DNA of 64,000 nt, taken from positions 620,001 to 684,000 of the forward strand of contig SHNF01000009.1 in NCBI GenBank assembly GCA_004295085.1, in the 5' to 3' direction. The translations under genes were made by a program, and so were the position numbers. This DNA comes from Planctomycetota bacterium. GTDB taxonomy: Bacteria > Planctomycetota > UBA1135. The notes below the pieces were generated by a model that had not been told where the DNA came from, searched no databases, and saw only the letters and a program-made list of their open reading frames with translations. This document shows, one piece after another, positions 1-64,000 of the stretch. The stretch's first letter is position 1, and the number at the start of each line of letters is the position of its first letter.

Positions 1-205
1 GAGCAGGATGCCGTCATGACGAGACACACGGCAGGCAATGCGGCAAAGCGCTGGGGCTTCATGGTTGCGATGGGCTAGGGAATCGGCGCATGCGCCGCCT
101 TCCAGCGACGCCTCCCTGGCACTTACGCCATGCTCCACCGCGGGAGGCCGGAAAAACCTCAGGTATACAAGGTGCCGGCCACGCCGCCGCGGCGTAGGAG
201 TCCGC
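1..205. other. Non-coding or unassigned left edge
   Basis: I see no convincing gene here. All reading frames give arginine/proline-rich translations typical of shadow frames in GC-rich DNA. Two short elements recur elsewhere in the window. CCGGAAAAACC at 148-158 matches the core of the divergent promoter region near 11.56 kb, and GGCGTAGGAG at 191-200 matches GGCGTAGGAA at 11587-11596 and at 2034-2043. The second element also overlaps a plausible ribosome binding site (TAGGAG) for the small frame starting at 206. Confidence 0.4.
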
Positions 206-430
206 ATGGGAAGCGACCAATCCCGCGACCCCCGGCGGCCGCGACCGGAGACGCCTCCGAGTCCGCGACGTGAGGACGCGGATCCGGATCACAGGCAGGG
301 AGTGGAGCGCCGCCGCGTGCATCGCGAGAGTGAGCCGGGGCTGCCGCATTTCGTGCAGGAACCGCGCGCTCTCCCTGCGCGGCCGGATGCGCCTCAAGAG
401 GAGCGCTCCGTGCGCGCGCCCGAGACTTAA
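206..430 (+). CDS. Possible small disordered protein
   Basis: This 74-residue frame starts with ATG five bases after GTAGGAG, a good Shine-Dalgarno match. The translation is rich in Pro, Arg, Glu and Asp with almost no hydrophobic core, so it would be intrinsically disordered. I do not recognise a family. It resembles the charged C-terminal half of the next gene (494-781) in composition, and the GGCGTAGGAG element in front of it recurs near other small genes here. Frames of this composition arise by chance in such GC-rich DNA, so this is a tentative gene only. Confidence 0.3.
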   Translation: MGSDQSRDPRRPRPETPPSPRREDADPDHRQGVERRRVHRESEPGLPHFVQEPRALPARPDAPQEERSVRAPET

Positions 431-493
431 CAACGGCACACGATGCATCAGGCGAGTCCCGGTGCATCCCTACTAGGAAGTGAAGGAGAAATC

Positions 494-781
494 ATGACGC
501 AGCAACGACCTGACGATCGTGGCCAGCAGCAAGGCGGCCAGCACGGCCAGCAGCAAGGAGGCCAGCAAGGAGGCCAGCAAGGTGGCCAGCAGGGCCAGCG
601 CCCGCAGCAACCGAGGCGCGAGGAGAACGCGCCCACGAATCCGGGACGCGGCAGCCAGCCGGAGCAGCGCACCGGGAAGCAGCCGTCCGACCAGGAGTCG
701 GAGGAGCAACGCCGGCGGCGCGAACAGGAGAAAACCGAAGAAGGTGGCGAGGCGGGGCACCCCCGTCGCGCGGGCGAGTGA
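494..781 (+). CDS. Small Gln/Gly-repeat, charge-rich hydrophilic protein
   Basis: This predicts a 95-residue protein. The ATG at 494 follows GGAGAA with normal spacing, and the upstream in-frame start lacks such a site. Residues 10-37 are a glutamine/glycine tract built from GGQQ-like units. The rest is a highly charged Arg/Glu/Gln stretch ending in acidic and basic blocks. There is no signal peptide or membrane segment. The composition is that of hydrophilic, disordered stress proteins of the KGG/hydrophilin type, but no signature motif is present, so that is inference. It ends 10 bp before the next gene, with the same orientation, so co-transcription is likely. Confidence 0.6.
   Translation: MTQQRPDDRGQQQGGQHGQQQGGQQGGQQGGQQGQRPQQPRREENAPTNPGRGSQPEQRTGKQPSDQESEEQRRRREQEKTEEGGEAGHPRRAGE
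522..599 (+). repeat. Imperfect 12-bp tandem repeat inside coding sequence
   Basis: Units of the type GGCCAGCAAGGA, with variants ending GCGG or GGTG, follow each other here. They encode the Gly-Gln-Gln repeats of the small protein at 494-781. The repeat is prone to slippage, so copy number may vary between strains. Confidence 0.75.
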
Positions 782-791
782 GCGAAGAGCC

Positions 792-1682
792 ATGGGACAG
801 AGCGACGACCGCCGGCGCGCCTGCGCCGGCGGCGTCGTCATGGACGGCCGTATCCTGCGCGAAATGGCGGCCGGCCCCCGCGGTCGGCGCGTAGGTCTGG
901 GCATGCACGACAGCCTGCGACAGCAGGAGCGGGAGCGGCCGAAACCGGTGGAAGTGCCGCAGCCGCGGCCGAGCCCGATTCCGCCGCCCATTCCGAACCC
1001 GGTGCCGCGGCCGGAGCCGAACCCGGCTCCGGGCGCGGAGCCGAGCGAGGTGCCGCACCCGGCTCCCAGCCCGACTCCCGGCCCTGCGCCAAGTCCGCCG
1101 CCCGGATCCACGCGCCGAGTCGCCGCGCTGTTTCCGCTCGCCGTGCTGGCGCTGTCGGCGGCCTGCCAGCAGCCGCAGCGCGCTGCGCTCATCTCCGCGG
1201 ACGGCGTGCTGATCGAGATGCCGCTGGTGCGCCAGGACGAACTGTACGAGTGCGGCTTCGCCTCAGTGGCGGCACTGTGCGCGTACTACCAGGTGCCGAT
1301 CCCGGAACAGCGCCGCGACGAGCTGCTGCGCATGGCGGAGGAACGCAAGGGCCTCAGCGGCGCCGAGCTGCGCGCGGAGCTGGAGACGCTGGGCATGGAC
1401 GTCTTCATCTTCCAGGGAACCCTGGACCGCGCGCCCACCGGCCTGTACGCGCACGTGGACAGCGGCCGGCCAGTGCTCGTCATGACCTCGCGCGACGGCG
1501 AGAGCTTCCACTACTGCCTGTTCAACGGCTACGACGAGACGCTCGGCAACGTGTTCCTCCTGGACCCTCAGCAGGGTCTGGTCGTCCTGCCGGCAGCGGC
1601 GTTCGACCATCAATGGGGCCGCGCGCAGCGCTTTGCGCTGCTGTGTGCGCCCGCCACCGAATCCAAGGAGATTGAATCATGA
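792..1682 (+). CDS. C39-like cysteine peptidase domain protein (PA2778-like)
   Basis: This predicts 296 residues if translation starts at the ATG at 792. The C-terminal half looks like a papain-fold C39 peptidase: ECGFASVAAL with Cys154, FHYCLFNGYD with His240 and LLDP with Asp258 form a plausible catalytic triad. The N-terminal third is odd: residues about 43-100 are a proline-rich repeat (PxP, PEPNPAP), followed by a hydrophobic stretch ending in a lipobox-like LSAAC (Cys125). Either the protein is anchored by that segment with a cytoplasmic proline arm, or the true start is later and it is a lipoprotein. The stop overlaps the start of the next gene (ATGA), so the two are translationally coupled. 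This pairing recalls the PA2778/PA2779 gene pair; family membership is inferred from motif and order. Confidence 0.65.
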   Translation: MGQSDDRRRACAGGVVMDGRILREMAAGPRGRRVGLGMHDSLRQQERERPKPVEVPQPRPSPIPPPIPNPVPRPEPNPAPGAEPSEVPHPAPSPTPGPAPSPPPGSTRRVAALFPLAVLALSAACQQPQRAALISADGVLIEMPLVRQDELYECGFASVAALCAYYQVPIPEQRRDELLRMAEERKGLSGAELRAELETLGMDVFIFQGTLDRAPTGLYAHVDSGRPVLVMTSRDGESFHYCLFNGYDETLGNVFLLDPQQGLVVLPAAAFDHQWGRAQRFALLCAPATESKEIES

Positions 1683-1990
1683 AATGGCTTTCCGTCTTGC
1701 TGATGGCGTGCGCCGCAGCCGCGGCCTCGGCCCAGGACCCCGGCGCGCCGCTGACTTCCGGCGAGCGCGCGGCCCTGGCCCGGGCCAGGCAGCCGGATCT
1801 CGAGGAGCTGCGCGCTGGAGCCGCCGGCGGCAGCGACGAGCTGCGCCCCGAGGAGCGCGCGGCGCTGCGCCGGGCACAGGCCGCTGCGCCGGACCTGGAG
1901 GAGATGCGCGCAGGCGAACTCTCGGATCATGAGATCACGATCATCGCCATCACGGCCGGCGCGGTCCTGCTGCTGGTCCTGCTGCTGTGA
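1679..1990 (+). CDS. Small exported protein with C-terminal membrane anchor (PA2779-like)
   Basis: This predicts 103 residues. A clear signal peptide (MKWLSVLLMACAAAAASAQ) is followed by two copies of a motif of about 30 residues: ERAALARARQPDLEELRAG and ERAALRRAQAAAPDLEEMRAG. The last 17 residues (ITIIAITAGAVLLLVLL) form a hydrophobic tail that could anchor the chain in the membrane. The ATG at 1679 overlaps the stop of the C39-like gene, implying a stoichiometric partner. PA2779-family proteins likewise are short, exported, end in a hydrophobic tail and sit next to a C39-like peptidase. Whether the repeat is a substrate or regulator of the peptidase is not shown by the sequence. Confidence 0.65.
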   Translation: MKWLSVLLMACAAAAASAQDPGAPLTSGERAALARARQPDLEELRAGAAGGSDELRPEERAALRRAQAAAPDLEEMRAGELSDHEITIIAITAGAVLLLVLLL

Positions 1991-2079
1991 GCGGGGCACG
2001 ATCAACAATGGGAGCCATGCACCGCGCGGCCGGCGTAGGAATGGGCAAGGGAGCCGCATCTCCCGCAGGAGAAGCCCAC

Positions 2080-2259
2080 ATGCACAACGATAACAATACG
2101 CCGCGCCGCGCGCGCCTCGGCCTCGGAGCGATGGCACTGGTGCTGGTCCTGATGGCCTGCACCAATCCCGATCGCAACGATCAGAGGATGGAGAACACCA
2201 AGGAATGGGGCAACGAGACCAAGGAAGAGGGCAAGACCCAGATGAATGAGCCGCGGTAA
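2080..2259 (+). CDS. Small lipoprotein, hydrophilic
   Basis: This predicts 59 residues. The start at 2080 is chosen because AGGAG lies nine bases upstream and the resulting N-terminus is a proper lipoprotein signal: RRARLGLGAMALVLVLMAC, with Cys29 as the predicted lipidated residue. The mature part is about 30 residues, Asn/Glu/Lys-rich, and probably disordered. No family is recognised. It follows the C39-like pair by 89 bp in the same direction and converges on the sigma-54 regulator. GGCGTAGGAA at 2034-2043 lies just upstream. Confidence 0.6.
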   Translation: MHNDNNTPRRARLGLGAMALVLVLMACTNPDRNDQRMENTKEWGNETKEEGKTQMNEPR

Positions 2260-2264
2260 GCGCT

Positions 2265-2276
2265 CCGGCGCGCCGG
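2265..2276. terminator. Possible hairpin between convergent genes
   Basis: CCGGCGCGCCGG is a perfect 12-bp palindrome lying in the 37-bp gap between two convergent genes. Flanking CTC and GAG extend it imperfectly. No T-tract follows in either direction, so it is at best a weak bidirectional transcription barrier. Confidence 0.3.
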
Positions 2277-2296
2277 GAGGAGGCGCGCCCGGGCTG

Positions 2297-3682
2297 TCAG
2301 GGCGCCATTTCCGGCTGTTCGGACCGGGGTTTTTCGTCCTGGATGTGGCCCTCCCGCTCGTAGGCGCGCAGCCGGTTGTACAGGGTCTTCAGGCTGATGC
2401 CGAGCATCGCCGCCGCCTTGCGCTTGTCGCCGCCCAGCTCGCGCAGGGTCGCGAGCGTGAAGGCGCGCTCGATCTCGCTCAGCGGAGTGCCCACCGAGAA
2501 GGCCAGGCGGATGCTGCCGGGGTCGTACAGCGACGCGGCGTGCTGCTGGTCCAGCAGCTCGCCCATCTCGATCAGGTCGGTCTCGGCCAGCACGTAGGCC
2601 GTCTCAACCACGCTGCGCAGCTCGCGCACGTTGCCCGGCCAGGAGTACGCTTCCAGCGCGGCCAGCGACGCGGCGCTGAAGCGCTTCGTTGTGCCCTCGC
2701 GCGTGTTGATGCGCCTGAGGAAGTACTCGGCCAGCAGGGCGACGTCGCCCTTGCGCTCGCGCAGCGGCGGAATGTCCAGCACGAAGACCTTGAGGCGGTA
2801 GAACAGGTCCTCGCGCAGCCGGCGCTCCTTCACGGCCTGGTCCGGGGAGCGGTTGGTCGCGGCCAGGATGCGCACGTCCACGGGCGTCTCCCGCTCGGCT
2901 CCCACGCGTACCACGCGCCGGGTTTCGATCACGCGCAGCAGCTTGGTCTGCTGCTCGAGCGACATCTCGGTGATCTCGTCCAGGAACAAGGTGCCGCCGC
3001 TGGCCTGCTCGAAGAGGCCGCGGCGGGTCTGCGTGGCGCCGGTGAAGCTGCCGCGCTCGTGCCCGAACAATTCGCTCTCCATCAGGCTGGAGGAGACGGC
3101 CGAGCAGTTTACGGCCACGAAAGGACCGCTGGCGCGCTTGCTCCAGGCGTGGATGGCCTGGGCGAAGCAGTCCTTGCCGGTCCCGCTTTCCCCGGTGATC
3201 AGGACGCGCAGGTCGGTCGGCGCGACGCGACGCGCCATGCTGAGCGCGCGCTCGAAGGGAGGCGAAGCGCCGATGATGCGGATTTCCCCGGGGCCGCGGA
3301 GTTGCGGCTTGCCACGGCGCTTGGCGTCCGCGCGCACGCCGCGGAAGATGGCCAGCAGCTCCTTCAGGTAGGCCACGTCGATGGGCTTGGCCAGGAAGTC
3401 GAAGGCTCCGCGGCGCAGCGCGCGCAGCACGGTTCCCACGCTCACCGACCCGGTGATGACCACCACCTCCATCTCCGGGGGGATCTCGTCGAAAAGGCTG
3501 AGGCCGTCGCCGTCCGGCAGCGAGATGTCCAGGAGCAGCAGGTCGTAGCGCTGCGCCTGCAGCAGCCTACGGGCCTGCGCGATGGTGGTGGCCGAAGTGA
3601 CCTCGAAGCCCTCTTCCTTGACCAGGGCGGTCAGCGCGGTCAGGGATTCGGGCTCGTCTTCGAGGATGAGCAGCTCGGGCAT
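2297..3682 (-). CDS. NtrC-family sigma-54-dependent response regulator
   Basis: This predicts 461 residues, the usual length for the family. The N-terminal receiver has Asp52 ([13 protein letters not shown]) and Lys99 (FLAKP). The AAA+ domain (about 135-375) carries Walker A GESGTGKD, the sigma-54 contact loop as GSFTGA instead of the usual GAFTGA, and LFLDEI. The C-terminus is a Fis-type helix-turn-helix ([19 protein letters not shown], about 420-440). It therefore activates sigma-54 promoters after phosphorylation. Its ATG lies inside the 3' end of the histidine-kinase-like gene (43-bp overlap), so that protein is the likely partner. The Ser variant in the GAFTGA loop occurs in some family members and need not abolish activity. 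Confidence 0.9.
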
Positions 3683-4623
3683 TCAGGAGCGCCTGCGGCA
3701 GGCCCGGAGATCCGGGGCAAGGAGATGCGATACGGTCCGTCGGCGGAATCCCCGCATTCGAGCGTGGCATGGAAGTGCAGCGAGAGCCGGCGGGCAAGGT
3801 CTTCGGCGCACGCCGCGGCCGCGCGCGCTGCGCGCGTGGCGTCTGCGCGATCGCCCTCCGCGACCGCGGCGGCTGGGCCGGACGGCGCGCATGCAGCCAG
3901 CACGACGATCCGGTCGCGTTCCGCCAGCGCCTGCAGCTGGATGGATCCGGAGCGCGGCACCCCCCGCGCCAGCAGCAGCAGGCATTCGGCGACACACAGG
4001 CGGAACAAGCACGCGTCGCCGGCCAGCGTCAAGGGTTCCGGCGCCCGCGTGAGCCGGAGGACAAGACCCTGGTGAGCCAGGACCGGGCCGGCGAGCACTG
4101 CCGCGTCGCTCAGAGCGTCGCCGGCGTCGAAGCGTTCCGCGGAGGGCTGCGCCAGGTCGAGCTGCTGCTGCAGCTGGTGCAGGCCTTCGTCCAGGCGCGC
4201 CACGCCGGCGGCGATGGCGGCCAGGGACGACTCCGGAGCGGAGGCGCCCGGCCTTGCCGCGGCGGACTCGAGGCTGCGGCGCAGCAGCTCCAGGTTCAGG
4301 GCGATCGAGTTCAGCGGCGCGCGCAGATCGTGGATGCGGACGTGCAGGCAGCGCGCCAGGAGGCGGACCAGGGCCAGGGCGTCCGGGTCGGACTCCGGAG
4401 GCCCCGCGCCGGGCGCCAGCAGGGCCGACGGGCTCCGTGGATCCCAGCGCAGGCGCAACTGGTCCAGACTGGCGCAGTCGAACAGGCGCAAGGCGGCAGG
4501 GCTGGCCCACAGCAGGGTTCCGTCCTCGGCCTGGGTCAGCACGGCCAGGCCGGCGGCTTCAGCAAGCTGTTCGATTGCGGGCCTGGCGTGCGAGCCAGGC
4601 GGTGCGTGGGTGCGGGAATGCAT
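3640..4623 (-). CDS. Atypical histidine-kinase-like protein lacking a normal ATPase core
   Basis: This predicts 327 residues. Residues 15-60 look PAS-like (LAVLTQAEDGTLLWASPAALRLF). RIHDLRAPLNSIALNLELL places the phospho-acceptor His at residue 98. The C-terminal third aligns in position with an HATPase_c domain but shows no N box, DxGxG or GxGxG motif, only alanine-rich loops where these should be. It could be a phosphotransfer or scaffold protein, or a very divergent kinase. The last residues are read in a frame overlapping the downstream regulator, so the two are co-expressed and probably work together. The first ATG (4623) is kept. The 179-bp gap to the divergent CHASE3 kinase must hold promoters for both, but none is clear. 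Confidence 0.7.
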   Translation of the reverse strand: MHSRTHAPPGSHARPAIEQLAEAAGLAVLTQAEDGTLLWASPAALRLFDCASLDQLRLRWDPRSPSALLAPGAGPPESDPDALALVRLLARCLHVRIHDLRAPLNSIALNLELLRRSLESAAARPGASAPESSLAAIAAGVARLDEGLHQLQQQLDLAQPSAERFDAGDALSDAAVLAGPVLAHQGLVLRLTRAPEPLTLAGDACLFRLCVAECLLLLARGVPRSGSIQLQALAERDRIVVLAACAPSGPAAAVAEGDRADATRAARAAAACAEDLARRLSLHFHATLECGDSADGPYRISLPRISGPAAGAPECPSCSSSKTSPNP

Positions 4624-4802
4624 GCCGGGGGAGGCAGGTCGGAATGCGGCACAATCGTAGCGGGGCCTGCAAGGGCGGCGCGCCCCGCGGCCTCAGGCGC
4701 CCGCACGGAGCGGCTAGCATGAGTGCGCAGGGCGGGATAGGCGCTTCCCCCTCATGGTCCGAGGTCAGGCGCTCTTGCCAGCCGGGATCACAGGCATAGC
4801 GG

Positions 4803-6335
4803 ATGGGAAGCAACCTGAAGGTCTTCACGAAGGGGCTGATCCTGATCGCCATCCCGCTGCTGTTTCAGCTCGGGTTCCTCGCGCTGTTCCTCCAGGTGCG
4901 CCAGCAGGACGTGGCCGCGCACGAGGCCTCCGCGCGCTCCGAACGGGTCAACGCCGAGGCCGAGAACACGTTCCGGATCCTGGTCGAGGCCCAGAACGGC
5001 CAGCGCGGCTACGTCATCACGGGGGACACCGCTTTCACCCGCCCGCACGCCTACGCCCGCGAGATGCTGCCCAAGCAGCTCGAGATCCTGCGCGGCCTGG
5101 TCAGCGATCCGCAGCAGCAGAGCAGTCTCGAGAGGATCGCCGAGCACGGCCAAGAGCTCCTGGAGTTCCTGGGGACTTACAGAGCGCGCGTGCGCGGCGA
5201 GGAGCGGCCGATGGACGCCGCGCTGATCCGGAACGGCCAGGAGCTCATGACCAGGCTGCGCGAGGAGGTCAACACCTTCCTGCAGCGCCAGGCCGAGATG
5301 GACGCCGGGCGGCGCGCCGGACTGCGCGTGTCCCGGCAGAAGCAGGACTGGATGCTGGCCATCGGGATCGGCCTGTCGGTGGTGCTGCTGCTGGGCGCGG
5401 CCGCCGTGTTCAGCCGCAGCATCAGCGCACGCCTGCGCGTCCTGGCCGAGAACGCCCAGCGCCTGGCGGAAGAGCGCGAGCTGCCGCCGCCGGTCGGCGG
5501 GCGGGACGAGATCGGACGCGTGGACGAGGCCTTCCACGCGACGGCGGACGTGCTGCGGCGGCGCAGCGCGGCGCTCGTCGCCTCCAACCGCGAGCTGCAG
5601 GACTTCGCCGCGATCGCCTCGCACGACCTGCAGGAGCCCCTGCGCAAGGTCGAGGCCTTCGGCGAGCGGCTGCAGTCGCGCTGCGGCGCGGCGCTGGGCG
5701 AGCCGGGGCGCGACTACCTGGAGCGCATGCTCGCGTCCGCGGCGCGCATGCGTGCGTTGATCCACGACCTCCTGGAGTTCTCGCGCGTGACCACGCGCGG
5801 GCAGGGCTTCACGCGCGTGGACCTGGCCCAGGTCGCGCACGCGGTGGTCTCGGACCTGGAGGCGCGCATCCAGCAGGTCGGCGGGAACGTGGAGCTCGGC
5901 CCGCTGCCCGTCATCGACGCCGACGGGCTGCAGATGCGCCAGCTGCTGCAGAACCTCATCTCCAACGGCCTCAAGTTCCACCAGCCCGGAGCGCCGCCCA
6001 TGGTGCGCGTGGAAGGCGAGATCGTGCGCGGCTCGCCGGGAAGGCCCGGAGTCCCGGCCGTGTGCCGCATCCGCGTGCAGGACCACGGCATCGGCTTCGA
6101 GGAGGTCTATCTCGACCGGATTTTCGAGCCGTTCCAGCGCCTCCACGGCCGCCACGAGTACGAGGGCACCGGCATCGGCCTGGCCATCTGCCGTAAGATC
6201 GTGCACAGGCACAACGGCCACATCACCGCCCGCAGCACGCCCGGGCAGGGAGCGACGTTCGTCGTGACCCTGCCGGTCGCGCACACCGAGGGAGCCGATC
6301 CATGGACAAGTACGGAAGACCGATCACCATCCTGA
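4803..6335 (+). CDS. CHASE3-HAMP sensor histidine kinase
   Basis: This predicts 510 residues. A transmembrane helix (about 10-31) is followed by an extracytoplasmic CHASE3-type domain (FRILVEAQNGQRGYVITGD, about 57-75 onward), a second helix (about 184-204) and a HAMP-like linker. The kinase core has His274 (IASHDLQEPLRKV), N box NLISNGLKF (Asn388), DHGIGF (427-432) and GTGIGL (455-460), all intact. SHDLQEPL is typical of kinases that pair with Rcp1-like single-domain regulators, and such a regulator gene starts inside its 3' end (34-bp overlap). A hybrid kinase follows, so this is the head of a three-gene signalling operon. The signal sensed is unknown. Confidence 0.92.
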   Translation: MGSNLKVFTKGLILIAIPLLFQLGFLALFLQVRQQDVAAHEASARSERVNAEAENTFRILVEAQNGQRGYVITGDTAFTRPHAYAREMLPKQLEILRGLVSDPQQQSSLERIAEHGQELLEFLGTYRARVRGEERPMDAALIRNGQELMTRLREEVNTFLQRQAEMDAGRRAGLRVSRQKQDWMLAIGIGLSVVLLLGAAAVFSRSISARLRVLAENAQRLAEERELPPPVGGRDEIGRVDEAFHATADVLRRRSAALVASNRELQDFAAIASHDLQEPLRKVEAFGERLQSRCGAALGEPGRDYLERMLASAARMRALIHDLLEFSRVTTRGQGFTRVDLAQVAHAVVSDLEARIQQVGGNVELGPLPVIDADGLQMRQLLQNLISNGLKFHQPGAPPMVRVEGEIVRGSPGRPGVPAVCRIRVQDHGIGFEEVYLDRIFEPFQRLHGRHEYEGTGIGLAICRKIVHRHNGHITARSTPGQGATFVVTLPVAHTEGADPWTSTEDRSPS

Positions 6336-6763
6336 TGGCGGATGACGACGCGGACGACCGCTTGCTGGCCAAGGAGGCGTTCGCGGAGAGCTAGGTGGCG
6401 GAGGACCTGCGCTTCGTGGAAAACGGCGTCGAGCTGATGGACTACCTGCATCGCCGCGGCCGTTACAGCGATCCGCTGGACGCCCCCCGCCCCAGCGTCA
6501 TTTTCCTGGACCTGCGCATGCCCAAGCGGGACGGGCGCGAGGCGCTGGCCGACATCAAGGCCGATCCTGACCTCCGCCTCATCCGCGTCGTCGTCCTGAC
6601 CACGTCGCAGGCGCAAGAGGACATCCACGGCACGTACGCGCTGGGTGCGGCCTCCTACATCATCAAGCCGGCGCGGTACGAGTCCCTGGCCGACGTCGTC
6701 CGCACCCTGGCCCACTACTGGCTGGAGCTGGTCGAGCTGCCCTCCGTCGGAAATGGAAGCTGA
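6302..6763 (+). pseudogene. Rcp1-like response regulator interrupted by an amber codon
   Basis: Read from the ATG at 6302 this is a complete single-domain receiver: acidic pocket MADDDADDR, Asp in VIFLDLRMPKRDG, Thr in VLTTS and Lys in IIKPA, about 154 codons. Codon 31 is TAG (6392-6394), between FAES and VAEDLRFVENG, exactly where the alpha-1 helix ends. Both sides are otherwise flawless. A GTG directly follows the TAG and has GGAGAG six bases upstream of the stop's end, so reinitiation could give a 122-residue protein, but it would lack the first strand and the acidic residues that bind magnesium. It is translationally linked to the kinases on both sides (overlaps of 34 and 11 bp). Nonsense mutation, sequence error or readthrough are all possible. 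Confidence 0.75.
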
Positions 6764-8468
6764 AACGCGCGGGCGCTCCTGCCGCGTCCTGCTCATCGAG
6801 GACGACCGGGACGACTACCTGCTTGTGCGCGACCTGATCGCGGACATCCCGGGGCAGCCGCTGCACCTGGACTGGGTGTCGGACTGCGACGCCGGACTGG
6901 CGGCCCTGCTCCGCGGCGACCACGACGTGTGCCTGCTCGACTTCCGGCTGGGCCGGCGCGACGGCCTGGAGCTGCTACGCCAGGCCTCCGCCGCGAGCTG
7001 CCGCACGCCCATCGTGATGCTGACCGGCCAGGGCGAACGCGAGATCGACGTGCAAGCCATGCAAGCCGGGGCGGCCGATTATCTGCTGAAGGACGAGATC
7101 AACCCCGCGCTGCTGGAGCGCACCATCCGCCACGCCATCGCACGCCAGCGCGACCGCGAGGAGCTGCGCCGGCTGAACGCGGAGCTGGAGCGGCGCGTGC
7201 AGGAGAGGACGCTGACCTTGCAGCGGGCCAACCAGGCGCTGCGCGAGCGGGAAGAGCGCCTGGAGGAGGCCGATCGCCGCAAGGACGAGTTCCTGGCCAC
7301 CCTCGCCCACGAGCTGCGCAACCCCCTGGCGCCAATCCAGAACGCCGTGCAGATGCTGCGCGCCCCGGAGCTGCCGCCCGAGCAGCTGGCCTGGGCGCGC
7401 GACGTGATCCAGAGGCAGGTGGACCACCTGACCCGGCTGGTGCGCGACCTGCTGGACGTGTCGCGCATCACCACCGGCAAGATCGCGCTGCAGAAGCAGC
7501 CACTCGAGCTGGCGCAGGTCATCGCCCACGCGGTGGAGACCAGCCGCCCGCTCATCGACGCGCGCCGCCAGGAGCTGGCGCTGGAGATCCCGGAGCAGCC
7601 CCTGCGCGTCGAAGGGGACCTGGTGCGGCTGGCCCAGGTGCTGTCCAACCTGCTCAACAACGCGGCCAAGTTCACTGCGGAGAGCGGGAGCATCCGAGTG
7701 ACGCTCGAGCCGGAGGCCGCGCTCGTGGAGCCGCCGGCGCGCGCCACGCCCGCGTGGGCGGTCCTGCGCGTGCGCGACACGGGGCGAGGCATCGCGCCGG
7801 AGATGCTGTCCAAGGTGTTCGACCTGTTCACACAGGCGCAGGCGCCGCCCGGCCGCGGCAGCGACGGCCTCGGCATCGGCCTGGCGCTGGTGCGCAACCT
7901 GGTCCAGATGCACGGCGGCACCGTGGAGGCGCACAGCGAGGGGGCCGGCACGGGCAGCGAGTTCGTGGTGCGCCTGCCGCTCCTGGCCGAGCGGCGCGGT
8001 GTCCCCGGCCGGCCGCCGGCGCCCGCCGGCACGGTCCCGTCCCTGGCGGCGGCGCGGCGCATCCTGGTCGCGGATGACAACCGGGACTCGGCGGAGAGCC
8101 TGTCCATCCTGCTGCAGCTCGCGGGCAACGAAGTGCGGACGGTGCATGACGGCCTTGCGGCCGTGGAAGCGGCCGCGCGCTTCCTTCCGGACGTGGTCCT
8201 GCTCGATCTCGGCATGCCGAAGCTGGACGGCTACGACGCCGCGCGCCGGATCCGTGGACAGGCGGGCAGCCACAACGCGGTGCTGATCGCCATCAGCGGC
8301 TGGGGGGAAGAGGAGGCGCGGCGCCGCACCGGGGAAGCAGGCTTCGACGCGCACCTGCTCAAGCCGGTGGACCACGATGCGCTCACGAAGCTGCTGGCCG
8401 AGTTGTGCGCGATCCCGCGGCAGGAGCAGCAGCAAGCGCGCGACCTCCCGCGCGAAGCCGCGCAATAA
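6753..8468 (+). CDS. Hybrid kinase: receiver-HisKA-HATPase-receiver
   Basis: This predicts 571 residues from the ATG at 6753, which overlaps the end of the response-regulator gene by 11 bp. Order: receiver 1 (about 9-130; Asp in VCLLDFRLGRRDG, Lys in LLKDE), coiled coil (REELRRLNAELERRVQERT), HisKA with LATLAHELRNPLAPI, N box NLLNNAAKF, DTGRGI and GLGIGLAL, then receiver 2 (about 445-560; VVLLDLGMPKLDG, LLKPVD). It has no membrane segment. This layout suits an intermediate in a phosphorelay fed by the CHASE3 kinase through the single-domain regulator; if that regulator is really broken, the relay would be cut at this step. The output target is not encoded here, although an ECF sigma gene follows. 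Confidence 0.92.
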   Translation: MEAETRGRSCRVLLIEDDRDDYLLVRDLIADIPGQPLHLDWVSDCDAGLAALLRGDHDVCLLDFRLGRRDGLELLRQASAASCRTPIVMLTGQGEREIDVQAMQAGAADYLLKDEINPALLERTIRHAIARQRDREELRRLNAELERRVQERTLTLQRANQALREREERLEEADRRKDEFLATLAHELRNPLAPIQNAVQMLRAPELPPEQLAWARDVIQRQVDHLTRLVRDLLDVSRITTGKIALQKQPLELAQVIAHAVETSRPLIDARRQELALEIPEQPLRVEGDLVRLAQVLSNLLNNAAKFTAESGSIRVTLEPEAALVEPPARATPAWAVLRVRDTGRGIAPEMLSKVFDLFTQAQAPPGRGSDGLGIGLALVRNLVQMHGGTVEAHSEGAGTGSEFVVRLPLLAERRGVPGRPPAPAGTVPSLAAARRILVADDNRDSAESLSILLQLAGNEVRTVHDGLAAVEAAARFLPDVVLLDLGMPKLDGYDAARRIRGQAGSHNAVLIAISGWGEEEARRRTGEAGFDAHLLKPVDHDALTKLLAELCAIPRQEQQQARDLPREAAQ

Positions 8469-8521
8469 CCACAATCGTATTGCGTTGTGCCGCGCGTGGT
8501 GCCGGCTGGGCAGGGAAGAAA

Positions 8522-8550
8522 TTGACGGCGCAGTTTGTAAGTTCTACATG
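8522..8550 (+). promoter_or_regulatory. Candidate sigma-70-type promoter for the ECF sigma gene
   Basis: TTGACG at 8522-8527, a 17-bp spacer and TACATG at 8545-8550 give a strong -35 and a weak -10. It lies 79 bp upstream of the sigma-factor ATG in a locally AT-richer patch. The call rests on pattern matching alone. Confidence 0.3.
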
Positions 8551-8628
8551 CTGGCGCGCCGGAAAGCGCGCCTTCGTGCTTCTTCGGCCCCGCTTTCGGG
8601 TTGGCACGGCCATTGCAAGCAGGGCGGC

Positions 8629-9261
8629 ATGGAAAGGAGAGCCTACCCCTGTGCTGATGGCACGCACGGTGATCAAGTCCTGCTCGCCGCCGCGCTGTCC
8701 GGAGACCAGGACGCGTTCGGCGAGCTGGCGCAGCGCCACTGGCGCAGCGCCTACGAGATCGCCCAGGGCATCGCGCGCAACGCGCAGGACGCCAGCGAGC
8801 TGGTGCAGGAATCGCTGCTGCGGGCGTGGCGCGCGCTCGACCGTTTCATCCCGGACAAGCCGTTCGCGCCGTGGTTCTACCGGATCGTGCGCAACACCAG
8901 CATCCAGTTCTACCGCAGCCGGCGCCGCCACCCGGTGATGAGCCTCAACGCGGAGACCGACGACGCGCAGGCGATCCTGCAGCTGGCCGATCCGCGCGCC
9001 CGCCATCCGGAGGAGGCGCTGCTGCAGCGCGAGAGCGACCAGCGACTGGCGAGCGTGCTGGCGCGCATTCCGGAACGGGACCGCGCCCTGATCGTGCTGG
9101 CACACTACGAAGGATTCTCCTACAAGGAGATCGCGGAGCGGCTCGCCATCCCGATCAGTTCCGTGCGCAGCCGGCTGAAGGCGGTGCGCGCCCGCATCCA
9201 CTGCCTGCTGGCCGCCGCGCCCGATCGCGCCTGGTTGGACGGCGAGCGCAGTATCGCCTGA
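8629..9261 (+). CDS. ECF-type RNA polymerase sigma factor
   Basis: This predicts 210 residues. Region 2 is present (DQDAFGELAQRHWRSAYEIAQGIARNAQDASELVQESLLRAWRALDRF...PWFYRIVRNTSIQFYRSRRR) and region 4 contains YKEIAERLAIPISSVRSRLKAVRARI, a clear helix-turn-helix. The start at 8629 has a poor ribosome site (AGGGCGG); no better in-frame start precedes the conserved region. No anti-sigma gene is adjacent: upstream is the hybrid kinase and downstream the convergent ku gene. Control by the neighbouring phosphorelay or by its own promoter is therefore plausible. Its target promoters are unknown; the repeated elements near 11.56 kb are candidates. Confidence 0.92.
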   Translation: MERRAYPCADGTHGDQVLLAAALSGDQDAFGELAQRHWRSAYEIAQGIARNAQDASELVQESLLRAWRALDRFIPDKPFAPWFYRIVRNTSIQFYRSRRRHPVMSLNAETDDAQAILQLADPRARHPEEALLQRESDQRLASVLARIPERDRALIVLAHYEGFSYKEIAERLAIPISSVRSRLKAVRARIHCLLAAAPDRAWLDGERSIA

Positions 9262-9280
9262 CGCAGGCCGACGCGGGCGT

Positions 9281-10111
9281 TCAGGCGCGCTTGCGGCGCG
9301 CGGGCTTCCGGCGCGCCGCATCGGTCTGCTCCAGGCTGCGCTTGAGCAGGCTCATCATGTCCAGGACCTTGCCGCCTTCCTGCTGCGGCCTGGGCGCTGC
9401 GGCCACGTCCTCCACTTCGCCCTTCGTGGCCTTCTTCTTGATGAAGCCCAGCAGCTCGTCGCGGTACTCGTCCCGCAGCGCGGAGGGATCCCACGGCCGC
9501 GTCATCTCTTCCACCAGGCGCTGCGCCATCTTGAGCTCGGCCTCCGACACGCCCAGCGACTTGAGGCCTTTGCCGGGCGCCTTGATCTCTCCGGGCTCCC
9601 GCAGCTCCGCGGGAAAGCGCAGCAGGTTCAGCACCAGCACCTTGTCGAGCGGGAGCAGCGCGGCGGCGTACTGGCGCGTGCGCAGCACCAGGCGGGCGAC
9701 GCCGATCCTGTGCGTGCGGTCCAGGACGTCGCGCAGCAGCGCGTACGCCTTCTCGTTCTTGGGCGCAGCCTCCAGGTAGTACGGGCGCTCGAAGTACATC
9801 GGATTGATCTCGCCGTCCTGGCAGAAGGACAGGATGTCGATGCGCTGGGTGCGCTCGACGCTGGCGCGGCGCAAGTCGGCGTCGGTCAGGACCACGTACC
9901 TGCCCGGCGCGTACTGGTAGCCGCGCACGATGTCCTGCGGGGACACCTCCTTGCCGGTCTTCTTGTTGACCTTGCGATAGCCGATCAGGGAGTGGTCGCG
10001 CCGGTCCAGGAGATCCAGGTCCAGTTCGTCGCGGGCTTCGGCGGGGCGAACCGCGACCGGGATGCTGACCAGTCCGAAGCTGATGTGGCCCTTCCAGATT
10101 GGCTGCGCCAT
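9281..10111 (-). CDS. ku: Ku protein, non-homologous end joining
   Basis: This predicts 276 residues, normal for bacterial Ku. The start MAQPIWKGHISFGLVSIPV is the family's characteristic N-terminus, which fixes the ATG at 10111. Further signatures are RRDHSLIGYRKVNKKTGKEV, the DADLRRASVERTQRIDI strand and FERPYYLEAAPKNEKAYALLRD. A short lysine/arginine-rich tail (KPARRKRA) replaces the longer tails of some homologues. Ku homodimers bind DNA ends and recruit the ligase LigD, which is not in this window. It lies 23 bp downstream of the phospholipase-D-like gene and is probably co-transcribed with it, so end-joining may be induced with a membrane or stress response. Confidence 0.95.
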   Translation of the reverse strand: MAQPIWKGHISFGLVSIPVAVRPAEARDELDLDLLDRRDHSLIGYRKVNKKTGKEVSPQDIVRGYQYAPGRYVVLTDADLRRASVERTQRIDILSFCQDGEINPMYFERPYYLEAAPKNEKAYALLRDVLDRTHRIGVARLVLRTRQYAAALLPLDKVLVLNLLRFPAELREPGEIKAPGKGLKSLGVSEAELKMAQRLVEEMTRPWDPSALRDEYRDELLGFIKKKATKGEVEDVAAAPRPQQEGGKVLDMMSLLKRSLEQTDAARRKPARRKRA

Positions 10112-10134
10112 CGTGTGCTTGCGCCTGCGCGCGC

Positions 10135-11463
10135 TCACAGCAGGTCTCCCAGGAGGTCGGCGATGGCCTCGGCCAGCTTCTCCCGCAGCGGCCGGCGGCG
10201 CCATTCCTCCAGCGTGATGCGCAGCGACCGGCGCTTGTCCTCCTCGAAGACCTGCGCCAGCTCGCGCGCGAAGCCCGGGTCGAGCACGTTGAGGTTGGCC
10301 TCGTCGTTCATCCGGAACGAGCGGTTGTCGAAGTTGGTCGAGCCCACCGAGACCCACTGATCGTCGACGATCATGACCTTGCAGTGGTACATCGTGGGCT
10401 GGTATTCGTAAATCTCCATCCCGGCCTCGAGCAGGGGACCCCAGCGCGCGCGCGAAGCCTTGCGCGTGATTTCCACGTCCATGTGCTTGCCGGGCAGGAT
10501 GGCCTCGACGCGCACGCCGCGCTGCAGCGCCGCCACCAGGGTGCGGGTGCTCAGCTCGTCGGGCACGAAGTACGAGGCGGACAGGCGCACGTGCTCGCGG
10601 GCCGAGGCGATGGACAGGAGGTACATCAGCCGCACGTTCTCGCTGCCGGAAGTGGGAGAGCTCGTGAAGACCTGGGCCTGGAACCCGCCCGCGGCCGGCG
10701 CTTCCGGGAAGTAGTCCTCGCCGTGCAGCAGCTCCGAGCGGGTCTTGATCCAGTTGTCGATGAACGCGGCCTGCATCTGCCCGACTGCGGGGCCCTCCAG
10801 GCGGAAGTGCGACTCGCGCCAGTGGTCCGGGTCCTGGGCGTCGCCGAGCCACACGTCGGCGATGCCGACGCCGCCGGTGAAGCCGATCCGGCCGTCCACG
10901 ATCAGGAGCTTGCGGTGTGTGCGGTTGTTGAAGCGCGCCAGCGTGTACCAATGCAGCGGGTGATACAGCTCGAGCTGCACCCCGGCTTCGCGCATCGGAT
11001 CCAGCAACTCATCGTCCAGGTGCGTCCCCACCCAGTCCAGCAGCACGTGCACGCGCACGCCGGCCCGGGCGCGTTCCGCCAGCGCGTCCGAGAACCGCTC
11101 TCCGACGATTCCCGACCAGTAGATGTAGGTCTCGAAGCAGATGCTCCGTTGCGCGGAACCGATCGCCTCCAGCATGGCAGGGAAGATCTCGTCGCCGTTC
11201 TGCAGCACGGTCACCGCGTTGCCGGCGATGAGCGGCGGGCCCAGCAGGTTGCTCATGCAGCGCGTGAACTGCGGGCTGCCCACCGCGTACACGTGCTCGA
11301 TCGAGCGCTCGATCTGCTTCTCCGACGGCATCAGGTTCAGGTAGATGATCGTGACGGCCAGGGTCACCACGGCTGCCAAGGCCGCGGCGCCCAGCATGCG
11401 CAGGCGCACATAGCGGCGCATGGCCGACAGAACCCAGTGGCGCCGCGCCGGAGCGGCCGGCAT
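10135..11463 (-). CDS. Phospholipase-D family protein, cardiolipin-synthase-like
   Basis: This predicts 442 residues. The start at 11463 (MPAAPARRHWVLSAMRR) is preferred over upstream in-frame starts because what precedes it lacks coding character. One membrane helix (MLGAAALAAVVTLAVTIIYL, about 23-42) anchors the protein. Two HKD motifs are intact: HRKLLIVDGRIGFTGG and HCKVMIVDDQWVSVGSTNFDNRS. This arrangement is that of bacterial cardiolipin synthases of the ClsA/B/C superfamily, which condense phosphatidylglycerol or related lipids. It has a single N-terminal helix, as in ClsB-like forms. It heads an operon with ku and shares a divergent control region with the DUF883 gene. Confidence 0.85.
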   Translation of the reverse strand: MPAAPARRHWVLSAMRRYVRLRMLGAAALAAVVTLAVTIIYLNLMPSEKQIERSIEHVYAVGSPQFTRCMSNLLGPPLIAGNAVTVLQNGDEIFPAMLEAIGSAQRSICFETYIYWSGIVGERFSDALAERARAGVRVHVLLDWVGTHLDDELLDPMREAGVQLELYHPLHWYTLARFNNRTHRKLLIVDGRIGFTGGVGIADVWLGDAQDPDHWRESHFRLEGPAVGQMQAAFIDNWIKTRSELLHGEDYFPEAPAAGGFQAQVFTSSPTSGSENVRLMYLLSIASAREHVRLSASYFVPDELSTRTLVAALQRGVRVEAILPGKHMDVEITRKASRARWGPLLEAGMEIYEYQPTMYHCKVMIVDDQWVSVGSTNFDNRSFRMNDEANLNVLDPGFARELAQVFEEDKRRSLRITLEEWRRRPLREKLAEAIADLLGDLL

Positions 11464-11526
11464 AACCTCAGTCTCGTCCGCGCCGGATGGTGCCGGGCAG
11501 GGGAGTCCGGAGGGACTCGTCACGTC

Positions 11527-11596
11527 TTCCTTATACGCCGCGGCGCAATGGCCGCCCGGTTTTTCCGGCCTCTGGACCGCGGAGACGGCGTAGGAA
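11527..11596. promoter_or_regulatory. Near-symmetric divergent control region
   Basis: CCGGTTTTTCCGG (11556-11568) is a palindrome except for its central T run. On the plus strand GGCGTAGGAA follows 18 bp after it (11587-11596). On the minus strand GGCGTATAAGGAA follows 16 bp after it (11539 down to 11527). The spacing equals a usual -35 to -10 distance, so each half could be a promoter sharing one central element. One half points to the phospholipase-D/ku operon and the other to the DUF883 operon. Similar pieces occur at 148-200. No sigma factor or regulator can be named from this alone. Confidence 0.4.
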
Positions 11597-11626
11597 CAGC
11601 AACCCTGAACTCGGAGAGGCATTCCC

Positions 11627-11914
11627 ATGGCCACCAGGAAGACCGCCGCGGACCCGGACTACGACACCTTGCATGCCGCCGTCCAGGAACTCGGCGCCCA
11701 GATCGCGGAGCTGGCCGGTACAGGGCAGGAAGGCCTCAAGTCCAAGCTCCAGGCCGGCGCCGAGCGCCTGCGCGGTCTGATCGAAAGCGCGCGCGAGCGC
11801 GGCGAGAACGCGGCCAGGGAGCTGCGCCAGGAGGTCAAGGCGCACCCGCTGGCCAGCGTGGCCGTGGCGTTCGCGGTCGGCCTGATCCTGGGCGGCCTGC
11901 TGCGCCGCAGGTAG
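11627..11914 (+). CDS. DUF883 (ElaB/YqjD-like) membrane-anchored protein
   Basis: This predicts 95 residues, typical for the family. A long amphipathic helix (about 15-72, rich in Ala, Glu, Arg) is followed by a single C-terminal membrane anchor with the family's glycine pattern (HPLASVAVAFAVGLILGGLLRRR). A good ribosome site, GGAGAGG, lies nine bases before the ATG. In Escherichia coli the related YqjD and ElaB are inner-membrane, stationary-phase proteins that bind ribosomes; that role is known for those homologues and only inferred here. A YqjE-like gene follows immediately, as in enterobacteria. Confidence 0.85.
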   Translation: MATRKTAADPDYDTLHAAVQELGAQIAELAGTGQEGLKSKLQAGAERLRGLIESARERGENAARELRQEVKAHPLASVAVAFAVGLILGGLLRRR

Positions 11915-11927
11915 GGAGGCCGGCATC

Positions 11928-12188
11928 TTGGGCACGATCGCCAGGCTGGTCCTGGGCCTGCTCAGCAGCTGGGTGGAGGAGGAAGCCCGGCAGGAAGCGG
12001 CGCGCCTCGGTGTCCGCCTGCTCCTGCTGGTGGTGGCCACGGGCCTGCTCCTGGGCGGCTGCGGCCTGCTGCTGTACGCCCTCTACCTGGTTTTCTGCCT
12101 GCTGATGCATCCCATCGCCGCCGTCGCGGTCACGGGCGCCGGCGCGCTCGGCGCGGGCCTGCTGCTGGCGTGGAAGCTGAAGTCCTAG
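11928..12188 (+). CDS. YqjE-like / phage-holin-superfamily small membrane protein
   Basis: This predicts 86 residues from a TTG start supported by GGGAGG eight bases upstream; no ATG exists near. Residues 1-25 form an amphipathic helix (LLSSWVEEEARQEAARLG). Two membrane helices follow (about 29-59 and 62-83), the protein ending in WKLKS. This matches the architecture of YqjE/DUF1469-type proteins, which sit beside DUF883 genes. Thirteen base pairs separate it from the DUF883 gene, so they form one operon, probably stress-induced and acting at the inner membrane. Confidence 0.75.
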   Translation: MGTIARLVLGLLSSWVEEEARQEAARLGVRLLLLVVATGLLLGGCGLLLYALYLVFCLLMHPIAAVAVTGAGALGAGLLLAWKLKS

Positions 12189-12206
12189 CCGGAACCTGGC
12201 CGGAAC

Positions 12207-13618
<1,412 letters not shown>

Positions 13619-13622
<4 letters not shown>

Positions 13623-16600
13623 CCGCGGGTGGTGGCCTCGTCCAGGTTCAGGAGCAGGCCGGCCAGCATGGTCCAGGCCGCCAGCTCGGCGGTGTCGAGC
13701 TCGTCCGGCGCCACCGACGCGCCGACGTGGATCAGGCGCAGGGCCGCGAGCTCGTCCGCACGGAACGCGGCGAGCTGCGCTTCGACGCTGCGGCGCAGGA
13801 TCTCGAGCTCGGCGGCGCTGGGAAGGCGGCCGGTGCACAAGCGGAAGCCGAAGGACAGGCGCGCGTCGGCATCGCCTGCGCGCGCCAGCAGGCGCTGCGC
13901 CAGGGCGCGCGCCGCTTCCACGAGCTGCTCGTCGTTCAGCAGCGCGAGTGCCTGCAGCGGGGTGTTCGTGCGCGCGCGCTCCACCGTACACACCTCGCGG
14001 CCGGGCGCGTCCAGCGTGGTCAGGCCCGGCGGCGGTGCGGTGCGCTTCCAGAACGTGTACAGGCTGCGGCGGTACAACGCCTCACCGCGGTCGCGCCGGT
14101 ACACCTCGGTGTTGCTGCCGGTGAAGGCCACCGCTTCCCAGATGCCGGGCGGCTGGTACGGGCGCACGCTCGGACCGCCGATCCTCTCCACCAGCAGGCC
14201 GCTCACCGCCAGCGCCTGGTCGCGGAGCACCTCGGCGTCCAGGCGCGCGCGCGGACCCTGCGCCCGCTGGCGGTACGCTGCGGACGTGACCATGCGGCGG
14301 TGCATGGCCTTCTGGTCCCATCCGCTGCGCACCAGCTCGTCGGCCAGCCAGTCCAGCAGTTCCGGGTCACTCGGCCAGGGGCCCTGATGGCCGAAGTCGC
14401 GCGCGCCGGCGACGATGCCGCCGCCGAAGTGCTGCGCCCACATGCGATTCACGAGCACGCGCGCCGTGAGCGGATGCCCGGGCTGCACCAGCCAGCGGGC
14501 CAGGCCCAGCCGGTTCGGCGGAGCGCCCGCGGGCAGCGGCGGCAGGAACGCCGGAGTACCGGGCGCCACGGGCTCGCCGGGGCGATCGTACTGGCCTCGG
14601 GCCAGCACGAAGGCGGGGCGGGGCTCCGGCAGGTCGGCGCTCACCATGGTCAGCGGGATGGCGGCCTCGTAGTCCGCGGCGGCCTGCTCCGCCGCTGCCA
14701 GCGCCTGGCGCAGCGCGCGCCACCGCGGCGCGCGCCGCTCCCGGAAGAAGTCGCGCAGCAGCGCCGCGTCGTCGCCGCGCTCCAGGGCCGCCGCGACGTT
14801 CACGGGCAGTCCGCCGAACTCCTCCTCCGCCAGCGCGAAGGACAGCGCGAACTCGCCCAGGTTGTTCACCACCTTGACCAGGAGGTCGTTGGCGCCCTGG
14901 CGCAGCGTCAGCTCGATCCGGTCCTGGCCCGGCGTCAGCGGGCGCAGCGCGCGGTTGGCGTGGACCAGCGCGCCGTTCAGCCAGATCTTCAGGGAGTCAT
15001 CGCTGCCGACGGCCAGGCGCGCGCGCCGCTCCTGCGCGCATTCGATCCGCCGGTGCAGGTACACCGCGGCCAGGTCGCCGGCGAAGTCCAGGCGCGCCCC
15101 GTCGGCATACTCCGGGTGCTCGATCCAGACCGGCCGTCCGGCGCCGTCCACGGCGGCGCGGTCGGGCGTGGTCTCGTCCACGAACGCGGTGTCCCAGGCT
15201 TCGGGCTCGGTGCGCGCCGTGAACGGCCCGGCCTGCCACCACGGGCCCAGCAGCGCCGGAGCGAAGGCGGGATCGCGGCTCGCGGCCACGCGCAGGCGGC
15301 CGATGGAGTGGCGGGGGAAGCGCGTCTGCTGCTCCAGGCGCACGCGCACGACGCTCGCGGCCTCCGGCAGCGGCTGCGCCAGCACCAGCTGGAGCTCGTG
15401 CGGGCGCCGGTCGCCGCCGATGGCCCAGCCGGTCTCCGGATCGCCGTCGAGCACCCCGGGCGCGGCGAAGCCGTCCTGGGCGAAGTCGCTGGCTGCGCGC
15501 GCGACGGCCAGGTTCTGGGCGCCCATCAGCACGCGCGCCTCGCCCAGGACGAAGTTGCCGTTCTCGGGAGCGCGCCCGCTGCCCCCGTGCGGGAGCGAAG
15601 GGTCGGGGAGCACCTGCAGGCGCAGCGCGCGCACGCCGCCCAGGGCCCCCACCAGGTCGAGCTCGTACACCTCCTTCTCGGGCGTTTCTCCGGCGGCCAG
15701 CACCGAGCCGTCCGCCTGCACCTGCAGGCGCGTGCCGTTGAACGCGCGCGCCACCACCGGGGCCAGCGCGGTCCAACGCTGCGCCAGCGCCGCCTTCTGC
15801 TCGGCTTCCCACGCGCCCTGCTGCGCGTCCAGCTCCGGCATGGGCTGCTCCAGGCGCGCGCGCGCCGCCGCGGCGCCGGCGCGCAGCCGCTCGAGCTCCT
15901 TCTCCTGCTCAGGACTGGGCGCGCGCAGCGCCGGCGCGGGCGCCAGCTGGCCGCCGTTGCTGCCCTCCTCGGCGATGCTGTTGAAGTAGGCGTAGAGCTG
16001 GTAGTACTCGCGCTGCGTGATCGGGTCGAACTTGTGGTCGTGGCACTGGGCGCAGCCCACCGTCAACCCCAGGAACACGGCGCCGAAGCTGTCCACGCGG
16101 TCCATGGCGTAGCGGGCCAGGAACTCCTCCGGGATCAGACCGCCCTCGTCGCTGCTCGGGTTGCAGCGGTTGAAGCCGCTGGCGATCTTCTGGTCCAGCC
16201 CGGCATCCGGCAGCAGGTCGCCGGCCAGCTGCTCGACCACGAAGCGGTCATAGGGCAGGTTGCGGTTGTACGCGTCGATGACCCAGTCGCGCCATTTCCA
16301 CAGCGAGCGCTCGGAATCGGTCTGCATTCCGTGCGTGTCGCCGTAGCGCGCCGCGTCCAGCCAGAACCGCGCCTGGTGTTCCCCGTGGCGCGGCGAGGCC
16401 AGCAGGCGGTCCACCACGCGCTCGTACGCGCCGGGCGCGCCGTCGGCCAGGAACGCGTCCATCTCCTCCGGGGTCGGCGGCAGGCCGGTCAGGTCCAGCG
16501 TCACGCGCCGCAGCAGCGCCTCCCTGGGGGCCTCCGGCTGCGGCGCCAGGCCGTCCGCCTCCAGGCGCGCCTGCACGAAGCGGTCGATCTCGTTGCGGCA

Positions 16601-17071
16601 CCACCCTGCGTCCTGCACCTGCGGCGGCTCCGGCCGCACCGGCGCCACGAAGGACCAGTGCGGCTCGTACGCGGCGCCGCCCGCGACCCAGCGGCGCAGG
16701 ATCTCGATCTGCTGCGGCGTCAGCGTCCGGCCGGAGTCCGCAGGCGGCATGCGCTCCGCCGGGTCCTCCGACGTGATCCGCTGCACCAGGACGCTGGCCT
16801 CCGCGTCGCCCGGCGCCACCACGAAGCCGTCCGAGAAACGCGCCGCGCGCCGCGCGCCTTCGGGCTGGTCCAGGCGCAGTCCGGCCTTGCGTTGCGCCGC
16901 GTCCGGTCCGTGGCACTTGAAGCAGTTGTCGGCCAGGAGCGGGCGCACGTCGCGGTCGAAGCGCGGCACGCCGTCCGCGGCCTCGCGCGCGCGCGGCACG
17001 GACGCGGCCAGCGCCGCCGCGGCGCCCGCCAGGGCCGCCAGGAGAGCGCCGAAGGGCCGGGTGCGCCGCAT
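13619..17071 (-). CDS. Secreted PSC1-DUF1549-DUF1553 planctomycete protein
   Basis: This predicts 1,150 residues. A signal peptide (about 1-30) is followed by a c-type-cytochrome-like PSC1 domain with the haem motif CFKCH and [26 protein letters not shown], which marks the end of that domain. DUF1549 follows ([11 protein letters not shown]...[15 protein letters not shown]...YGDTHG...[19 protein letters not shown]), including a second CxxCH. A middle region of about 400 residues contains a beta-sandwich-like segment ([19 protein letters not shown]), as in carbohydrate-binding modules. DUF1553 closes the protein ([41 protein letters not shown]). The function is unproven; haem binding plus carbohydrate-type modules suggest extracellular oxidation of polysaccharide-derived material. 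It is coupled to the DUF1501 gene. Confidence 0.93.
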
Positions 17072-17130
17072 ACTGGGGTGCACGGATTCTACGCGTTGGG
17101 TGCGGGCGTCGCGCGCCGCGCCGTCTCGCC

Positions 17131-20100
17131 TCAATCCACGTACAGGAACTCGTTGGAAGCGAACAGCGCCTGGCACAGGCGCTCCCAGGCCAGCAGCTCC
17201 GGCTCCTCTTCCGCGGCCAGGCGCTGCAGATAGCGCACGACGTCCGCGCGCTCCTCCGGCGCCGGCGGCCGGCCGTAGGCGCGCTGGAAGGCCATGTCCG
17301 CGCGCGCGGGATCGTCCGGCAGCGCCGCGTCGTTCAGGAGACCGTGGGCGAAGCGCCGGGCTTCGTGCACAACCAGCGGGCTGTTCAGCAGGAACAAGGC
17401 CTGGCTCGCCACCACGCTGGACGGGCGCTGCTCCATGGAAACGCTCGCGTCCGCATAATCGAAGATCGAGAACAGGTCGTACATGGCGTTGCGCACGACC
17501 GGCAGGTAGATGGCGCGGCGCCGGCTGGCGTACTGCGCCTGGTCCGCCGACTGGTCATTGGTGACATACCCGCGGTTGGCGGTGGGCAGGAGCGTTCCGC
17601 CCAGCGCCGGGTCGAGACCGCCGCTGACAGCCAGGATCGCGTCGCGCACGCACTCGGCGTCCAGGCGGCGGCGGTTCTGGCGCCACAGCAGCCGGTTCTC
17701 CGGGTCCCGCTCGGCTGCGGCCGGGTCGAAGGCGCTGCTCATCCGGTAGGCGCTGCTGAGCACGATCAGGCGGTGCAGCTCCTTGACCGACCAGCCGCGG
17801 CGCACGAACTCCGTGGCCAGCCAGTCCAGGAGCTCGGGATGCGTCGGAGCCTCGCCGCGCAGTCCCAGGTTCGAAGGCGTGCGCACCAGGCCGGATCCGA
17901 AGTGCCCCAGCCAGATGCGGTTCACCATCACCCGCGCGGTGAGCGGGTTGCGCGGGTCGGTCAGCCATTGCGCCAGCTGCAGGCGCCCGCTCTGGTCCGC
18001 GGGGGCCGCCATCCCGAGGTCCAGCAAGGCCGGGAAGCCGCGCGGCACCGCCTCCGCCGCCTTGTTCATGTGGCTGCCGCGGACATGGACCGGCAGGTTG
18101 ACGATCTCGCCCTCGGCGACGCACAGCACCGCCGGTGGCTCGGCCGGTCGCTCCCGCTCGCGCTCCGTCACGCGCTGGCGCGCCTGCGCCAGCGCGGCCT
18201 GGGTCGCGGGCGGAAACAAGCTCTCCTGCCGCTCCTGCGCCAGCGCGAAGGGGCCACTCGTCCCGTGCAGGATCTGCCACAGGGCTTCGAGCGGCTCGCT
18301 CTCGAATTTCTCCCGGCGCGCCGCCGCGGCCAGCTCCACGGCCGCAAACAGCGCCTGGTAGCGGCCCGCCAGCTCCGCAGCGGACTGCGGGGGCAGGCCG
18401 CCGATCAGCGCCGGGTCCTGTGGCTCCTCCCCGCGGCGGAAGGCGTTCCAGGGGGCGAACACCGGCTCGCCCGTGCGCTCGCCCTGCTCCAGGAAGGCGG
18501 CCCAACGCGCCACCAGCTCGGGCTCGAGCGGCACCTCCGCTTGCAGGTCTCCGGAAGCCTGGAGATGCGCCAAGGGAACACAGCTCAGCTGGTCCAGGTG
18601 AGGCACCGGGCCGTCGCGCTCCAGGCGCAGGACGTTGCTTCCGGCGCGCAGCTCGGCCACGGCCAGCGTGAGCCAGCGCTGTCCATCCGGGTAATAGCTG
18701 CCGGTCACTTCGCCCAGGGCCGCGCCCGCGGCCAGCACGCCGTTGACCAGCGCGCGCATCGGCCGCGACTCGGCCGCGGCGCAACGCACGTGCACGACAT
18801 ACGCGCCGGCCGCGGGCACCTCCACGTCGTACTCCGCGAACTGCCTCCCGTCGCTGCCCGTGCGGATGATGACGGTGTCCGCCGTTCCCCAGGTCTCGCG
18901 GTCCACGATCAGGTTGCCGCGCGCGCAGGACTCCGCCTCCAGGAAGATCACCTGGTCGCGCCGCGCGTCGCCGGCCAGCAGGTAGCGCGCGAGGTCGCGC
19001 TGCCAGCCTGCGTGCAGCGTGCGGCGCGCCTCGGACGCGAGCGCGTCGGCGCTGCCGCGCGCGTCTTCCAGCGCCTGGTTGGCCGCGGCGATGGCCGCGA
19101 GCTGCGCCTGCGTGGCCAGCGGCCGCTCGCGCCATGCGGACACGAAGTCCAGGTTGGACATGGCGGAGCTGCTGCGGAAGATTCCGGCCAGCGCGTAGTA
19201 GTCGCGCTGCGAGACCGGATCGAACTTGTGGTCGTGGCAGCGCGCGCAGGAGATGGTCAGGCCCAGGGCCGCCTTGCTGGTGACGTCGATCTGCTCGTCC
19301 ACGATGTCCATGGACAGCTTCTCCTTGTCCTGTTCCGCCAGCATCTTGGGTCCCAGCACGAGGAAGCCGGTGGCGGTCCACTGGTCGTACAGCCGGCGCT
19401 CATCGCCCGGATCCGGCAGCAGGTCGCCGGCCAGCTGCTCGGTCAGGAAGCGGTCGTAGGGTTTATCCTCGTTGAACGCCCGGATCACGTAGTCGCGGTA
19501 GCGCCAGGCGTTGGACATGGCCAGGTTCTCGTCCACGCCGTTGCTGTCCGCGTAGCGCGCGAGGTCCAGCCAGTGGCGGGCCCAGCGTTCGCCGTAGTGC
19601 GGCGAAGCCAGCAGCCGGTCCACGACCCTGGCGTACGCGTCCGGCGCTGCGTCCGCCAGGAACGCTTCCACATCCGCGGGAGCCGGCGGCAGCCCGGTCA
19701 GGTCGAAGCTGACGCGGCGCAGGAGACTGCGCTTGTCCGCGGGCGGGGCGGGACGCAACCCGGCCGCTTCCAGCCGGGCCAGCACGAAGGCGTCGATGTC
19801 GTTGCTGCACCAGGACGGATCGGCGACCGCCGGCGGCTCCGGCCGCTGCGGCGCGACGAAGGACCAGAAGCGCCGGGCCTCCTCCGCGGTCGGCTTCTGG
19901 TAGTCGTGCATCACCGCCGCGCCGCCGTCGCGGCGCTCGTCCACGCGCGGGTCCGGAGCCCCCATGCGCACCCACTCGACCAGGTCGGCGATGACGGTCT
20001 CGGGGAGCTTGCCGTCGGGCGGCATCTGCAGCTCCTCGTTGCCGTAGCGCACCGCCTCGATCAGGCGGCTCGCCTCGGGATTGCCGGGAACGATGGCCAG

Positions 20101-20325
20101 GCCGCTGTCGCCGCCCTTGCGCAGCCCCTCGCGCGTGTCGAGCAGCATGCCGCCCTTCGGCCGCTTCGCCTGGGCGCTGTGGCACTGGTAGCAGTTCTCC
20201 ACCAGCACCGGCCGCACCTTCTTCTCGAAGAACTCCAGACCCTCGGCGTCCGGCTCCTGGGCCGGGGCCCGCCAGACGGCGAGGACGGACGCGAGGACGC
20301 AAGGAAGAAGAAGGATGGGGGCCAC
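17131..20325 (-). CDS. Second secreted PSC1-DUF1549-DUF1553 protein
   Basis: This predicts 1,064 residues from a GTG start at 20325, chosen because it gives a clean signal peptide (MAPILLLPCVLASVLAVWRAPAQ); the nearby ATG at 20341 is in another frame. Domain order matches its neighbour: PSC1 with CYQCHSAQ and MPPDGKLPETVIADLVEWVRMG, DUF1549 with LTGLPPAPADVEAFL, YADSNG and [20 protein letters not shown], then a carbohydrate-binding-like middle (FLEAESCARGN, FAEYDVEVPAAGAYVVHVRCAA) and DUF1553 (VNRIWLGHFGSGLVRTPSNL, LSSAYRMSS, SQALFLLNSPLV). It lies 59 bp upstream of the first paralogue. The two are clearly diverged rather than a recent duplication. Its role is inferred as for its neighbour. 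Confidence 0.92.
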   Translation of the reverse strand: MAPILLLPCVLASVLAVWRAPAQEPDAEGLEFFEKKVRPVLVENCYQCHSAQAKRPKGGMLLDTREGLRKGGDSGLAIVPGNPEASRLIEAVRYGNEELQMPPDGKLPETVIADLVEWVRMGAPDPRVDERRDGGAAVMHDYQKPTAEEARRFWSFVAPQRPEPPAVADPSWCSNDIDAFVLARLEAAGLRPAPPADKRSLLRRVSFDLTGLPPAPADVEAFLADAAPDAYARVVDRLLASPHYGERWARHWLDLARYADSNGVDENLAMSNAWRYRDYVIRAFNEDKPYDRFLTEQLAGDLLPDPGDERRLYDQWTATGFLVLGPKMLAEQDKEKLSMDIVDEQIDVTSKAALGLTISCARCHDHKFDPVSQRDYYALAGIFRSSSAMSNLDFVSAWRERPLATQAQLAAIAAANQALEDARGSADALASEARRTLHAGWQRDLARYLLAGDARRDQVIFLEAESCARGNLIVDRETWGTADTVIIRTGSDGRQFAEYDVEVPAAGAYVVHVRCAAAESRPMRALVNGVLAAGAALGEVTGSYYPDGQRWLTLAVAELRAGSNVLRLERDGPVPHLDQLSCVPLAHLQASGDLQAEVPLEPELVARWAAFLEQGERTGEPVFAPWNAFRRGEEPQDPALIGGLPPQSAAELAGRYQALFAAVELAAAARREKFESEPLEALWQILHGTSGPFALAQERQESLFPPATQAALAQARQRVTERERERPAEPPAVLCVAEGEIVNLPVHVRGSHMNKAAEAVPRGFPALLDLGMAAPADQSGRLQLAQWLTDPRNPLTARVMVNRIWLGHFGSGLVRTPSNLGLRGEAPTHPELLDWLATEFVRRGWSVKELHRLIVLSSAYRMSSAFDPAAAERDPENRLLWRQNRRRLDAECVRDAILAVSGGLDPALGGTLLPTANRGYVTNDQSADQAQYASRRRAIYLPVVRNAMYDLFSIFDYADASVSMEQRPSSVVASQALFLLNSPLVVHEARRFAHGLLNDAALPDDPARADMAFQRAYGRPPAPEERADVVRYLQRLAAEEEPELLAWERLCQALFASNEFLYVD

Positions 20326-20501
20326 GGTCTGCGATCCGCATAACCTAGCGCGCCTGGCCCGGCGCTTCCGTTGCCGCCGGGTCCGGCGGGGCCATCCGCG
20401 CGGGAGCGGCGCGGTACCTTGATGCTGGATACCGGCCGCCGTTCCCGGAAGACGCGTTCCCTTGCCCGCGTCCAGCTCTATAGCGGCTGGTCCTCCTGGT
20501 C

Positions 20502-23500
20502 TTGAACGCGCTCGCCTTCCTGAGCCTGACTTTCCTGCCCGTCTGGGCTCCCGCCCAGGACGAGAGCGATGGACCGGAGCGCGATCCGGCGGCCGTCCTG
20601 GAACGCTACCGGCAGTACCTGGAGCGCAAGCCGTATGCCGACTTCGCCTTCGACAAGATGGTGGAGGCGGCGGTCCAGCAGAACCAGCTCCCGGCACTGG
20701 TCGCGCAGTACGAGGAACAGGTCAGGGAGGAGCCCGAGGGCCGGGCGGCGCGCGTGGTGCTGGGCCGGCTGTACACCAGGACAGATCTGCTGGACAAGGC
20801 CCTCGAGCAGTACCAGGCCGTGGCGGAGCCGGACGCGGAGCTGTACCTGCTGGTGGGCGAGTTGGCGCTGCGCCGCAGCGACTGGAAGGCCGCCGAGGAA
20901 GCCCTGGGGACGGCCGCCGGCTTGACCACGGACCAGCGGCTGCTCACGCAGATCCACGGCAAGCGCGGCGAGGCGCTGCTGGCCTCCGGGAACCGCGCCG
21001 GGGCGGTGGCGGCGTTCCGCGCGGTGGCCGAGCTTGATCCGCAGAACTTCCACGCGCGATTGGAGGTGGCGACGCAGCTGGCGCGCCACGGCCTGCAGGA
21101 GGAGGCACTGGCCGAGTTCGAGGCCGCCGAAGACCTGGCCGGGGACGACGCCGCGCGCCGTTGCCAGGTGCTTGCGGAGCGGGGCCGCCTGCACGAGCGC
21201 AAGCTCGAGAACGAGCAGGCGGTCGCGGTGTACCGGCAGGCCATCGGGCTGATGGCGCGCGGCAACTGGCTCAAGCGCGACCTGTATGAACAGGTGCTGA
21301 GCATCCACAAGCGCGGCGGCAGCCTGGAGCGGCTGGTGGAGGCATGCCAGGCCGACGTGGCGGCACAGCCGCAGGACCTGGATGCGCGCGAGTTCCTGGC
21401 GCGCGTGCTGCGCGAGGCCGGGCGGGGGCCGGAGGCGCGCGCGGTCCTGGATGCGGCGGTGCAGGACCATCCGGAGGACCTCAAGCTGTCGCAGGGCTAC
21501 ATCGCCCTGCTCACCGGGCTGAAGGACACGGAGGCGGTGATCGCCGAGTACCAGCGCATCCTGGCGCGCCGGCCCGGCGAGATGGAGCTGTACCTGGAGC
21601 TGGGCCAGGTGTTCGCCAGCGAGGGACGCTTCGAGCAGGCCAAGCTGCAATGGCAGCGCACGCTGGAGAAGAACCTCAACGACGTCAACCTGTGCCTGCG
21701 CCTGGCCGCGCTGTACGCCTACTACGGGCAGCCCGAGGAGGCGATCGGGCTGTACGAGAAGGCGATCGCGCTGGAGCCCAAGGTGGTGGATCACTACGCC
21801 GAGCTGGCGGCGTTCCTGGACGCGCAGGAGCGCGGCGCCGAGGTCGCGGCGCTGCTGGAGCGCGCGACCACCGCGGCGGCCGGGGAGGCCGCGGCGCTGG
21901 AGCAGGCTGCGAACCTGTGGCGCGAGCGCAAGGACCTGGCGCGGGCGCGGGTGGTGCTGGAGCAGGCGGTGGCGCTGCGCGGCGATGACGCGCGCCTGCT
22001 CGCGTCCCTCGCCGACCTGCAGGTGCAGCTGGGCGACGTGGAGCAGGGCGTCGCGACGCTGCACAGGGTGGTCAACCTGGCGCAGGAGGACGCCCTGCGC
22101 CGCAGCGCCGTGGACCGCGTGGTGCGCCTGTTCCGCACGCAGGGGCGTGTGCCCGAGCTGGTGGAGATCGAGACCCGCGCCGTCGCGGACGGGGCGCGTG
22201 AGGCCGCGCCCTTCCTGATCCTGGCGGAAGTGCACGCGCAGGAGCGCCAGCCCGACCTCGCCGTGGCCGTGCTGGAGGACTTCCTGGCCCGCGGCGGCGG
22301 CGTCCCGGAGGCGCGCGTGCGCCTGGCGCGCTTGTACGAGGAACAGGGCGACTACGACAAGGCGCTGGAAACCTATCAGGCGCTGGCCCGGGACGTGCCG
22401 CAGGACCGGCGCCGCTGGCTGAAGGAGATGGCGCGCATCCACCTGGCGCGCTACGACCAGCAGCAGGCTTTCGCCTGCTACCAGGAGATCCTGCGCGGCG
22501 CTCCTGACAACGCCGCGGCGTTCAAGGAGGTGGCCGACGCGTACCGGCGCCTGAACCTGCACGACCAGGCGGCCGAATGCCTGGAGCAGGCGGTGCGGCT
22601 CGAGCCGGAGGACGGCAAGTACCGCCTGCAGCTGGCACAGGCCTACCGCGGCATCGGCGAGTACGAGAAGGCGCTGGGACAGGTGCTCTCCGCCACGCGC
22701 GCCAAGGACGAGGACCTGCGCCAGGACGCGCGCTCCCAGTACTACCAGTTGCTCACCGACCTGGGGCGGGTGGAAAGCGAGGCTGAGAGCCTGCGGGCGC
22801 GCTGCGACGAGAACCCCTACGACGCGGAAGCACCGCTCCTGCTGGCGGACATCTACTCACGTGAGCTGGAGTACGAGCTGGCGCTGGAGCTCCTCGACCG
22901 GTTGCTCGCGTACCAGCCGAAGGAGCCGCGCCTGCTGGCCGAGCGCGCACGCATCCGCGGCCAGATGGACCGGCACGAGGAGGCGCTGGCCGACTACGAG
23001 ACCTTGTGGAAGCTGCCGGACAGCGATCCGGCGGAGCTGTCAGCCCGGATCCTGGAGACGGCCATCGCCGCCGGCGATCTGGACCGGGCCACGACCGCGG
23101 CGGAGGGCATCCGCGACGCGGCGCGCGTCGCGGGACTGTTCCGCAAGCACAAGCTGCTGGACCAGGCCGAGGCGGCGCTGCAGCGCGGCGCCGTCCTGGC
23201 GCCCAACGACGCGCGCCTCCACTTTCGCCTGGGCGAGCTGCAGCGCCAGATGGGCAAGAACGAGGACGCGGTGGCGAGCTACGAGCGCTGCCTGGCGCTG
23301 GGTGGCGACGACTGGCGCGCGATCGCCGCACTGGGCGAGCTCCAGCACGAGCTGGGCCGCAAGGAGGAAGTGCTGCGCCTGGGCGCGCGCCTGTTCTCGC
23401 TGGTCCGCCTGCCGCAGGCCGAGGAAGAGGAGGACGGGGAGGAAGAGGAAGCGGAGGAGGAGGTCTACTACGGCTACTCCGTGCGCTCGTTCTATTCCGC

Positions 23501-26500
23501 CGCATCCGCAGAGCAGCACTATTCCGAGGCCCTCAACCGCATCCAGCAGTACTACGTGGACAAAGGCCTGAAGGATGAGTTCGTCGCCGCGGCCACGGCC
23601 GAGCTGGAGCTGCAGCCCGCCAACGCCGTCCTGGTCCAGGGACTGCGCAACTTCCTGCAGTACGACAAGCAGGATCCGGACGGGGCATACGCCGTGGCCT
23701 TGCGCGCCCTGGAGGCCGCGCGCCGGTCCTCGCGCACGCCGGCGCGCTACACGCGCCGGAGCTGGCTGGACACGCTGGAGTCATGGACCTCCGTGTCGCT
23801 GACGGCCAACAACAAGATCGCCGCGGCGCGGCTGGAGGAGCTGCGGCCGCTGCCCGCGGACGCCTCGGAGTCCATGTTCCTGGAGCTGGCGACGGCGGAG
23901 CAGGCACTGCGGGACGAGGACAGCGCGCGCGCCACGCTGCGCGCCGGCCTGGAGGCCCACCCGCAGTCGGCGCGGCTCGAGGAGGGGCTGGGCTTCCTGC
24001 TGTTCCTGCGCGAGGACTACGCCGGCGCGGCCGAGCGCTACCAGCGGGTGGTGGCCCTGCTGGAGTCGGACCCGGAGTCGGCCGCGGAGCAGCGCCGGCG
24101 GCGGGAGCTCGCCTACCGCATGCAGCGCGACAGCCTGCTGCAGTCGTTCCCGTTCCAGGTGCGCCGGCGCGCCGGCGAGCAGGATCTGCAGCGCCTGTAC
24201 CAGCTCGGCGAGCGCGAAGCGCTGGGCGCCGGCTGGGGCCTGGGCCGCTGGCCGAACGTGGCCGGCGCCAAGGTGAGGCTGGCGGAATGCCGCCTGCGCC
24301 TCGGCCAGCGTGACGCGGCCGTGGCGCTGCTGCGCAGCCTGGAGCCCGAGGACCCCGAGACGCTGGCCGCCCTGGCGGCGCTGGGCGACGTTTATTTCCG
24401 CCTCGAGCTGTTCCCGGAGGCCGAAGCCGTGTACCGGCGGCTGCAGGCCGCGTTTCTGGAGTTGCAGCGCGATCCCCTGCTCAGCCTGGTCCCGGGCGTG
24501 ATCGGCCGCTCCGCCGGCCCCGCGCTGCTCAGGCTGGCGCGCATCGAGGAGCGCAACTCCAACCTGCTGGAGGCCTACGAGCTGTACCGCATGTACGGCG
24601 ACAGCGGCGCCGCCCGCCTGGTCCTGGCCGGCGGCGGCCTGTACGCCGCGGCCGAGGAGCGCTTCCGGGAGCGTTTCGCCGGCGCCGCCGCGGCGCTGGC
24701 GGCGGTCAACGATCCGTTCACGCGGGCCGAGTTCCGCAACAGCGGCGTGCTGCTGGCCGAGATCTACCAGGAGCAGAGGAAATGGGACTCCGTCCTGGCC
24801 CAGTACCAGGAGCTGGCGCGCGTTCTGCCGGACGACTTCGAGCTGCGCGGCGTGATCGCGCGCCTGCACGAGCGCGCCGGACGCCTGGACGAGGCCGTGG
24901 CGGAGCACTACGCCATCATCGCGCGCAAGCGCGAGCTGAACCGCGCGCGCTTGCCGGAGCCGGAGCCGCAGCCGTACCGGATCACGCCGGAGCCGCCGCC
25001 GGTCGCGTCCACCAACAACGACGATTACGCGTGGAGCAACCTGAGCAGCCGTCATTACTCCGCCGCCGGCGCCCGTGCCCTGCACAGCGTCAGCGACAAC
25101 TACGTCGCGATCCTGCGCCTGCTGCTGGACGGGAAGCGCACCTCGCAGGCGGCCGAAGTGCTGCGCACGCTGGTGCGCGAGGACGTGCAGACCTTCCGCT
25201 GGCTGTCCTGGTCTTTCGGCGAGATCCTGGACAGCTACCAGTTCGGCGCCGAAGGCCTGCCGGTGCTGCGCCTGCTGCACGGCTATGACCCGGACAGCGA
25301 GCAGATCACCGTGCAGTACGGCCGCGCCCTGCTGGCCAAGGGCCGGTTCGAGGAGGCCGAGCGCACGCTGACGCCGCTGGTCCACCGCGGCGCGCCGAAC
25401 GACTACTACCGCAGCCAGGCCGAGGAGCTGCTGCAGCGCCTGGACGCGGAGCTCGGCAAGACGCGCGACGAAGGCCTGGACGCGCTGGCGGCCCGCGTCG
25501 CGTCCGACCCCAAGAACGTCCGCAACCGCATGCGCCTGGCCCGGGCCCACTTCCGCGAGGCCGACTTCCGCGGCGCGCTGGAGCACGCGCTGGCGGCCGA
25601 GGCGCTGGCTCCGCACAAGGAGGACGTGGCCGCCCTGGTGGACCAGTGCCTGCGCGCGCTGGGTGACACCACCCTGCTGGAGGCGCGCCTGCGCCAGCGC
25701 CTGCCTTCCATCACCGACCCGCAGCAGAAGTTCGGCACGCAGGTGGAGCTGGCGGAGTTGTGCCTGCAGCGTGGCGACATGGACGGGGTCGCCGCCGCTT
25801 TCGCGGGCGCGTCCGAAGACGTGATCAGCGGCCGCTCCGACTTTGCGCAGGGCAAGTGGTACCTGCGTCACGGCCAGTACGCGCGGGCCCTGGAAGTCGT
25901 GCGCGCCGAAACCGAGCAGGCGCGCCGGGACCCGTGGTACCGCGAGCGCATGGAGTCACTGCTGGGACGCGTGTGCCTGATGCAGGGCGACGCGCGCACG
26001 CTCCTGGACCTGCTGTGGGCGCGGCTCGAGAAGGCGGCCAGCCTCGGCGAGAAGACCCAGGTGTTCCAGGACATGGCCTCGGCCCTGGCCGCGGTCCCGG
26101 ATCCCACGCGCTTCGAGGCGGCGGTGCTGGAGGCCGCGGACACGCATGGCGGTCTGCGCGGCGCGTTGTACCGCGCCGCGTACTTCCTGGCCGTCGGCGA
26201 CCTGGAGCGCGCGGAGGCGGACCTGGCCGGGGCGGCGCGCTCCGCGGAACGGCCGCTCTATCTCTATCCGCTGCTCGACTCGATCGCGCGCGTGCGCGGC
26301 GACCTGCCCCAGGCGCTGGCGTACCTGGAGGAGATGGCGGCCGTGAACCCCGGATCCACCAGCCAGACCGTGTCCCTGCCGGGTGGCGCCGTGTCGGAGC
26401 ACGACGCCGTCATCGCCGAGCGCGGCTCCCTGCTGCTGCAGCTCGGGCGCAAGGAAGAGGCGCTGGCCGCCTGGGACCAGCTCCTCGACGAGGGCAACCT

Positions 26501-29243
26501 GCAGACGCGCGCCATCCTGGCCAAGCTGTACCGCGAGCACGACCTGTTCGACCTCGCCCTCAGCCAGTACCAGGGCTACCTGGTGAAGAAGGGCGCGCGC
26601 GCCTACGTGGACTTCATGGAGATCGCGGAGCTGTACCAGGAGCTCGGCGACGACGCGGCGGCGGCCGACGCGTACGAGCACGCCCTGCTGTTCGTCGCCG
26701 GCCAGGGCAGTGAGCAGAACCGCGCCTCGCTGCGGCGCAGTCTCGCCGACTGCTACCGGCGCTGGGGGCGCCTGGAGGAGCACCTGGAGCGCCTGCAGGC
26801 GCAGGCCGCGGAGGATCCGGACGACGTCGAGCTGCTGCGCGCGACCGTCCAGGCCGCCACCGAGCTCGGCCGGGACGCGATCGCGCTCGCGTCCCTGGAG
26901 CGGATCGCCGCCAAGCCCGGTTACGAGGTCCCGGCCTTGCGCGAGCTGGCGGACCGCTACCAGTCCGGCGGCGACGCGGAGCGCGCCATGCAGGCCCTCG
27001 AGAAGCTGCTGCAGGCCGGCAACGTCGAGGAGTGGAACCGCAGCCAGTACGCCAAGCGCCTGGCCGAGCTGTGCCAGCACAACGGGCGGGCCGAACGCGT
27101 GATCCCGATCCTCGAAGCCAGCTATGGGGACGCGGGCGCCGCCGCGGCGCAGAACGAGATCGGCGGGATCCTGGCGCGCTATCGCCGCTACGAGGAGGCG
27201 CTGCCGTACCTGAAGCGCGCGTCCGAGTTGAACCGCGACGCCTGGGACGACGGCGGTACGTATGCCACGGCGCTGCGCGAGCTGGGCCGCGCGCGCGAGG
27301 CGCTCGAGTTCCTGCTCGCGCGCTTGCGCGGCCCCCAGGACGCGTTGCGGCTGATGGAGTGGCGCGAGCGGGTCCTGGAGCTGGCCGACGAGATCGGCGC
27401 CGACGCGCTGTGGGACGCAGCCGCCGCGGCGGAGCCGGGCAAGCTCCAGGAGGCGGCGCTGCTGGATCTGTTCCGGGGCCGGCACGACCGCGCCGTGCAG
27501 CGCTTCGATGCGGTGCTGGCGGCGCAGCCCGACAACCTGGCTGCGGCCTGCGGCGCCCTGGAGGCATGCCTGCGCGCGGCGCGCTTGGACGAGGCCCTGG
27601 CGCGCGGCGCGGCGGTGGCGCGGCTCGCCCGGCAGTACTCCCACGTCCACACCGACCTCGAGTACTTCCTGCAGGATCTGCACACGAGGCTCGGCGCCAT
27701 CCACCTGCGCCGGGACGATCCGGCCGCGGCGCTGGCCTGCTGGCAGCAGCGCGCGGCGCCGCAGCACCTGGATTCCCTCTGGCAATACACGTACTCCAAT
27801 GACTACATGGGCGACTGGCTGCCGCTGGGCGAGCTGCTGGCGGCCCGCCGCCGCCACGCCGAGGCGCTGCCGTACCTGTGGACGGCGGCGATGATGGAGC
27901 CTTCGAACCGGGCGCGCGCCTGCACCTACGCCTGGAGCCTGTTCCAGTCCGGCGCCGAGGCGGCGGCGCTGGACGTGCTGTGGCGCAAGGTGCTGGACTT
28001 GAGCGCCGCCGTGGCGCCCAACCGCGCCTGGACCGGCGGCTATGCCTATTACGGCGACGAGAGCTCCGCCCGCCCGGAGCACGCCATGCTGCTGCGCATG
28101 TACCGCTGCATGGGCCGGCAGGACGAGCTGCTCGCGCGGACGCGGGCCGAGCTGGAGCGGCGGCCGCAGCACGAGTCGCTGCAGGCACTGCTGGACGCGG
28201 CGCTGCGCGACGCCGGGCGCCACGTGGAGCGCCTGCGGCTGGTACAGGAGAAGCTGGCCAGGAGCCCGGAAGACCGGGAGCTGCAGATCGTGCAGTCCGA
28301 ACTCCTGCGCCGCCTCGGCCGGCACGAGGAGGCCGCGGCCATCCTGGAGCGCCTGCTGCCGCAGCTGAGCGCCGCCGCCATCCCGGACGGTGTCGCGAGA
28401 CGCGCCGTGCGCTACGGGGGCGCGGCAGCGGGTTCGGGCGTGCGCTTCTCATGGGCCGGCAACCGCACCTCTGCATCCTCGATCAGCTACCGGTACGACG
28501 ACGGCGGCGTCGCAGCGCAAGCGCGCACGCGGGTGCGGCGCGCGCTCATGGCGCTGCACGCCCGGCTCGGTCGCAGCGAATCCGCGCGGGCCCTGGAACG
28601 CCAGGAGACCGAGCTGGCCGGGGCGTCCTCCGGCTGGTGGTGGTCGGAGGGACGCGACGAGGTCCTGTACTCGGTGCTGTCCGCCTACGCGGAACTGGAC
28701 CTGGACGACGAGGTCGCGCGCCTGTGCTCCCTGCTGCTCGAGCGTGACGCGGAGCGGCACGCCCAGCGCGTTGCCGACTTCCAGGTCGCCTACTACGAGC
28801 GGCGCGGCGACGCGGCGCGCCTGGAGCAGGCCCGCGCCGCGCAGCTTGCGGAGCTGGACCGCCGGCGCCGGCTCCATCCCTACTCCAGCGGCGCGCAGCT
28901 CGACTACGGCTTCGCCCTGCTGCGCGCGGGCGCCGACCTGGAAGCCGCGGCCGCGGCCGCTCGGCGCGCCCGCGAGCTCGAGCCGGAGTCCATGGCAGCG
29001 GAAGCCCTGCTGGGCTGGGCGGCCCTGCGCCGCGGGCAGGCGCAGGACGCGCTGGCGCACCTCCGCAGGGCCGACAGCGAGACGGAGTTCTCCGGCCGGT
29101 CCGACGCGCGCGTCGAGTACGGGCTGGGCCTGGCCCTGGCCGCCGCCGGAGCCCGTGACGAGGCGCTGCCGCTGCTGCGGCGCTGCCTGGCCCTGTACCC
29201 GGAGGACCCCGCGGCCGGCGAGGCGCGCCGGGTGCTAGAGTGA
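20502..29243 (+). CDS. Giant exported TPR protein (2,913 residues)
   Basis: A TTG start at 20502 gives a short signal peptide (MNALAFLSLTFLPVWAPAQ). No upstream in-frame start or clear ribosome site was found. Nearly the whole length is degenerate 34-residue tetratricopeptide units, seen as repeated A-x-x-x-Y-E-x-A-L and L-x-x-x-Y-x-x-x-G patterns (for example YGQPEEAIGLYEKAIALEP). Two breaks stand out: an acidic run about residues 970-987 (EEEEDGEEEEAEEEV), and linkers rich in Tyr/Ser near 1,505-1,530 and 2,640-2,670. It contains no catalytic domain that I recognise. The protein should be a very long periplasmic or cell-surface superhelical scaffold. It precedes the MoxR/vWA cluster in the same direction by 25 bp and is probably part of it. 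Confidence 0.88.
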   Translation: MNALAFLSLTFLPVWAPAQDESDGPERDPAAVLERYRQYLERKPYADFAFDKMVEAAVQQNQLPALVAQYEEQVREEPEGRAARVVLGRLYTRTDLLDKALEQYQAVAEPDAELYLLVGELALRRSDWKAAEEALGTAAGLTTDQRLLTQIHGKRGEALLASGNRAGAVAAFRAVAELDPQNFHARLEVATQLARHGLQEEALAEFEAAEDLAGDDAARRCQVLAERGRLHERKLENEQAVAVYRQAIGLMARGNWLKRDLYEQVLSIHKRGGSLERLVEACQADVAAQPQDLDAREFLARVLREAGRGPEARAVLDAAVQDHPEDLKLSQGYIALLTGLKDTEAVIAEYQRILARRPGEMELYLELGQVFASEGRFEQAKLQWQRTLEKNLNDVNLCLRLAALYAYYGQPEEAIGLYEKAIALEPKVVDHYAELAAFLDAQERGAEVAALLERATTAAAGEAAALEQAANLWRERKDLARARVVLEQAVALRGDDARLLASLADLQVQLGDVEQGVATLHRVVNLAQEDALRRSAVDRVVRLFRTQGRVPELVEIETRAVADGAREAAPFLILAEVHAQERQPDLAVAVLEDFLARGGGVPEARVRLARLYEEQGDYDKALETYQALARDVPQDRRRWLKEMARIHLARYDQQQAFACYQEILRGAPDNAAAFKEVADAYRRLNLHDQAAECLEQAVRLEPEDGKYRLQLAQAYRGIGEYEKALGQVLSATRAKDEDLRQDARSQYYQLLTDLGRVESEAESLRARCDENPYDAEAPLLLADIYSRELEYELALELLDRLLAYQPKEPRLLAERARIRGQMDRHEEALADYETLWKLPDSDPAELSARILETAIAAGDLDRATTAAEGIRDAARVAGLFRKHKLLDQAEAALQRGAVLAPNDARLHFRLGELQRQMGKNEDAVASYERCLALGGDDWRAIAALGELQHELGRKEEVLRLGARLFSLVRLPQAEEEEDGEEEEAEEEVYYGYSVRSFYSAASAEQHYSEALNRIQQYYVDKGLKDEFVAAATAELELQPANAVLVQGLRNFLQYDKQDPDGAYAVALRALEAARRSSRTPARYTRRSWLDTLESWTSVSLTANNKIAAARLEELRPLPADASESMFLELATAEQALRDEDSARATLRAGLEAHPQSARLEEGLGFLLFLREDYAGAAERYQRVVALLESDPESAAEQRRRRELAYRMQRDSLLQSFPFQVRRRAGEQDLQRLYQLGEREALGAGWGLGRWPNVAGAKVRLAECRLRLGQRDAAVALLRSLEPEDPETLAALAALGDVYFRLELFPEAEAVYRRLQAAFLELQRDPLLSLVPGVIGRSAGPALLRLARIEERNSNLLEAYELYRMYGDSGAARLVLAGGGLYAAAEERFRERFAGAAAALAAVNDPFTRAEFRNSGVLLAEIYQEQRKWDSVLAQYQELARVLPDDFELRGVIARLHERAGRLDEAVAEHYAIIARKRELNRARLPEPEPQPYRITPEPPPVASTNNDDYAWSNLSSRHYSAAGARALHSVSDNYVAILRLLLDGKRTSQAAEVLRTLVREDVQTFRWLSWSFGEILDSYQFGAEGLPVLRLLHGYDPDSEQITVQYGRALLAKGRFEEAERTLTPLVHRGAPNDYYRSQAEELLQRLDAELGKTRDEGLDALAARVASDPKNVRNRMRLARAHFREADFRGALEHALAAEALAPHKEDVAALVDQCLRALGDTTLLEARLRQRLPSITDPQQKFGTQVELAELCLQRGDMDGVAAAFAGASEDVISGRSDFAQGKWYLRHGQYARALEVVRAETEQARRDPWYRERMESLLGRVCLMQGDARTLLDLLWARLEKAASLGEKTQVFQDMASALAAVPDPTRFEAAVLEAADTHGGLRGALYRAAYFLAVGDLERAEADLAGAARSAERPLYLYPLLDSIARVRGDLPQALAYLEEMAAVNPGSTSQTVSLPGGAVSEHDAVIAERGSLLLQLGRKEEALAAWDQLLDEGNLQTRAILAKLYREHDLFDLALSQYQGYLVKKGARAYVDFMEIAELYQELGDDAAAADAYEHALLFVAGQGSEQNRASLRRSLADCYRRWGRLEEHLERLQAQAAEDPDDVELLRATVQAATELGRDAIALASLERIAAKPGYEVPALRELADRYQSGGDAERAMQALEKLLQAGNVEEWNRSQYAKRLAELCQHNGRAERVIPILEASYGDAGAAAAQNEIGGILARYRRYEEALPYLKRASELNRDAWDDGGTYATALRELGRAREALEFLLARLRGPQDALRLMEWRERVLELADEIGADALWDAAAAAEPGKLQEAALLDLFRGRHDRAVQRFDAVLAAQPDNLAAACGALEACLRAARLDEALARGAAVARLARQYSHVHTDLEYFLQDLHTRLGAIHLRRDDPAAALACWQQRAAPQHLDSLWQYTYSNDYMGDWLPLGELLAARRRHAEALPYLWTAAMMEPSNRARACTYAWSLFQSGAEAAALDVLWRKVLDLSAAVAPNRAWTGGYAYYGDESSARPEHAMLLRMYRCMGRQDELLARTRAELERRPQHESLQALLDAALRDAGRHVERLRLVQEKLARSPEDRELQIVQSELLRRLGRHEEAAAILERLLPQLSAAAIPDGVARRAVRYGGAAAGSGVRFSWAGNRTSASSISYRYDDGGVAAQARTRVRRALMALHARLGRSESARALERQETELAGASSGWWWSEGRDEVLYSVLSAYAELDLDDEVARLCSLLLERDAERHAQRVADFQVAYYERRGDAARLEQARAAQLAELDRRRRLHPYSSGAQLDYGFALLRAGADLEAAAAAARRARELEPESMAAEALLGWAALRRGQAQDALAHLRRADSETEFSGRSDARVEYGLGLALAAAGARDEALPLLRRCLALYPEDPAAGEARRVLE

Positions 29244-29268
29244 TGGTCTGTCCTTTGAAGGCGAACCC

Positions 29269-30354
29269 ATGAGCTCCAGCCCGCGCGAATCGATCTTGCA
29301 GGGCGCGGCACGACTGCGGCGGCGCAGCGCCCGGATGCATTGGTTCCGGTACGGACTGCGCGCGCTGTTCTACGGCTTGTTCGGTGCGGCGATCCTGGCC
29401 TGGATGGCTCCGGAGGTTCCGCTGTGGGCGCTGGCGGCGGGCACCCTGTCGTTCGGCGCAGCGGTGGGCGCGTGGTGCGCCTGGCGCCGCAAGCCGGCGC
29501 TGCTGGAAGCGGCCAAGGCCGGAGACGACCGGGTGGGTGACAAGGACCGCCTGTCCAGCGCCGTGCAGCTCCTCGGCGAGGACAGCCCGATGGTGCGCGC
29601 GCTGCTGGCGGACGCCGCCGCCGGCAGCCACCGCGTGGACCCGAGCGAGGTTTACCCCATGCACGTGCCGCGCGAAGGCTGGCTGCTGCCGTTGCCGCTG
29701 CTCGCCTGTGCGCTCGCCCTGGTGCTGCCCGGCATGCTGCGGGCCGATCCGCGCCCGAATCCCGAGCTGGCCGCCATGGCGGCCGACCAGGCGGCGGTCC
29801 TGCGCGAGTTCGTGGCGCGCGAGCGGCAGAAAGAGCAGACCCCGCGGCGCAAGGAGCTGCTGGACCAGCTCGAGCGGCTGGCGCAGGAGCTGAGCCGCGA
29901 GGGCTTGATGAAGAAGGACGCCTTGTCCGAGATCGCCAAGGCCATGGCGGACCTGCAGCGGAAGCGCGACGAGGAGCAGCGCAAGCTGGAGATGGAGCAG
30001 CTCATCAAGAGCTTCCAGCAGAACGACAGGACCCGGGAGCTGGCCCAGGAGGTCAACAGCGGCAACTACCAGGACGCGGCCAACAAGGTCAGCGAGCTGA
30101 TCGAGGAGCTGAAGAAGGAGATCCAGCGCAAGAAGGCCGAAGGCGCCGACCCGAAGCTGCTCGAGGAGCTGGAGCAGAAGCTGCGCGAGCTGGAGGAGCT
30201 CAAGGCCAAGCTCCTCAACCTGCTCAACGTCAACTACGACATCGGCGTCATGGGCGAGGTCCTGGACTTCCTCGGCCAGGTGGAAGGCGACCTGGCCGCC
30301 CTGCCCGACGAAGAGGTGGTGGATCTGCGCTACCTCAAGCTGAACCCCGGCTGA
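29269..30354 (+). CDS. Coiled-coil membrane protein of the MoxR/vWA cluster (to the first in-frame UGA)
   Basis: This predicts 361 residues up to the first UGA. Three membrane helices (about 25-44, 51-66 and 137-155) are followed by a long charged coiled coil (about 165-320: KELLDQLERLAQELSREGL, LIEELKKEIQRKKAEGADP, KLRELEELKAKLLNLLNV). The layout resembles the large DUF4175-like membrane proteins that accompany MoxR/vWA clusters, but no motif makes that firm. Codon 362 is TGA, yet the same frame continues with strong coding character for another 115 codons after a second TGA (see the next entry). The gene follows the TPR giant by 25 bp and precedes moxR, implying membership of one operon. 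Confidence 0.75.
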   Translation: MSSSPRESILQGAARLRRRSARMHWFRYGLRALFYGLFGAAILAWMAPEVPLWALAAGTLSFGAAVGAWCAWRRKPALLEAAKAGDDRVGDKDRLSSAVQLLGEDSPMVRALLADAAAGSHRVDPSEVYPMHVPREGWLLPLPLLACALALVLPGMLRADPRPNPELAAMAADQAAVLREFVARERQKEQTPRRKELLDQLERLAQELSREGLMKKDALSEIAKAMADLQRKRDEEQRKLEMEQLIKSFQQNDRTRELAQEVNSGNYQDAANKVSELIEELKKEIQRKKAEGADPKLLEELEQKLRELEELKAKLLNLLNVNYDIGVMGEVLDFLGQVEGDLAALPDEEVVDLRYLKLNPG

Positions 30355-30717
30355 CTGGACGGGGGCACCTGAAGGGGCGACAAGATCGCCCGCCTCCCGC
30401 GGCTGGTTCAGCCGCCGAGCACCAAGGCAGGCAAGGGCACGACGGATTTCTTCGCCGAGGAGAAGCGCTCCCTGGGCACGCGCCAGGAGCACAAGCAGAG
30501 CATCCGCGAGCAGAAGGGCGGCAGCGCCTTCACGCAGACCCAGGTCGCCAACGACGGCACACGGTCGCGGCTGGACGCGCGCGAAGTCTATCTGGCCGAG
30601 CGCCAAGCCGCCGAGGACGCCATCGAGCAGCAGGACGTGCCGCCCGGTTACCGCGAATACCTGCGGCAATACTTCGAGAAGATCCAGCCGGACGCGCCGT
30701 CGCAAGAACCGAAGTAG
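30355..30717 (+). other. In-frame downstream coding segment after paired UGA codons
   Basis: This segment is in the same frame as the preceding gene. After UGA codons 362 (30352-30354) and 368 (30370-30372), 114 codons run to TAG at 30715-30717. They read as normal protein: RGDKIARLPRLVQPPSTKA, RLDAREVYLAERQAAEDAI and a closing VPPGYREYLRQYFEKIQPD. No ATG, and no GTG or TTG before the final 30 codons, could start it independently, so it is most simply the C-terminus of the upstream protein (482 residues in all). A 7-bp hairpin with loop GUU (30399-30415) sits 33 nt after the second UGA. Recoding (Sec or Trp), a double nonsense mutation and sequence error remain open. Confidence 0.65.
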
Positions 30718-30759
30718 GCGCGGCGGCCTTTCCGGCGCCGCCGAGAGGAACTCCCAGAC

Positions 30760-31776
<1,017 letters not shown>

Positions 31777-31780
31777 GCCG

Positions 31781-32686
31781 GTGGCTGCGCCCGCCCGCGC
31801 GCGGCCCGAGCTGGAGTTCGGCGCCGAATTCCTGCGCAAGCTGGAGGTGCTCAACGTGATCGCCCGCAAGATCTTCGCGGGCGCACTGCGGGCCGACCGC
31901 CAGTCGGTGCGCAAGGGCGTCAGCGCCGAGTTCGCCGACCACCGCAGCTACGTGCCCGGCGACGACTTCCGCCACGTGGACTGGCACCTGTTCGGGCGCC
32001 TGGAGGAGCTGTTCCTCAAGTTGTACAAGGAGGAGGAGAACCTGCACCTGACCCTGCTGCTGGACTCCTCCCTGTCCATGGACCAGGGAGCGCGCAACAA
32101 GCTGAACTACGCGCTGCAGGTGGCCGCCGCCCTGGCCTACATCGGCATGTCCAACATGGACTGCGTACACCTGCTGCCTTTCGACCGGCGGCTGCGCGAC
32201 AACGGCCTGTGGGGCCTGAAGGGACGCGGGCAGGTGTTCCGCCTGTTCGATTACCTGGCGCGGCTTGAGCCGGCGCAGCACACCGACCTGGCCCGCAGCT
32301 GCCGCGAGTTCATCGGCAAGACGCGCCAGCGCGGCATCGTGGTGGTGCTCAGCGACTTCTACGACCTGGACGGATTCCAGCCCGGCCTGCGCTACCTCAA
32401 GTTCCCGCGCCACAGCGTGTACGTGCTGCACGTCGTGGACGAGCTCGAGGAGCGCCCGGACATCCGCGGCGACCTGCGTCTGGTGGACTGCGAAGCGGGC
32501 ACGCATCGCGAGATCAACGTGACCGAGGGCTTGCTGGCGCGCTACGAGGACGCCTTCGGCCGCCTGGCCCGCGGCGTCGAATCCTTCTGCGTGCGCAACG
32601 AGATGGGCTACTGCCTGGCGCGCACCGCCGTGCCCTTCGACGAGCTGGTGCTGAAGATCCTGCGCCGCGGAGGCCTGGTGGGATGA
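31781..32686 (+). CDS. DUF58 domain protein
   Basis: This predicts 301 residues from a GTG start four bases after the moxR stop. The DUF58 signature RSYVPGDDFRHVDWHLFGR is complete (about 63-81). It is followed by a degenerate vWA-like domain with LLLDSSLSMDQG and VVVLSDFYDLDGF. There is no membrane helix, so it is cytoplasmic. The family is always linked to MoxR and is assumed to be its substrate or adaptor. Its stop overlaps the ATG of the BatA-like gene (ATGA), so the operon is translationally coupled. Confidence 0.93.
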   Translation: MAAPARARPELEFGAEFLRKLEVLNVIARKIFAGALRADRQSVRKGVSAEFADHRSYVPGDDFRHVDWHLFGRLEELFLKLYKEEENLHLTLLLDSSLSMDQGARNKLNYALQVAAALAYIGMSNMDCVHLLPFDRRLRDNGLWGLKGRGQVFRLFDYLARLEPAQHTDLARSCREFIGKTRQRGIVVVLSDFYDLDGFQPGLRYLKFPRHSVYVLHVVDELEERPDIRGDLRLVDCEAGTHREINVTEGLLARYEDAFGRLARGVESFCVRNEMGYCLARTAVPFDELVLKILRRGGLVG

Positions 32687-34545
32687 GCCTGGGCGCGCCG
32701 GCCTTCCTGTGGCTGCTGGCGCTGGCGCTCCCGGTGATCGCGCTGTACCTCCTCAAGGTGCGGCGGCGGCGGGTCGCGGTGCCTTACCTGCGCCTGTGGG
32801 AGAGCCTGGTGCAGGAGACCCGGGCGCACTCGCTGTTCCAGCGCTTCAAGCGCCTGCTGTCGCTGCTGCTGCAGCTCGTCATCCTGGCGGCACTGGTGCT
32901 GGCCATGGGCAAGCCCGCACTCGAGCTGGGCGCCCTCAAGGAGGAGCACGTGGTGCTGCTGCTGGACACCTCCGCCAGCATGCGCGCCCGCGACGCGGGC
33001 GGCACCCGCTTCGACGCCATGCTGGAGCGGGCGCGCGCTCTCGTGGAGGACCTCGGCCACGAGGACCAGATGCTGGTGGCTGCCGCCTCCGATCGCCTGG
33101 ACGTGCTCGCGCCGTTCACGCGCAGCCGGCTGCGCCTGCGCCAGGCCCTGGAGCGGGCGCGCCCCACCAATCGCTCGCTCGACGCCGCGCGCGCTCTCGC
33201 GTTCGCGCGCGAAGTGACGCAGGATCGCCCCAGCGCGCGGATCCTGTTCCTCAGCGACGGCGCCGCGGGCGGCGTGGAGAGCGCGCTGCGCGGCCTGGAG
33301 GGCGCGTCCCTGGTCCCGGTGGGCGCGCCCGCGGAGAACGTCGGCATCCTGCGCTTCAGCGCGCGCAAGAACAGCGCGCTGGGCGCGGATTCGATCCTGG
33401 CCGTGCTGAAGAACTTCGGCGCGGAGGCGCAGGAGTTCGACCTGGAGCTGGCCCTCAACGGCGCCACCCAGAAGGTCGCGCCCCAGCGCCTCGCCCCCGG
33501 CGAGGAGTCGGTGCAGCGCTTCGACATGGCGCTGCCCGAAGGCGGCACCCTGCGGCTGTCCCTCGCCCTGGACGACGCGCTGGCGCTGGACAACACCGCG
33601 TTCGCGATCGCGCGCCCGGACGCGCTGCGCCGCATCGTCCTCGTGACCGCCGACCCGGCGCAGGCGCAGCCCTTCCAGCTGGCGTTCGAGTCCATGGCCG
33701 AGGTCGTGGATCCGAGCTCGCTGCTGGTCACCCCGGAGCAGTACGCCGGCCTGGACGACGAGCTCAAGCGCGCCGACGTCACCATCTGCCACGGCGTGCT
33801 GCCGCCGGAGCTGCCGGCCGGCGGCAACCTGGTCCTGCTGAACACGCCGCTGCCCGCGGGCCTGCCGGCGCGCATCGTCGGCGAGGAGCCGAATCCGGAG
33901 ATCTGGGACTGGGACCGCGGGCACCTGCTCAACCGCTACCTGAACTATCGCGACCTGCCGCTGCCGCCCGCAAGGATCCTGGAGGTGGCCGGCGGCGAAA
34001 AGCTGGTGGAAAGCTACTCCGGTCCGGTCATCGCGGCCTTCGACCTGGGCGGACGGCGCGCGGTGTACGTCGCCTTCGACATGACCGACCGCCTGTTCCC
34101 GTTCCGCCTGGCATTCCCGCTGCTGCTGCGCAACGCCGTGGCCTGGTTCGAGAGCGAGGCAGACCAGCTGCTGGAGGACTGTTACCGTCCCGGCAGCGTC
34201 ATCCGGCCGCTGCGCCCCGTGAGCGGGCCGGTGAGCGCCACCTGGTTCACGCCGGAGGGCCAGCACAGCGAGACGCTCGAGCTGCGCGATGGCGCGTTCT
34301 ACTTCGACCGCACCGAACTTCCGGGACCGTACCTGTTCACGGTGGCGGGGCGCGATCACCCCACCAGCGTCAACCTGTTCGACGCAGGCGAGTCGGACCT
34401 GGCGCCGCCGGCAGCCACCGCGGCGGCGGCGCCGGGGCGCGGCGCCCACCTGCTCAACCGCGAGTTCTGGACCGTGCTGGCGGCGCTGGCTCTGGGGCTG
34501 TGGGCGCTGGAGTGGGCGCTCTACCACCGGAGGATCACGGAGTAG
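32683..34545 (+). CDS. BatA-like membrane protein with vWA domain
   Basis: This predicts 620 residues. The N-terminus is the conserved BatA/aerotolerance domain: FLWLLALALPVIALYLLKVRRRR with a second helix LLSLLLQLVILAALVLAMG. A vWA domain follows with an intact metal site start, VVLLLDTSASMRARD, and LFLSDGAAGG. The mid-region is beta-rich and the protein ends with a membrane helix (FWTVLAALALGLWALEWAL). Such proteins place a vWA domain at the membrane and act with MoxR/DUF58. The overlap with DUF58 and the 3-bp spacing to the next gene show tight co-translation. Confidence 0.9.
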   Translation: MSLGAPAFLWLLALALPVIALYLLKVRRRRVAVPYLRLWESLVQETRAHSLFQRFKRLLSLLLQLVILAALVLAMGKPALELGALKEEHVVLLLDTSASMRARDAGGTRFDAMLERARALVEDLGHEDQMLVAAASDRLDVLAPFTRSRLRLRQALERARPTNRSLDAARALAFAREVTQDRPSARILFLSDGAAGGVESALRGLEGASLVPVGAPAENVGILRFSARKNSALGADSILAVLKNFGAEAQEFDLELALNGATQKVAPQRLAPGEESVQRFDMALPEGGTLRLSLALDDALALDNTAFAIARPDALRRIVLVTADPAQAQPFQLAFESMAEVVDPSSLLVTPEQYAGLDDELKRADVTICHGVLPPELPAGGNLVLLNTPLPAGLPARIVGEEPNPEIWDWDRGHLLNRYLNYRDLPLPPARILEVAGGEKLVESYSGPVIAAFDLGGRRAVYVAFDMTDRLFPFRLAFPLLLRNAVAWFESEADQLLEDCYRPGSVIRPLRPVSGPVSATWFTPEGQHSETLELRDGAFYFDRTELPGPYLFTVAGRDHPTSVNLFDAGESDLAPPAATAAAAPGRGAHLLNREFWTVLAALALGLWALEWALYHRRITE

Positions 34546-34548
34546 CGC

Positions 34549-37239
34549 ATGCTGCAGTTCGAGAGCCCGCTGTGGTTCCTGGCCCTTCTGCCGCTGCTGC
34601 CCTGGCTCCTGTACTGGCGCCACAGGAGCTACGCCGATCTGTCGCCGCTGCGCTCCTGGCTGGGCTGCGGTCTGCGCGTTCTTGCCCTGGCCGCGGTCGT
34701 GCTGGCCCTGAGCCGCCCGGTGCTGCTGCTGCGCAACCGCGACCGCGCCGTCCTGTTCCTGGTGGACGTCTCCGACAGCGTGCCGGACACCGCGCTGGAC
34801 GAAGCCTGGAGCCAGGTGAGCGCCGCCGCCACGGACCTCGACTCCGGGTGCAGTGCCGGCCTGGTGCTGTTCGCCGGCGCGCCGGTCCTGGCACGTCCAC
34901 TGCAGGCCGAGCCGCTGGAGCTGACCGACGAGCTCCGCCGCCGCATGTTCCACCAGCGGGAGAAGGACCGGCTGCAGGCCCGGGCCGCCGAGCTGGAGCG
35001 CTCGGATCTGGACGAGACCGCACGGGCGGAGCTGCAGCGGCTGCGCCAGGAGCTCGACGGCGTCGAGCTGTGGCGCCGCGAGATCGGCGCGCAAGACACC
35101 GACCTGGAGGCCGCGTGCCGCCTGGCGCGGGCGCTGCTGCCGGCGGAGGCCCGCGGCCGCTTGGCGCTGTTCTCCGACGGCAACGCCACGCGCGGCGACC
35201 TGCTGCGCGAGATCGCGGAGCTGCGCCAAGGCGGTGTGAGTCTGCACGCGCAACTCCTGCGCCGCGCCGACAAGCCCGACGTGCTGGCGGAGGAGCTGCG
35301 TGTGCCGGCGGAGGTCCAGATCCGCGCGCCCTTCAACGCCGAGATCGCGCTCAACAGCAACTACGAGACGGACGCCGAGGTCCGCTTCTTCCGCAACAAG
35401 TTTCTGGTGAGCACTCAGGCGCTGCGGCTGAAGCCCGGCAAGAACCTGCTGCAGGTGCCCAAGATCTCCCTGGAGGAGGGTTTCCATGAGTTCGAGGCCG
35501 TGGTCGCCGCCGCCGGCGACACGCGCCTGGAGAACAACGTGGCGCGGGCCGCGGTGCGCGTGGCCGGCCGCCCCAAGGTCCTGCTGGTGGAGCGCGAGCG
35601 CGAGCTGGCGCGGCACCTGGAGGAGGCGCTGGCCGCCGCCGACATCCAGGTGGAGACGCGGCCGGAGGCGGGCGTTCCGGCGGAGATGAACGACCTGCTC
35701 AACTACGACGCCTTGATCCTGAGCGACGTCGCCGCCAGCGCCATGACGGTGCCGCAGATGGAGCTGATCAAGCGCTACGTGCGCGAGATGGGCGGCGGAC
35801 TGGTCATGCTGGGCGGCGAGCACAGCTTCGGACTGGGTGGTTATTACCGCACCCCGGTGGAGGACGCGCTGCCGGTGCGCATGCCGATGCGCAAGAACGT
35901 GGAGAAGCCCAACCTGGCGCTGCTGCTCGTGATCGACAAATCCGGCTCCATGGGCGGCGACAAGATCGAACTGGCCAAGGAGGCGGCCATCGCCTCGGCC
36001 GAGGTGCTGAAGCCCGCGGACCGCTTCGGCGTGATCGCATTCGACAGCCTGGCGGAGACCATCTGTCCGGTCACCGACGCCGCCGACTTGGCCGGCATCA
36101 GCTCGCAGATCGCGCGCCTCGCCTCCGGCGGAGGCACGCACATCTACCCGGCGCTGTACGACGCCTACCAGGCGCTGCTGAGCGAGGACGCCAAGCTCAA
36201 GCACATCATCCTGCTCTCCGACGGCCACACCGAGGGCACGGGCTACGACCAGCTCGTGTCCCACATCGCCGCGGACGGCATCACCTTGTCCTGCGTCGGC
36301 ATCGGCGAGGGCGCGGACGAGAAGCTGCTGGGCGGCATGGCCGAGGGCGCCGGCGGGGAGTATTACTTCACCAACGACTTCGCGTCCATTCCGCAGATCT
36401 TCACGCGCGAGACCCTGCGCGCCAGCAAGTCCATGCTGGTGGAGGAGCCGTTCCTGCCGCAGGTCACCGCGGAAACGGAGGCCCTGAAGGGCGTTGACCT
36501 CGCTTCCATGCCGTTCCTGCTGGGCTACGTCGCCACCCAGGCCAAGCCCACCGCCACCGTGGCGCTGAAGTCCGAGTACGGCGACCCGGTGCTGGCCACG
36601 TGGCGCTACGGACTGGGGCGCGCCGCCGCCTTCACCTCCGACGCCAAGGCGCGCTGGGCCGCCGACTGGATCGGCTGGTCGTCCTTCTCCAAGTTCTGGG
36701 GCCAGCTCGTGCGCTCGGTCATGAGCACCGGGGCGCACCACGAGCTGCGCTCCAGCGCGCGCGTGGACGTCGCCGGCGGCAGCGCCGCGCTCACGCTGGA
36801 CGTCCGCGGGCGCGCCGGCGAGTTCCGGGACGACGTGCGGCCGGAGGTCTCTCTGTACCGCAGCGGGGAGGGGGCGGAGCCATTGCCCGTGGAGCACCTG
36901 GCGCCGGGCTTGTACCGGGCCCGTTTCCCGCTGCAGAGCAACGGCGACTTCTACCGACTCATGCTGGTGCAGAAACAGGGCGAGGACGTGGTGGACCTCA
37001 AGGCCCTGGCCGTGACGCAGTCCTATTCCCCGGAATTCCGGAACCTGATGGCCGACGCCGGCGTACTGCGCCTGGCCGCCGCCGAAACCGGCGGCGTGTA
37101 CGCACCGGCGCCGGAGCAGGTCTGGGAATTCAGCGGCGACGCCGCCCGCACCCTGCACGACACCTGGTGGTGGTGGCTGCTGCTGGCAATCCTCGTGCTG
37201 CCGCTGGACCTGGCGCTGCGTCGCTTCGGACTGGGCTGA
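34549..37239 (+). CDS. Large membrane vWA protein with glutamine-amidotransferase-like segment
   Basis: This predicts 896 residues. It starts like a Bat protein (FLALLPLLPWLLYWRHRSY, then a second helix), with a first degenerate vWA-like stretch (LFLVDVSDSVPD). Residues about 365-440 resemble the class-I glutamine-amidotransferase-like segment seen in such proteins (NYDALILSDVAASAMT, GGGLVMLGGEHSFGLGGY). A second vWA domain has a complete site, LLLVIDKSGSMGGDKIELAK (about 462-481), plus HIILLSDGHTEG. A helix near the C-terminus (WWWLLLAILVLPLDLALRRFGL) closes the chain. This architecture is common in planctomycete MoxR clusters. It is the last gene of the cluster; Dps follows 30 bp later. Confidence 0.88.
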   Translation: MLQFESPLWFLALLPLLPWLLYWRHRSYADLSPLRSWLGCGLRVLALAAVVLALSRPVLLLRNRDRAVLFLVDVSDSVPDTALDEAWSQVSAAATDLDSGCSAGLVLFAGAPVLARPLQAEPLELTDELRRRMFHQREKDRLQARAAELERSDLDETARAELQRLRQELDGVELWRREIGAQDTDLEAACRLARALLPAEARGRLALFSDGNATRGDLLREIAELRQGGVSLHAQLLRRADKPDVLAEELRVPAEVQIRAPFNAEIALNSNYETDAEVRFFRNKFLVSTQALRLKPGKNLLQVPKISLEEGFHEFEAVVAAAGDTRLENNVARAAVRVAGRPKVLLVERERELARHLEEALAAADIQVETRPEAGVPAEMNDLLNYDALILSDVAASAMTVPQMELIKRYVREMGGGLVMLGGEHSFGLGGYYRTPVEDALPVRMPMRKNVEKPNLALLLVIDKSGSMGGDKIELAKEAAIASAEVLKPADRFGVIAFDSLAETICPVTDAADLAGISSQIARLASGGGTHIYPALYDAYQALLSEDAKLKHIILLSDGHTEGTGYDQLVSHIAADGITLSCVGIGEGADEKLLGGMAEGAGGEYYFTNDFASIPQIFTRETLRASKSMLVEEPFLPQVTAETEALKGVDLASMPFLLGYVATQAKPTATVALKSEYGDPVLATWRYGLGRAAAFTSDAKARWAADWIGWSSFSKFWGQLVRSVMSTGAHHELRSSARVDVAGGSAALTLDVRGRAGEFRDDVRPEVSLYRSGEGAEPLPVEHLAPGLYRARFPLQSNGDFYRLMLVQKQGEDVVDLKALAVTQSYSPEFRNLMADAGVLRLAAAETGGVYAPAPEQVWEFSGDAARTLHDTWWWWLLLAILVLPLDLALRRFGLG

Positions 37240-37269
37240 ACCGGCGCTCTCCCTATCTTATTAGCTGAC

Positions 37270-37785
37270 ATGAAAGCCTCCTCCACCCTCACTCGCCCCG
37301 CGCCGCGCAAGCTGGCAGGGGAGACCGGCCCCGCCGCCGAACTCGCCCGCGGCCTCGCCGGCGTCCTCGCCGACACATACAGCGTCTACCTTCTCACCCA
37401 GAACTACCACTGGAACGTCGAGGGCCCGCACTTCGCGGAGTATCACGCGCTGTTCAACAAGCAGTACGACGAGCTGGCCGGGGCCGTGGACGAGCTCGCG
37501 GAGGCCATCCGCTCCATGGGCTACTACGCCCCCGGCACCTTCGCGGAGTTCAGCGAGCTGGCCTCGGTGAAGCAGCCCTCCGACAACCCGGACGCCGTGG
37601 AGATGGTGCGGCGCCTGCACGACGCGCATGACCAGGTTCTGCGCCGCATCGGCGATGTGCTGCCGCTGTCCGAGGCCGAAGGCTTCGAGTGGGTCAACGA
37701 CCTGCTGGTGCAGCGCCAGGACGCTCACGGCAAGGTGCGCTGGATGCTGCGCGCGACCCTGGGCAAGGGCTCGCAGCGCCTGTGA
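37270..37785 (+). CDS. dps: Dps family DNA-protection ferritin
   Basis: This predicts 171 residues. Dps hallmarks are present: LLTQNYHWNVEGPHFAEYHALFNKQYDELAGAVDELAEAIRSMG carries the interfacial ferroxidase residues (His in YHWN and FAEYHALF, Asp and Glu in YDELAGAVDELAE). The subunits should form a 12-mer that oxidises iron with hydrogen peroxide and shields DNA. There is no ribosome site before the ATG; TATCTT lies only 10 bases upstream (37254-37259), so the message may be short-leadered or leaderless, or rely on readthrough from the vWA operon. It converges on the lipoprotein gene with a 19-bp gap. Confidence 0.92.
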   Translation: MKASSTLTRPAPRKLAGETGPAAELARGLAGVLADTYSVYLLTQNYHWNVEGPHFAEYHALFNKQYDELAGAVDELAEAIRSMGYYAPGTFAEFSELASVKQPSDNPDAVEMVRRLHDAHDQVLRRIGDVLPLSEAEGFEWVNDLLVQRQDAHGKVRWMLRATLGKGSQRL

Positions 37786-37804
37786 GCGCGCCGCCGGAGT
37801 GGCG

Positions 37805-38293
37805 CTAGGAATCCGCTCCCGCGAGCGCGGTCTGCGGCGGGTGGAACGGCTCCAGGACGCGCCAGCGGCGCCGCGCTGCGCCGGTTTCCGCCGGCGCCGG
37901 GCCGCGCAGCGGAAAGGACTGATTGGTGGGCAGGAACACGACGCGGCCGTCGCGCACCTCGCTGGCGGCCTCGACCTCGATGCCGCCGAGTCCCATGTTG
38001 TTGCGGATGACGCCGTCCGCCAGGACCCGGAAGTCCAGCGGCTGCGGTGCCGGCACGCGCACGCGCGCGATCTGTCGGTCCAGGTCGATCTGCGGAGTGG
38101 AACCGTACAGGTCCCGGAGGAGCTTCTCGAAGCCGAGAAGCTCCTCGTTTCACGTTCAGCCTTCCAGCTGGATCTCGAGGAAAGCGAAGTCGTTCGCGCC
38201 AGGCCGGACTTCCGCGCCGGGAGCGGAACAGGCGGCGAGCGGAAGCAGCAGCAGGAAGAGGAGGAGGGCGAGGATGAGAGGCCAGGATCGCAT
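37805..38293 (-). CDS. Lipoprotein with paired in-frame UGA codons, HMA-like fold (candidate selenoprotein)
   Basis: The frame from ATG 38293 to TAG 37805 has 163 codons. The N-terminus is a lipoprotein signal, LLFLLLLPLAAC (Cys22). Codons 46 and 48 are TGA (38156-38158 and 38150-38152), giving ...FLEIQLEG-U-T-U-NEELLGFEKLLRDLYG; both flanks have full coding character, and the second half cannot start by itself until a GTG 26 codons further on. The pattern (strand, GxTx motif, helix, strand IARVRV, helix FRVLADGVI, strand IEVEA) fits a heavy-metal-associated (HMA) fold. The U-T-U would lie where GMTCxxC usually sits, and this fold call is inference. A perfect 13-bp hairpin follows the second UGA after three bases. 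It lies 4 bp downstream of the barrel gene, so one operon. If the UGAs are not recoded, it is a pseudogene. Confidence 0.55.
38117..38146 (-). other. Perfect 13-bp hairpin after UGA, SECIS-like
   Basis: In the mRNA sense the sequence is GAGGAGCUUCUCG, loop GCUU, then CGAGAAGCUCCUC. All 13 pairs are Watson-Crick, inside the coding sequence. It begins three bases after UGA codon 48, with the loop 16 bases past that UGA and 22 past the first. Bacterial SECIS elements are hairpins directly after the UGA with a small apical loop starting with G, so position and loop fit the general pattern. The loop lacks the GGUC of the enterobacterial element. No U-tract follows, so it is not an intrinsic terminator. 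Confidence 0.5.
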
Positions 38294-38297
38294 GGGC

Positions 38298-39182
38298 TCA
38301 GAAGCGTAACCCGAGGTTGACGAATCCGGTGAAGTCGGGCGCGAGCTGGGTCTCGTTCACGCGCTCGTACACGGGCAGCTCCACTCCTGCCTGGATATCG
38401 AGGGAAGGCCGCGGCCGGAACGCCCAGTTCAGGCCGACCGTGACCCGCTCGCCGCCCGTGGCTCCGACGCCGGCGCCGAACTGCTCGTCGCGGGCCGCCC
38501 AGCGGTAGCGCAGCAGCAGGTCGGCGCGCATGAAAGGGCCTGGGTAGGGTTCGAGCCAGAATCGGTTGCCGGCCGCCAGCTCCGCGAAGACCTCGTCGCC
38601 GAAGGCGTAATCGGCGCCATTCTCGCCGTTCGCCTTGTAGAGCAGCGCCGCATTGAAACGCCAGCGGTACGGCTCGTAGGTGGCCGCCGCCCCGAGCATG
38701 GGATCCCAGGAGCCGGATCCGGGCTGGATCTCCGGCGGGACGAGCACGCCGCCGTCTCGTTCGTCGTCCGCGCCCGTCGGCGTCTCCAGCGCGCCCAGCA
38801 CCGCCAGGTTGAGGGCCTTGTGCGGAGCGTCCCAGCGATGGAAGCGCCATTTCGCGAACGCCGCGAGGTCACCGGGCCCGCTGGCCGCCAGGCGGCCGCC
38901 GGCGCCTTCCAGCTCGCGGAACTCGTAGGGCAGCACCACGCTGAGCTGGAGGTCGTGCCGCAGGCCGTAGTGGGCGCTCACCTGCAGCTCGTGCCCGGTC
39001 TGCGAGCGCCGCATGGGATCCGCCACTTCGTCGCCACCACGGAGCAAGGTGGACTCGCGCTGGTACTGGTAGCCGAGGTTCAACAGCCAGCCGCCGTCAT
39101 AAAGCGTTTCTCCGTCCAGGAGATCGAGCGTTCCCTCCTGCGGCGCGGCCGCCAGGGCGAGGAGCAGCCAGAAGGCGGTCAT
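38298..39182 (-). CDS. Outer-membrane beta-barrel transporter-like protein
   Basis: This predicts 294 residues. A short signal peptide (MTAFWLLLALAAAP) is followed by alternating amphipathic strands such as WLLNLGYQYQRES, HELQVSAHYGLRHDLQLSVVLPYEF and RVTVGLNWAFRPRPSLDIQAGVELPVYE. The chain ends in FVNLGLRF; a terminal Phe is the classical outer-membrane insertion signal. It resembles the meta-pathway phenol-degradation-like/transporter barrel family, whose substrates vary. It is the first gene of an operon with the paired-UGA lipoprotein (4-bp gap) and is divergent from FIST across 53 bp. A joint role in metal or small-molecule handling is inference. Confidence 0.75.
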   Translation of the reverse strand: MTAFWLLLALAAAPQEGTLDLLDGETLYDGGWLLNLGYQYQRESTLLRGGDEVADPMRRSQTGHELQVSAHYGLRHDLQLSVVLPYEFRELEGAGGRLAASGPGDLAAFAKWRFHRWDAPHKALNLAVLGALETPTGADDERDGGVLVPPEIQPGSGSWDPMLGAAATYEPYRWRFNAALLYKANGENGADYAFGDEVFAELAAGNRFWLEPYPGPFMRADLLLRYRWAARDEQFGAGVGATGGERVTVGLNWAFRPRPSLDIQAGVELPVYERVNETQLAPDFTGFVNLGLRF

Positions 39183-39235
39183 CGGAGCGCGCGGGCGGCG
39201 GCAGATACGGTAACATTGCATGGGGGCGAGAGAGG

Positions 39236-40420
39236 ATGAAAGTGCCCGGCCGAGTGTGCGTCGCCGACGGCCTGTCCACGCGGGCCGACGCCGCGGACGC
39301 GTCGCGCGAGGCGCTGGAGTCCGTCGCGGACCGCATCGGCGCCAATCCGGACCTGGCACTGGTCTTCATCACGCCGCACCACGCGGCGCAGGCGCATCGC
39401 GTGCTCGAGGACCTGCGCGGCATCCTCGGCGCGGACGTCGTGGTCGGCTGCACGGCGTCGGGCGTCATCGGCGCGGGGCGCGAGGTGCAGAGCGGGCCGG
39501 GCCTGGCGGTGTGGAGCGCGCGCCTGCCGGGCACGCGCGTGCAGGGCTTCCACTTGCGCCTGGAGGAGACCGAGGAGGGCAATTTCGTGCGCGGCTGGCC
39601 GGAAGTAGGCCCGGACGTGAGCGCGGTGCTGCTGGGCGACCCCTTCAGCTTCCCGGTGGAGCCGTTCCTGGCCTCCTTGCGCCGCGAGAAGAAGGCGCCG
39701 ACCCTGGTCGGAGGCCTGGCCAGCGGCGCCACGCGGCCCGGAGGCAACCGCTTCTTCATGGATGACCGCGTGTTCGACAACGGCGCCGTCGGCTTCGTCA
39801 TCGCCGGGCCCATGCGGCTGCAGCCGCTGGTGTCGCAGGGCTGCAAGCCGGTGGGCAAGCCCTTCGTGGTCACCCGCTGCGAGCGCAACGTCATCTACGA
39901 GCTGGGCGGCGCGCCGGCCTACGACGGCCTGGGCTCGGTGCTGGCCGAGATGGACGAGGATGAGCGGCGCCGCTTCTCGCGTGCGCCGCAAGTGGGCCTG
40001 CGCGCGGCCAGCGACCCCGGCTCCAAGGACGGCAGCGGCGGCTACTTGATCCGCGGCCTCATGGGCGTGGACCGGCGCAGCGGCGCCGTCGCGGTGACCG
40101 ACCACGTGTACAAGGGCCTGGAGCTGCAGTTCCACACGCGCGACGGCGCCAGTGCCCACGAGGAGCTGCAGAGTCTGCTGGCGCTGGCCAGCGCGCTGAA
40201 CCCGGAGTCCGAAGGCGCCCTGCTGTTCTGCTGCAACGGCCGCGGCGTGGACATGTTCGACTCCCCGGACCACGACGTGGGCGAAGTGCGCACCTTCTTC
40301 CCCGGCGTGCCCGCGGTGGGCATGTTCGCCGCCGGAGAGATCGGGCCGGTCCTGGGCCAGCCGTACCTGCACAGCTTCACGGCCAGCCTCGGCTTCCTGG
40401 TGCAGGCCGCCGGAGGCTAG
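39236..40420 (+). CDS. FIST (N and C) domain sensory protein
   Basis: This predicts 394 residues. FIST_N is seen as ALVFITPHHAAQAHRVLEDLRGILGADVVVGCTASGVIGAGREV (about 42-86) and TLVGGLASGATRPGGNRFFMDDRVFDNGAVGFVIAG. FIST_C ends the protein with GALLFCCNGRGVDMF and PAVGMFAAGEIGPVLGQPYLHSFTASLGFLV. FIST domains bind small ligands, probably amino acids or relatives, and are usually joined to kinases or methyl-accepting proteins. Here it stands alone, so any signalling partner is elsewhere. Its stop codon overlaps the stop of the convergent FG-GAP gene in the tetranucleotide CTAG. Confidence 0.9.
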   Translation: MKVPGRVCVADGLSTRADAADASREALESVADRIGANPDLALVFITPHHAAQAHRVLEDLRGILGADVVVGCTASGVIGAGREVQSGPGLAVWSARLPGTRVQGFHLRLEETEEGNFVRGWPEVGPDVSAVLLGDPFSFPVEPFLASLRREKKAPTLVGGLASGATRPGGNRFFMDDRVFDNGAVGFVIAGPMRLQPLVSQGCKPVGKPFVVTRCERNVIYELGGAPAYDGLGSVLAEMDEDERRRFSRAPQVGLRAASDPGSKDGSGGYLIRGLMGVDRRSGAVAVTDHVYKGLELQFHTRDGASAHEELQSLLALASALNPESEGALLFCCNGRGVDMFDSPDHDVGEVRTFFPGVPAVGMFAAGEIGPVLGQPYLHSFTASLGFLVQAAGG

Positions 40421-42114
40421 CGCAGCGCGTTGCGCGCCAGCTTGTCCTGGGTCTTGGTCGGATCCAGGATGCCGCCCTGGGCCACCGCGTAGTACTCGAG
40501 GTCGCCGTCGCCGTCGGCGTCGAAGAACGCCCCGTCCGGGCAGATGAAGCTGCCGAAGCCAGCCGTGTCGAAGAAGGCGGTGTCGCGCGCGAAGGTCCCT
40601 TCCACGCCGCCCTGGGCGAGGCCCTGGTTCACGAACAAGGCCGCGCTCCCGACCAGGCCGGTGCTGCCGAAGAACTCGTGCGAGTTCAGGACCAGGTCGG
40701 TGTCGCCGTCCAGGTCCACGTCGCCGCTGGTCGCGCCCAGGACGATGGTGAACTCGGGCGCAGTGAGGCCCGGCAGCAGCGCGGACGCGTTGTCGAACAC
40801 GCCCGGCGCGGCCGCGCCGCGGTTGAGGAGCAGATCTCCGGCGGCGTACGCCGGCACGCTGCCGTGGCTGTTGGCGGCCAGGACGTCCAGGTAGCCGTCG
40901 CCGTTGACGTCGGCCAGGGCCAGGCCGTTGGTGTTGTCGCCCGTCCCGCCGTTGATGACCGGCAGGCGGGTGGCGCTGGCGTCGCTGAAGGCGCCGGCGC
41001 CATCGTTGAGCAACATCACGTTCGGCTGACCGGGACCCGTGCCGAACACGCCGCCCGCGTCGTACCGGCCGAACAACAGGTCCAGGTCGCCGTCGCGGTC
41101 CAGGTCCCCCACGGCCAGGGCTTCGTTCTGGAGCAAGGGATCGTTCCACGTGGCCGCGTCGAAGGCGGCGTCACGCACGAACGCGCCGAGCGTCCCGCCC
41201 TGCGCGCCGCCCTGGTTGATCAGCAAGGCGTTGGTGTCGAGCGCTCCGTGGATGCCGGCGGTGGTCGCCAGCACGAGGTCCAGGTCGCCGTCGCCGTCCA
41301 CGTCGCCGAAGGCGGCGTCGGACACGTACTGGGGGCCGGCCGGGAAGCCCGGGTCCAGCGAGAAAAAGCCCGCGCCGTCGTTGCGCAGCAGGCGCGAGGG
41401 CAGCGACGCCGCGCCGTGCGGGTCCACGCCGCCGGTGATCAGCAGGTCGAAGTCGCCGTCCAGGTCCACGTCGGCCCACTCGGCGTCGCGCGAGCCCTGG
41501 CCGAAGCCCCCGGGGAGGCGCGCCAGGGTCTCGTCGGCGAAGGCGCCGCCGGTGTTGACCACGAGCAAGGTCTGCTCGTCCGTGGTCACCGACAGGTCCA
41601 GGTCGCCGTCGCGGTCGAAGTCGCAGGCGTCCACGTCCAGCCCGGCCGCGACCTGCGTGGCCGGCGGGAGCACGCCGCTGACGTCGTTGTAGCGCGCCGT
41701 CCGGAGCGCTTCCGCGATCACCGCCACGCGCTCCGAGGCCAGGAGCATTCCCTGGCGTCCCGGCACGAAGGCCTGCGCGAACACGGTCTGTCCAGCCATG
41801 AAGGTGCTGGGCGGCACGAACACGCTCAGCTCGTACACGCCGTCCGCGCCGATGACGCCCTGCGCCAGGCGCGCGTCGCGCACCTGGATCAGCACCGGCG
41901 GCTTGCCGCCGGCCGGCACGAACACGCCGGGCTGCCCGAAGAACACCGCCGCGGGGCGTCCGATCTCCGTGCTCCACAGGCGCGCCCGGAACACCGCGTT
42001 GTTGTCCAGAGCCTTCAGCTCCAGCCGGGCCTGCTGCACGCCGCTGCTCTGCGCCAGGGCGGGGGCGGCGCACACTGCCGCCGCGAGGAATGCGGGGAAA
42101 CGAGAGGATTGCAT
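40417..42114 (-). CDS. Secreted FG-GAP/VCBS repeat protein
   Basis: This predicts 565 residues. A signal peptide (MQSSRFPAFLAAAVCAAPALAQ) is followed by about 150 residues of beta-rich sequence (YELSVFVPPSTFMAGQTVFAQAFVPGRQG). Then come seven or more FG-GAP/VCBS calcium-binding repeats, each with a DxDxDGDxDL loop: DFDRDGDLDLSV, DLDGDFDLLI, DVDGDGDLDLVL, DLDRDGDLDLLF, DVNGDGYLDVLA, DLDGDTDLVL and DADGDGDLEYYA. These build a seven-bladed beta-propeller as in integrin alpha chains. It is probably a cell-surface or extracellular binding protein; the ligand is unknown. It is convergent and overlapping with FIST. Confidence 0.92.
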   Translation of the reverse strand: MQSSRFPAFLAAAVCAAPALAQSSGVQQARLELKALDNNAVFRARLWSTEIGRPAAVFFGQPGVFVPAGGKPPVLIQVRDARLAQGVIGADGVYELSVFVPPSTFMAGQTVFAQAFVPGRQGMLLASERVAVIAEALRTARYNDVSGVLPPATQVAAGLDVDACDFDRDGDLDLSVTTDEQTLLVVNTGGAFADETLARLPGGFGQGSRDAEWADVDLDGDFDLLITGGVDPHGAASLPSRLLRNDGAGFFSLDPGFPAGPQYVSDAAFGDVDGDGDLDLVLATTAGIHGALDTNALLINQGGAQGGTLGAFVRDAAFDAATWNDPLLQNEALAVGDLDRDGDLDLLFGRYDAGGVFGTGPGQPNVMLLNDGAGAFSDASATRLPVINGGTGDNTNGLALADVNGDGYLDVLAANSHGSVPAYAAGDLLLNRGAAAPGVFDNASALLPGLTAPEFTIVLGATSGDVDLDGDTDLVLNSHEFFGSTGLVGSAALFVNQGLAQGGVEGTFARDTAFFDTAGFGSFICPDGAFFDADGDGDLEYYAVAQGGILDPTKTQDKLARNALR

Positions 42115-42193
42115 GACCTGCGCAGGCTAGGCGCGCAGCGGCGCCCCTTGGTAATGGCATTGTCATGGCCGCGGTCTAGGATGAAGGCCTCCC

Positions 42194-43588
42194 ATGGCGA
42201 GCAACACGCTGGTCCGCAGCACGCGGGTGTTCCTGCGCACGCGCCGGCTGCCTGCAGGGACGCGGCTGGCGCCCATGCCCGCGGGCGCGGACTGGTTCCT
42301 CGGCCACCTGCGGCTGGCGCGCCACGACGCTCCCGGATTCCTGCTGCGCTCGACGCAGCAGTGCGGCGACGTCGTGCGCTTCCGCTTCGGCCCCATGATG
42401 GCGCATCTCCTCGCGCGGCCGGAGCACGTGCAGTTCGTCCTGGCGGACCACCACCGCGCCTTCAGCAAGCAGGCGCGCGGTTTCGAGAAGCTGCGCCCCG
42501 TACTGGGCAACGGACTGCTCAACAGCGAGGGCGAGTTCTGGCTGCGCCAGCGGCGCACGATCCAGCCGATGTTCGACCGGCGGGCCTTGCCGCAGTACGG
42601 CCGGATCATGGCCGCCGCCGCCGCGGACCTCGCGGCGGAATGGGACGGCCGCCGCGGTCAGACGCTGGACGTCGCCGCCGAGATGATGCGCCTTGCCCTC
42701 AAGATCGTCGGCCTCACCCTGCTCGACACCGACGTGACCGCGGGCGCCGGCGAGGTCGGTGAAGCCCTCACCTGGCTGATGCACGAGACCCAGGCCCGCA
42801 TCTTCTCCATCTTCGACCTGCGCGAGAAGCTGCCAGGCGGCCACAATCGCAAGTACCGGCAGAAGCTCGCCGTCCTGGACGTCGCCGTGCTGCGCATCAT
42901 CCGCGAGCGCCGCGCGCATCCCGGCGGCCACGACCTCGTCGCACAGTTGCTGCGCGCCCAGGACGAGCAGGGCAACCGGATGAGCGACCGGCAGGTCCGC
43001 GACGAAGTGATGACCATTTTCCTGGCGGGCCACGAGACCACCGCCAACCTGCTCTCCTGGACCTGGATGCTGCTCGCGCTCCATCCGCAGGCCGAGCGGC
43101 GCCTGCGCTCGGAGCTGGACGGGGTCCTTGGCGGGCGCGCGCCGGACCCGTCCGACTGCGACGCCCTGGATTACACGCGGCGGGTGCTGCAGGAATCGCT
43201 GCGCCTGTACCCGCCGGCCTGGTTCATCCCGCGCGCCGTCCTGGAGGACGTCACGCTGGACGGCTATTACCTGCCGCAGGATTCGGTGGTGATGCTGTCG
43301 CCATACGTCACGCACCGGCTGCCGCAGCACTGGCCGGATCCGGAGCGCTTCGACCCCGACCGGTTCCTTCCCCAGCAGGTCGAGGAGCGGCACAAGTGGG
43401 CCTACTTCCCCTTCGGCGGCGGCCCGCGCCTCTGCATCGGCAATCACTTCGCCATCCTGGAGGCCACCTTGATCGTGGCCACGCTGGCTCAACGCTTCCG
43501 GCTGCGGCTGGCAGGCGATCAGCCGGTCGAGCACGAGGCGCTGATCACCTTGCGGCCCAAGGGCAAGCTCGTCATGCAGCTCGAATGA
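42194..43588 (+). CDS. Cytochrome P450
   Basis: This predicts 464 residues. The I-helix motif is AGHETT, the K-helix is ESLRLYPP and the haem-binding loop is FPFGGGPRLCIG with Cys414 as thiolate ligand. The sequence is of the soluble, CYP102/CYP4-like branch (LLNSEGEFWLRQRRTIQPMF and HKWAYFPFGGGPRLCIGNHFA are typical). It should hydroxylate a lipophilic substrate, for instance a fatty acid, using an external ferredoxin or flavodoxin system. No redox partner is adjacent. It stands alone, divergent from the FG-GAP gene (79-bp gap) and convergent with the M61-like peptidase, so the substrate cannot be predicted from context. Confidence 0.95.
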   Translation: MASNTLVRSTRVFLRTRRLPAGTRLAPMPAGADWFLGHLRLARHDAPGFLLRSTQQCGDVVRFRFGPMMAHLLARPEHVQFVLADHHRAFSKQARGFEKLRPVLGNGLLNSEGEFWLRQRRTIQPMFDRRALPQYGRIMAAAAADLAAEWDGRRGQTLDVAAEMMRLALKIVGLTLLDTDVTAGAGEVGEALTWLMHETQARIFSIFDLREKLPGGHNRKYRQKLAVLDVAVLRIIRERRAHPGGHDLVAQLLRAQDEQGNRMSDRQVRDEVMTIFLAGHETTANLLSWTWMLLALHPQAERRLRSELDGVLGGRAPDPSDCDALDYTRRVLQESLRLYPPAWFIPRAVLEDVTLDGYYLPQDSVVMLSPYVTHRLPQHWPDPERFDPDRFLPQQVEERHKWAYFPFGGGPRLCIGNHFAILEATLIVATLAQRFRLRLAGDQPVEHEALITLRPKGKLVMQLE

Positions 43589-43645
43589 GGGGTCGGATCC
43601 TCAGCATCGCGTGGGCGTCGCCCGAGCAGAGTGTCTCTGACCCTG

Positions 43646-45361
43646 TCACGGCTCCGCCGCGCCCTCGGCCGGCTGGATCCGCGGCACGGACACCTCGGTG
43701 CCCCGCGGCAGGAAGGAGATCTTGTCCGCGGCGCCGGCGACCTGGACCTCGACCGGTGCGTCCTGGCCCGGGCCGTAGTAGGTCAGGCCCCTTAGCTCCT
43801 GGCCTTCCCGCAGGCCTGCGTTCCAGGCCGGGCCGCCCTCGCGCACGCCGCTCACGCGCCTCGACTGGATGGTGGCGCTGACATCGAAGCCAGGGTCGTG
43901 CAGGTAGGCCACCACGCTCTGCAGCTGGCCGAAGTTGGCGAACGCGGCCGGATCCAGCTCCAGGGTGCCTCCCTGGCCCAGGAACCGGCTGAGCCTGGCC
44001 GCGTAGTCCGCGGAGGTCCAGCGCGAGAAGCGCTCCAGCAGCTCTCCGGTGGAGAAGCGCTCGCCCGCGCGAGCCTCCCGGAGCAGCTCCCGCATGCCGT
44101 CGTCGAGCGTGCGGCGGCCGTCGCTGACCCGCCGCATCTCCGCGTCCAGGGACAGGGCCGCGACCGCGCCGCGCTGGTACGGAAGCTGGCCCAGCTCCGC
44201 GCTCTTCCAGAAACCCTCGGCGATGGCTGCGTTGCCTTGCTCCCGCACCGGCGAGCACCAGTAGGAGGCCAGCAGCTGGTTCACCCACTCGCGGCGCTCG
44301 GCTTCGCTCTCCAGGCCGGCGTGGCGCAGCATGCGGCCGGTGTAGAAGTCCGTGAAGCCTTCGGTGAACCAGTACGCCTCGCGTTCGGGGTCCTCCGGCG
44401 AGATTTCGAGGCCGCACCAGTTGTGGAACAGCTCGTGGGCCAGCACGCGCAGGATCCGGTCGCGCGTGTTGCCCTCCGGATCCAGGCTGGCGCCGCGCTG
44501 GCAGAAGAGGGCGAAGGAGTCGGTCAGCCCGGTGCCGCCGAGCGAGAAGCTGTTCGGGTCGGCCTTCCCCATGGGCAGGGCGGTGATCAGGTAATAGGCC
44601 TGGCTGGAATCCCCGAAGAACGTGCGCTCCGCCTGCAGGATCCCGGCGCAGGCGTCGGCGAGCTCGGCGGCCTGGAACGAAAAGCCTCCGCCCGGCATGG
44701 CGACCAGCATGCGCCCGCCCGGCGCCGGCCGCTGCTCCACCTGCAGGTCCCCGCCCACGAAGACCGCCTGCAGGAATTCCGAGAGCGGTCGCTGCACGCG
44801 CACCTCAGCGTCCCCATGAGAGCAGAGCGTGCGCCAGCCACGTTCGGCGAAACCCTGCCAGGACAGGGCGATGTCGCGCGGCGCGTCGTCGGGCAGCCAG
44901 GCGGGAGCCAGGAGACCATTGCTGCCGATCAGGTGCAGCAGGCCCGGCCGGACCACCGGCCGGTACTCGTTCGAGTGGTCGGCTCCTTCATCCGGCAGCG
45001 GCGCGAGCTCCCAGGACAGGCGCAGCGGGGCCGACGGCGCGTGCTGCACGCGGTAGCGGGCCTGGCCGAGCGCCTGCACGGGCAATTGCCGTCCTGTGTC
45101 GTCGCAGGCGCGCACTTCCAGGATCCAGGCGCCGTCGTCCGGCACGCCACCCCAGCCGGTGCGCAGGCCGAATTCGCTTGCGCCGGAGTCCGATCCAGCC
45201 AGCTCCAGCGTGGCGGCGACGCGCGGCGGATCGTCCGCTGCCCATCGGAGCGTGTAGTGCAGCTCGGGCGAGGCTTCGGTGCCGGATCCGACGGCGGCGC
45301 AGGCCGGCAGGAGCGTCACGAGCGGCCAGGAAAGGAGGAGCAGACCTCGTGTCATCCTCAT
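43646..45361 (-). CDS. M61-like metallopeptidase lipoprotein with C-terminal PDZ-like domain
   Basis: This predicts 571 residues. The signal ends in a lipobox (VTLLPAC). The zinc site is intact: LAHELFHNW gives HExxH (about 308-312) and WFTEGFTDFYTGR supplies the third ligand, Glu. The C-terminus (about 495-560: RVSGVREGGPAWNAGLREGQELRGL) is PDZ-like. This combination matches M61 glycyl-aminopeptidase-type proteins (N-terminal beta domain, catalytic core, PDZ). Two Met codons lie close together (45361 and 45355); either gives the same mature protein. It would be anchored to a membrane facing the periplasm and trim peptides. No operon partner overlaps; the HIT gene ends 62 bp upstream. Confidence 0.85.
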   Translation of the reverse strand: MRMTRGLLLLSWPLVTLLPACAAVGSGTEASPELHYTLRWAADDPPRVAATLELAGSDSGASEFGLRTGWGGVPDDGAWILEVRACDDTGRQLPVQALGQARYRVQHAPSAPLRLSWELAPLPDEGADHSNEYRPVVRPGLLHLIGSNGLLAPAWLPDDAPRDIALSWQGFAERGWRTLCSHGDAEVRVQRPLSEFLQAVFVGGDLQVEQRPAPGGRMLVAMPGGGFSFQAAELADACAGILQAERTFFGDSSQAYYLITALPMGKADPNSFSLGGTGLTDSFALFCQRGASLDPEGNTRDRILRVLAHELFHNWCGLEISPEDPEREAYWFTEGFTDFYTGRMLRHAGLESEAERREWVNQLLASYWCSPVREQGNAAIAEGFWKSAELGQLPYQRGAVAALSLDAEMRRVSDGRRTLDDGMRELLREARAGERFSTGELLERFSRWTSADYAARLSRFLGQGGTLELDPAAFANFGQLQSVVAYLHDPGFDVSATIQSRRVSGVREGGPAWNAGLREGQELRGLTYYGPGQDAPVEVQVAGAADKISFLPRGTEVSVPRIQPAEGAAEP

Positions 45362-45423
45362 GGCGTTGGGTGGCCTTGGGGCATGGTGCCCGTGCGCCCA
45401 GCCGTTCAGGCCTGCTGAATCCG

Positions 45424-45777
45424 CTATCCCGGCGGCCAGCCCATCTGGCGGCCGCCCAGCAGGTGCATGTGGAGGTGGTGCACCGTCTGCCCGCCGTTGC
45501 GGCCGACGTTGGTGACGATGCGGTAGCCGTCCTTCTCCAGGCCCTCGGCCTCGGCCATGCGCGCCAGGACCTGCAGCATGTGCCCCAGCAACGCCGTGTC
45601 GCCGGAAGCGTCGGCCAGGCTGGCGTAGGGCTTGCGCGGGATCACCAGGATGTGCACGGGAGCCTGCGGATGGATGTCGCGGAAGGCCAGGCACTGGTCG
45701 TCCTGGTACACGATCTCAGCCGGCAGTTCGCCGGCGGCGATGCGGGCGAACACGTTGCTGGGCGGCTGCTTGGCCAT
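45424..45777 (-). CDS. HIT family protein (HinT-like)
   Basis: This predicts 117 residues. The histidine triad HHLHMHLLGG (about 100-109) and the N-terminal FARIAAGELPAEIVYQDDQCLAFRDIHPQAPVHILVIPRKP are diagnostic of the HinT branch, purine-nucleoside phosphoramidases that hydrolyse AMP-lysine-type bonds. The start at 45777 is fixed by the conserved N-terminus and lies two bases after the stop of the UPF0434 gene, so the two are co-translated. Cytoplasmic. Confidence 0.95.
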   Translation of the reverse strand: MAKQPPSNVFARIAAGELPAEIVYQDDQCLAFRDIHPQAPVHILVIPRKPYASLADASGDTALLGHMLQVLARMAEAEGLEKDGYRIVTNVGRNGGQTVHHLHMHLLGGRQMGWPPG

Positions 45778-45779
45778 GC

Positions 45780-46007
45780 TCAGACTCCCGCGGCTCCTTT
45801 GGCGGCCTCGTCCAGGGCCTTCTTCCACTCCTCGACCGGCATTTCCTGCCCCTCCTCGATGAGGAGGACGGGGAAGCCGTCCTCGATGCGGTAGCGGCGC
45901 CGTGTGTCCTCGTCCGTGCTGATGAGGCTGTCCCCCACCTGCACCAGGGGCTTGCGGCTCAGCGGGCAGACCAAGATGGACAGGAACTCCGGGTCGAGGC
46001 GCGTCAT
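45780..46007 (-). CDS. UPF0434/Trm112-like small protein
   Basis: This predicts 75 residues. LDPEFLSILVCPLSRKPLVQVGDSLIS and RRRYRIEDGFPVLLIEEGQEM match the UPF0434 fold (YcaR-like, Trm112-related). Only one cysteine (in VCPLSRKPL) of the zinc-ribbon pairs is present, as in many members, so zinc binding is doubtful. Trm112 proteins stabilise methyltransferases, but the bacterial role is uncertain. It is co-transcribed with HIT and divergent from phoB; the 106-bp gap holds a Pho-box-like repeat that could affect both sides. Confidence 0.85.
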   Translation of the reverse strand: MTRLDPEFLSILVCPLSRKPLVQVGDSLISTDEDTRRRYRIEDGFPVLLIEEGQEMPVEEWKKALDEAAKGAAGV

Positions 46008-46061
46008 GCGGTCTTCCAGTATGGCACAGGGACCGGCACAGTTGCGGCTCCTCCTTGTTTT

Positions 46062-46079
46062 CTTCACAATTCCTGCACA
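46062..46079 (+). promoter_or_regulatory. Pho box upstream of phoB
   Basis: CTTCACA-ATTC-CTGCACA is a direct repeat of two 7-mers spaced 11 bp start to start. That is the geometry of the PhoB binding site (consensus CTGTCAT-AAAT-CTGTCAT), located 35-52 bp before the phoB ATG. It implies PhoB autoregulation. Confidence 0.65.
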
Positions 46080-46113
46080 GGAGGCTGGCGCCTTCGCCAT
46101 AGCTTCACGGCAA

Positions 46114-46842
46114 ATGAAAGGAAAGAAACTGCTCCTGGTGGAGGACGACCCCGACCTGCTGGAGGTCCTGCGCCTGACCTTCGAGAACGAGGGCTACCAG
46201 ACCGTGCTGGCCAAGAACGGCGAGGAGGCGCTCAAGCTGGCCCGCCGCCACGATCCGGACATGGTGCTGCTGGACATCATGCTGCCGGGCAGGGACGGGA
46301 TCGAGGTCTGCCGCGAGATGCGGTCCGACCCGTCCCTCAAGGCCATGCCGGTCCTGATGCTGACCGCCAAGGCCGAGGAGGCCGACGTCGTGCTGGGCCT
46401 GGGCGTCGGCGCCGACGACTACATGGTCAAGCCGGCCCGGCCGCGCGAGCTGCTGGCGCGCGTGAAGACCTTGCTGCGGCGCGCGCAGCCGCGCGATCCC
46501 ACGGTCACCGACGAGGTGATGGTGCGCGGCGAGCTGGTGATCGACCCGGTGCGCTTCGAGGTGCGCGCCGGGGAGTGGCGCGTGCGCCTGACGCCCACCG
46601 AGTTCCGCCTGCTGCAGACCCTGGCGTCGCACCCGGGCCGCGTGTTCCGGCGCAACGAGCTGCTGGACCACGCCGTCGGCTCGGGAGTGGTGGTCACCGA
46701 GCGCACCATCGACACGCACATCAAGTCGGTGCGCCAGAAGCTGGAACGGCACGGCGACTGGATCGAGACCATCCGCGGCGTCGGCTACAGCTTCCGCGAC
46801 CTTGCCGAGGAACGCAAGCCGGTCCGGGCGTCGCGTTCGTAA
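46114..46842 (+). CDS. phoB: Response regulator PhoB, OmpR family
   Basis: This predicts 242 residues from the ATG at 46114. The receiver has EDDPD, Asp in MVLLDIMLPGRDG, LTAKAEE and Lys in MVKPARPREL. The C-terminal winged helix contains RLTPTEFRLLQTLASHPGRVFRRNELL and RTIDTHIKSVRQKLERHGDWIETIRGVGYSF. The family is OmpR/PhoB, and the downstream phoR, pst and phoU genes identify it as the phosphate regulator. The stop overlaps the phoR start (TAATG). There is no clear Shine-Dalgarno sequence before the ATG, so translation may be weak or leader-dependent. The upstream repeat suggests autoactivation under phosphate limitation. Confidence 0.93.
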   Translation: MKGKKLLLVEDDPDLLEVLRLTFENEGYQTVLAKNGEEALKLARRHDPDMVLLDIMLPGRDGIEVCREMRSDPSLKAMPVLMLTAKAEEADVVLGLGVGADDYMVKPARPRELLARVKTLLRRAQPRDPTVTDEVMVRGELVIDPVRFEVRAGEWRVRLTPTEFRLLQTLASHPGRVFRRNELLDHAVGSGVVVTERTIDTHIKSVRQKLERHGDWIETIRGVGYSFRDLAEERKPVRASRS

Positions 46843-48011
46843 TGGAGGTCGCGTTGCTCGCGGCCGGCGCGGCCCTGCTGGGGGCGGGCGCCGGTGGCAT
46901 CCTGCTGCGCGCGCGGCGGCGGCGGCGGGCGCTGGAGGCGCGGGCGGAATTCCTGGAGGTCGGCCTGCGCCAGCTGCAGCGCGCCGCCGAGTACCTGCAC
47001 GAGGGGCTGCTGCTGCTGTCGGCGGAGGATCGGGTCGTCTACGCCAACCCGGCGGCGATGGACCTGCTCGGCGTCAAGAACGCGCCGGAGCCGGGCGCCG
47101 AGCCCCGGCTGGAGTACTTCGTCGGCTCCGATGACCTGGCGGCGCGCCTGCGGGTGGAGACGGCGGAGCAGAGCGTGCGGCGCGTGGTCGAGGTGGAGGG
47201 ACGCAGCGGCGAGCAGGTGCTGGAAGTGACGGCGGCTCCTGTGCCCGGCGGGCGCCTGGTGCTGCTGCGGGACCTGCGCGCGCTCGAGGCCGTGGACCGC
47301 AAGCGCCGCGATTTCGTGGCCAATGCCTCACACGAGCTGCAGACTCCCATCGCCGCCATCATCGGACTGCTGGACCTGATCGAGACGCTGCCCGAGGCCG
47401 AGCGCGGCCGCCTGCTGGAGCGCGCCAGGCGCAACGCCGAGGCGCTGTCGTCCCTGACGCGAGACCTGCTGGGCCTGGCCCGCGCCGAGGATCCGGAATG
47501 GAGGCCGGCGCCCAAGCCGACGCGCCTGCAGGAAGTGGTGGCCAGGGTCGTGGACGTGCACGCGCCGCGCGCGCAGCACAAGGGACTGGTGCTGCAGTCG
47601 CAGGTGGAGCCTCCCGAGCTGGAGCTGGTGGTGGATCCGATGGCGCTGCAGACCGTGCTCGGCAACCTGGTGGACAACGCCGTCAATTACACGGAGAGCG
47701 GCATTGTTCAGGTCAGTGTGGGCACGGAGGCTGGCCTGGGAGCAGTGCTGGAGGTGGCGGACACCGGCCACGGCATCGCGCCGGAGGTCCAGCCGCGCAT
47801 CTTCGAGCGGTTCTTCCGGGGCGACCCGGCGCGCAGCCGCGAGACCGGCGGCACCGGCCTGGGCTTGAGCATCGTGCGCAACCTCCTGCGCCGCATGGGC
47901 GGGCGGATCGCGCTGGCGTCGCGGCCGGGAGTCGGCAGCCGGTTCCGGGTGGAGCTGCCGGAGAGCCCGGCGCGCCCGCTGCCGGGCGCCGGTCAGGCCG
48001 AGTTCAAGTAA
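46842..48011 (+). CDS. phoR: Phosphate sensor histidine kinase PhoR
   Basis: This predicts 389 residues. One membrane helix (MEVALLAAGAALLGAGAGGILL) is followed by a basic linker, a PAS domain (AAEYLHEGLLLLSAEDRVVYANPAAMDLLG) and a kinase core: FVANASHELQTPIAAIIGLLD, NLVDNAVNYTESG, VADTGHGIAPEVQPRIFERFF and GGTGLGLSIVRNLL. This is the classic PhoR layout, here with one rather than two helices, as the sensor reads the Pst-PhoU complex and not an extracellular ligand. It overlaps phoB by one base, so the pair is co-translated; 63 bp with Pho repeats separate it from pstS. Confidence 0.93.
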   Translation: MEVALLAAGAALLGAGAGGILLRARRRRRALEARAEFLEVGLRQLQRAAEYLHEGLLLLSAEDRVVYANPAAMDLLGVKNAPEPGAEPRLEYFVGSDDLAARLRVETAEQSVRRVVEVEGRSGEQVLEVTAAPVPGGRLVLLRDLRALEAVDRKRRDFVANASHELQTPIAAIIGLLDLIETLPEAERGRLLERARRNAEALSSLTRDLLGLARAEDPEWRPAPKPTRLQEVVARVVDVHAPRAQHKGLVLQSQVEPPELELVVDPMALQTVLGNLVDNAVNYTESGIVQVSVGTEAGLGAVLEVADTGHGIAPEVQPRIFERFFRGDPARSRETGGTGLGLSIVRNLLRRMGGRIALASRPGVGSRFRVELPESPARPLPGAGQAEFK

Positions 48012-48012
48012 G

Positions 48013-48051
48013 CCTCACAGAAGCTCAAGCGGCCTTCACAGAACCTCCATA
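48013..48051 (+). promoter_or_regulatory. Tandem Pho boxes upstream of pstS
   Basis: Four 7-mers follow at 11-, 10- and 11-bp steps: CCTCACA (48013), CTCAAGC (48024), CTTCACA (48034) and CTCCATA (48045). The two CxTCACA units equal the units before phoB. The array ends 23 bp before the pstS ATG and should make pstS strongly PhoB-dependent. Confidence 0.65.
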
Positions 48052-48074
48052 TTCGAGACCTAGGTTTCGGGGCC

Positions 48075-49061
48075 ATGAAAGCAATGACCCTACCCTCGGC
48101 CGTTGTGGCGGCCATCGTGCTCGCTGCTGCGGCGGGTGCCCAGGACATCAAGGTTGACCCCAAGGTCCCGCCGTACAAGCCCGTTCAAGGAGTCTCGGGA
48201 AACCTGAAGAGCATCGGCTCCGACTCCATGAACAATGAGATGACCTTGTGGGCTGAGGGCTTCGCCAAGTTCTACCCCAACGTCAAGGTCGAGATCGAAG
48301 GCAAGGGCTCCAGCACAGCCCCGACCGCGCTCACCGAGGGCACGGCGCACTTCGGCCCCATGTCCCGCCCCATGAAGAAGGATGAAGAGGACAAGTTCGA
48401 GCAGAAGTACGGCTACAAGCCCCTGGCGGTGAAGACCTCGCTGGACGTGCTCGCGGTGTACGTGCACAAGGACAACCCGATTCAGGGCCTCACGTTGCAG
48501 CAGGTGGACGCCATCTTCGGCAAGACCCGCAAGGGCGGCTACGAGAAGGACCTCGTCACCTGGGGCGACCTGGGGCTCACCGGGGAGTGGGCGGAGAAGC
48601 CGATCAGCCTCTACGGTCGCAACTCGGCCTCCGGCACCTACGGCTACTTCAAGGAGCACGCCTTGTTCAAGGGTGACTACAAGGACACGGTGAAGGAGCA
48701 GCCCGGCAGCTCGGCTGTGGTGCAAGGCGTCGCCTCCGACAAGTACGGCATCGGCTACTCCGGCATCGGCTACAAGACCGCCGACGTGCGCGCGGTGCCC
48801 CTGGCGGAGAAGTCCGGCAAGCCGTTCGTTGAGGCCGGCATGGAGAATGCCTACTCCGGCACCTACCCGCTGTCGCGCTTCCTGCTCCTGTACGTGAACC
48901 GCGAGCCCAACAAGCCGCTGGATCCGCTGCGCGGCGAGTTCCTGCGCTACGTGCTGAGCCGCGAGGGCCAGGAGTCCGTGGTGAAGGACGGTTACATCCC
49001 GTTGCCGCCGAAGATCCTGCTGCAGGAGTTGAAGTCGCTCGGGCTGACCGGCATCGAGTAG
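48075..49061 (+). CDS. pstS: Phosphate-binding protein PstS
   Basis: This predicts 328 residues. The signal peptide (about 1-22, ending AAAAGAQ) is followed by phosphate-binding-protein motifs: [46 protein letters not shown], and [16 protein letters not shown], which contains the Ser-Gly-Thr of the anion site. It lacks a lipobox, so it is soluble in the periplasm. Base composition here is less GC-extreme than in neighbouring genes, probably reflecting high expression. It precedes pstC by one base and is preceded by Pho boxes. Confidence 0.95.
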
Positions 49062-49062
49062 C

Positions 49063-51669
49063 TTGCCCTCCGCTTCCCCTCCGGCTGCGAACCAACTCCG
49101 GCGCGCCCGTCACACGCGCCGGAGCGTTCTTGTAGCCGACCGGCTGGCGCGCTGGCTCATCGGCGCCGGCGGCCTGTTCGTCATCATCGCCGTCATCGGC
49201 ATATTCGTGTTCCTGGTGTCGGTGGTGCTGCCCTTGTTCCGCGACGCCGAGGTGGCGGAGCCGCGCCGCTACGACATGGCCGGCGCGGCGCCGGCGCCGC
49301 TGCTGGCCGAGGTCAACGAGTACCAGTCCCTCGGCTTCACGCTCGCCGCCGACGGCGTGCTGCGCGCCTTCGACGCCGGCAGCGGGGCCGACCTGGGACA
49401 GGAGGCGCTCCTGCCGGAGGGCCGGAGCATCCGCGCGCTCAGCCGCAACCTGGACGCGCGCGGACTGGCGCTGGGACTGGACGACGGCACGCTGATCCTG
49501 GGAGACCTGCAGTTCGAGGTGCAGTACCTCACCTCGGCCGAGGTCACGGACGCCATGGAGAGCCTGGCGGTCGGCGGCTCGCTGCCGCTGGAGCGCGGCG
49601 TGGCCGAGCGCGTGGCGGAGGACCAGTACCGCGTGAGCGCGCTGCGCGCGGCCCTGGGCGCGCCGGTAAGCGCCGGCTCCGGACCGGCGCCGGTGGAACT
49701 GCTGGACTACCGTCTGGGCCAGGATCTCGATGTCCTGGCCGCGTTCAAGGCCGACGGCCAGTTGCTGCTGAGTCGGGTGAGCCGGCGCGAGAACCTGGTC
49801 ACCGGCGAGATCACGCGCGAGCTGGAAGAGTTCCCTTTACCCTTCGCGGCCGCGGCCGCGGCCGCGGCCGCGGCGCCGGCGTTCCTGCTCCTCAGCGGCC
49901 AGGGCGACCAGCTGTACCTGGCCTGGAAGGACGGCGCCCTGCTGCGCTACGACCTGCGCCGCCCGGAGGAGCCCGTCGTCGCCGAGCGTCTGGACCTGAC
50001 TCCGGAAGGCGGGGAGCTGACCGCCCTGGAGTTCCTGATCGGCGAGCAGACCCTGGTTGCGGGCGATTCCCAGGGCCGTGTGACCGGCTGGTTCCGCGTG
50101 CCCGCCACCGACCGCGAAGCCTTCCCGGACGGCTTCCAGCTGCTCGCGGCGCATCGCCCCGCCGCGCACGCCGCCGCGGTGCGCGCCATCGCGGTCTCGC
50201 CCCGGGATCGCAGCTTCGCCACCGGTGACGCCACCGGCGCGATATGGCTGCGCCACATGACCTCGGACCGCGTGCTGGCGCGGATGCGCGCGGGCCCCGG
50301 CCTGGCCGCCCTGCAGATCGCCCCCAAGGCCGACGGCTTGCTCGCCTGGGGCGGCGGCGCTGCCAGCCTGTGGTCGTACCGCATGGCCCATCCCGAAGTG
50401 ACCCCGGGGTCCGTGTTCGGCGCGACCTGGTACGAGGGCTATTCCGAGCCGCAATTCACCTGGCAATCGTCCAGCGGCACGGACGACTTCGAGCCCAAGC
50501 TCAGCCTGGTGCCGCTGATCTTCGGCACCTTGAAGGCGACGTTCTACGCCCTGCTGTTCTCGGTGCCGATCGCGCTGCTCGCGGCCATCTACACCAGTGA
50601 GTTCCTGAGCCGCCGCGCGCGCTCGGTCGTCAAGCCCGCCATCGAGATGATGGCGTCCCTGCCCAGCGTGGTGCTCGGCTTCCTGGCGGCGCTGGTGCTC
50701 GCTCCCTGGGTGGAGCAGAGCGTGCTCGGCGTCCTGTTCGCCTTCTTCCTGGTGCCGCTGGCCGTGGTCCTGGGCGCGTACCTGTGGCTGTTCGTGCCGC
50801 AGCGGCTGGCCGTGCGTCTCGACGGCACGCCCAAGCTGGCGCTCACCGCGGCCGTGATCGTGCTGGCCCTGGCCGCCGCCTTCCCGGCGGGACGCGTCCT
50901 GGAGCGGGCCTGCTTCGCCGGAGATCTGCGCGCGTGGCTGGCCCCGCCGCACCCGGGCAACGCCACCGGCTTCTGGGCCGCACTGCTGTTCGTGCCGGGG
51001 GTGGTGTGCGCCGCGGCCCTGCGGCGCCGGGTGGTGGACCCGCTGCTGGCGCGGGGGCCGGCGCGCACGCGCGGCCAGGAGGCGTTCGTGGAGCTGCTGA
51101 AGGGCGGCAGCGTCGTGCTCGGCGCCCTGGCGCTGTGCTGGCTGGGCGGCGCGGCGATGAACGCGCTGGGCCTCGATCCGCGCGGCTCGCTGGTCGGGAC
51201 CTACGTGCAGCGCAACACGCTTGTGGTGGGCTTCGTGATGGGCTTCGCGGTCATCCCCATCATCTACACCATCGCCGAGGACGCCTTGAGCGCGGTACCG
51301 GACCACCTGCGCGGCGCCGCGCTGGGCTGCGGCGCCACGCGCTGGCAGACCGCCATCCGCGTCGTGGTCCCGACCGCCATGAGCGGCATCTTCTCGGCCT
51401 GCATGATCGGGCTAGGCCGGGCCGTGGGCGAGACCATGATCGTGGTGATGGCAGCCGGCAACACGCCCATCCTGGACGTGAACGTCTTCAACGGGCTGCG
51501 CGCGCTGTCCGCCACGATCGCCGTGGAGCTGCCGGAGGCGGTCAAGGGCGGCACCTTGTACCGCATGCTGTTTCTCGCGGCGCTCACGCTGTTCGGGATG
51601 ACGTTCGTCGTGAACACGGCGGCCGAGGTCGTGCGCCAGCGCTTCCGCAAGCGGGCCTTCGAGCTGTGA
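49063..51669 (+). CDS. pstC: PstC-type phosphate permease with large periplasmic propeller-like insert
   Basis: This predicts 868 residues from a TTG start one base after the pstS stop. Residues about 31-56 are a membrane helix. About 60-440 form a soluble domain with WD40-like phrases (VRAIAVSPRDRSFATGDATGAIWLRHMTSDRVLARM). The permease domain starts near 480 (SLVPLIFGTLKATFYALLFSVPIALLAAIYTSEFL) and has the EAA-type loop GAALGCGATRWQTAIRVVVPTAMSGI (about 750). Usual PstC is about 300-330 residues. Enlarged PstC forms with an inserted soluble domain occur in several phyla. The insert may read phosphate load or contact PstS; this is inference. Confidence 0.9.
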   Translation: MPSASPPAANQLRRARHTRRSVLVADRLARWLIGAGGLFVIIAVIGIFVFLVSVVLPLFRDAEVAEPRRYDMAGAAPAPLLAEVNEYQSLGFTLAADGVLRAFDAGSGADLGQEALLPEGRSIRALSRNLDARGLALGLDDGTLILGDLQFEVQYLTSAEVTDAMESLAVGGSLPLERGVAERVAEDQYRVSALRAALGAPVSAGSGPAPVELLDYRLGQDLDVLAAFKADGQLLLSRVSRRENLVTGEITRELEEFPLPFAAAAAAAAAAPAFLLLSGQGDQLYLAWKDGALLRYDLRRPEEPVVAERLDLTPEGGELTALEFLIGEQTLVAGDSQGRVTGWFRVPATDREAFPDGFQLLAAHRPAAHAAAVRAIAVSPRDRSFATGDATGAIWLRHMTSDRVLARMRAGPGLAALQIAPKADGLLAWGGGAASLWSYRMAHPEVTPGSVFGATWYEGYSEPQFTWQSSSGTDDFEPKLSLVPLIFGTLKATFYALLFSVPIALLAAIYTSEFLSRRARSVVKPAIEMMASLPSVVLGFLAALVLAPWVEQSVLGVLFAFFLVPLAVVLGAYLWLFVPQRLAVRLDGTPKLALTAAVIVLALAAAFPAGRVLERACFAGDLRAWLAPPHPGNATGFWAALLFVPGVVCAAALRRRVVDPLLARGPARTRGQEAFVELLKGGSVVLGALALCWLGGAAMNALGLDPRGSLVGTYVQRNTLVVGFVMGFAVIPIIYTIAEDALSAVPDHLRGAALGCGATRWQTAIRVVVPTAMSGIFSACMIGLGRAVGETMIVVMAAGNTPILDVNVFNGLRALSATIAVELPEAVKGGTLYRMLFLAALTLFGMTFVVNTAAEVVRQRFRKRAFEL
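49845..49874. repeat. Five tandem CGCGGC hexamers encoding alanine run
   Basis: Five exact copies of CGCGGC give overlapping GCGGCCGC sites and encode AAAAAAAAAA in a linker of the PstC insert (about residues 262-271). Alternating purine-pyrimidine content makes it a slippage and Z-DNA-prone spot. Confidence 0.8.
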
Positions 51670-51673
51670 GCGC

Positions 51674-53446
51674 ATGGAGGCCGCACGCGTGACACCGGTC
51701 GAGGCCGCGCAGCGCGCCGTAGCGTCCGCCGTGGCGCCCGCGGCTCCGGCCTCCGGAGCGGGGGCGCAGCCGCCGCACCGGCGCGGCCGCCGCACCGCGC
51801 TCGCCGCCGCCGGCGAGCCGCTGGTGTGGCTGCTCGGAGCCGGCCAGGTTCTGGCGGTGCTCATGATCGCCGGCCTGCTCGGCCTGATCTTCTACCAGGG
51901 CTTCCGGACGTTCTGGCCCAGGCCCCTGGTGCAGATGCAGGTGCGGACGGCGCCGGACGCGCCGCCGCAGCGCTACCTGGGCGAAGTCGTGCGGCACGAG
52001 AGCTACCGCCTCACCGGGACGGCGCCGGATGGCGCGGTCCCGGCGGCGGAGCGGCGCAGCCTGTTGCGCGTCGGCAACTACGACTTCTACGGCGACGACT
52101 TCCGCTGGATCCCGGAGCTCGGCGTGGTGGCGGAGCTGCGCCCGGCGGACGCCGTCACCATCGAGCGCCTGGAGTGGGGCCCGTTCTTCGGCTTCGTGCG
52201 CGAGTACCGCGTGGACGGCCGGACCGTGGCCACCGGCGAGGCGGCGTGGCGGCGCTTCCAGGCCGAGCACGGCGGCGCGCGCGGGCAGTGGGCGCGCGCC
52301 CGCCGCATGCTCAAGCACGACCTGGGCCGCGTGAACCGCAAGCTGGAGGAGGACCGGCTCGCGCTGCGCCGGGTCGAGCTGGCGCACGGTCGCGACTCCG
52401 CCGAGTACGCCGACGCGGTGCGCGAGAGCGCCGCCGGCAGCGCGCGCCTGCAGGAGGAGTACCGGCGCATCCAGAGCCAGGCCGAGGCCCTGCGGCAGGA
52501 AGCGGAACGCACCAGCCTGGTGGTGGCGGAGGTCGGCGGCCGGGAGAAGGAGCTGAAGTCCGCCGAGATCGTGCGCGCCTTCCAGCCCAACGCCCTGGGC
52601 TTCACCGGCAAGCTGGGCGTGTACTTTTCGCGCTGGTGGGAGTTCCTGAGCGCCGAGCCGCGCGAGGCCAACACCGAGGGCGGCGTGCTGCCGGCCATCT
52701 TCGGCACCGTGGCCATGACCTTGATCATGGCGCTGCTGGTGACTCCGTTCGGGGTGATCGCTGCGCTGTACCTGCGCGAGTACGCCCGCCAGGGCTGGCT
52801 GGTGTCCGTGGTGCGCATCGCCGTGAACAACCTGGCCGGCGTGCCCAGCATCGTGTTCGGCGTGTTTGGCCTGGGCTTCTTCTGCTACGTGATCGGCGCC
52901 TCGATGGACCAGCTGTTCTTCGCCGAGAAGCTGCCCAACCCGACTTTTGGCACTGGCGGGCTGATGTGGGCTTCGCTGACCCTGGCCCTGCTCACGGTGC
53001 CGGTCGTCATCGTGGCCACGGAGGAGGCGCTGGCGGCGGTACCGCGCTCGCTGCGCGAGGGCGCCTTCGCCTGCGGCGCCAGCAAGTGGCAGGTGATCCG
53101 GCGCGTGGTGCTGCCCAAGGCCCTGCCCGGCATCATGACCGGCGTGGTGCTGGCCATGGCGCGCGGCGCGGGCGAGGTGGCGCCGCTGATGATCACCGGG
53201 GTGGTGAAGCTGGCGCCGGAGCTGCCGCTGGACGGCGAGTTCCCGTTCCTCCACCTCAACCGCAGTTTCATGCACCTCGGCTTCCACATCTACGACGTCG
53301 GCTTCCAGTCGCGCAACGCCGAGGCCGGCAAGCCGATGGTCTTCACCACCACCCTGCTGCTGATCTGCGTGGTCCTGCTGCTGAACATCAGCGTGATCGC
53401 GGTGCGCACGCGCCTGAAGCGCAAGTACGAATCCGGCTACTTCTGA
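51674..53446 (+). CDS. pstA: PstA-type phosphate permease with coiled-coil insert
   Basis: This predicts 590 residues. After a membrane helix (about 55-77) comes a soluble insert of about 250 residues whose centre ([25 protein letters not shown] ... [23 protein letters not shown]) is a strong coiled coil. The permease domain starts near residue 335 ([36 protein letters not shown]) and contains [40 protein letters not shown]. Usual PstA is about 280-300 residues. Both permease subunits are enlarged here, so the two inserts may interact on the outside of the membrane. It starts four bases after pstC. Confidence 0.9.
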
Positions 53447-53448
53447 GC

Positions 53449-54315
<867 letters not shown>

Positions 54316-54329
54316 GCTGCGCCAAGGCG

Positions 54330-55004
54330 ATGACCAAGCACCTGCTCCGCGACCTCGAGCAGCTCTCCTCCGAGCTGCTGCAGCTCACCCGCAAGGTGGA
54401 GGACCAGCTGTCCGCCGCCCTGGCCTGCGTGATGACGCGCGACGCCGAGAACGCGAACAAGGTCATCCAGACCGACGACGAGATCGACCGCATGGAGGTG
54501 AAGCTGGAGGAGGACGCGCTCAAGATCCTGGCGCTGCACCAGCCGGTTGCCTCCGACCTGCGCTTCATCATCGCCGCCATCAAGATCAACAACGACGTCG
54601 AGCGCATCGCCGACCTGGCCGCCAACATCGCCAAGCGGGCGGTGGAGCTGTCGCACATGGCCCCGGTGGCGCCCCCGGACTCGTTCGAGGAGATGGCGGA
54701 GAAGGCGCGGCTGATGGTGCGCCAGGCGATCACCGCGCTCATCCGCCGCGACGCCGTGCTGGCCAAGCAGGTCACGCGCGAGGACGACACCGTGGACCAG
54801 CTCAACCGCCAGATCGCCCGGCACCTGCGCGAGCGCATGAAGGACTGCGCGCCGGACCACATCGACCCCTTGATGCGCTGGCTGAGCGCCGTGCGCCACC
54901 TGGAGCGCGTGGCCGACATGAGCGTCAACATCGCCGAGGACGTGATTTACATGGTGGAAGGCGATATCGTGCGCCACACGCGCAGCTCCGGCTCGCCCGG
55001 CTGA
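54330..55004 (+). CDS. phoU: Phosphate-signalling protein PhoU
   Basis: This predicts 224 residues. It is a two-repeat, three-helix-bundle protein with the metal-site motifs ASDLRFIIAAIKINNDVERIADLAANIAKRA (first repeat) and RWLSAVRHLERVADMSVNIAEDVIYMVEG (second). PhoU couples Pst transport to PhoR and keeps the Pho regulon off when phosphate is plentiful. It starts 14 bp after pstB and ends the operon. The following 83 bp holds the repeat array before the DUF47/PiT genes. Confidence 0.95.
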   Translation: MTKHLLRDLEQLSSELLQLTRKVEDQLSAALACVMTRDAENANKVIQTDDEIDRMEVKLEEDALKILALHQPVASDLRFIIAAIKINNDVERIADLAANIAKRAVELSHMAPVAPPDSFEEMAEKARLMVRQAITALIRRDAVLAKQVTREDDTVDQLNRQIARHLRERMKDCAPDHIDPLMRWLSAVRHLERVADMSVNIAEDVIYMVEGDIVRHTRSSGSPG

Positions 55005-55026
55005 GGGGCCGGGACTCCTCGGCGGC

Positions 55027-55081
55027 GCGTGAGAAACGCGCGCAGAACGCGTGAGCGGCCGGTGAAGCCCGCGTAAGATCC
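55027..55081. promoter_or_regulatory. Five 11-bp phased repeats, reversed Pho-box-like array
   Basis: Five 11-mers follow without gap: GCGTGAGAAAC, GCGCGCAGAAC, GCGTGAGCGGC, CGGTGAAGCCC and GCGTAAGATCC. The recurring GTGA(G/A) is the reverse complement of the TCAC core in the units before phoB and pstS, so this array faces the opposite way. It ends six bases before the DUF47 ATG, a position more suited to repression than activation. Regulation by PhoB is inferred from the spacing. Confidence 0.55.
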
Positions 55082-55087
55082 GCGGGC

Positions 55088-55714
55088 ATGTTCGGCCGCT
55101 TCCTGCCCAAGGAGACCAGCTTCTTCGAGTTTTTCGAGCGCCACGCCGCCGTCACGGGGGAGGGAGCCAGAGAGTTCCTGTCGCTGTCGGAGCCGCTGGT
55201 CAACGTCCACGCCAAGGTCCGGCGCATCAAGGAGCTGGAGCACGAGGCCGACGTCATCACCCACGACTGCGTGGAGGCGCTGCACAAGACCTTCATCACG
55301 CCGATCGAGCGCGACGACATCCACCGCCTGATCACGCGCATGGACGACATCATGGACTATGTCGACGAGGCATCCGAGCGCATCAGCCTGTACGAGATCC
55401 ATGAATTCACGCCGGAGCTGCGCAGCATGGCCGAGATCCTGGTGCGCGCCACCGAGCAGATCCTGGGGGCGGTGAAGGGTTTGCGCAACATGAAGAACGC
55501 CGCGCCGGTGCGCCGCGCGTGCGTGGACATCAACCACCTCGAGAACCAGGGCGACGGCATCTACCAGCGCGCCGTGGCGCGCCTGTTCAAGGAGGAACGC
55601 GATCCCATCGCCGTGATCAAGTGGAAGGAGATGTACGAGAGCCTGGAGAACGCCGTCGACCGGTGCGAGGACGTGGCCAACACGCTGGACGGCATCGTGC
55701 TCGAGCACGCCTGA
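55088..55714 (+). CDS. DUF47 (PhoU-like) PiT accessory protein
   Basis: This predicts 208 residues. FGRFLPKETSFFEFFERHAAV is the typical DUF47 start, and IKELEHEADVITHDCVEALHKTFITPIERDDIHRLITRMDDIMDYVDEA the PhoU-like helical core. A second PhoU-like motif is INHLENQGDGIYQRAVARLF. Such proteins sit directly upstream of PiT phosphate permeases and are thought to regulate them. Three bases separate it from the permease gene. The repeat array immediately in front suggests phosphate control. Confidence 0.95.
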   Translation: MFGRFLPKETSFFEFFERHAAVTGEGAREFLSLSEPLVNVHAKVRRIKELEHEADVITHDCVEALHKTFITPIERDDIHRLITRMDDIMDYVDEASERISLYEIHEFTPELRSMAEILVRATEQILGAVKGLRNMKNAAPVRRACVDINHLENQGDGIYQRAVARLFKEERDPIAVIKWKEMYESLENAVDRCEDVANTLDGIVLEHA

Positions 55715-55717
55715 TCC

Positions 55718-56737
55718 GTGGCGGATCCGCTCCTGGCTCCCGTCGTCGTCACGGTCGCCATCGCGCTGGCCTTCGACGTCATCAACGGCTTCCACGACGC
55801 GGCCAATTCCATCGCCACCGTGGTGTCCACGCGCGTGCTCTCGCCCCGGTTGGCCGTGCTGTGGGCGGCGTTCTTCAACTTCGTGGCCATGTTCGTGTTC
55901 CCCGCGGCGGTGGCCGGCACGATCAGCAGGATCGTCATCATCGATCCGTCCGATCACGCCTACGTCTACGTGGTGCTGGCCGGCCTGCTCGGAGCCATCG
56001 TGTGGGACCTGTTCACCTGGTGGCGCGGCCTTCCGACCAGCTCCTCGCACGCCCTCATCGGCGGCGTGGCCGGCGCCGGAGCGGCCCATGCCGGCTGGAG
56101 CGTCCTCAACTGGGACAAGGTGTTCACCACCATCCAGTTCATCCCCCTGGCGCCGCTGATCGGCCTCGGCCTCGGCTTCGCGCTCATGCTGGCCGTGTAC
56201 TGGCTGTTCCGGAGCTGGCGCCCGGCCCAGGTGGACCGCGTGTTCCGCCGCGGCCAGCTGGTGAGCGCCGCCCTGTACTCGCTGGGCCACGGGGGCAACG
56301 ACGCCCAGAAGACCATGGGCATCATCGTGGCCCTGCTCGTGGCCGCCGGCTACCGCGACCCCGGCGCCTCCGGCGTGCCGGTCTGGATCGTCCTCTCCTG
56401 CCACGCGGCCATGGCCGCGGGCACGGCGCTGGGCGGCTGGCGCATCGTGCGCACCATGGGCATGCGGATCACCAAGCTCCGCCCGGTGGGGGGCTTCTGC
56501 GCCGAGACCGCCGGCGCCGTCACCTTGTTCGGCAGCACGCATTTCGGCATCCCGGTGTCGACCACCCAGACCATCACCGGCTCGATCATCGGGGTGGGCG
56601 CCACCCGCCAGGTCTCCGGCATCAAGTGGGGGATCGCCGGACGCATCGTCTGGGCCTGGGTGCTGACCATCCCGGCCTCGGCCCTGGCGGCCGCGGGCTG
56701 CTTCCTGCTGATCCGGGCCGTGCACCCCGCCTTCTGA
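55718..56737 (+). CDS. pit: Low-affinity inorganic phosphate transporter, PiT family
   Basis: This predicts 339 residues from a GTG start. The PiT signature occurs twice as expected: FDVINGFHDAANSIATVVSTRVLSPRLAVLWAAFFN in the N-terminal half and SLGHGGNDAQKTMGIIVALL plus FGIPVSTTQTITGSIIGVGA in the C-terminal half, with around ten membrane helices. It transports metal-phosphate or sodium/proton-coupled phosphate across the inner membrane. Together with the DUF47 gene it forms a two-gene operon just after the Pst system, so high- and low-affinity uptake are encoded side by side. Confidence 0.95.
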   Translation: MADPLLAPVVVTVAIALAFDVINGFHDAANSIATVVSTRVLSPRLAVLWAAFFNFVAMFVFPAAVAGTISRIVIIDPSDHAYVYVVLAGLLGAIVWDLFTWWRGLPTSSSHALIGGVAGAGAAHAGWSVLNWDKVFTTIQFIPLAPLIGLGLGFALMLAVYWLFRSWRPAQVDRVFRRGQLVSAALYSLGHGGNDAQKTMGIIVALLVAAGYRDPGASGVPVWIVLSCHAAMAAGTALGGWRIVRTMGMRITKLRPVGGFCAETAGAVTLFGSTHFGIPVSTTQTITGSIIGVGATRQVSGIKWGIAGRIVWAWVLTIPASALAAAGCFLLIRAVHPAF

Positions 56738-56825
56738 ACGACCGCGGAATCGCCGGAACCCGGGGCCAGGTCCGCGGTTGAGCAAGGGCGATCCCCTGCA
56801 GCAGCTCGCGCTTCCCCGGAGACCC

Positions 56826-58319
56826 ATGATTTCCGCCCTCATCGCCTTTGTCGCCACGCTTCCGGCCCAGGACTACGACGGCGACGGCTTCGCCGACCTG
56901 GCCATCGGAGTCTCCTATGAGGATGGCCCCGGCGGCGCCTTCGACGCCGGAGCCATCAACGTGCTGTACGGCAGCGCGGTCGGCCTGAAGGCGGCCGGCA
57001 GCCAGCTCTGGAGCCAGAACTCGCCGGGCGTCGGCGGGCAGGCGGAGTCGGCCGACCATTTCGGGCGCGTCATGTCCTGGGGCGATTTCGACGCCGACGG
57101 CTACGACGACCTGCTGATCGGCGTCGGGCAGGAGGACATCGGGCCGCTTCCGGGCGCCGGCTTCGTGCACGTGATGTACGGCAGCCCCGCCGGCCTGAGC
57201 AGCCTCCGCAACCAGTTATGGGCGCAGGAAGACCTGGGCCTGGGCGAGTACTCGGAGCAGTACGACAACTTCGGCTTCGACGTCATGCGCGGCGACTTCA
57301 ACGGCGACGGCTTCGACGATGCCGCCATCGCCGCGCGCAAGGAGGATCTCGGCCCGGTCGAGAACGCCGGCGCGGTGTACGTGCTCTACGGCGGCCCCAC
57401 GGGCCTCAACGCCGCCGGCAGCCAGGCCTGGAACCAGGACTCACCCGGGATCGTGGGGCACACCGGGCAGCGCGACGAGTTCGGCACCGCGCTCGCGTCC
57501 GGCGACTTCAACGGCGACGGCCGGTCCGATCTCGCCATCGGCATCCTGCAGGAGGCCATGGACTCCGGCGGGGTGCACATCCTCTACGGCAGCCCCGGCG
57601 GCCTCGCCGCGCCCGGCAACCAGCTGTGGACCCAGCACCGCCGGTTCGTACCGGGCAACCCGGAGCTGAACGACGAATGGGGCACCGCGCTGGCCGCGGG
57701 CGACTTCAACGGCGACGGCGCCGACGACCTGGCCATCGGCGTGCCGCTCGAGGGGCGCGCCGCCGTGGTCGACTGCGGCGCGGTCACGCTCCTGTACGGG
57801 AGTCCCGCCGGCCTGCAGACCCACCGCGCGGAAATCTGGTCGCAGAACAGCCCCGGAGTCCACGGCGTGGCCGAGGACGCCGACCAGTTCGGCGCGGAGC
57901 TGCTGGCGGGCGACTGGAACATGGACGGCATCGACGACCTGTTCGTGGCCGTCCTGCAGGAGTCCTACGCGGGGGCGAACAGCGCGGGCGCGGTGCAGGT
58001 CCTGCTGGGCAGCCCGGCCGGCATCACGGCAACGGACAACTTCCTCATCAGCCAGGGCAGCCACGGCCTGGCCAACCTGCCCGAGGACGGCGATTACTTC
58101 GGCCACGGCATGGCGCTCGGCGACTTCGACGGCAACGGTTTCGCCGACTTCGCCATCGGCGCGCCGCGCGAGGACATCGGCAACGACATCAACGTCGGGA
58201 TCGTGCACGTGATCTACTCGCGGGCCGTGCGCCGCGTGCAGGAATGGACCCAGGACAGCCCGGGCATCCCGGGCGAGGCGGAGAGCAGCGACTTCTTCGG
58301 GCGCAGCTTCGCGCGCTAG
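56826..58319 (+). CDS. Secreted FG-GAP (integrin-alpha-like) propeller protein
   Basis: This predicts 497 residues. The ATG at 56826 follows GGAG and gives a short signal peptide (MISALIAFVATLPAQ); an upstream in-frame TTG lacks support. Seven FG-GAP repeats follow, each with DxDGDGFxDLAIG and a strand like GAVYVLYGGPTGL: DYDGDGFADLAIG, DFDADGYDDLLIG, DFNGDGFDDAAIA, DFNGDGRSDLAIG, DFNGDGADDLAIG, DWNMDGIDDLFVA and DFDGNGFADFAIG. The repeats are very regular and of the integrin-alpha type, unlike the shorter VCBS-type repeats at 40.4 kb. It is probably extracellular, with unknown ligand. Its stop overlaps that of the convergent permease gene in CTAG. Confidence 0.92.
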   Translation: MISALIAFVATLPAQDYDGDGFADLAIGVSYEDGPGGAFDAGAINVLYGSAVGLKAAGSQLWSQNSPGVGGQAESADHFGRVMSWGDFDADGYDDLLIGVGQEDIGPLPGAGFVHVMYGSPAGLSSLRNQLWAQEDLGLGEYSEQYDNFGFDVMRGDFNGDGFDDAAIAARKEDLGPVENAGAVYVLYGGPTGLNAAGSQAWNQDSPGIVGHTGQRDEFGTALASGDFNGDGRSDLAIGILQEAMDSGGVHILYGSPGGLAAPGNQLWTQHRRFVPGNPELNDEWGTALAAGDFNGDGADDLAIGVPLEGRAAVVDCGAVTLLYGSPAGLQTHRAEIWSQNSPGVHGVAEDADQFGAELLAGDWNMDGIDDLFVAVLQESYAGANSAGAVQVLLGSPAGITATDNFLISQGSHGLANLPEDGDYFGHGMALGDFDGNGFADFAIGAPREDIGNDINVGIVHVIYSRAVRRVQEWTQDSPGIPGEAESSDFFGRSFAR

Positions 58320-59323
58320 GCCTGCCGGCGCAGCAGCAGCAGCAGGAAGAACGGCGCGCCGATGAGCGCGGTCAGGATGCCCACCGGCATCTCGCTGTGG
58401 CGCCCGAACAGCGGCAGCGACCGCGCCGCCAGGTCCGCGAGCACCAGGAAGCCGCCGCCCGCGAGCCAGCACGCGGGCAGCAGCACGCCGTGGCGCAGCC
58501 CCGTGAACGGCCGCAGCGCGTGCGGCACCAGCAGGCCGATGAAGCCCACCGGGCCGCTGTGCGCCACCACCGCCGCCGTCATGATGCTGGCGCCGGCGAG
58601 CGCCAGCGTCTGGGCCCGTTCCGGCCGCATCCCACGCGCCGCCGCCAGCTCGGTGTCGAAGGCCAGGAAGTCCAGGGGGCGGGCGCTGGCGGCCACGAGC
58701 GCCGCGCCGGCCGCGATCCAGGGCAGCAGGGACAGCGGCGCGGAAAACGTCACCGCCTCCAGCGAGCCCATCAACCATCGGTCCATGTTCTGGTACAGAT
58801 AGGGATCGGCCAGGTACTTCACGAGCACGATGCCGGCGCCGAACAGCGCGCTGAATATGATGCCGGCCAGGATCAGGCCGTCCGCCCGGCGCGAGCGGCG
58901 CGCGACGCCGAGCACGAGCGCCACCTCGGCCAGCGCGAAGGCGAGCGCCGTGACGCGCTGCGAGGTCATGGCGCCGAGCAGCGCGAGCTGCGGGAACGCG
59001 ATCGAGAGGAAGGCGCCGAAGCTGGCCGCCGCGCTCACGCCCAGCGTGTACGGCTCCGCGAGCCCGTTGCGCAGCAGGGTCTGCATCACCGCGCCGCACA
59101 CCGCCAGCGCGCCGCCGGTCAGCCACGCCAGCAGCACGCGCGGGAGGCGGACGTACAGGATGCGCGCGTCCTCGCTCCACTGCACGCGGTCCGTGCCGAT
59201 CAGCTCGCCGAAGGCGGAGACGGAACGGATGGGTTCCGAGCCATACATGGGCGCCAGCAGCAGCGTTGCCAGCGACGCGGCGGCCAGGATGCCGAGCAAG
59301 GCGCCCGTGGGCGGACGCCTCAT
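58316..59323 (-). CDS. FecCD/BtuC-type ABC importer permease
   Basis: This predicts 335 residues, normal for the family, with about ten membrane helices. Signatures: RLPRVLLAWLTGGALAVCGAVMQTLLRNGLAEPYTLGVSAAASFGAFL and GPVGFIGLLVPHALRPFTGLRHGVLLPACWLAGGGFLVLADLAAR. The family imports cobalamin, haem or ferric siderophores. Its start overlaps the ATPase stop (ATGA), so both are co-translated. The matching binding protein gene is 2.4 kb upstream, separated by two unrelated genes. No cobalamin riboswitch was seen in the short upstream gaps. Confidence 0.93.
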   Translation of the reverse strand: MRRPPTGALLGILAAASLATLLLAPMYGSEPIRSVSAFGELIGTDRVQWSEDARILYVRLPRVLLAWLTGGALAVCGAVMQTLLRNGLAEPYTLGVSAAASFGAFLSIAFPQLALLGAMTSQRVTALAFALAEVALVLGVARRSRRADGLILAGIIFSALFGAGIVLVKYLADPYLYQNMDRWLMGSLEAVTFSAPLSLLPWIAAGAALVAASARPLDFLAFDTELAAARGMRPERAQTLALAGASIMTAAVVAHSGPVGFIGLLVPHALRPFTGLRHGVLLPACWLAGGGFLVLADLAARSLPLFGRHSEMPVGILTALIGAPFFLLLLLRRQA

Positions 59324-60096
59324 CGCGGCAGCACGGCCGGAGCCGCGCCGGGGCGGGAGATCAGCTCGAAGTGCGCACCGAACAGCGGCCGCAGGTGGCG
59401 CTCGTCCAGCACCTCGCGCGCGCCGCCGCGGGCCGCCACCCGCCCCGCGTGCAGCAGCACGAGCTCGTCGGCGAAGCTCGCCGCCAGGTTGAAGTCGTGG
59501 GTCACGCACAGCACCCCGAGGCCGCGGCGCGCCAGGCTTTGCAGAGTCCGGAACAGGCCGGCCTGGTGGTGCAGGTCCAGCATCGCCGCCGGCTCGTCCA
59601 GCAGCAGGTAGTCCGGCTCCTGCGCCAGCACGCTCGCCACCAGCACCCGCCGCCGCTCGCCGCCGGACAGCGTGTCCAGCCCGCGCTCCGCCAGCTCGGT
59701 CGCGCCCACCGACTCCAGCGCGCGTCCCACGGCCGCCCGCGCCTCCGCGCTCAGCCGGCTCTCGAACCAGCGCCCGTGCCCGGCGACGCGCGCGCCCAGC
59801 GCCACGGCCTCGTCCACGCGGAACGAGAACGCCGGCTGCACCTCCTGCGGCAGGAAGCCGACGCGGCGCGCCCGCGCCTGCGCCCCCAGGCGGGCGACGT
59901 CGGCGCCGTCCAGGTCCACGGAGCCGCTGCGGCAGGCCACCAGCCCCGCGAGCACGCGCAGCAGCGTGCTCTTGCCGGTCCCGTTGGGCCCGAGCAGGCA
60001 CAGGAAACGCCCGCGCTCCAGCGCCAGGTCCACGTCCTGGAGCACGGGCGGCGCATTCCCGTAGCCGGCGGTGACCCGTCTGGCGGCGAGAGCCAT
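59320..60096 (-). CDS. BtuD/FecE-type ABC importer ATPase
   Basis: This predicts 258 residues. Walker A GPNGTGKST, Q-loop VGFLPQEVQPAFSF, signature LSGGERRRV, Walker B YLLLDEPAAMLDL and H-loop VTHDFNLAASF are all intact. It powers the neighbouring BtuC-type permease. It is the first gene of the two-gene unit; 36 bp separate it from the divergent sugar isomerase gene. Substrate is probably cobalamin or a siderophore, not decided by sequence. Confidence 0.94.
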   Translation of the reverse strand: MALAARRVTAGYGNAPPVLQDVDLALERGRFLCLLGPNGTGKSTLLRVLAGLVACRSGSVDLDGADVARLGAQARARRVGFLPQEVQPAFSFRVDEAVALGARVAGHGRWFESRLSAEARAAVGRALESVGATELAERGLDTLSGGERRRVLVASVLAQEPDYLLLDEPAAMLDLHHQAGLFRTLQSLARRGLGVLCVTHDFNLAASFADELVLLHAGRVAARGGAREVLDERHLRPLFGAHFELISRPGAAPAVLPR

Positions 60097-60132
60097 GCGG
60101 CAGCATCATCCCCTCCGCTATCCTTCGGCGCC

Positions 60133-60696
60133 ATGGACCTCGCCCGGCGCCTGGCGGAAGCACAGCAGACCTACGCGGCGCTCGGTCCGGAGTTCCTGCG
60201 CACGGTGGAGCAGGCGGCGGCGCTGGCGGTGGGCGCGCTGCGCGGCGGCGGCGGCGTCTATCTGGCCGGGAACGGCGGCAGCGCCGCCGACGCACAGCAC
60301 TGGGCCGCGGAGCTGGTGGGGCGCTACCTGACCGAGCGCGAGCCACTCAATGTGCACGCTCTGACGGTCAACTCGAGCACCTACACGGCCCTGGTGAACG
60401 ATTATCCGCCCGAGAAGGTGTTCGAGCGCCAGGTCCTGGCCCACGTCAGGCGCGGCGACCTGTTCGTCGCCATCAGCACCTCCGGCAACAGCCGCAACAT
60501 CCTGCTCGCCGCCGGGGCGGCGCGCTCCCGCGAAGCCAAGGTGCTCGGCGTCACCGGCCGCTCCGGCGGCAAGCTCGCCGCTCTCTGCGACGTCGTACTG
60601 TACGCTCCGAGCGACGACACCCCGCGCATCCAGGAAGTGCACCTGCTCTTCGGCCACCTCTGGTGCGAGCTCATCGAGCGGAACTTTGCGCCGTAG
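60133..60696 (+). CDS. gmhA: Phosphoheptose isomerase-like SIS protein
   Basis: This predicts 187 residues. SIS-domain motifs fit GmhA: GGGVYLAGNGGSAADAQHWAAELVGRY, DLFVAISTSGNSRNILLAAGAA and IQEVHLLFGHLWCELIE (the C-terminal His/Glu site). It converts sedoheptulose 7-phosphate to D-glycero-heptose 7-phosphate for lipopolysaccharide core or surface glycans. It points opposite to the ABC genes on both sides, so it sits as an island between parts of the importer. No other heptose-pathway gene is nearby. Confidence 0.9.
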   Translation: MDLARRLAEAQQTYAALGPEFLRTVEQAAALAVGALRGGGGVYLAGNGGSAADAQHWAAELVGRYLTEREPLNVHALTVNSSTYTALVNDYPPEKVFERQVLAHVRRGDLFVAISTSGNSRNILLAAGAARSREAKVLGVTGRSGGKLAALCDVVLYAPSDDTPRIQEVHLLFGHLWCELIERNFAP

Positions 60697-60712
60697 CCCG
60701 TTCTGAGGGTCG

Positions 60713-62425
60713 CTAGTCCGCCGGACGACTGTCGAGAATCGCTTCGAGCGCCGGGTCGCGCTTCGCCTTGTAGGCCTCGAAGGAGGGCGGGATGGGCAGG
60801 AGGGGAGCCACCCAGGTGCGCTGGTCGAAGGGCCAGGAGCTCTGCCAGAAGAGATCGGAGATGCTCACCCGGGTCTGGCTGTAAGGCAAACCGATGATAT
60901 TGCTCTCACCGACGTAGTTGGGACTGGATGGGGTCGGCTCGCCCACGAGGATCGCCTCCGTCTGGCCCTCCAGGAAGGTAGCCGCGTTCATCGCCGCCGA
61001 GTATGTGTAACGCCCGACGATGACGAACAGGTGGCCGAGGCGCGTGACGGCGCGGTCGCTGGCCAGCGCCCGGAGCAGCGGCGGAAGGAGCAGCGTGTTG
61101 CCGCCATTGTTCCAGCGCATGTCGATGACGAGGGTCTGGACCTCGTTCTGGTCGATGAACTCGAACAGGCGGTCGATGAAACGATCGATGGGCTCCTCCG
61201 GGTCATTGCTCACGCTGTTGAACTGGAAGTAGACCGTCTTCTTCTGCGCCAGATGCTCGAACCAATAGAACGTCCGCCGATCCTTCAGGTAGAGAGGCAC
61301 TGGTCCGGGGGCGTCCTGGTAGGCCGTCACCCACCGCGGATGTCCGCTGATCCGGTTGAACTCGGGATCGGTCGGAGCTGCAGCCACCGTCACGCTTTGT
61401 TCCTCGCCATCGGCGGCGCGAATCGTCATCTGCAGGCGGTCGGACTCGGCCTGGAGCCCCAGGCCGTTGAGGATCTGCGGATAACGCAGAAAGCTGGGAG
61501 CGCTCCGCAGGACTCCCTGGGAATTGTCCTTGCTGATCAACGGGCTGAGCTTCTCGATCACCTGCTCCCAGGGGTGAGCGCCGAATCGCAGCACCTGGAC
61601 TCCAACGAAGTCGGCACTGCCGGGCTCCGCGGCCACGATGAACAGCCCTTCCCGGAAGATCTCGAATTGCACGGGGACCGTCTGGCTCCAGGCTGGCACC
61701 AGATCCGGAAAACAACCGGTGTGTCCATCACCGATCATGCTGAGCAAGGCCATCAGGCGCACGATGATCTGGTTGTCCGTCAAGCCGGCGGCTTCCTCCC
61801 GGAGTCGTCGCGCTTCGGACTCGAAGACCGCCTTCGAGACCTTGCGGAACGGGTCGTAGTGCAGGCGCCCGACCTCGAGCTCGAGGAAGGAGATGTCATA
61901 GGCCCAGCCCTCGGCACGCGACATGGACGCCGTGTCGACCGGCATCGCCAGCGCCTGGTAGGTCGCATCACCGTGCAGGAGGGTGAACGCTGCGTCGCCG
62001 CGGATGTTCTCGCGCCTGCGGAACCCGCTCTCGAGCGCCCGCTGCAGCCACTCGAGGGCAGGTCCCTTCTCGCCTAGGAAGCCGTAGTTGCGCGCGATTT
62101 CGTAGGCGACGTTGTTCGACGCGCTCCCGGCCCCCAGCTCCAGCGCCTTTTCAAGCGCTGCAATCGCGCCTCGATGCTCGCGCATGCGGGAGCGCGCCAT
62201 CCCGAGGGAGTGCCAGAAATCGGCCACGTGGGGGTTGATCTCGACGATGCGCTCCAGGAGGGGGACGGCCGCGGCCCAGTCCTGAGCCCGGTATCGATCC
62301 TGGATCTGGCGCAGCAGTTCGAGGACCGCGTCGGGCTGCGGCTGCTGTGCCGGAGCCGGCATTCCCGTGCACAAGCCGGCGGCGAGGACCACGGACGCCA
62401 CACGAAGATTCGCCGGGCGCGTCAT
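60713..62425 (-). CDS. TPR plus S41-like (tail-specific/C-terminal processing) peptidase
   Basis: This predicts 570 residues. A signal peptide (about 1-27) is followed by TPR-like helices (about 35-110: AVPLLERIVEINPHVADFWHSLGMARSRMREHRGAIAALEKALEL). The C-terminal half has an S41-like core: VQTLVIDMRWNNGGNTLLLPPLLRAL, then GRYTYSAAMNAATFLEG with the candidate nucleophile Ser and EAILVGEPTPSSPNYVGE. Base composition is visibly lower in GC than all neighbours. It separates the ABC binding-protein gene from the permease/ATPase genes. I therefore suspect acquisition by transfer. Substrate unknown. Confidence 0.8.
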   Translation of the reverse strand: MTRPANLRVASVVLAAGLCTGMPAPAQQPQPDAVLELLRQIQDRYRAQDWAAAVPLLERIVEINPHVADFWHSLGMARSRMREHRGAIAALEKALELGAGSASNNVAYEIARNYGFLGEKGPALEWLQRALESGFRRRENIRGDAAFTLLHGDATYQALAMPVDTASMSRAEGWAYDISFLELEVGRLHYDPFRKVSKAVFESEARRLREEAAGLTDNQIIVRLMALLSMIGDGHTGCFPDLVPAWSQTVPVQFEIFREGLFIVAAEPGSADFVGVQVLRFGAHPWEQVIEKLSPLISKDNSQGVLRSAPSFLRYPQILNGLGLQAESDRLQMTIRAADGEEQSVTVAAAPTDPEFNRISGHPRWVTAYQDAPGPVPLYLKDRRTFYWFEHLAQKKTVYFQFNSVSNDPEEPIDRFIDRLFEFIDQNEVQTLVIDMRWNNGGNTLLLPPLLRALASDRAVTRLGHLFVIVGRYTYSAAMNAATFLEGQTEAILVGEPTPSSPNYVGESNIIGLPYSQTRVSISDLFWQSSWPFDQRTWVAPLLPIPPSFEAYKAKRDPALEAILDSRPAD

Positions 62426-62465
62426 GGAAGTGGCATGGTATCGCGTGCGGCGGGTGGATCGAGCG

Positions 62466-63317
62466 CTACTGGAGAAGGGCGGCCAGGATGCGCGCGATCT
62501 CCGGCATGCGCGGGCCCGGCAGCAGGATGAAGTCCTCGGTGAGGACGTGGATGCGGCTGTTGCGGACCGCGGGGAGGTCGGGGAAGGAGCGCTGCCAGGC
62601 GGAACGGGTCTCGGTCGCGGCGGATTCCGCCTCGCCGGGACGGAACTCGAAGATGACCTCGGGCGCGGCGCGGATCAGGGCTTCCTCGCTGAGGTCGAAG
62701 TAGTTGCGCGGATTGTCGGCGAAGGCGTTGCGGCCGCCGGCGGCCGCCAGCAGCTCGTTCAGGAAGGATCCGGCTCCGACCACAACCAGGCCGGCGGCCT
62801 CGCCCGGCTTGCGGCCGACCACCAGCAGGCACGGGAGGGGGGTCGAGGCCCTGGGAATGGCGGCCAGCTCGGCGCGCCTGGTCCGAACGAGGTCCTCGGC
62901 GGCTTGCGGGACGCGGAACAGGTCGCCGAGCTGGCGGACTTCGTCCTCCCACGCGGCCCAGGTGTCGGTCTTGAGGCTGAGCAGGCGGATGCCGAGGCTC
63001 GCGCACACCCGGGCCAGCTCTGGAAACTCGCCCTGGATGATGACGAGGTCCGGAGCCTGGGCGGTGATGGCCTCGAAGTTGGGGTTGAACTGCCCGCCCA
63101 CGCGCGGGAGCGCCGCCGCTTCGGGCCAGACGGTGTAGTCGTCGGCGGCGACGACGCGGGAGCCCAGGCCCAGGGCGAACAGGGTTTCAACGGTGGAGGG
63201 GCCGAGCACCACCACGCGCTCGGGGACGCGCTCGGCGGCGGTGGCGCCGTCGCGGCTGCACGCGGCCAGGGCCAGCGTCAAGAAACCGGAGGCGAGGAGC
63301 GGGAAGGAGCGTCTCAA
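62466..63317 (-). CDS. BtuF-type ABC substrate-binding lipoprotein
   Basis: This predicts 283 residues. A lipoprotein signal, LLASGFLTLALAAC (Cys20), precedes a class-III periplasmic-binding fold: RVVVLGPSTVETLFALGLGSRVVAADDYTVWP, APDLVIIQGEFPELARVCASLGIRLLSL, and FLNELLAAAGGRNAFADNP. This is the BtuF/FhuD architecture, which binds cobalamin or a ferric siderophore. It belongs functionally to the permease/ATPase at 58.3-60.1 kb on the same strand, although a peptidase and an opposite-strand isomerase lie between. Confidence 0.9.
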   Translation of the reverse strand: MRRSFPLLASGFLTLALAACSRDGATAAERVPERVVVLGPSTVETLFALGLGSRVVAADDYTVWPEAAALPRVGGQFNPNFEAITAQAPDLVIIQGEFPELARVCASLGIRLLSLKTDTWAAWEDEVRQLGDLFRVPQAAEDLVRTRRAELAAIPRASTPLPCLLVVGRKPGEAAGLVVVGAGSFLNELLAAAGGRNAFADNPRNYFDLSEEALIRAAPEVIFEFRPGEAESAATETRSAWQRSFPDLPAVRNSRIHVLTEDFILLPGPRMPEIARILAALLQ

Positions 63318-63343
63318 TGGGCGTGGCTGCAGGCGGGAGCTCG

Positions 63344-64000
63344 ATGGACTTATACTCCGATTGCGTGCAATCCGGCGCCTCCAAGCCGGCTCCGCGGCGG
63401 CGCGTCGCCGTGGTGGGTCTCGGGACCGTGGGGCTCCCGGTGGCGCTGGCCTTCGCCCGCCGCTTCCCAGGCACTCTGGGCTTCGACCGCGACGCCGAGC
63501 GGGTGCGCCGCCTGCGGGCGGGCGTGGACCCCGCGGGGCAGGTCGGGGCCGGGGAGCTGCGCGCCAGCAGCTTGCAACTGGTCGCGGAGCCGAGGGCCTT
63601 GCTGGACGCCGATTTCTTCGTCGTGGCGGTCGCGACGCGCCTGACGCCCGACCGCCGTCCGGACCTGCGCGATCTGGAAGAGGCGTCCCGGGTGATCGGG
63701 GCCGCGCTGCGGCCCGGCGCCATCGTGGTGTACGAGTCCACGGTCGTGCCGGGCACGACCGAGGAGGTGTGCGGCCCGATCCTGGAGCGGGCCTCGGGCC
63801 TGCGCTGCGGCGCCGATTTCACCCTGGGCTACTCGCCGGAGCGGGTCAATCCCGGCGATCCGGAGCACGGCCTGGAGCGCGTGGTGAAGGTGGTGGCGGC
63901 ACAGGACGCGCGCACGCTCGACGTGGTCGCGCGCTGCTACGAGGCGGTGGTGGAGGCGGGGGTGCACCGCGCACCCTCGATCCGCGTGGCCGAGACCGCC
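63344..64000 (+). CDS. Nucleotide-sugar dehydrogenase, N-terminal part (truncated by window end)
   Basis: The reading frame opens at ATG 63344 and runs off the right edge (about 219 residues). The Rossmann start RRRVAVVGLGTVGLPVALAFA and the phrases VVYESTVVPGTTEEVCGPILE and LGYSPERVNPGDPEHGLERVVKVV are typical of the UDP-N-acetyl-hexosamine dehydrogenase (WbpO/TviB) branch of the UDP-glucose dehydrogenase family. The product would be a uronic-acid nucleotide sugar for a surface polysaccharide. TATACT at 63351-63356 inside this start region could be a -10 element, in which case GTG 63365 is the more likely start. The catalytic cysteine domain lies beyond the window. Confidence 0.88.
   Translation, partial: MDLYSDCVQSGASKPAPRRRVAVVGLGTVGLPVALAFARRFPGTLGFDRDAERVRRLRAGVDPAGQVGAGELRASSLQLVAEPRALLDADFFVVAVATRLTPDRRPDLRDLEEASRVIGAALRPGAIVVYESTVVPGTTEEVCGPILERASGLRCGADFTLGYSPERVNPGDPEHGLERVVKVVAAQDARTLDVVARCYEAVVEAGVHRAPSIRVAETA

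Follow-up and report, generated by a model that had tools for sequence, protein, structure and literature searches.

The minus-strand gene at positions 37,805–38,293 of the window (the whole stretch of 64,000 nucleotides analysed here) probably encodes an exported, lipid-anchored protein with a heavy-metal-associated (HMA) fold and two genuine selenocysteines, which has an outer-membrane barrel as partner and would use its selenolates to capture a soft metal, most likely Hg(II). We lean slightly towards the broader proposal that it represents a new selenoprotein family widespread in the phylum, consisting of a diselenolate U-x-U HMA lipoprotein and a barrel that would act as a mercury (soft-metal) trap, with one SECIS serving two UGAs. 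If this is true, the prokaryotic selenoproteome gains a family with a U-x-U motif, in which selenium provides a pair of ligands for a metal at the cell envelope. With relatives linked to mer genes, a defence against mercury by means of selenium can be tested directly, and the UGA-x-UGA-hairpin cassette constitutes a compact natural system in which to study how two neighbouring UGAs are decoded from one bacterial SECIS.

Gene layout and the two UGA codons

The features of the locus, with the evidence on which each is based, are the following.

37805..38293, minus strand: predicted double-Sec HMA-like lipoprotein gene, 162 aa, ATG at 38293 and TAG at 37807-37805 (sequence, and about 40 loci with both TGA)
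38228..38293, minus strand: predicted signal peptide and lipobox LAAC with lipidated Cys22 (sequence; Cys22 invariant in alignments A1 and A3)
38156..38158, minus strand: UGA codon 46, very probably the first selenocysteine, aligning with Met of GMTCxxC
38150..38152, minus strand: UGA codon 48, very probably the second selenocysteine, aligning with Cys1 of GMTCxxC
38117..38146, minus strand: SECIS-like hairpin, 13-bp stem 38146-38134 / 38129-38117 and loop GCUU 38133-38130 (folding, shuffles, covariation, bSECIS limits)
37967..38185, minus strand: predicted HMA-like beta-alpha-beta-beta-alpha-beta domain, residues 37-109 (AlphaFold2 pLDDT ~95 over most of it; Foldseek Atx1/CopZ; hhalign HMA)
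37856..37966, minus strand: predicted C-terminal beta-strand extension, residues 110-146 (AlphaFold2 strands 111-114, 117-120, 125-128 and 142-146)
38298..39239, minus strand: upstream outer-membrane beta-barrel, Phenol_MetA_deg-like (PF13557, E 7.7e-12; start uncertain, likely the ATG near 39182)

Read on the minus strand, the lipoprotein frame is interrupted solely by TGA at codons 46 and 48, in the motif GUTUNEE. This reproduces the open frame with U-T-U of a preliminary description of the locus, which named no strand; the plus-strand reading of 37805-38293 is meaningless. The lipoprotein signal noted there is also confirmed, a hydrophobic leader being followed by the lipobox L-A-A-C22, and all details of the description that were open to checking proved correct. 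In the C-terminal extension, T-x-Q is conserved among the UxU members of alignment A1.

A search with the window protein gave 14 homologues in 100 related genomes, and the frame of each contains two TGA, no more and no fewer, at the places of codons 46 and 48. A class-wide profile search has matches in 31 of 154 genomes (30 with two TGA, the 31st being a partial match), and a phylum-wide one in 60 of 392. About 40 loci from many families of the phylum, with 38 distinct DNA sequences among them, retain both UGAs, as U-T-U, U-I-U or U-V-U followed by N/S-E/D, and U-[TIV]-U is preserved down to about 21–30% identity. Two named relatives are Planctomycetota MAGs. Alignment of the homologues at the two codons, which had been proposed as a check, gives UGA at both and Trp at neither in any homologue seen, while the place of U48 is taken by Cys1 in the CxxC and CxxU relatives L080, L081, L082 and L086. 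At the place of U46, no Cys was seen in the CxxC/CxxU relatives; the residue there is Met, Val or Leu.

Absence of sel genes together with Trp in the homologues had been named as the outcome that would speak against recoding. Instead, selA (447–450 bits), selB, tRNA-Sec and selD were all found in the window's genome (4.1 Mb). The tRNA-Sec scores 71.2 bits against an Rfam cut-off of 47 and is also called as tRNA-SeC by ARAGORN; selD adjoins it, and selA lies just upstream of selD. The selB gene, above cut-off, is located elsewhere in the genome, and the C-terminal end of the SelB model matches nearby in an ORF of equal length. With its UGA read through, SelD begins MFGKAKRLTEYASCAGUAAK and is thus a predicted selenoprotein itself, SCAGUAAK presumably being the expected Sec-containing active-site loop of this known selenoprotein family. 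ORF callers start this selD (~8685–9718 in L010, on G000:C6 near 260.7 kb) late, at GTG 8744 and past the in-frame TGA, because the true start precedes that TGA. Since SelD contains a UGA, the organism very probably decodes UGA as Sec elsewhere too.

A selA match is present in all 31 genomes of the phylum that have a two-TGA member (weak in G414), compared to 276 of 392 overall, with a Fisher p of ~1e-5 that ignores the kinship among the genomes. The phylum was used for this comparison because nearly the whole class has selA, so that a class test says little. A genome-wide reassignment of UGA to Trp or Cys was also considered and rejected, as UGA serves as the stop codon of other genes in the window, the barrel gene and the Dps-like gene among them. 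Taken together, the conserved UGAs, the sel machinery and the RNA-level selection on the hairpin discussed below make Sec decoding near certain. We infer from these that Sec is inserted at both sites, and the in-frame UGAs very probably specify selenocysteine at codon 46 as well as at codon 48.

The hairpin downstream of the UGA codons

The perfect 13-bp stem and four-base, G-first loop that had been described after the UGAs were found again, the hairpin starting 3 nt after UGA48 (spacer AAC, 38149-38147). Folding of the 84-nt region yields -40.6 kcal/mol, a z of -4.6 relative to 200 dinucleotide shuffles, none of which is as stable. It is important to point out that the codons of the stem are also conserved as protein. 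Conservation of the RNA had therefore to be separated from that of the protein, for which synonymous-codon shuffles were chosen. The window hairpin is more stable than all 300 of its synonymous shuffles (z -3.97, p 0.003, the lowest attainable value). For the 38 members, p<=0.05 is obtained in 22 with a mean z of -2.0, as compared to 10% and a mean z of -0.24 in 190 control windows of the same genes. Within the clade that contains the window protein, 17 distinct sequences were compared. In these, 89% of the stem pairs are standard and both partners of a pair have changed in 17 cases, a number that none of 500 shuffles reaches; the pairing falls to 30–57% when the partner strand is slid by 1–3 bases. 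These covariation and shuffle figures are strong, but they are no formal probabilities, as the sequences behind them are related.

An Rfam search gave no match at the hairpin, and the published limits for bacterial SECIS elements were used instead: a loop of 3-9 nt, a stem of 4-16 bp, a G in the first two loop bases, a UGA-loop distance of 16-37 nt and an MFE <= -7.5 (PMC13188914). The window hairpin, with its 13-bp stem, its 4-nt loop (G first) 22 nt beyond UGA46 and 16 nt beyond UGA48, and its energy of -25 kcal/mol, lies within all of them for both UGAs, in line with the bacterial SECIS model that had been suggested for it. When a crude fold is used, all limits hold for UGA46 in only 26 of the 38 members, and many members have a distance of 15 nt between UGA48 and the loop, a borderline value. 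In the window, with spacing, loop and stem inside the published ranges, the position of the one hairpin suits both UGAs.

Predicted fold, metal site and known families

The window protein has no family above cut-off in Pfam and NCBIfam and no match to the Pfam HMA family (PF00403), which gives weak matches in 3 of 23 scanned members. The AlphaFold2 model calculated with the family alignment has a pLDDT of 87.6 and consists of strand 37-44, helix 49-63, strands 68-70 and 75-80, helix 88-97 and strand 101-109, followed by the beta extension. In Foldseek, it is closest among PDB entries to Atx1, CopZ and further HMA domains (E ~0.01, TM 0.70-0.73 by target length). In hhalign, the UxU-only alignment A1 matches an HMA alignment with a probability of 93.5% and an E of 2.3e-7, and the broader A3 profile matches ATP7B (the best PDB sequence), CopZ and, weakly, MerP. 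The prediction of an HMA fold of the beta-alpha-beta-beta-alpha-beta type, first made from the letters of the DNA, is thus supported by AlphaFold2, Foldseek and hhalign. A single-sequence AlphaFold model of the UxxU relative L056 reached a pLDDT of 46 and was left out.

The suggestion that U-T-U stands in place of the metal-binding Cys motif holds in part. In hhalign, E-G-U-T-U-N-E-E is paired with E-G-M-T-C-D-G-C, which puts U48 at Cys1 as suggested. However, U46 falls on Met and Glu51 on Cys2, such that the classical GMTCxxC motif is absent from the window protein (G-U-T-U-N-E-E, with Cys2 changed to Glu) and the CxxC pair is not replaced as a pair. The second classical Cys being lost, a MerP-like linear site is not simply retained. 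As judged from the alignment, the Sec pair appears to be shifted within the loop relative to an ordinary CxxC/UxxU site.

The distant relatives share the layout of the window protein (exported, HMA, mostly with the barrel upstream) and show a series of motifs: GVTUPIU in L056, L083, L084 and L114, GMEUSPU in L118, VAUPVU in L117 and KUMGU in L115, and, with Cys, GVTCPIU in L080, GMVCNLU in L082 and GMVCNLC in L081. In the tree, the U-x-U members form a well-supported clade of 15, which includes the window protein, and a group of 19, separate from the UxxU, CxxU and CxxC sequences; the deeper order is weakly resolved. One genome has a second copy beside its U-T-U copy (L102, G345:C22:1171618-1172076), with U-L-S and thus Ser for the second Sec; the first Sec alone may serve here, or the copy may be decaying. 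A divergent relative (L079, G334:C79:4044-4547) has a single in-frame TGA and the motif GGUGSR.

Among known kinds, the UxxU metal-binding (seleno)protein NF041115 comes closest, being likewise HMA-like with two Sec in the metal-site loop. It differs in having UxxU at both Cys places and a 74-position model that is without the lipoprotein leader and C-terminal extension of the window protein. This model gives no match (E<=0.01) for the window protein and for 22 of the 23 scanned members, and one match far below its cut-off of 95; the UxxU relative L056 reaches 16.8 bits. MerP (TIGR02052) shares the exported HMA fold, and a CxxC relative of the window family lies in a mer operon, but the window family is lipidated and has U-x-U for CxxC, a C-terminal beta extension and a barrel partner. 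Against the TIGR02052 cut-off of 92.55, the window protein has no match, the best Sec member (L048) scores 17 bits and the CxxC relative 32. The MerT/CopZ fusion-like heavy metal transport selenoprotein NF045683 is also a selenoprotein with an HMA part and a role in metal transport; it is, however, a membrane transporter of different layout, with weak matches to members of the window family. The copper chaperones Atx1 and CopZ have the predicted fold in common, but are cytosolic, with an MxCxxC site and no Sec.

A table from 2026 that covers 119 families of prokaryotic selenoproteins (PMC13188914) does not contain the U-x-U motif, and no model of NCBIfam release 20.0 matches the U-x-U family above cut-off. 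A full-text search for UXU with selenocysteine, in which preprints were outside the coverage and subscription literature was sparse, found UXU described for selenoprotein P. This animal protein is stated in a 2025 review to bind Cd2+ via CXU, UXC or UXU motifs (PMC11818150), but is an unrelated plasma protein with a Sec-rich tail and eukaryotic decoding. U-x-U proteins are easily missed, since standard annotation would end the gene at codon 45.

Gene neighbourhoods and candidate function

The barrel gene ends with a TGA located 4 nt before the lipoprotein ATG. The previously noted operon with an outer-membrane barrel is thus confirmed in both the upstream ORF and its arrangement, and a barrel homologue lies directly upstream in nearly all loci of the family, including those of UxxU and CxxC relatives. 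The window neighbours are on the opposite strand, a FIST-domain gene at 39236-40420 (+) and a Dps/ferritin-like gene at 37270-37785 (+).

The mer context varies by locus: it is absent in the window, partial for the U-T-U member L094 and complete for the CxxC relative L106. In the latter (genome G348), the order is MerR-family regulator, thioredoxin-like, barrel, CxxC HMA, DF-family, MerT-HMA, second HMA and MerA, and this MerA (TIGR02053) scores 559 bits against a curated cut-off of 454. The mer layout of L106:4995-10245 is unusual in that it includes a dedicated outer-membrane component, the barrel, the CxxC HMA protein and the homologue of a DF-family (seleno)protein (NF049942) lying between MerR and MerA. 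In L094 (G007, a genome from the family of the window's genome), a MerR-family regulator (PF09278) overlaps the barrel, which is followed by the Sec lipoprotein and, downstream on the same strand, by a metal-sensitive repressor and a zf_CopZ-MerT-HMA fusion. MerR- and MerT-like genes are also neighbours of the UxxU members L109, L110 and L117.

No mer gene adjoins the pair in the window, and in the window's genome a CopZ-MerT fusion was not found and the MerA-like matches are all below cut-off. The mercury reading is therefore one of association via relatives. Neither the window protein nor the CxxC relative has a match in a plasmid collection.

The preliminary description had left the choice between a selenium-based metal site and a redox site. 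The neighbourhoods of the relatives favour the former, with Hg or another soft metal, and redox chemistry is kept as a rival. We consider metal capture rather than redox to be a fairly confident reading, and infer the metal itself from these neighbourhoods, which give mercury an even chance of being the main one. In the proposed mechanism, the barrel-lipoprotein mRNA would be translated, yielding the lipoprotein together with the barrel. SelB and Sec-tRNA, held by the single hairpin, would decode both UGAs (22 and 16 nt from the loop), with SelA, SelB, tRNA-Sec and SelD as the machinery. The protein would then be exported and lipidated, and its final location would be periplasmic or at the outer membrane. 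There, a soft, selenophilic metal, likeliest Hg(II) and possibly another thiophilic one, would be bound by the paired selenolates, which are predicted to lie where strand 1 ends and helix 1 begins. The bound metal would be held or handed on.

The alternative that fares best is a double-Sec redox protein, an enzyme of thiol/disulfide or peroxide chemistry built on an HMA-like scaffold, in which U-T-U would cycle between diselenol and diselenide or react with an outer-membrane substrate. Many known selenoproteins are indeed redox proteins (PMC13188914), the Cys2 ligand is missing, and the U-L-S copy with one Sec left would suit catalysis as well as binding. However, the fold is HMA and not thioredoxin, and UxxU and CxxC relatives occur in MerR-MerT-MerA loci, which makes this scenario unlikely, if a serious competitor.

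Another option is that the capturing site serves copper or silver, the protein being a chaperone or scavenger with Cu(I) or Ag(I) on U-x-U. The nearest solved folds are copper chaperones, the best PDB sequence for the A3 profile is ATP7B, and the gene next to the G007 member contains zf_CopZ. On the other hand, selenium is especially avid for Hg, and the clearest operon, that of L106, has a MerA above the curated cut-off. We therefore regard copper or silver in place of mercury as distinctly unlikely.

It is also conceivable that only one UGA is decoded efficiently. Most translation would then stop at UGA46 and give a short peptide, the full protein being made only when selenium is plentiful. 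Bacterial Sec insertion is inefficient in general, and here a single hairpin would have to serve two UGAs separated by one codon. Against this, the sequence after the two UGAs is strongly conserved, and the distances of both from the loop fall inside the 16-37 nt range or close to its limit, and we find this scenario rather improbable. Finally, Trp codons mutated to TGA, a pseudogene or an assembly error, which had been listed as alternatives to recoding, can be dismissed: an in-frame TGA is usually a stop, as it is for the barrel of the same operon, but the same two TGA recur in about 40 loci of separate assemblies with coding sequence conserved on both sides, relatives lacking the UGA have Cys and never Trp at the aligned place, and the sel machinery is complete.

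Two further observations concern the surroundings of family members. In L100 and L103, a second, partly matching barrel-like stretch is located ~1-2 kb further upstream. Near the UxxU member L109, an arsenite-methyltransferase-like gene (L109:3006-4481) suggests a metalloid as well as a mercury context.

Follow-up and report, generated by a model that had tools for sequence, protein, structure and literature searches.

The window, i.e., the 64,000-nucleotide stretch of planctomycete DNA analyzed here, contains five 11-bp units directly in front of an operon encoding a DUF47 accessory protein and a PiT low-affinity phosphate transporter, which follow each other without gaps and have their core on the minus strand (Table 1). 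This stretch is very probably a PhoB array, since a Pho motif derived de novo from pstS promoters, together with its 11-bp step, ranks it at the top of the window, and nothing in a 400-kb background from the same genome equals it. As its reversed units sit over the putative promoter of the operon, PhoB probably turns off pit from this position, and the regulator switching on emergency phosphate uptake would thereby probably switch off the low-affinity transporter.

Table 1. Features of the phosphate cluster, with positions in the window
Feature	Position	Strand	Basis
Forward Pho box of phoB	46062..46079	+	sequence CTTCACAattcCTGCACA from 46062
Putative -10 of phoB, TAGCTT	46100..46105	+	N8 before ATG at 46114; offset 20 from box
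phoB	46114..46842	+	best NCBIfam match TIGR02154 (PhoB), 239.4 bits, below cut-off of 296.2; Pfam Response_reg and Trans_reg_C
phoR-type histidine kinase	46842..48011	+	best NCBIfam matches PnpS and PhoR, below cut-offs
Forward Pho units of pstS	48013..48051	+	48013 CCTCACA; 48034 CTTCACAgaacCTCCATA
Putative -10 of pstS, TAGGTT	48061..48066	+	9 bp after box, 8 bp before ATG
pstS, pstC, pstA, pstB	48075..54315	+	NCBIfam above cut-off, all four
phoU	54330..55004	+	TIGR02135 above cut-off
Five-unit 11-bp Pho-box-like array	55027..55081	-	sequence; top rank with de novo motif, second rank with hand-picked PWM
Potential RNA hairpin, AUG in internal loop	55053..55101	+	present only in read-through RNA
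Putative -10 of DUF47/PiT promoter, TAAGAT	55074..55079	+	inside fifth unit; spacing as in phoB and pstS
DUF47 (PhoU_div) Pit accessory protein	55088..55714	+	PF01865, 112 bits, cut-off 24.4
PiT low-affinity phosphate transporter	55718..56737	+	PF01384, 317 bits, cut-off 33.7

The array and its match to the Pho motif

The genes of the cluster are all located on the plus strand in the order phoB, phoR, pstS, pstC, pstA, pstB, phoU, DUF47, PiT. The predicted PstC (868 aa) and PstA (590 aa) proteins, encoded between 49063 and 53446, have long N-terminal extensions, with Pfam matching only their C-terminal permease parts.

Direct reading of the DNA upstream of DUF47 yielded, from 55027 to 55081, the units GCGTGAGAAAC / GCGCGCAGAAC / GCGTGAGCGGC / CGGTGAAGCCC / GCGTAAGATCC, which confirms the original prediction of five gapless units with a reversed core that end six bases before the ATG at 55088. 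The corresponding 7-bp cores on the minus strand are TCTTACG, CTTCACC, GCTCACG, CTGCGCG, and TCTCACG. The units are degenerate: scored with a hand-picked position weight matrix (PWM), only CTTCACC (55067, minus strand) is strong when taken alone, the others being weak and CTGCGCG a poor match. Because of this weakness of the individual units, the assignment depends on how they are phased and on the complete array. Like PhoB/PhoP operators, the array repeats a 7-nt core directly every 11 bp, and its core matches the Pho consensus of the lineage, weak as the single units are. For the array region, Tandem Repeats Finder reported no tandem repeat, a repeat search yielded no family with 11-bp spacing, and generic promoter and terminator finders detected nothing. 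This silence is expected, given that the units are degenerate and the promoters GC-rich.

Forward arrays upstream of phoB (46062) and pstS (48013 and 48034) are present as described earlier, and the phoB box is the best match in the genome to CTTCACANNNNCTTCACA, with a single mismatch. Three further genomic matches to CTTCACANNNNCTTCACA were not counted as regulon members, as they have neither a TAnnnT within 32 bp after the match nor a recognized phosphate gene downstream. A forward Pho-like dimer at 55280-55297 (CTGCACAAGACCTTCATC) is situated inside DUF47, where it provides the codons for HKTFIT, and was therefore taken as a coding coincidence.

The Pho motif of the lineage was built from pstS promoters of other genomes; the window was never used for this purpose. 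For a first PWM, 11 training dimers were chosen by eye from such pstS regions. With this matrix, the five-unit score of the pit array was the second best of 127,900 window positions, the phoB array being first. When 400 kb of the same genome were scored, none of the 798,000 positions matched it, with one position coming within 0.03 bits, and the 83-bp intergenic region reached its score in one of 5000 dinucleotide-shuffled versions. When steps of 8-14 bp were compared, a positive five-unit score was obtained at 11 only. A second motif, generated by unseeded expectation maximization (EM) from the regions upstream of pstS in 27 other genomes, was GTGAAGA, the complement of TCTTCAC, and agrees with the hand-picked one. 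Its step was likewise 11 bp (log-likelihood ratio of 190.9 vs. 52.7-85.2 at 8-10 and 12-15 bp). Scored with this de novo motif, the pit array ranked first among the 127,900 five-unit positions of the window, and 0/798,000 positions of the 400-kb background from the same genome equaled it. Reduced to three units, it ranked fifth of 127,944, with 30 of 798,880 background positions being equally good. These results support a Pho core of approximately TCTTCAY / CTTCACA at an 11-bp step in this lineage, in line with the lineage-specific core that had been proposed. The de novo motif also has a high-scoring reverse-strand match over a gene start at around 480-500 of the window (GTGAAGGAGAAATCATG), which is probably a coincidence with a ribosome-binding site.

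With TAnnnT as a crude criterion for a -10 element, phoB, pstS, and DUF47 were found to have the arrangement TAnnnT-N8-ATG in common (TAGCTT, TAGGTT, and TAAGAT). Across 464 kb of this genome, TAnnnT shows an enrichment at 6-12 nt upstream of ATG (11-20 counts per spacing vs. 2-8 for a control triplet), which suggests that this genome uses leaderless or short-leader transcripts. The array overlaps TAAGAT, which the spacing common to phoB and pstS marks as the putative -10 of the DUF47/PiT operon, and since TAAGAT falls inside the fifth unit, a bound array would cover this promoter. A by-eye search for a sigma-70 -35 hexamer 16-18 bp from TAAGAT found none. While the phoB and pstS arrays end in the activating register of the lineage, i.e., with a TAnnnT 9 or 9+11n bp downstream, the pit array does not show the arrangement of PhoB-activated promoters of the order, in which a forward box is followed by TAnnnT after 9, 20, or 31 bp. 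Past the last unit, the part of the minus strand that was scanned contained no in-phase TAnnnT.

Pho boxes at pstS and pit in other genomes

Upstream regions of pstS were analyzed for 28 of the best-scoring 30 loci of the order; two loci whose matches lie near contig starts were left out. Dimers with a score of at least 8, the threshold used throughout, were present on the forward strand in 27 of the 28 regions and on the reverse strand in three. Past the last dimer, TAnnnT occurred at offset 9 in eight regions, at 20 in one, and at 31 in four, and hence in phase in 13/27, its frequency in these regions being 0.003 per position. Both pstS (TAGGTT, offset 9) and phoB (TAGCTT, offset 20) of the window fit this offset rule.

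PF01865 was found in none of the 25 other genomes of the family examined, and a DUF47 match in 27 of 154 genomes of the order. From the latter, 24 upstream regions were used, leaving out one at a contig end and two belonging to distant partial matches. Dimers of at least 8 were detected in 13/24 regions in forward and in 7/24 in reversed orientation, vs. an expectation of about 0.03 for each strand of a region, calculated from 400 kb of the window genome, from which other genomes may differ; as some of the 24 regions are kin to one another, these counts are not independent. The 11-bp phasing upstream of pit is accordingly also seen in relatives. What separates the two promoter classes is the register: an in-phase TAnnnT follows 13/27 pstS boxes but 0/20 pit boxes (Fisher test, 1.7e-4, or 2.8e-3 when restricted to forward boxes; neither value takes relatedness into account). 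By eye, several pit boxes lie on probable promoter elements. In genus g47 the box is placed on a promoter of the TTTGAC-N17-TACAAA type, in genome G035 it includes a TAGCTT, and in G043 it begins about 9 bp downstream of a TAGCCT.

The seven reversed pit boxes comprise that of the window, one in genome G441, which belongs to a divergent pstS, and five in genus g43. Five of the six g43 genomes have a reversed Pho-like dimer approximately 126 bases upstream of the DUF47 match, and three of these five have forward units as well. At two g43 loci inspected, there was no divergent gene, and the upstream gene, a GlpC-like iron-sulfur protein by our own reading, was co-directional. Among the relatives examined, no five-unit reversed array was seen besides that of the window genome, and none passed in a scan of the six loci with the closest DUF47 homologs (61-64% identity). 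Two of these loci (L012 and L013) show by eye a hint of reversed TCAC-like cores near the start, which we regard as a lead only. Reversal at pit is the exception, not the rule. Two parts of the original prediction were therefore not borne out, namely that the reversed array is a conserved arrangement and that its reversal makes the site repressive, as more relatives have forward boxes at pit and these, too, are without an in-phase TAnnnT. Reversal itself is probably not needed for repression, even if the reversed orientation would presumably exclude the usual activating contact.

In a scan of other lineages covering 70 of 71 DUF47 loci (one partial match was left out), forward multi-unit 11-bp arrays were found at DUF47-pit in six Elusimicrobia. 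They consist of four units resembling CTTTACA, TTTTACA, CTTTAAA, or CTTTATG, lie about 60-100 bases upstream of DUF47, and have a TAnnnT at offset 9, detected by script in five cases and by eye in the sixth (L069). Judged by this geometry, DUF47-pit is apparently PhoB-activated in these Elusimicrobia. They thus share with the window a multi-unit 11-bp array ahead of DUF47-pit, but differ from it in that their arrays are forward and, ending 9 bp before TAnnnT, in activating geometry. One and the same operon thus carries PhoB-type arrays whose geometry is activating in one phylum and non-activating in another.

Proposed repression by occlusion and alternative explanations

We consider it probable that the 55-bp stretch is a PhoB operator which represses the DUF47/PiT promoter under phosphate limitation by occlusion. 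The five 11-bp units would be occupied head-to-tail by PhoB~P, the product of the same cluster. With the ATG taken as the start of a leaderless transcript and TAAGAT as its -10, the array spans approximately -61 to -7 from the ATG, so that PhoB bound to it would lie over the -35 and -10 regions and keep RNA polymerase away. In the phoB and pstS promoters, PhoB on forward units that end one fixed step upstream of the -10 would instead recruit the polymerase. PhoB binding, the -10, the start site, and repression at pit are what we infer; this explanation is also supported by the presence of phoB and phoR in the same cluster and by the enrichment of Pho dimers upstream of pit in relatives. The opposite control of Pst and PiT originally envisaged is supported, since the pit array covers the putative -10 and the pst and phoB arrays are in activating register; reversal as the cause of repression is not. 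The earlier sequence reading was right and the functional one is plausible; what is added here is that the site overlaps the probable -10 and that pstS and pit boxes differ in register across the order.

Conversely, PhoB might bind the array and activate DUF47/PiT under phosphate limitation through an unusual contact or an unrecognized promoter, as the six Elusimicrobia and Streptomyces pitH2, which is PhoP-activated from four repeat units (PMC7866108), would suggest. We regard this as quite unlikely, given that the array of the window is reversed and overlaps the -10, and that the activating register is absent from all 20 pit boxes of the order. Slightly less improbable, but still unlikely, is that there is no PhoB site at all and that GC-rich sequence, the -10, and an inverted repeat mimic an array, or that another OmpR-family regulator binds. 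The degenerate units, the chance position within 0.03 bits under the hand-picked PWM, and three-unit scores that are not rare would fit this explanation. It is hard to reconcile, however, with the first rank and empty background obtained with the unseeded motif, with the location in an 83-bp gap beside the phosphate cluster and ahead of a phosphate gene, and with the 11-bp Pho dimers upstream of pit in relatives.

An explanation at the RNA level starts from the inverted repeat formed by units 3-5 and the first DUF47 codons. The RNA of 55053-55101 folds at -34.1 kcal/mol (z -4.2) into a structure of 17 base pairs, an internal loop of which contains the AUG, and no terminator-like site was found between phoU and DUF47, so the conserved function might be to mask the DUF47 start codon in a hairpin when transcription reads through from pst, possibly alongside the array. 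Such a hairpin could shield DUF47/PiT from induction of the upstream pst operon. As the conserved function it is nevertheless very improbable, since equally stable folds occur in 502 of 15,986 windows of the genome (3.1%) and in 4 of 450 ATG start regions, and since none of 25 selected start regions of relatives, when folded, contained the hairpin. Lastly, the reversed array might activate a minus-strand antisense transcript into phoU. Besides the core orientation, only the G441 box, which is reversed with respect to DUF47 and serves a divergent pstS, points in this direction. The lack of a TAnnnT past the last unit on the minus strand of the stretch scanned makes a role as antisense activator unlikely, and as phoU upstream runs in the same direction and there is no start of a divergent gene, we give this explanation hardly any weight.

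Repression by occlusion may also be one part of a wider picture, which we put forward tentatively and consider doubtful as a whole: the DUF47-pit PhoB array could be a sign switch that is flipped by moving or reversing it, with the start-codon hairpin as a second lock here. Forward forms would stand at the activating step in Elusimicrobia, and in several planctomycete genera they would be found on the core promoter or close to it; reversed forms would lie over the -10 in the window and occur as dimers in one genus, of which three members also have forward ones. The hairpin of the window genome would then guard against read-through from the induced pst operon.

Comparison with known phosphate regulons

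For this order of the Planctomycetota, the analysis provides a concrete consensus for the Pho box, together with its activating register (two CTTCACA-like cores with TAnnnT 9 bp on), and, more generally, a geometric rule for predicting PhoB activation vs. repression, for which orthologous DUF47-pit operons can be compared across phyla. A full-text search combining Planctomycet, PhoB, and Pho box gave matches that, by title and start of abstract, concern other organisms, and in the open-licence full texts searched, we did not find a reversed array of several Pho units described over the -10 of a pit gene. PhoB-linked repression of pit is already known, while the reversed array over the promoter looks new.

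In Escherichia coli, PhoB activates or represses depending on site position, activation requiring strict spacing, and pitB is not a PhoB target (PMC10294691). The E. coli regulon resembles the window in its direct-repeat Pho boxes and differs in the core, TGTCAT. Its intragenic PhoB sites mostly appeared inert (PMC10294691), which weakens a roadblock version of the idea proposed for the pit array. In Sinorhizobium meliloti, orfA-pit, with a Pho box immediately before the start, is repressed on Pi starvation (PMC3131613, citing Bardin et al.), and pit is down-regulated under Pi stress (PMC8829014). As there, the window has an accessory gene followed by pit, with a Pho array just before the start and, as proposed here, control reciprocal to the high-affinity systems. 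Differences are the core, CTGTCAT, and the phylum, and the likeness is drawn irrespective of the orientation, unit number, and -10 relation of the S. meliloti box.

Streptomyces PhoP operators resemble the array in that they, too, are composed of several directly repeated 11-nt units, their core being of the TTCAC type (GTTCACC), and PhoP is known to repress by promoter binding, e.g., at glnA and amtB (PMC7866108, PMC6988585, PMC4415409). Unlike what is proposed for the window, pitH2 is PhoP-activated (PMC7866108), and the accessory-plus-pit operon pap-pitH1 is without Pho boxes. This diversity is in line with the statement that Pit regulation differs among species (PMC4415409).
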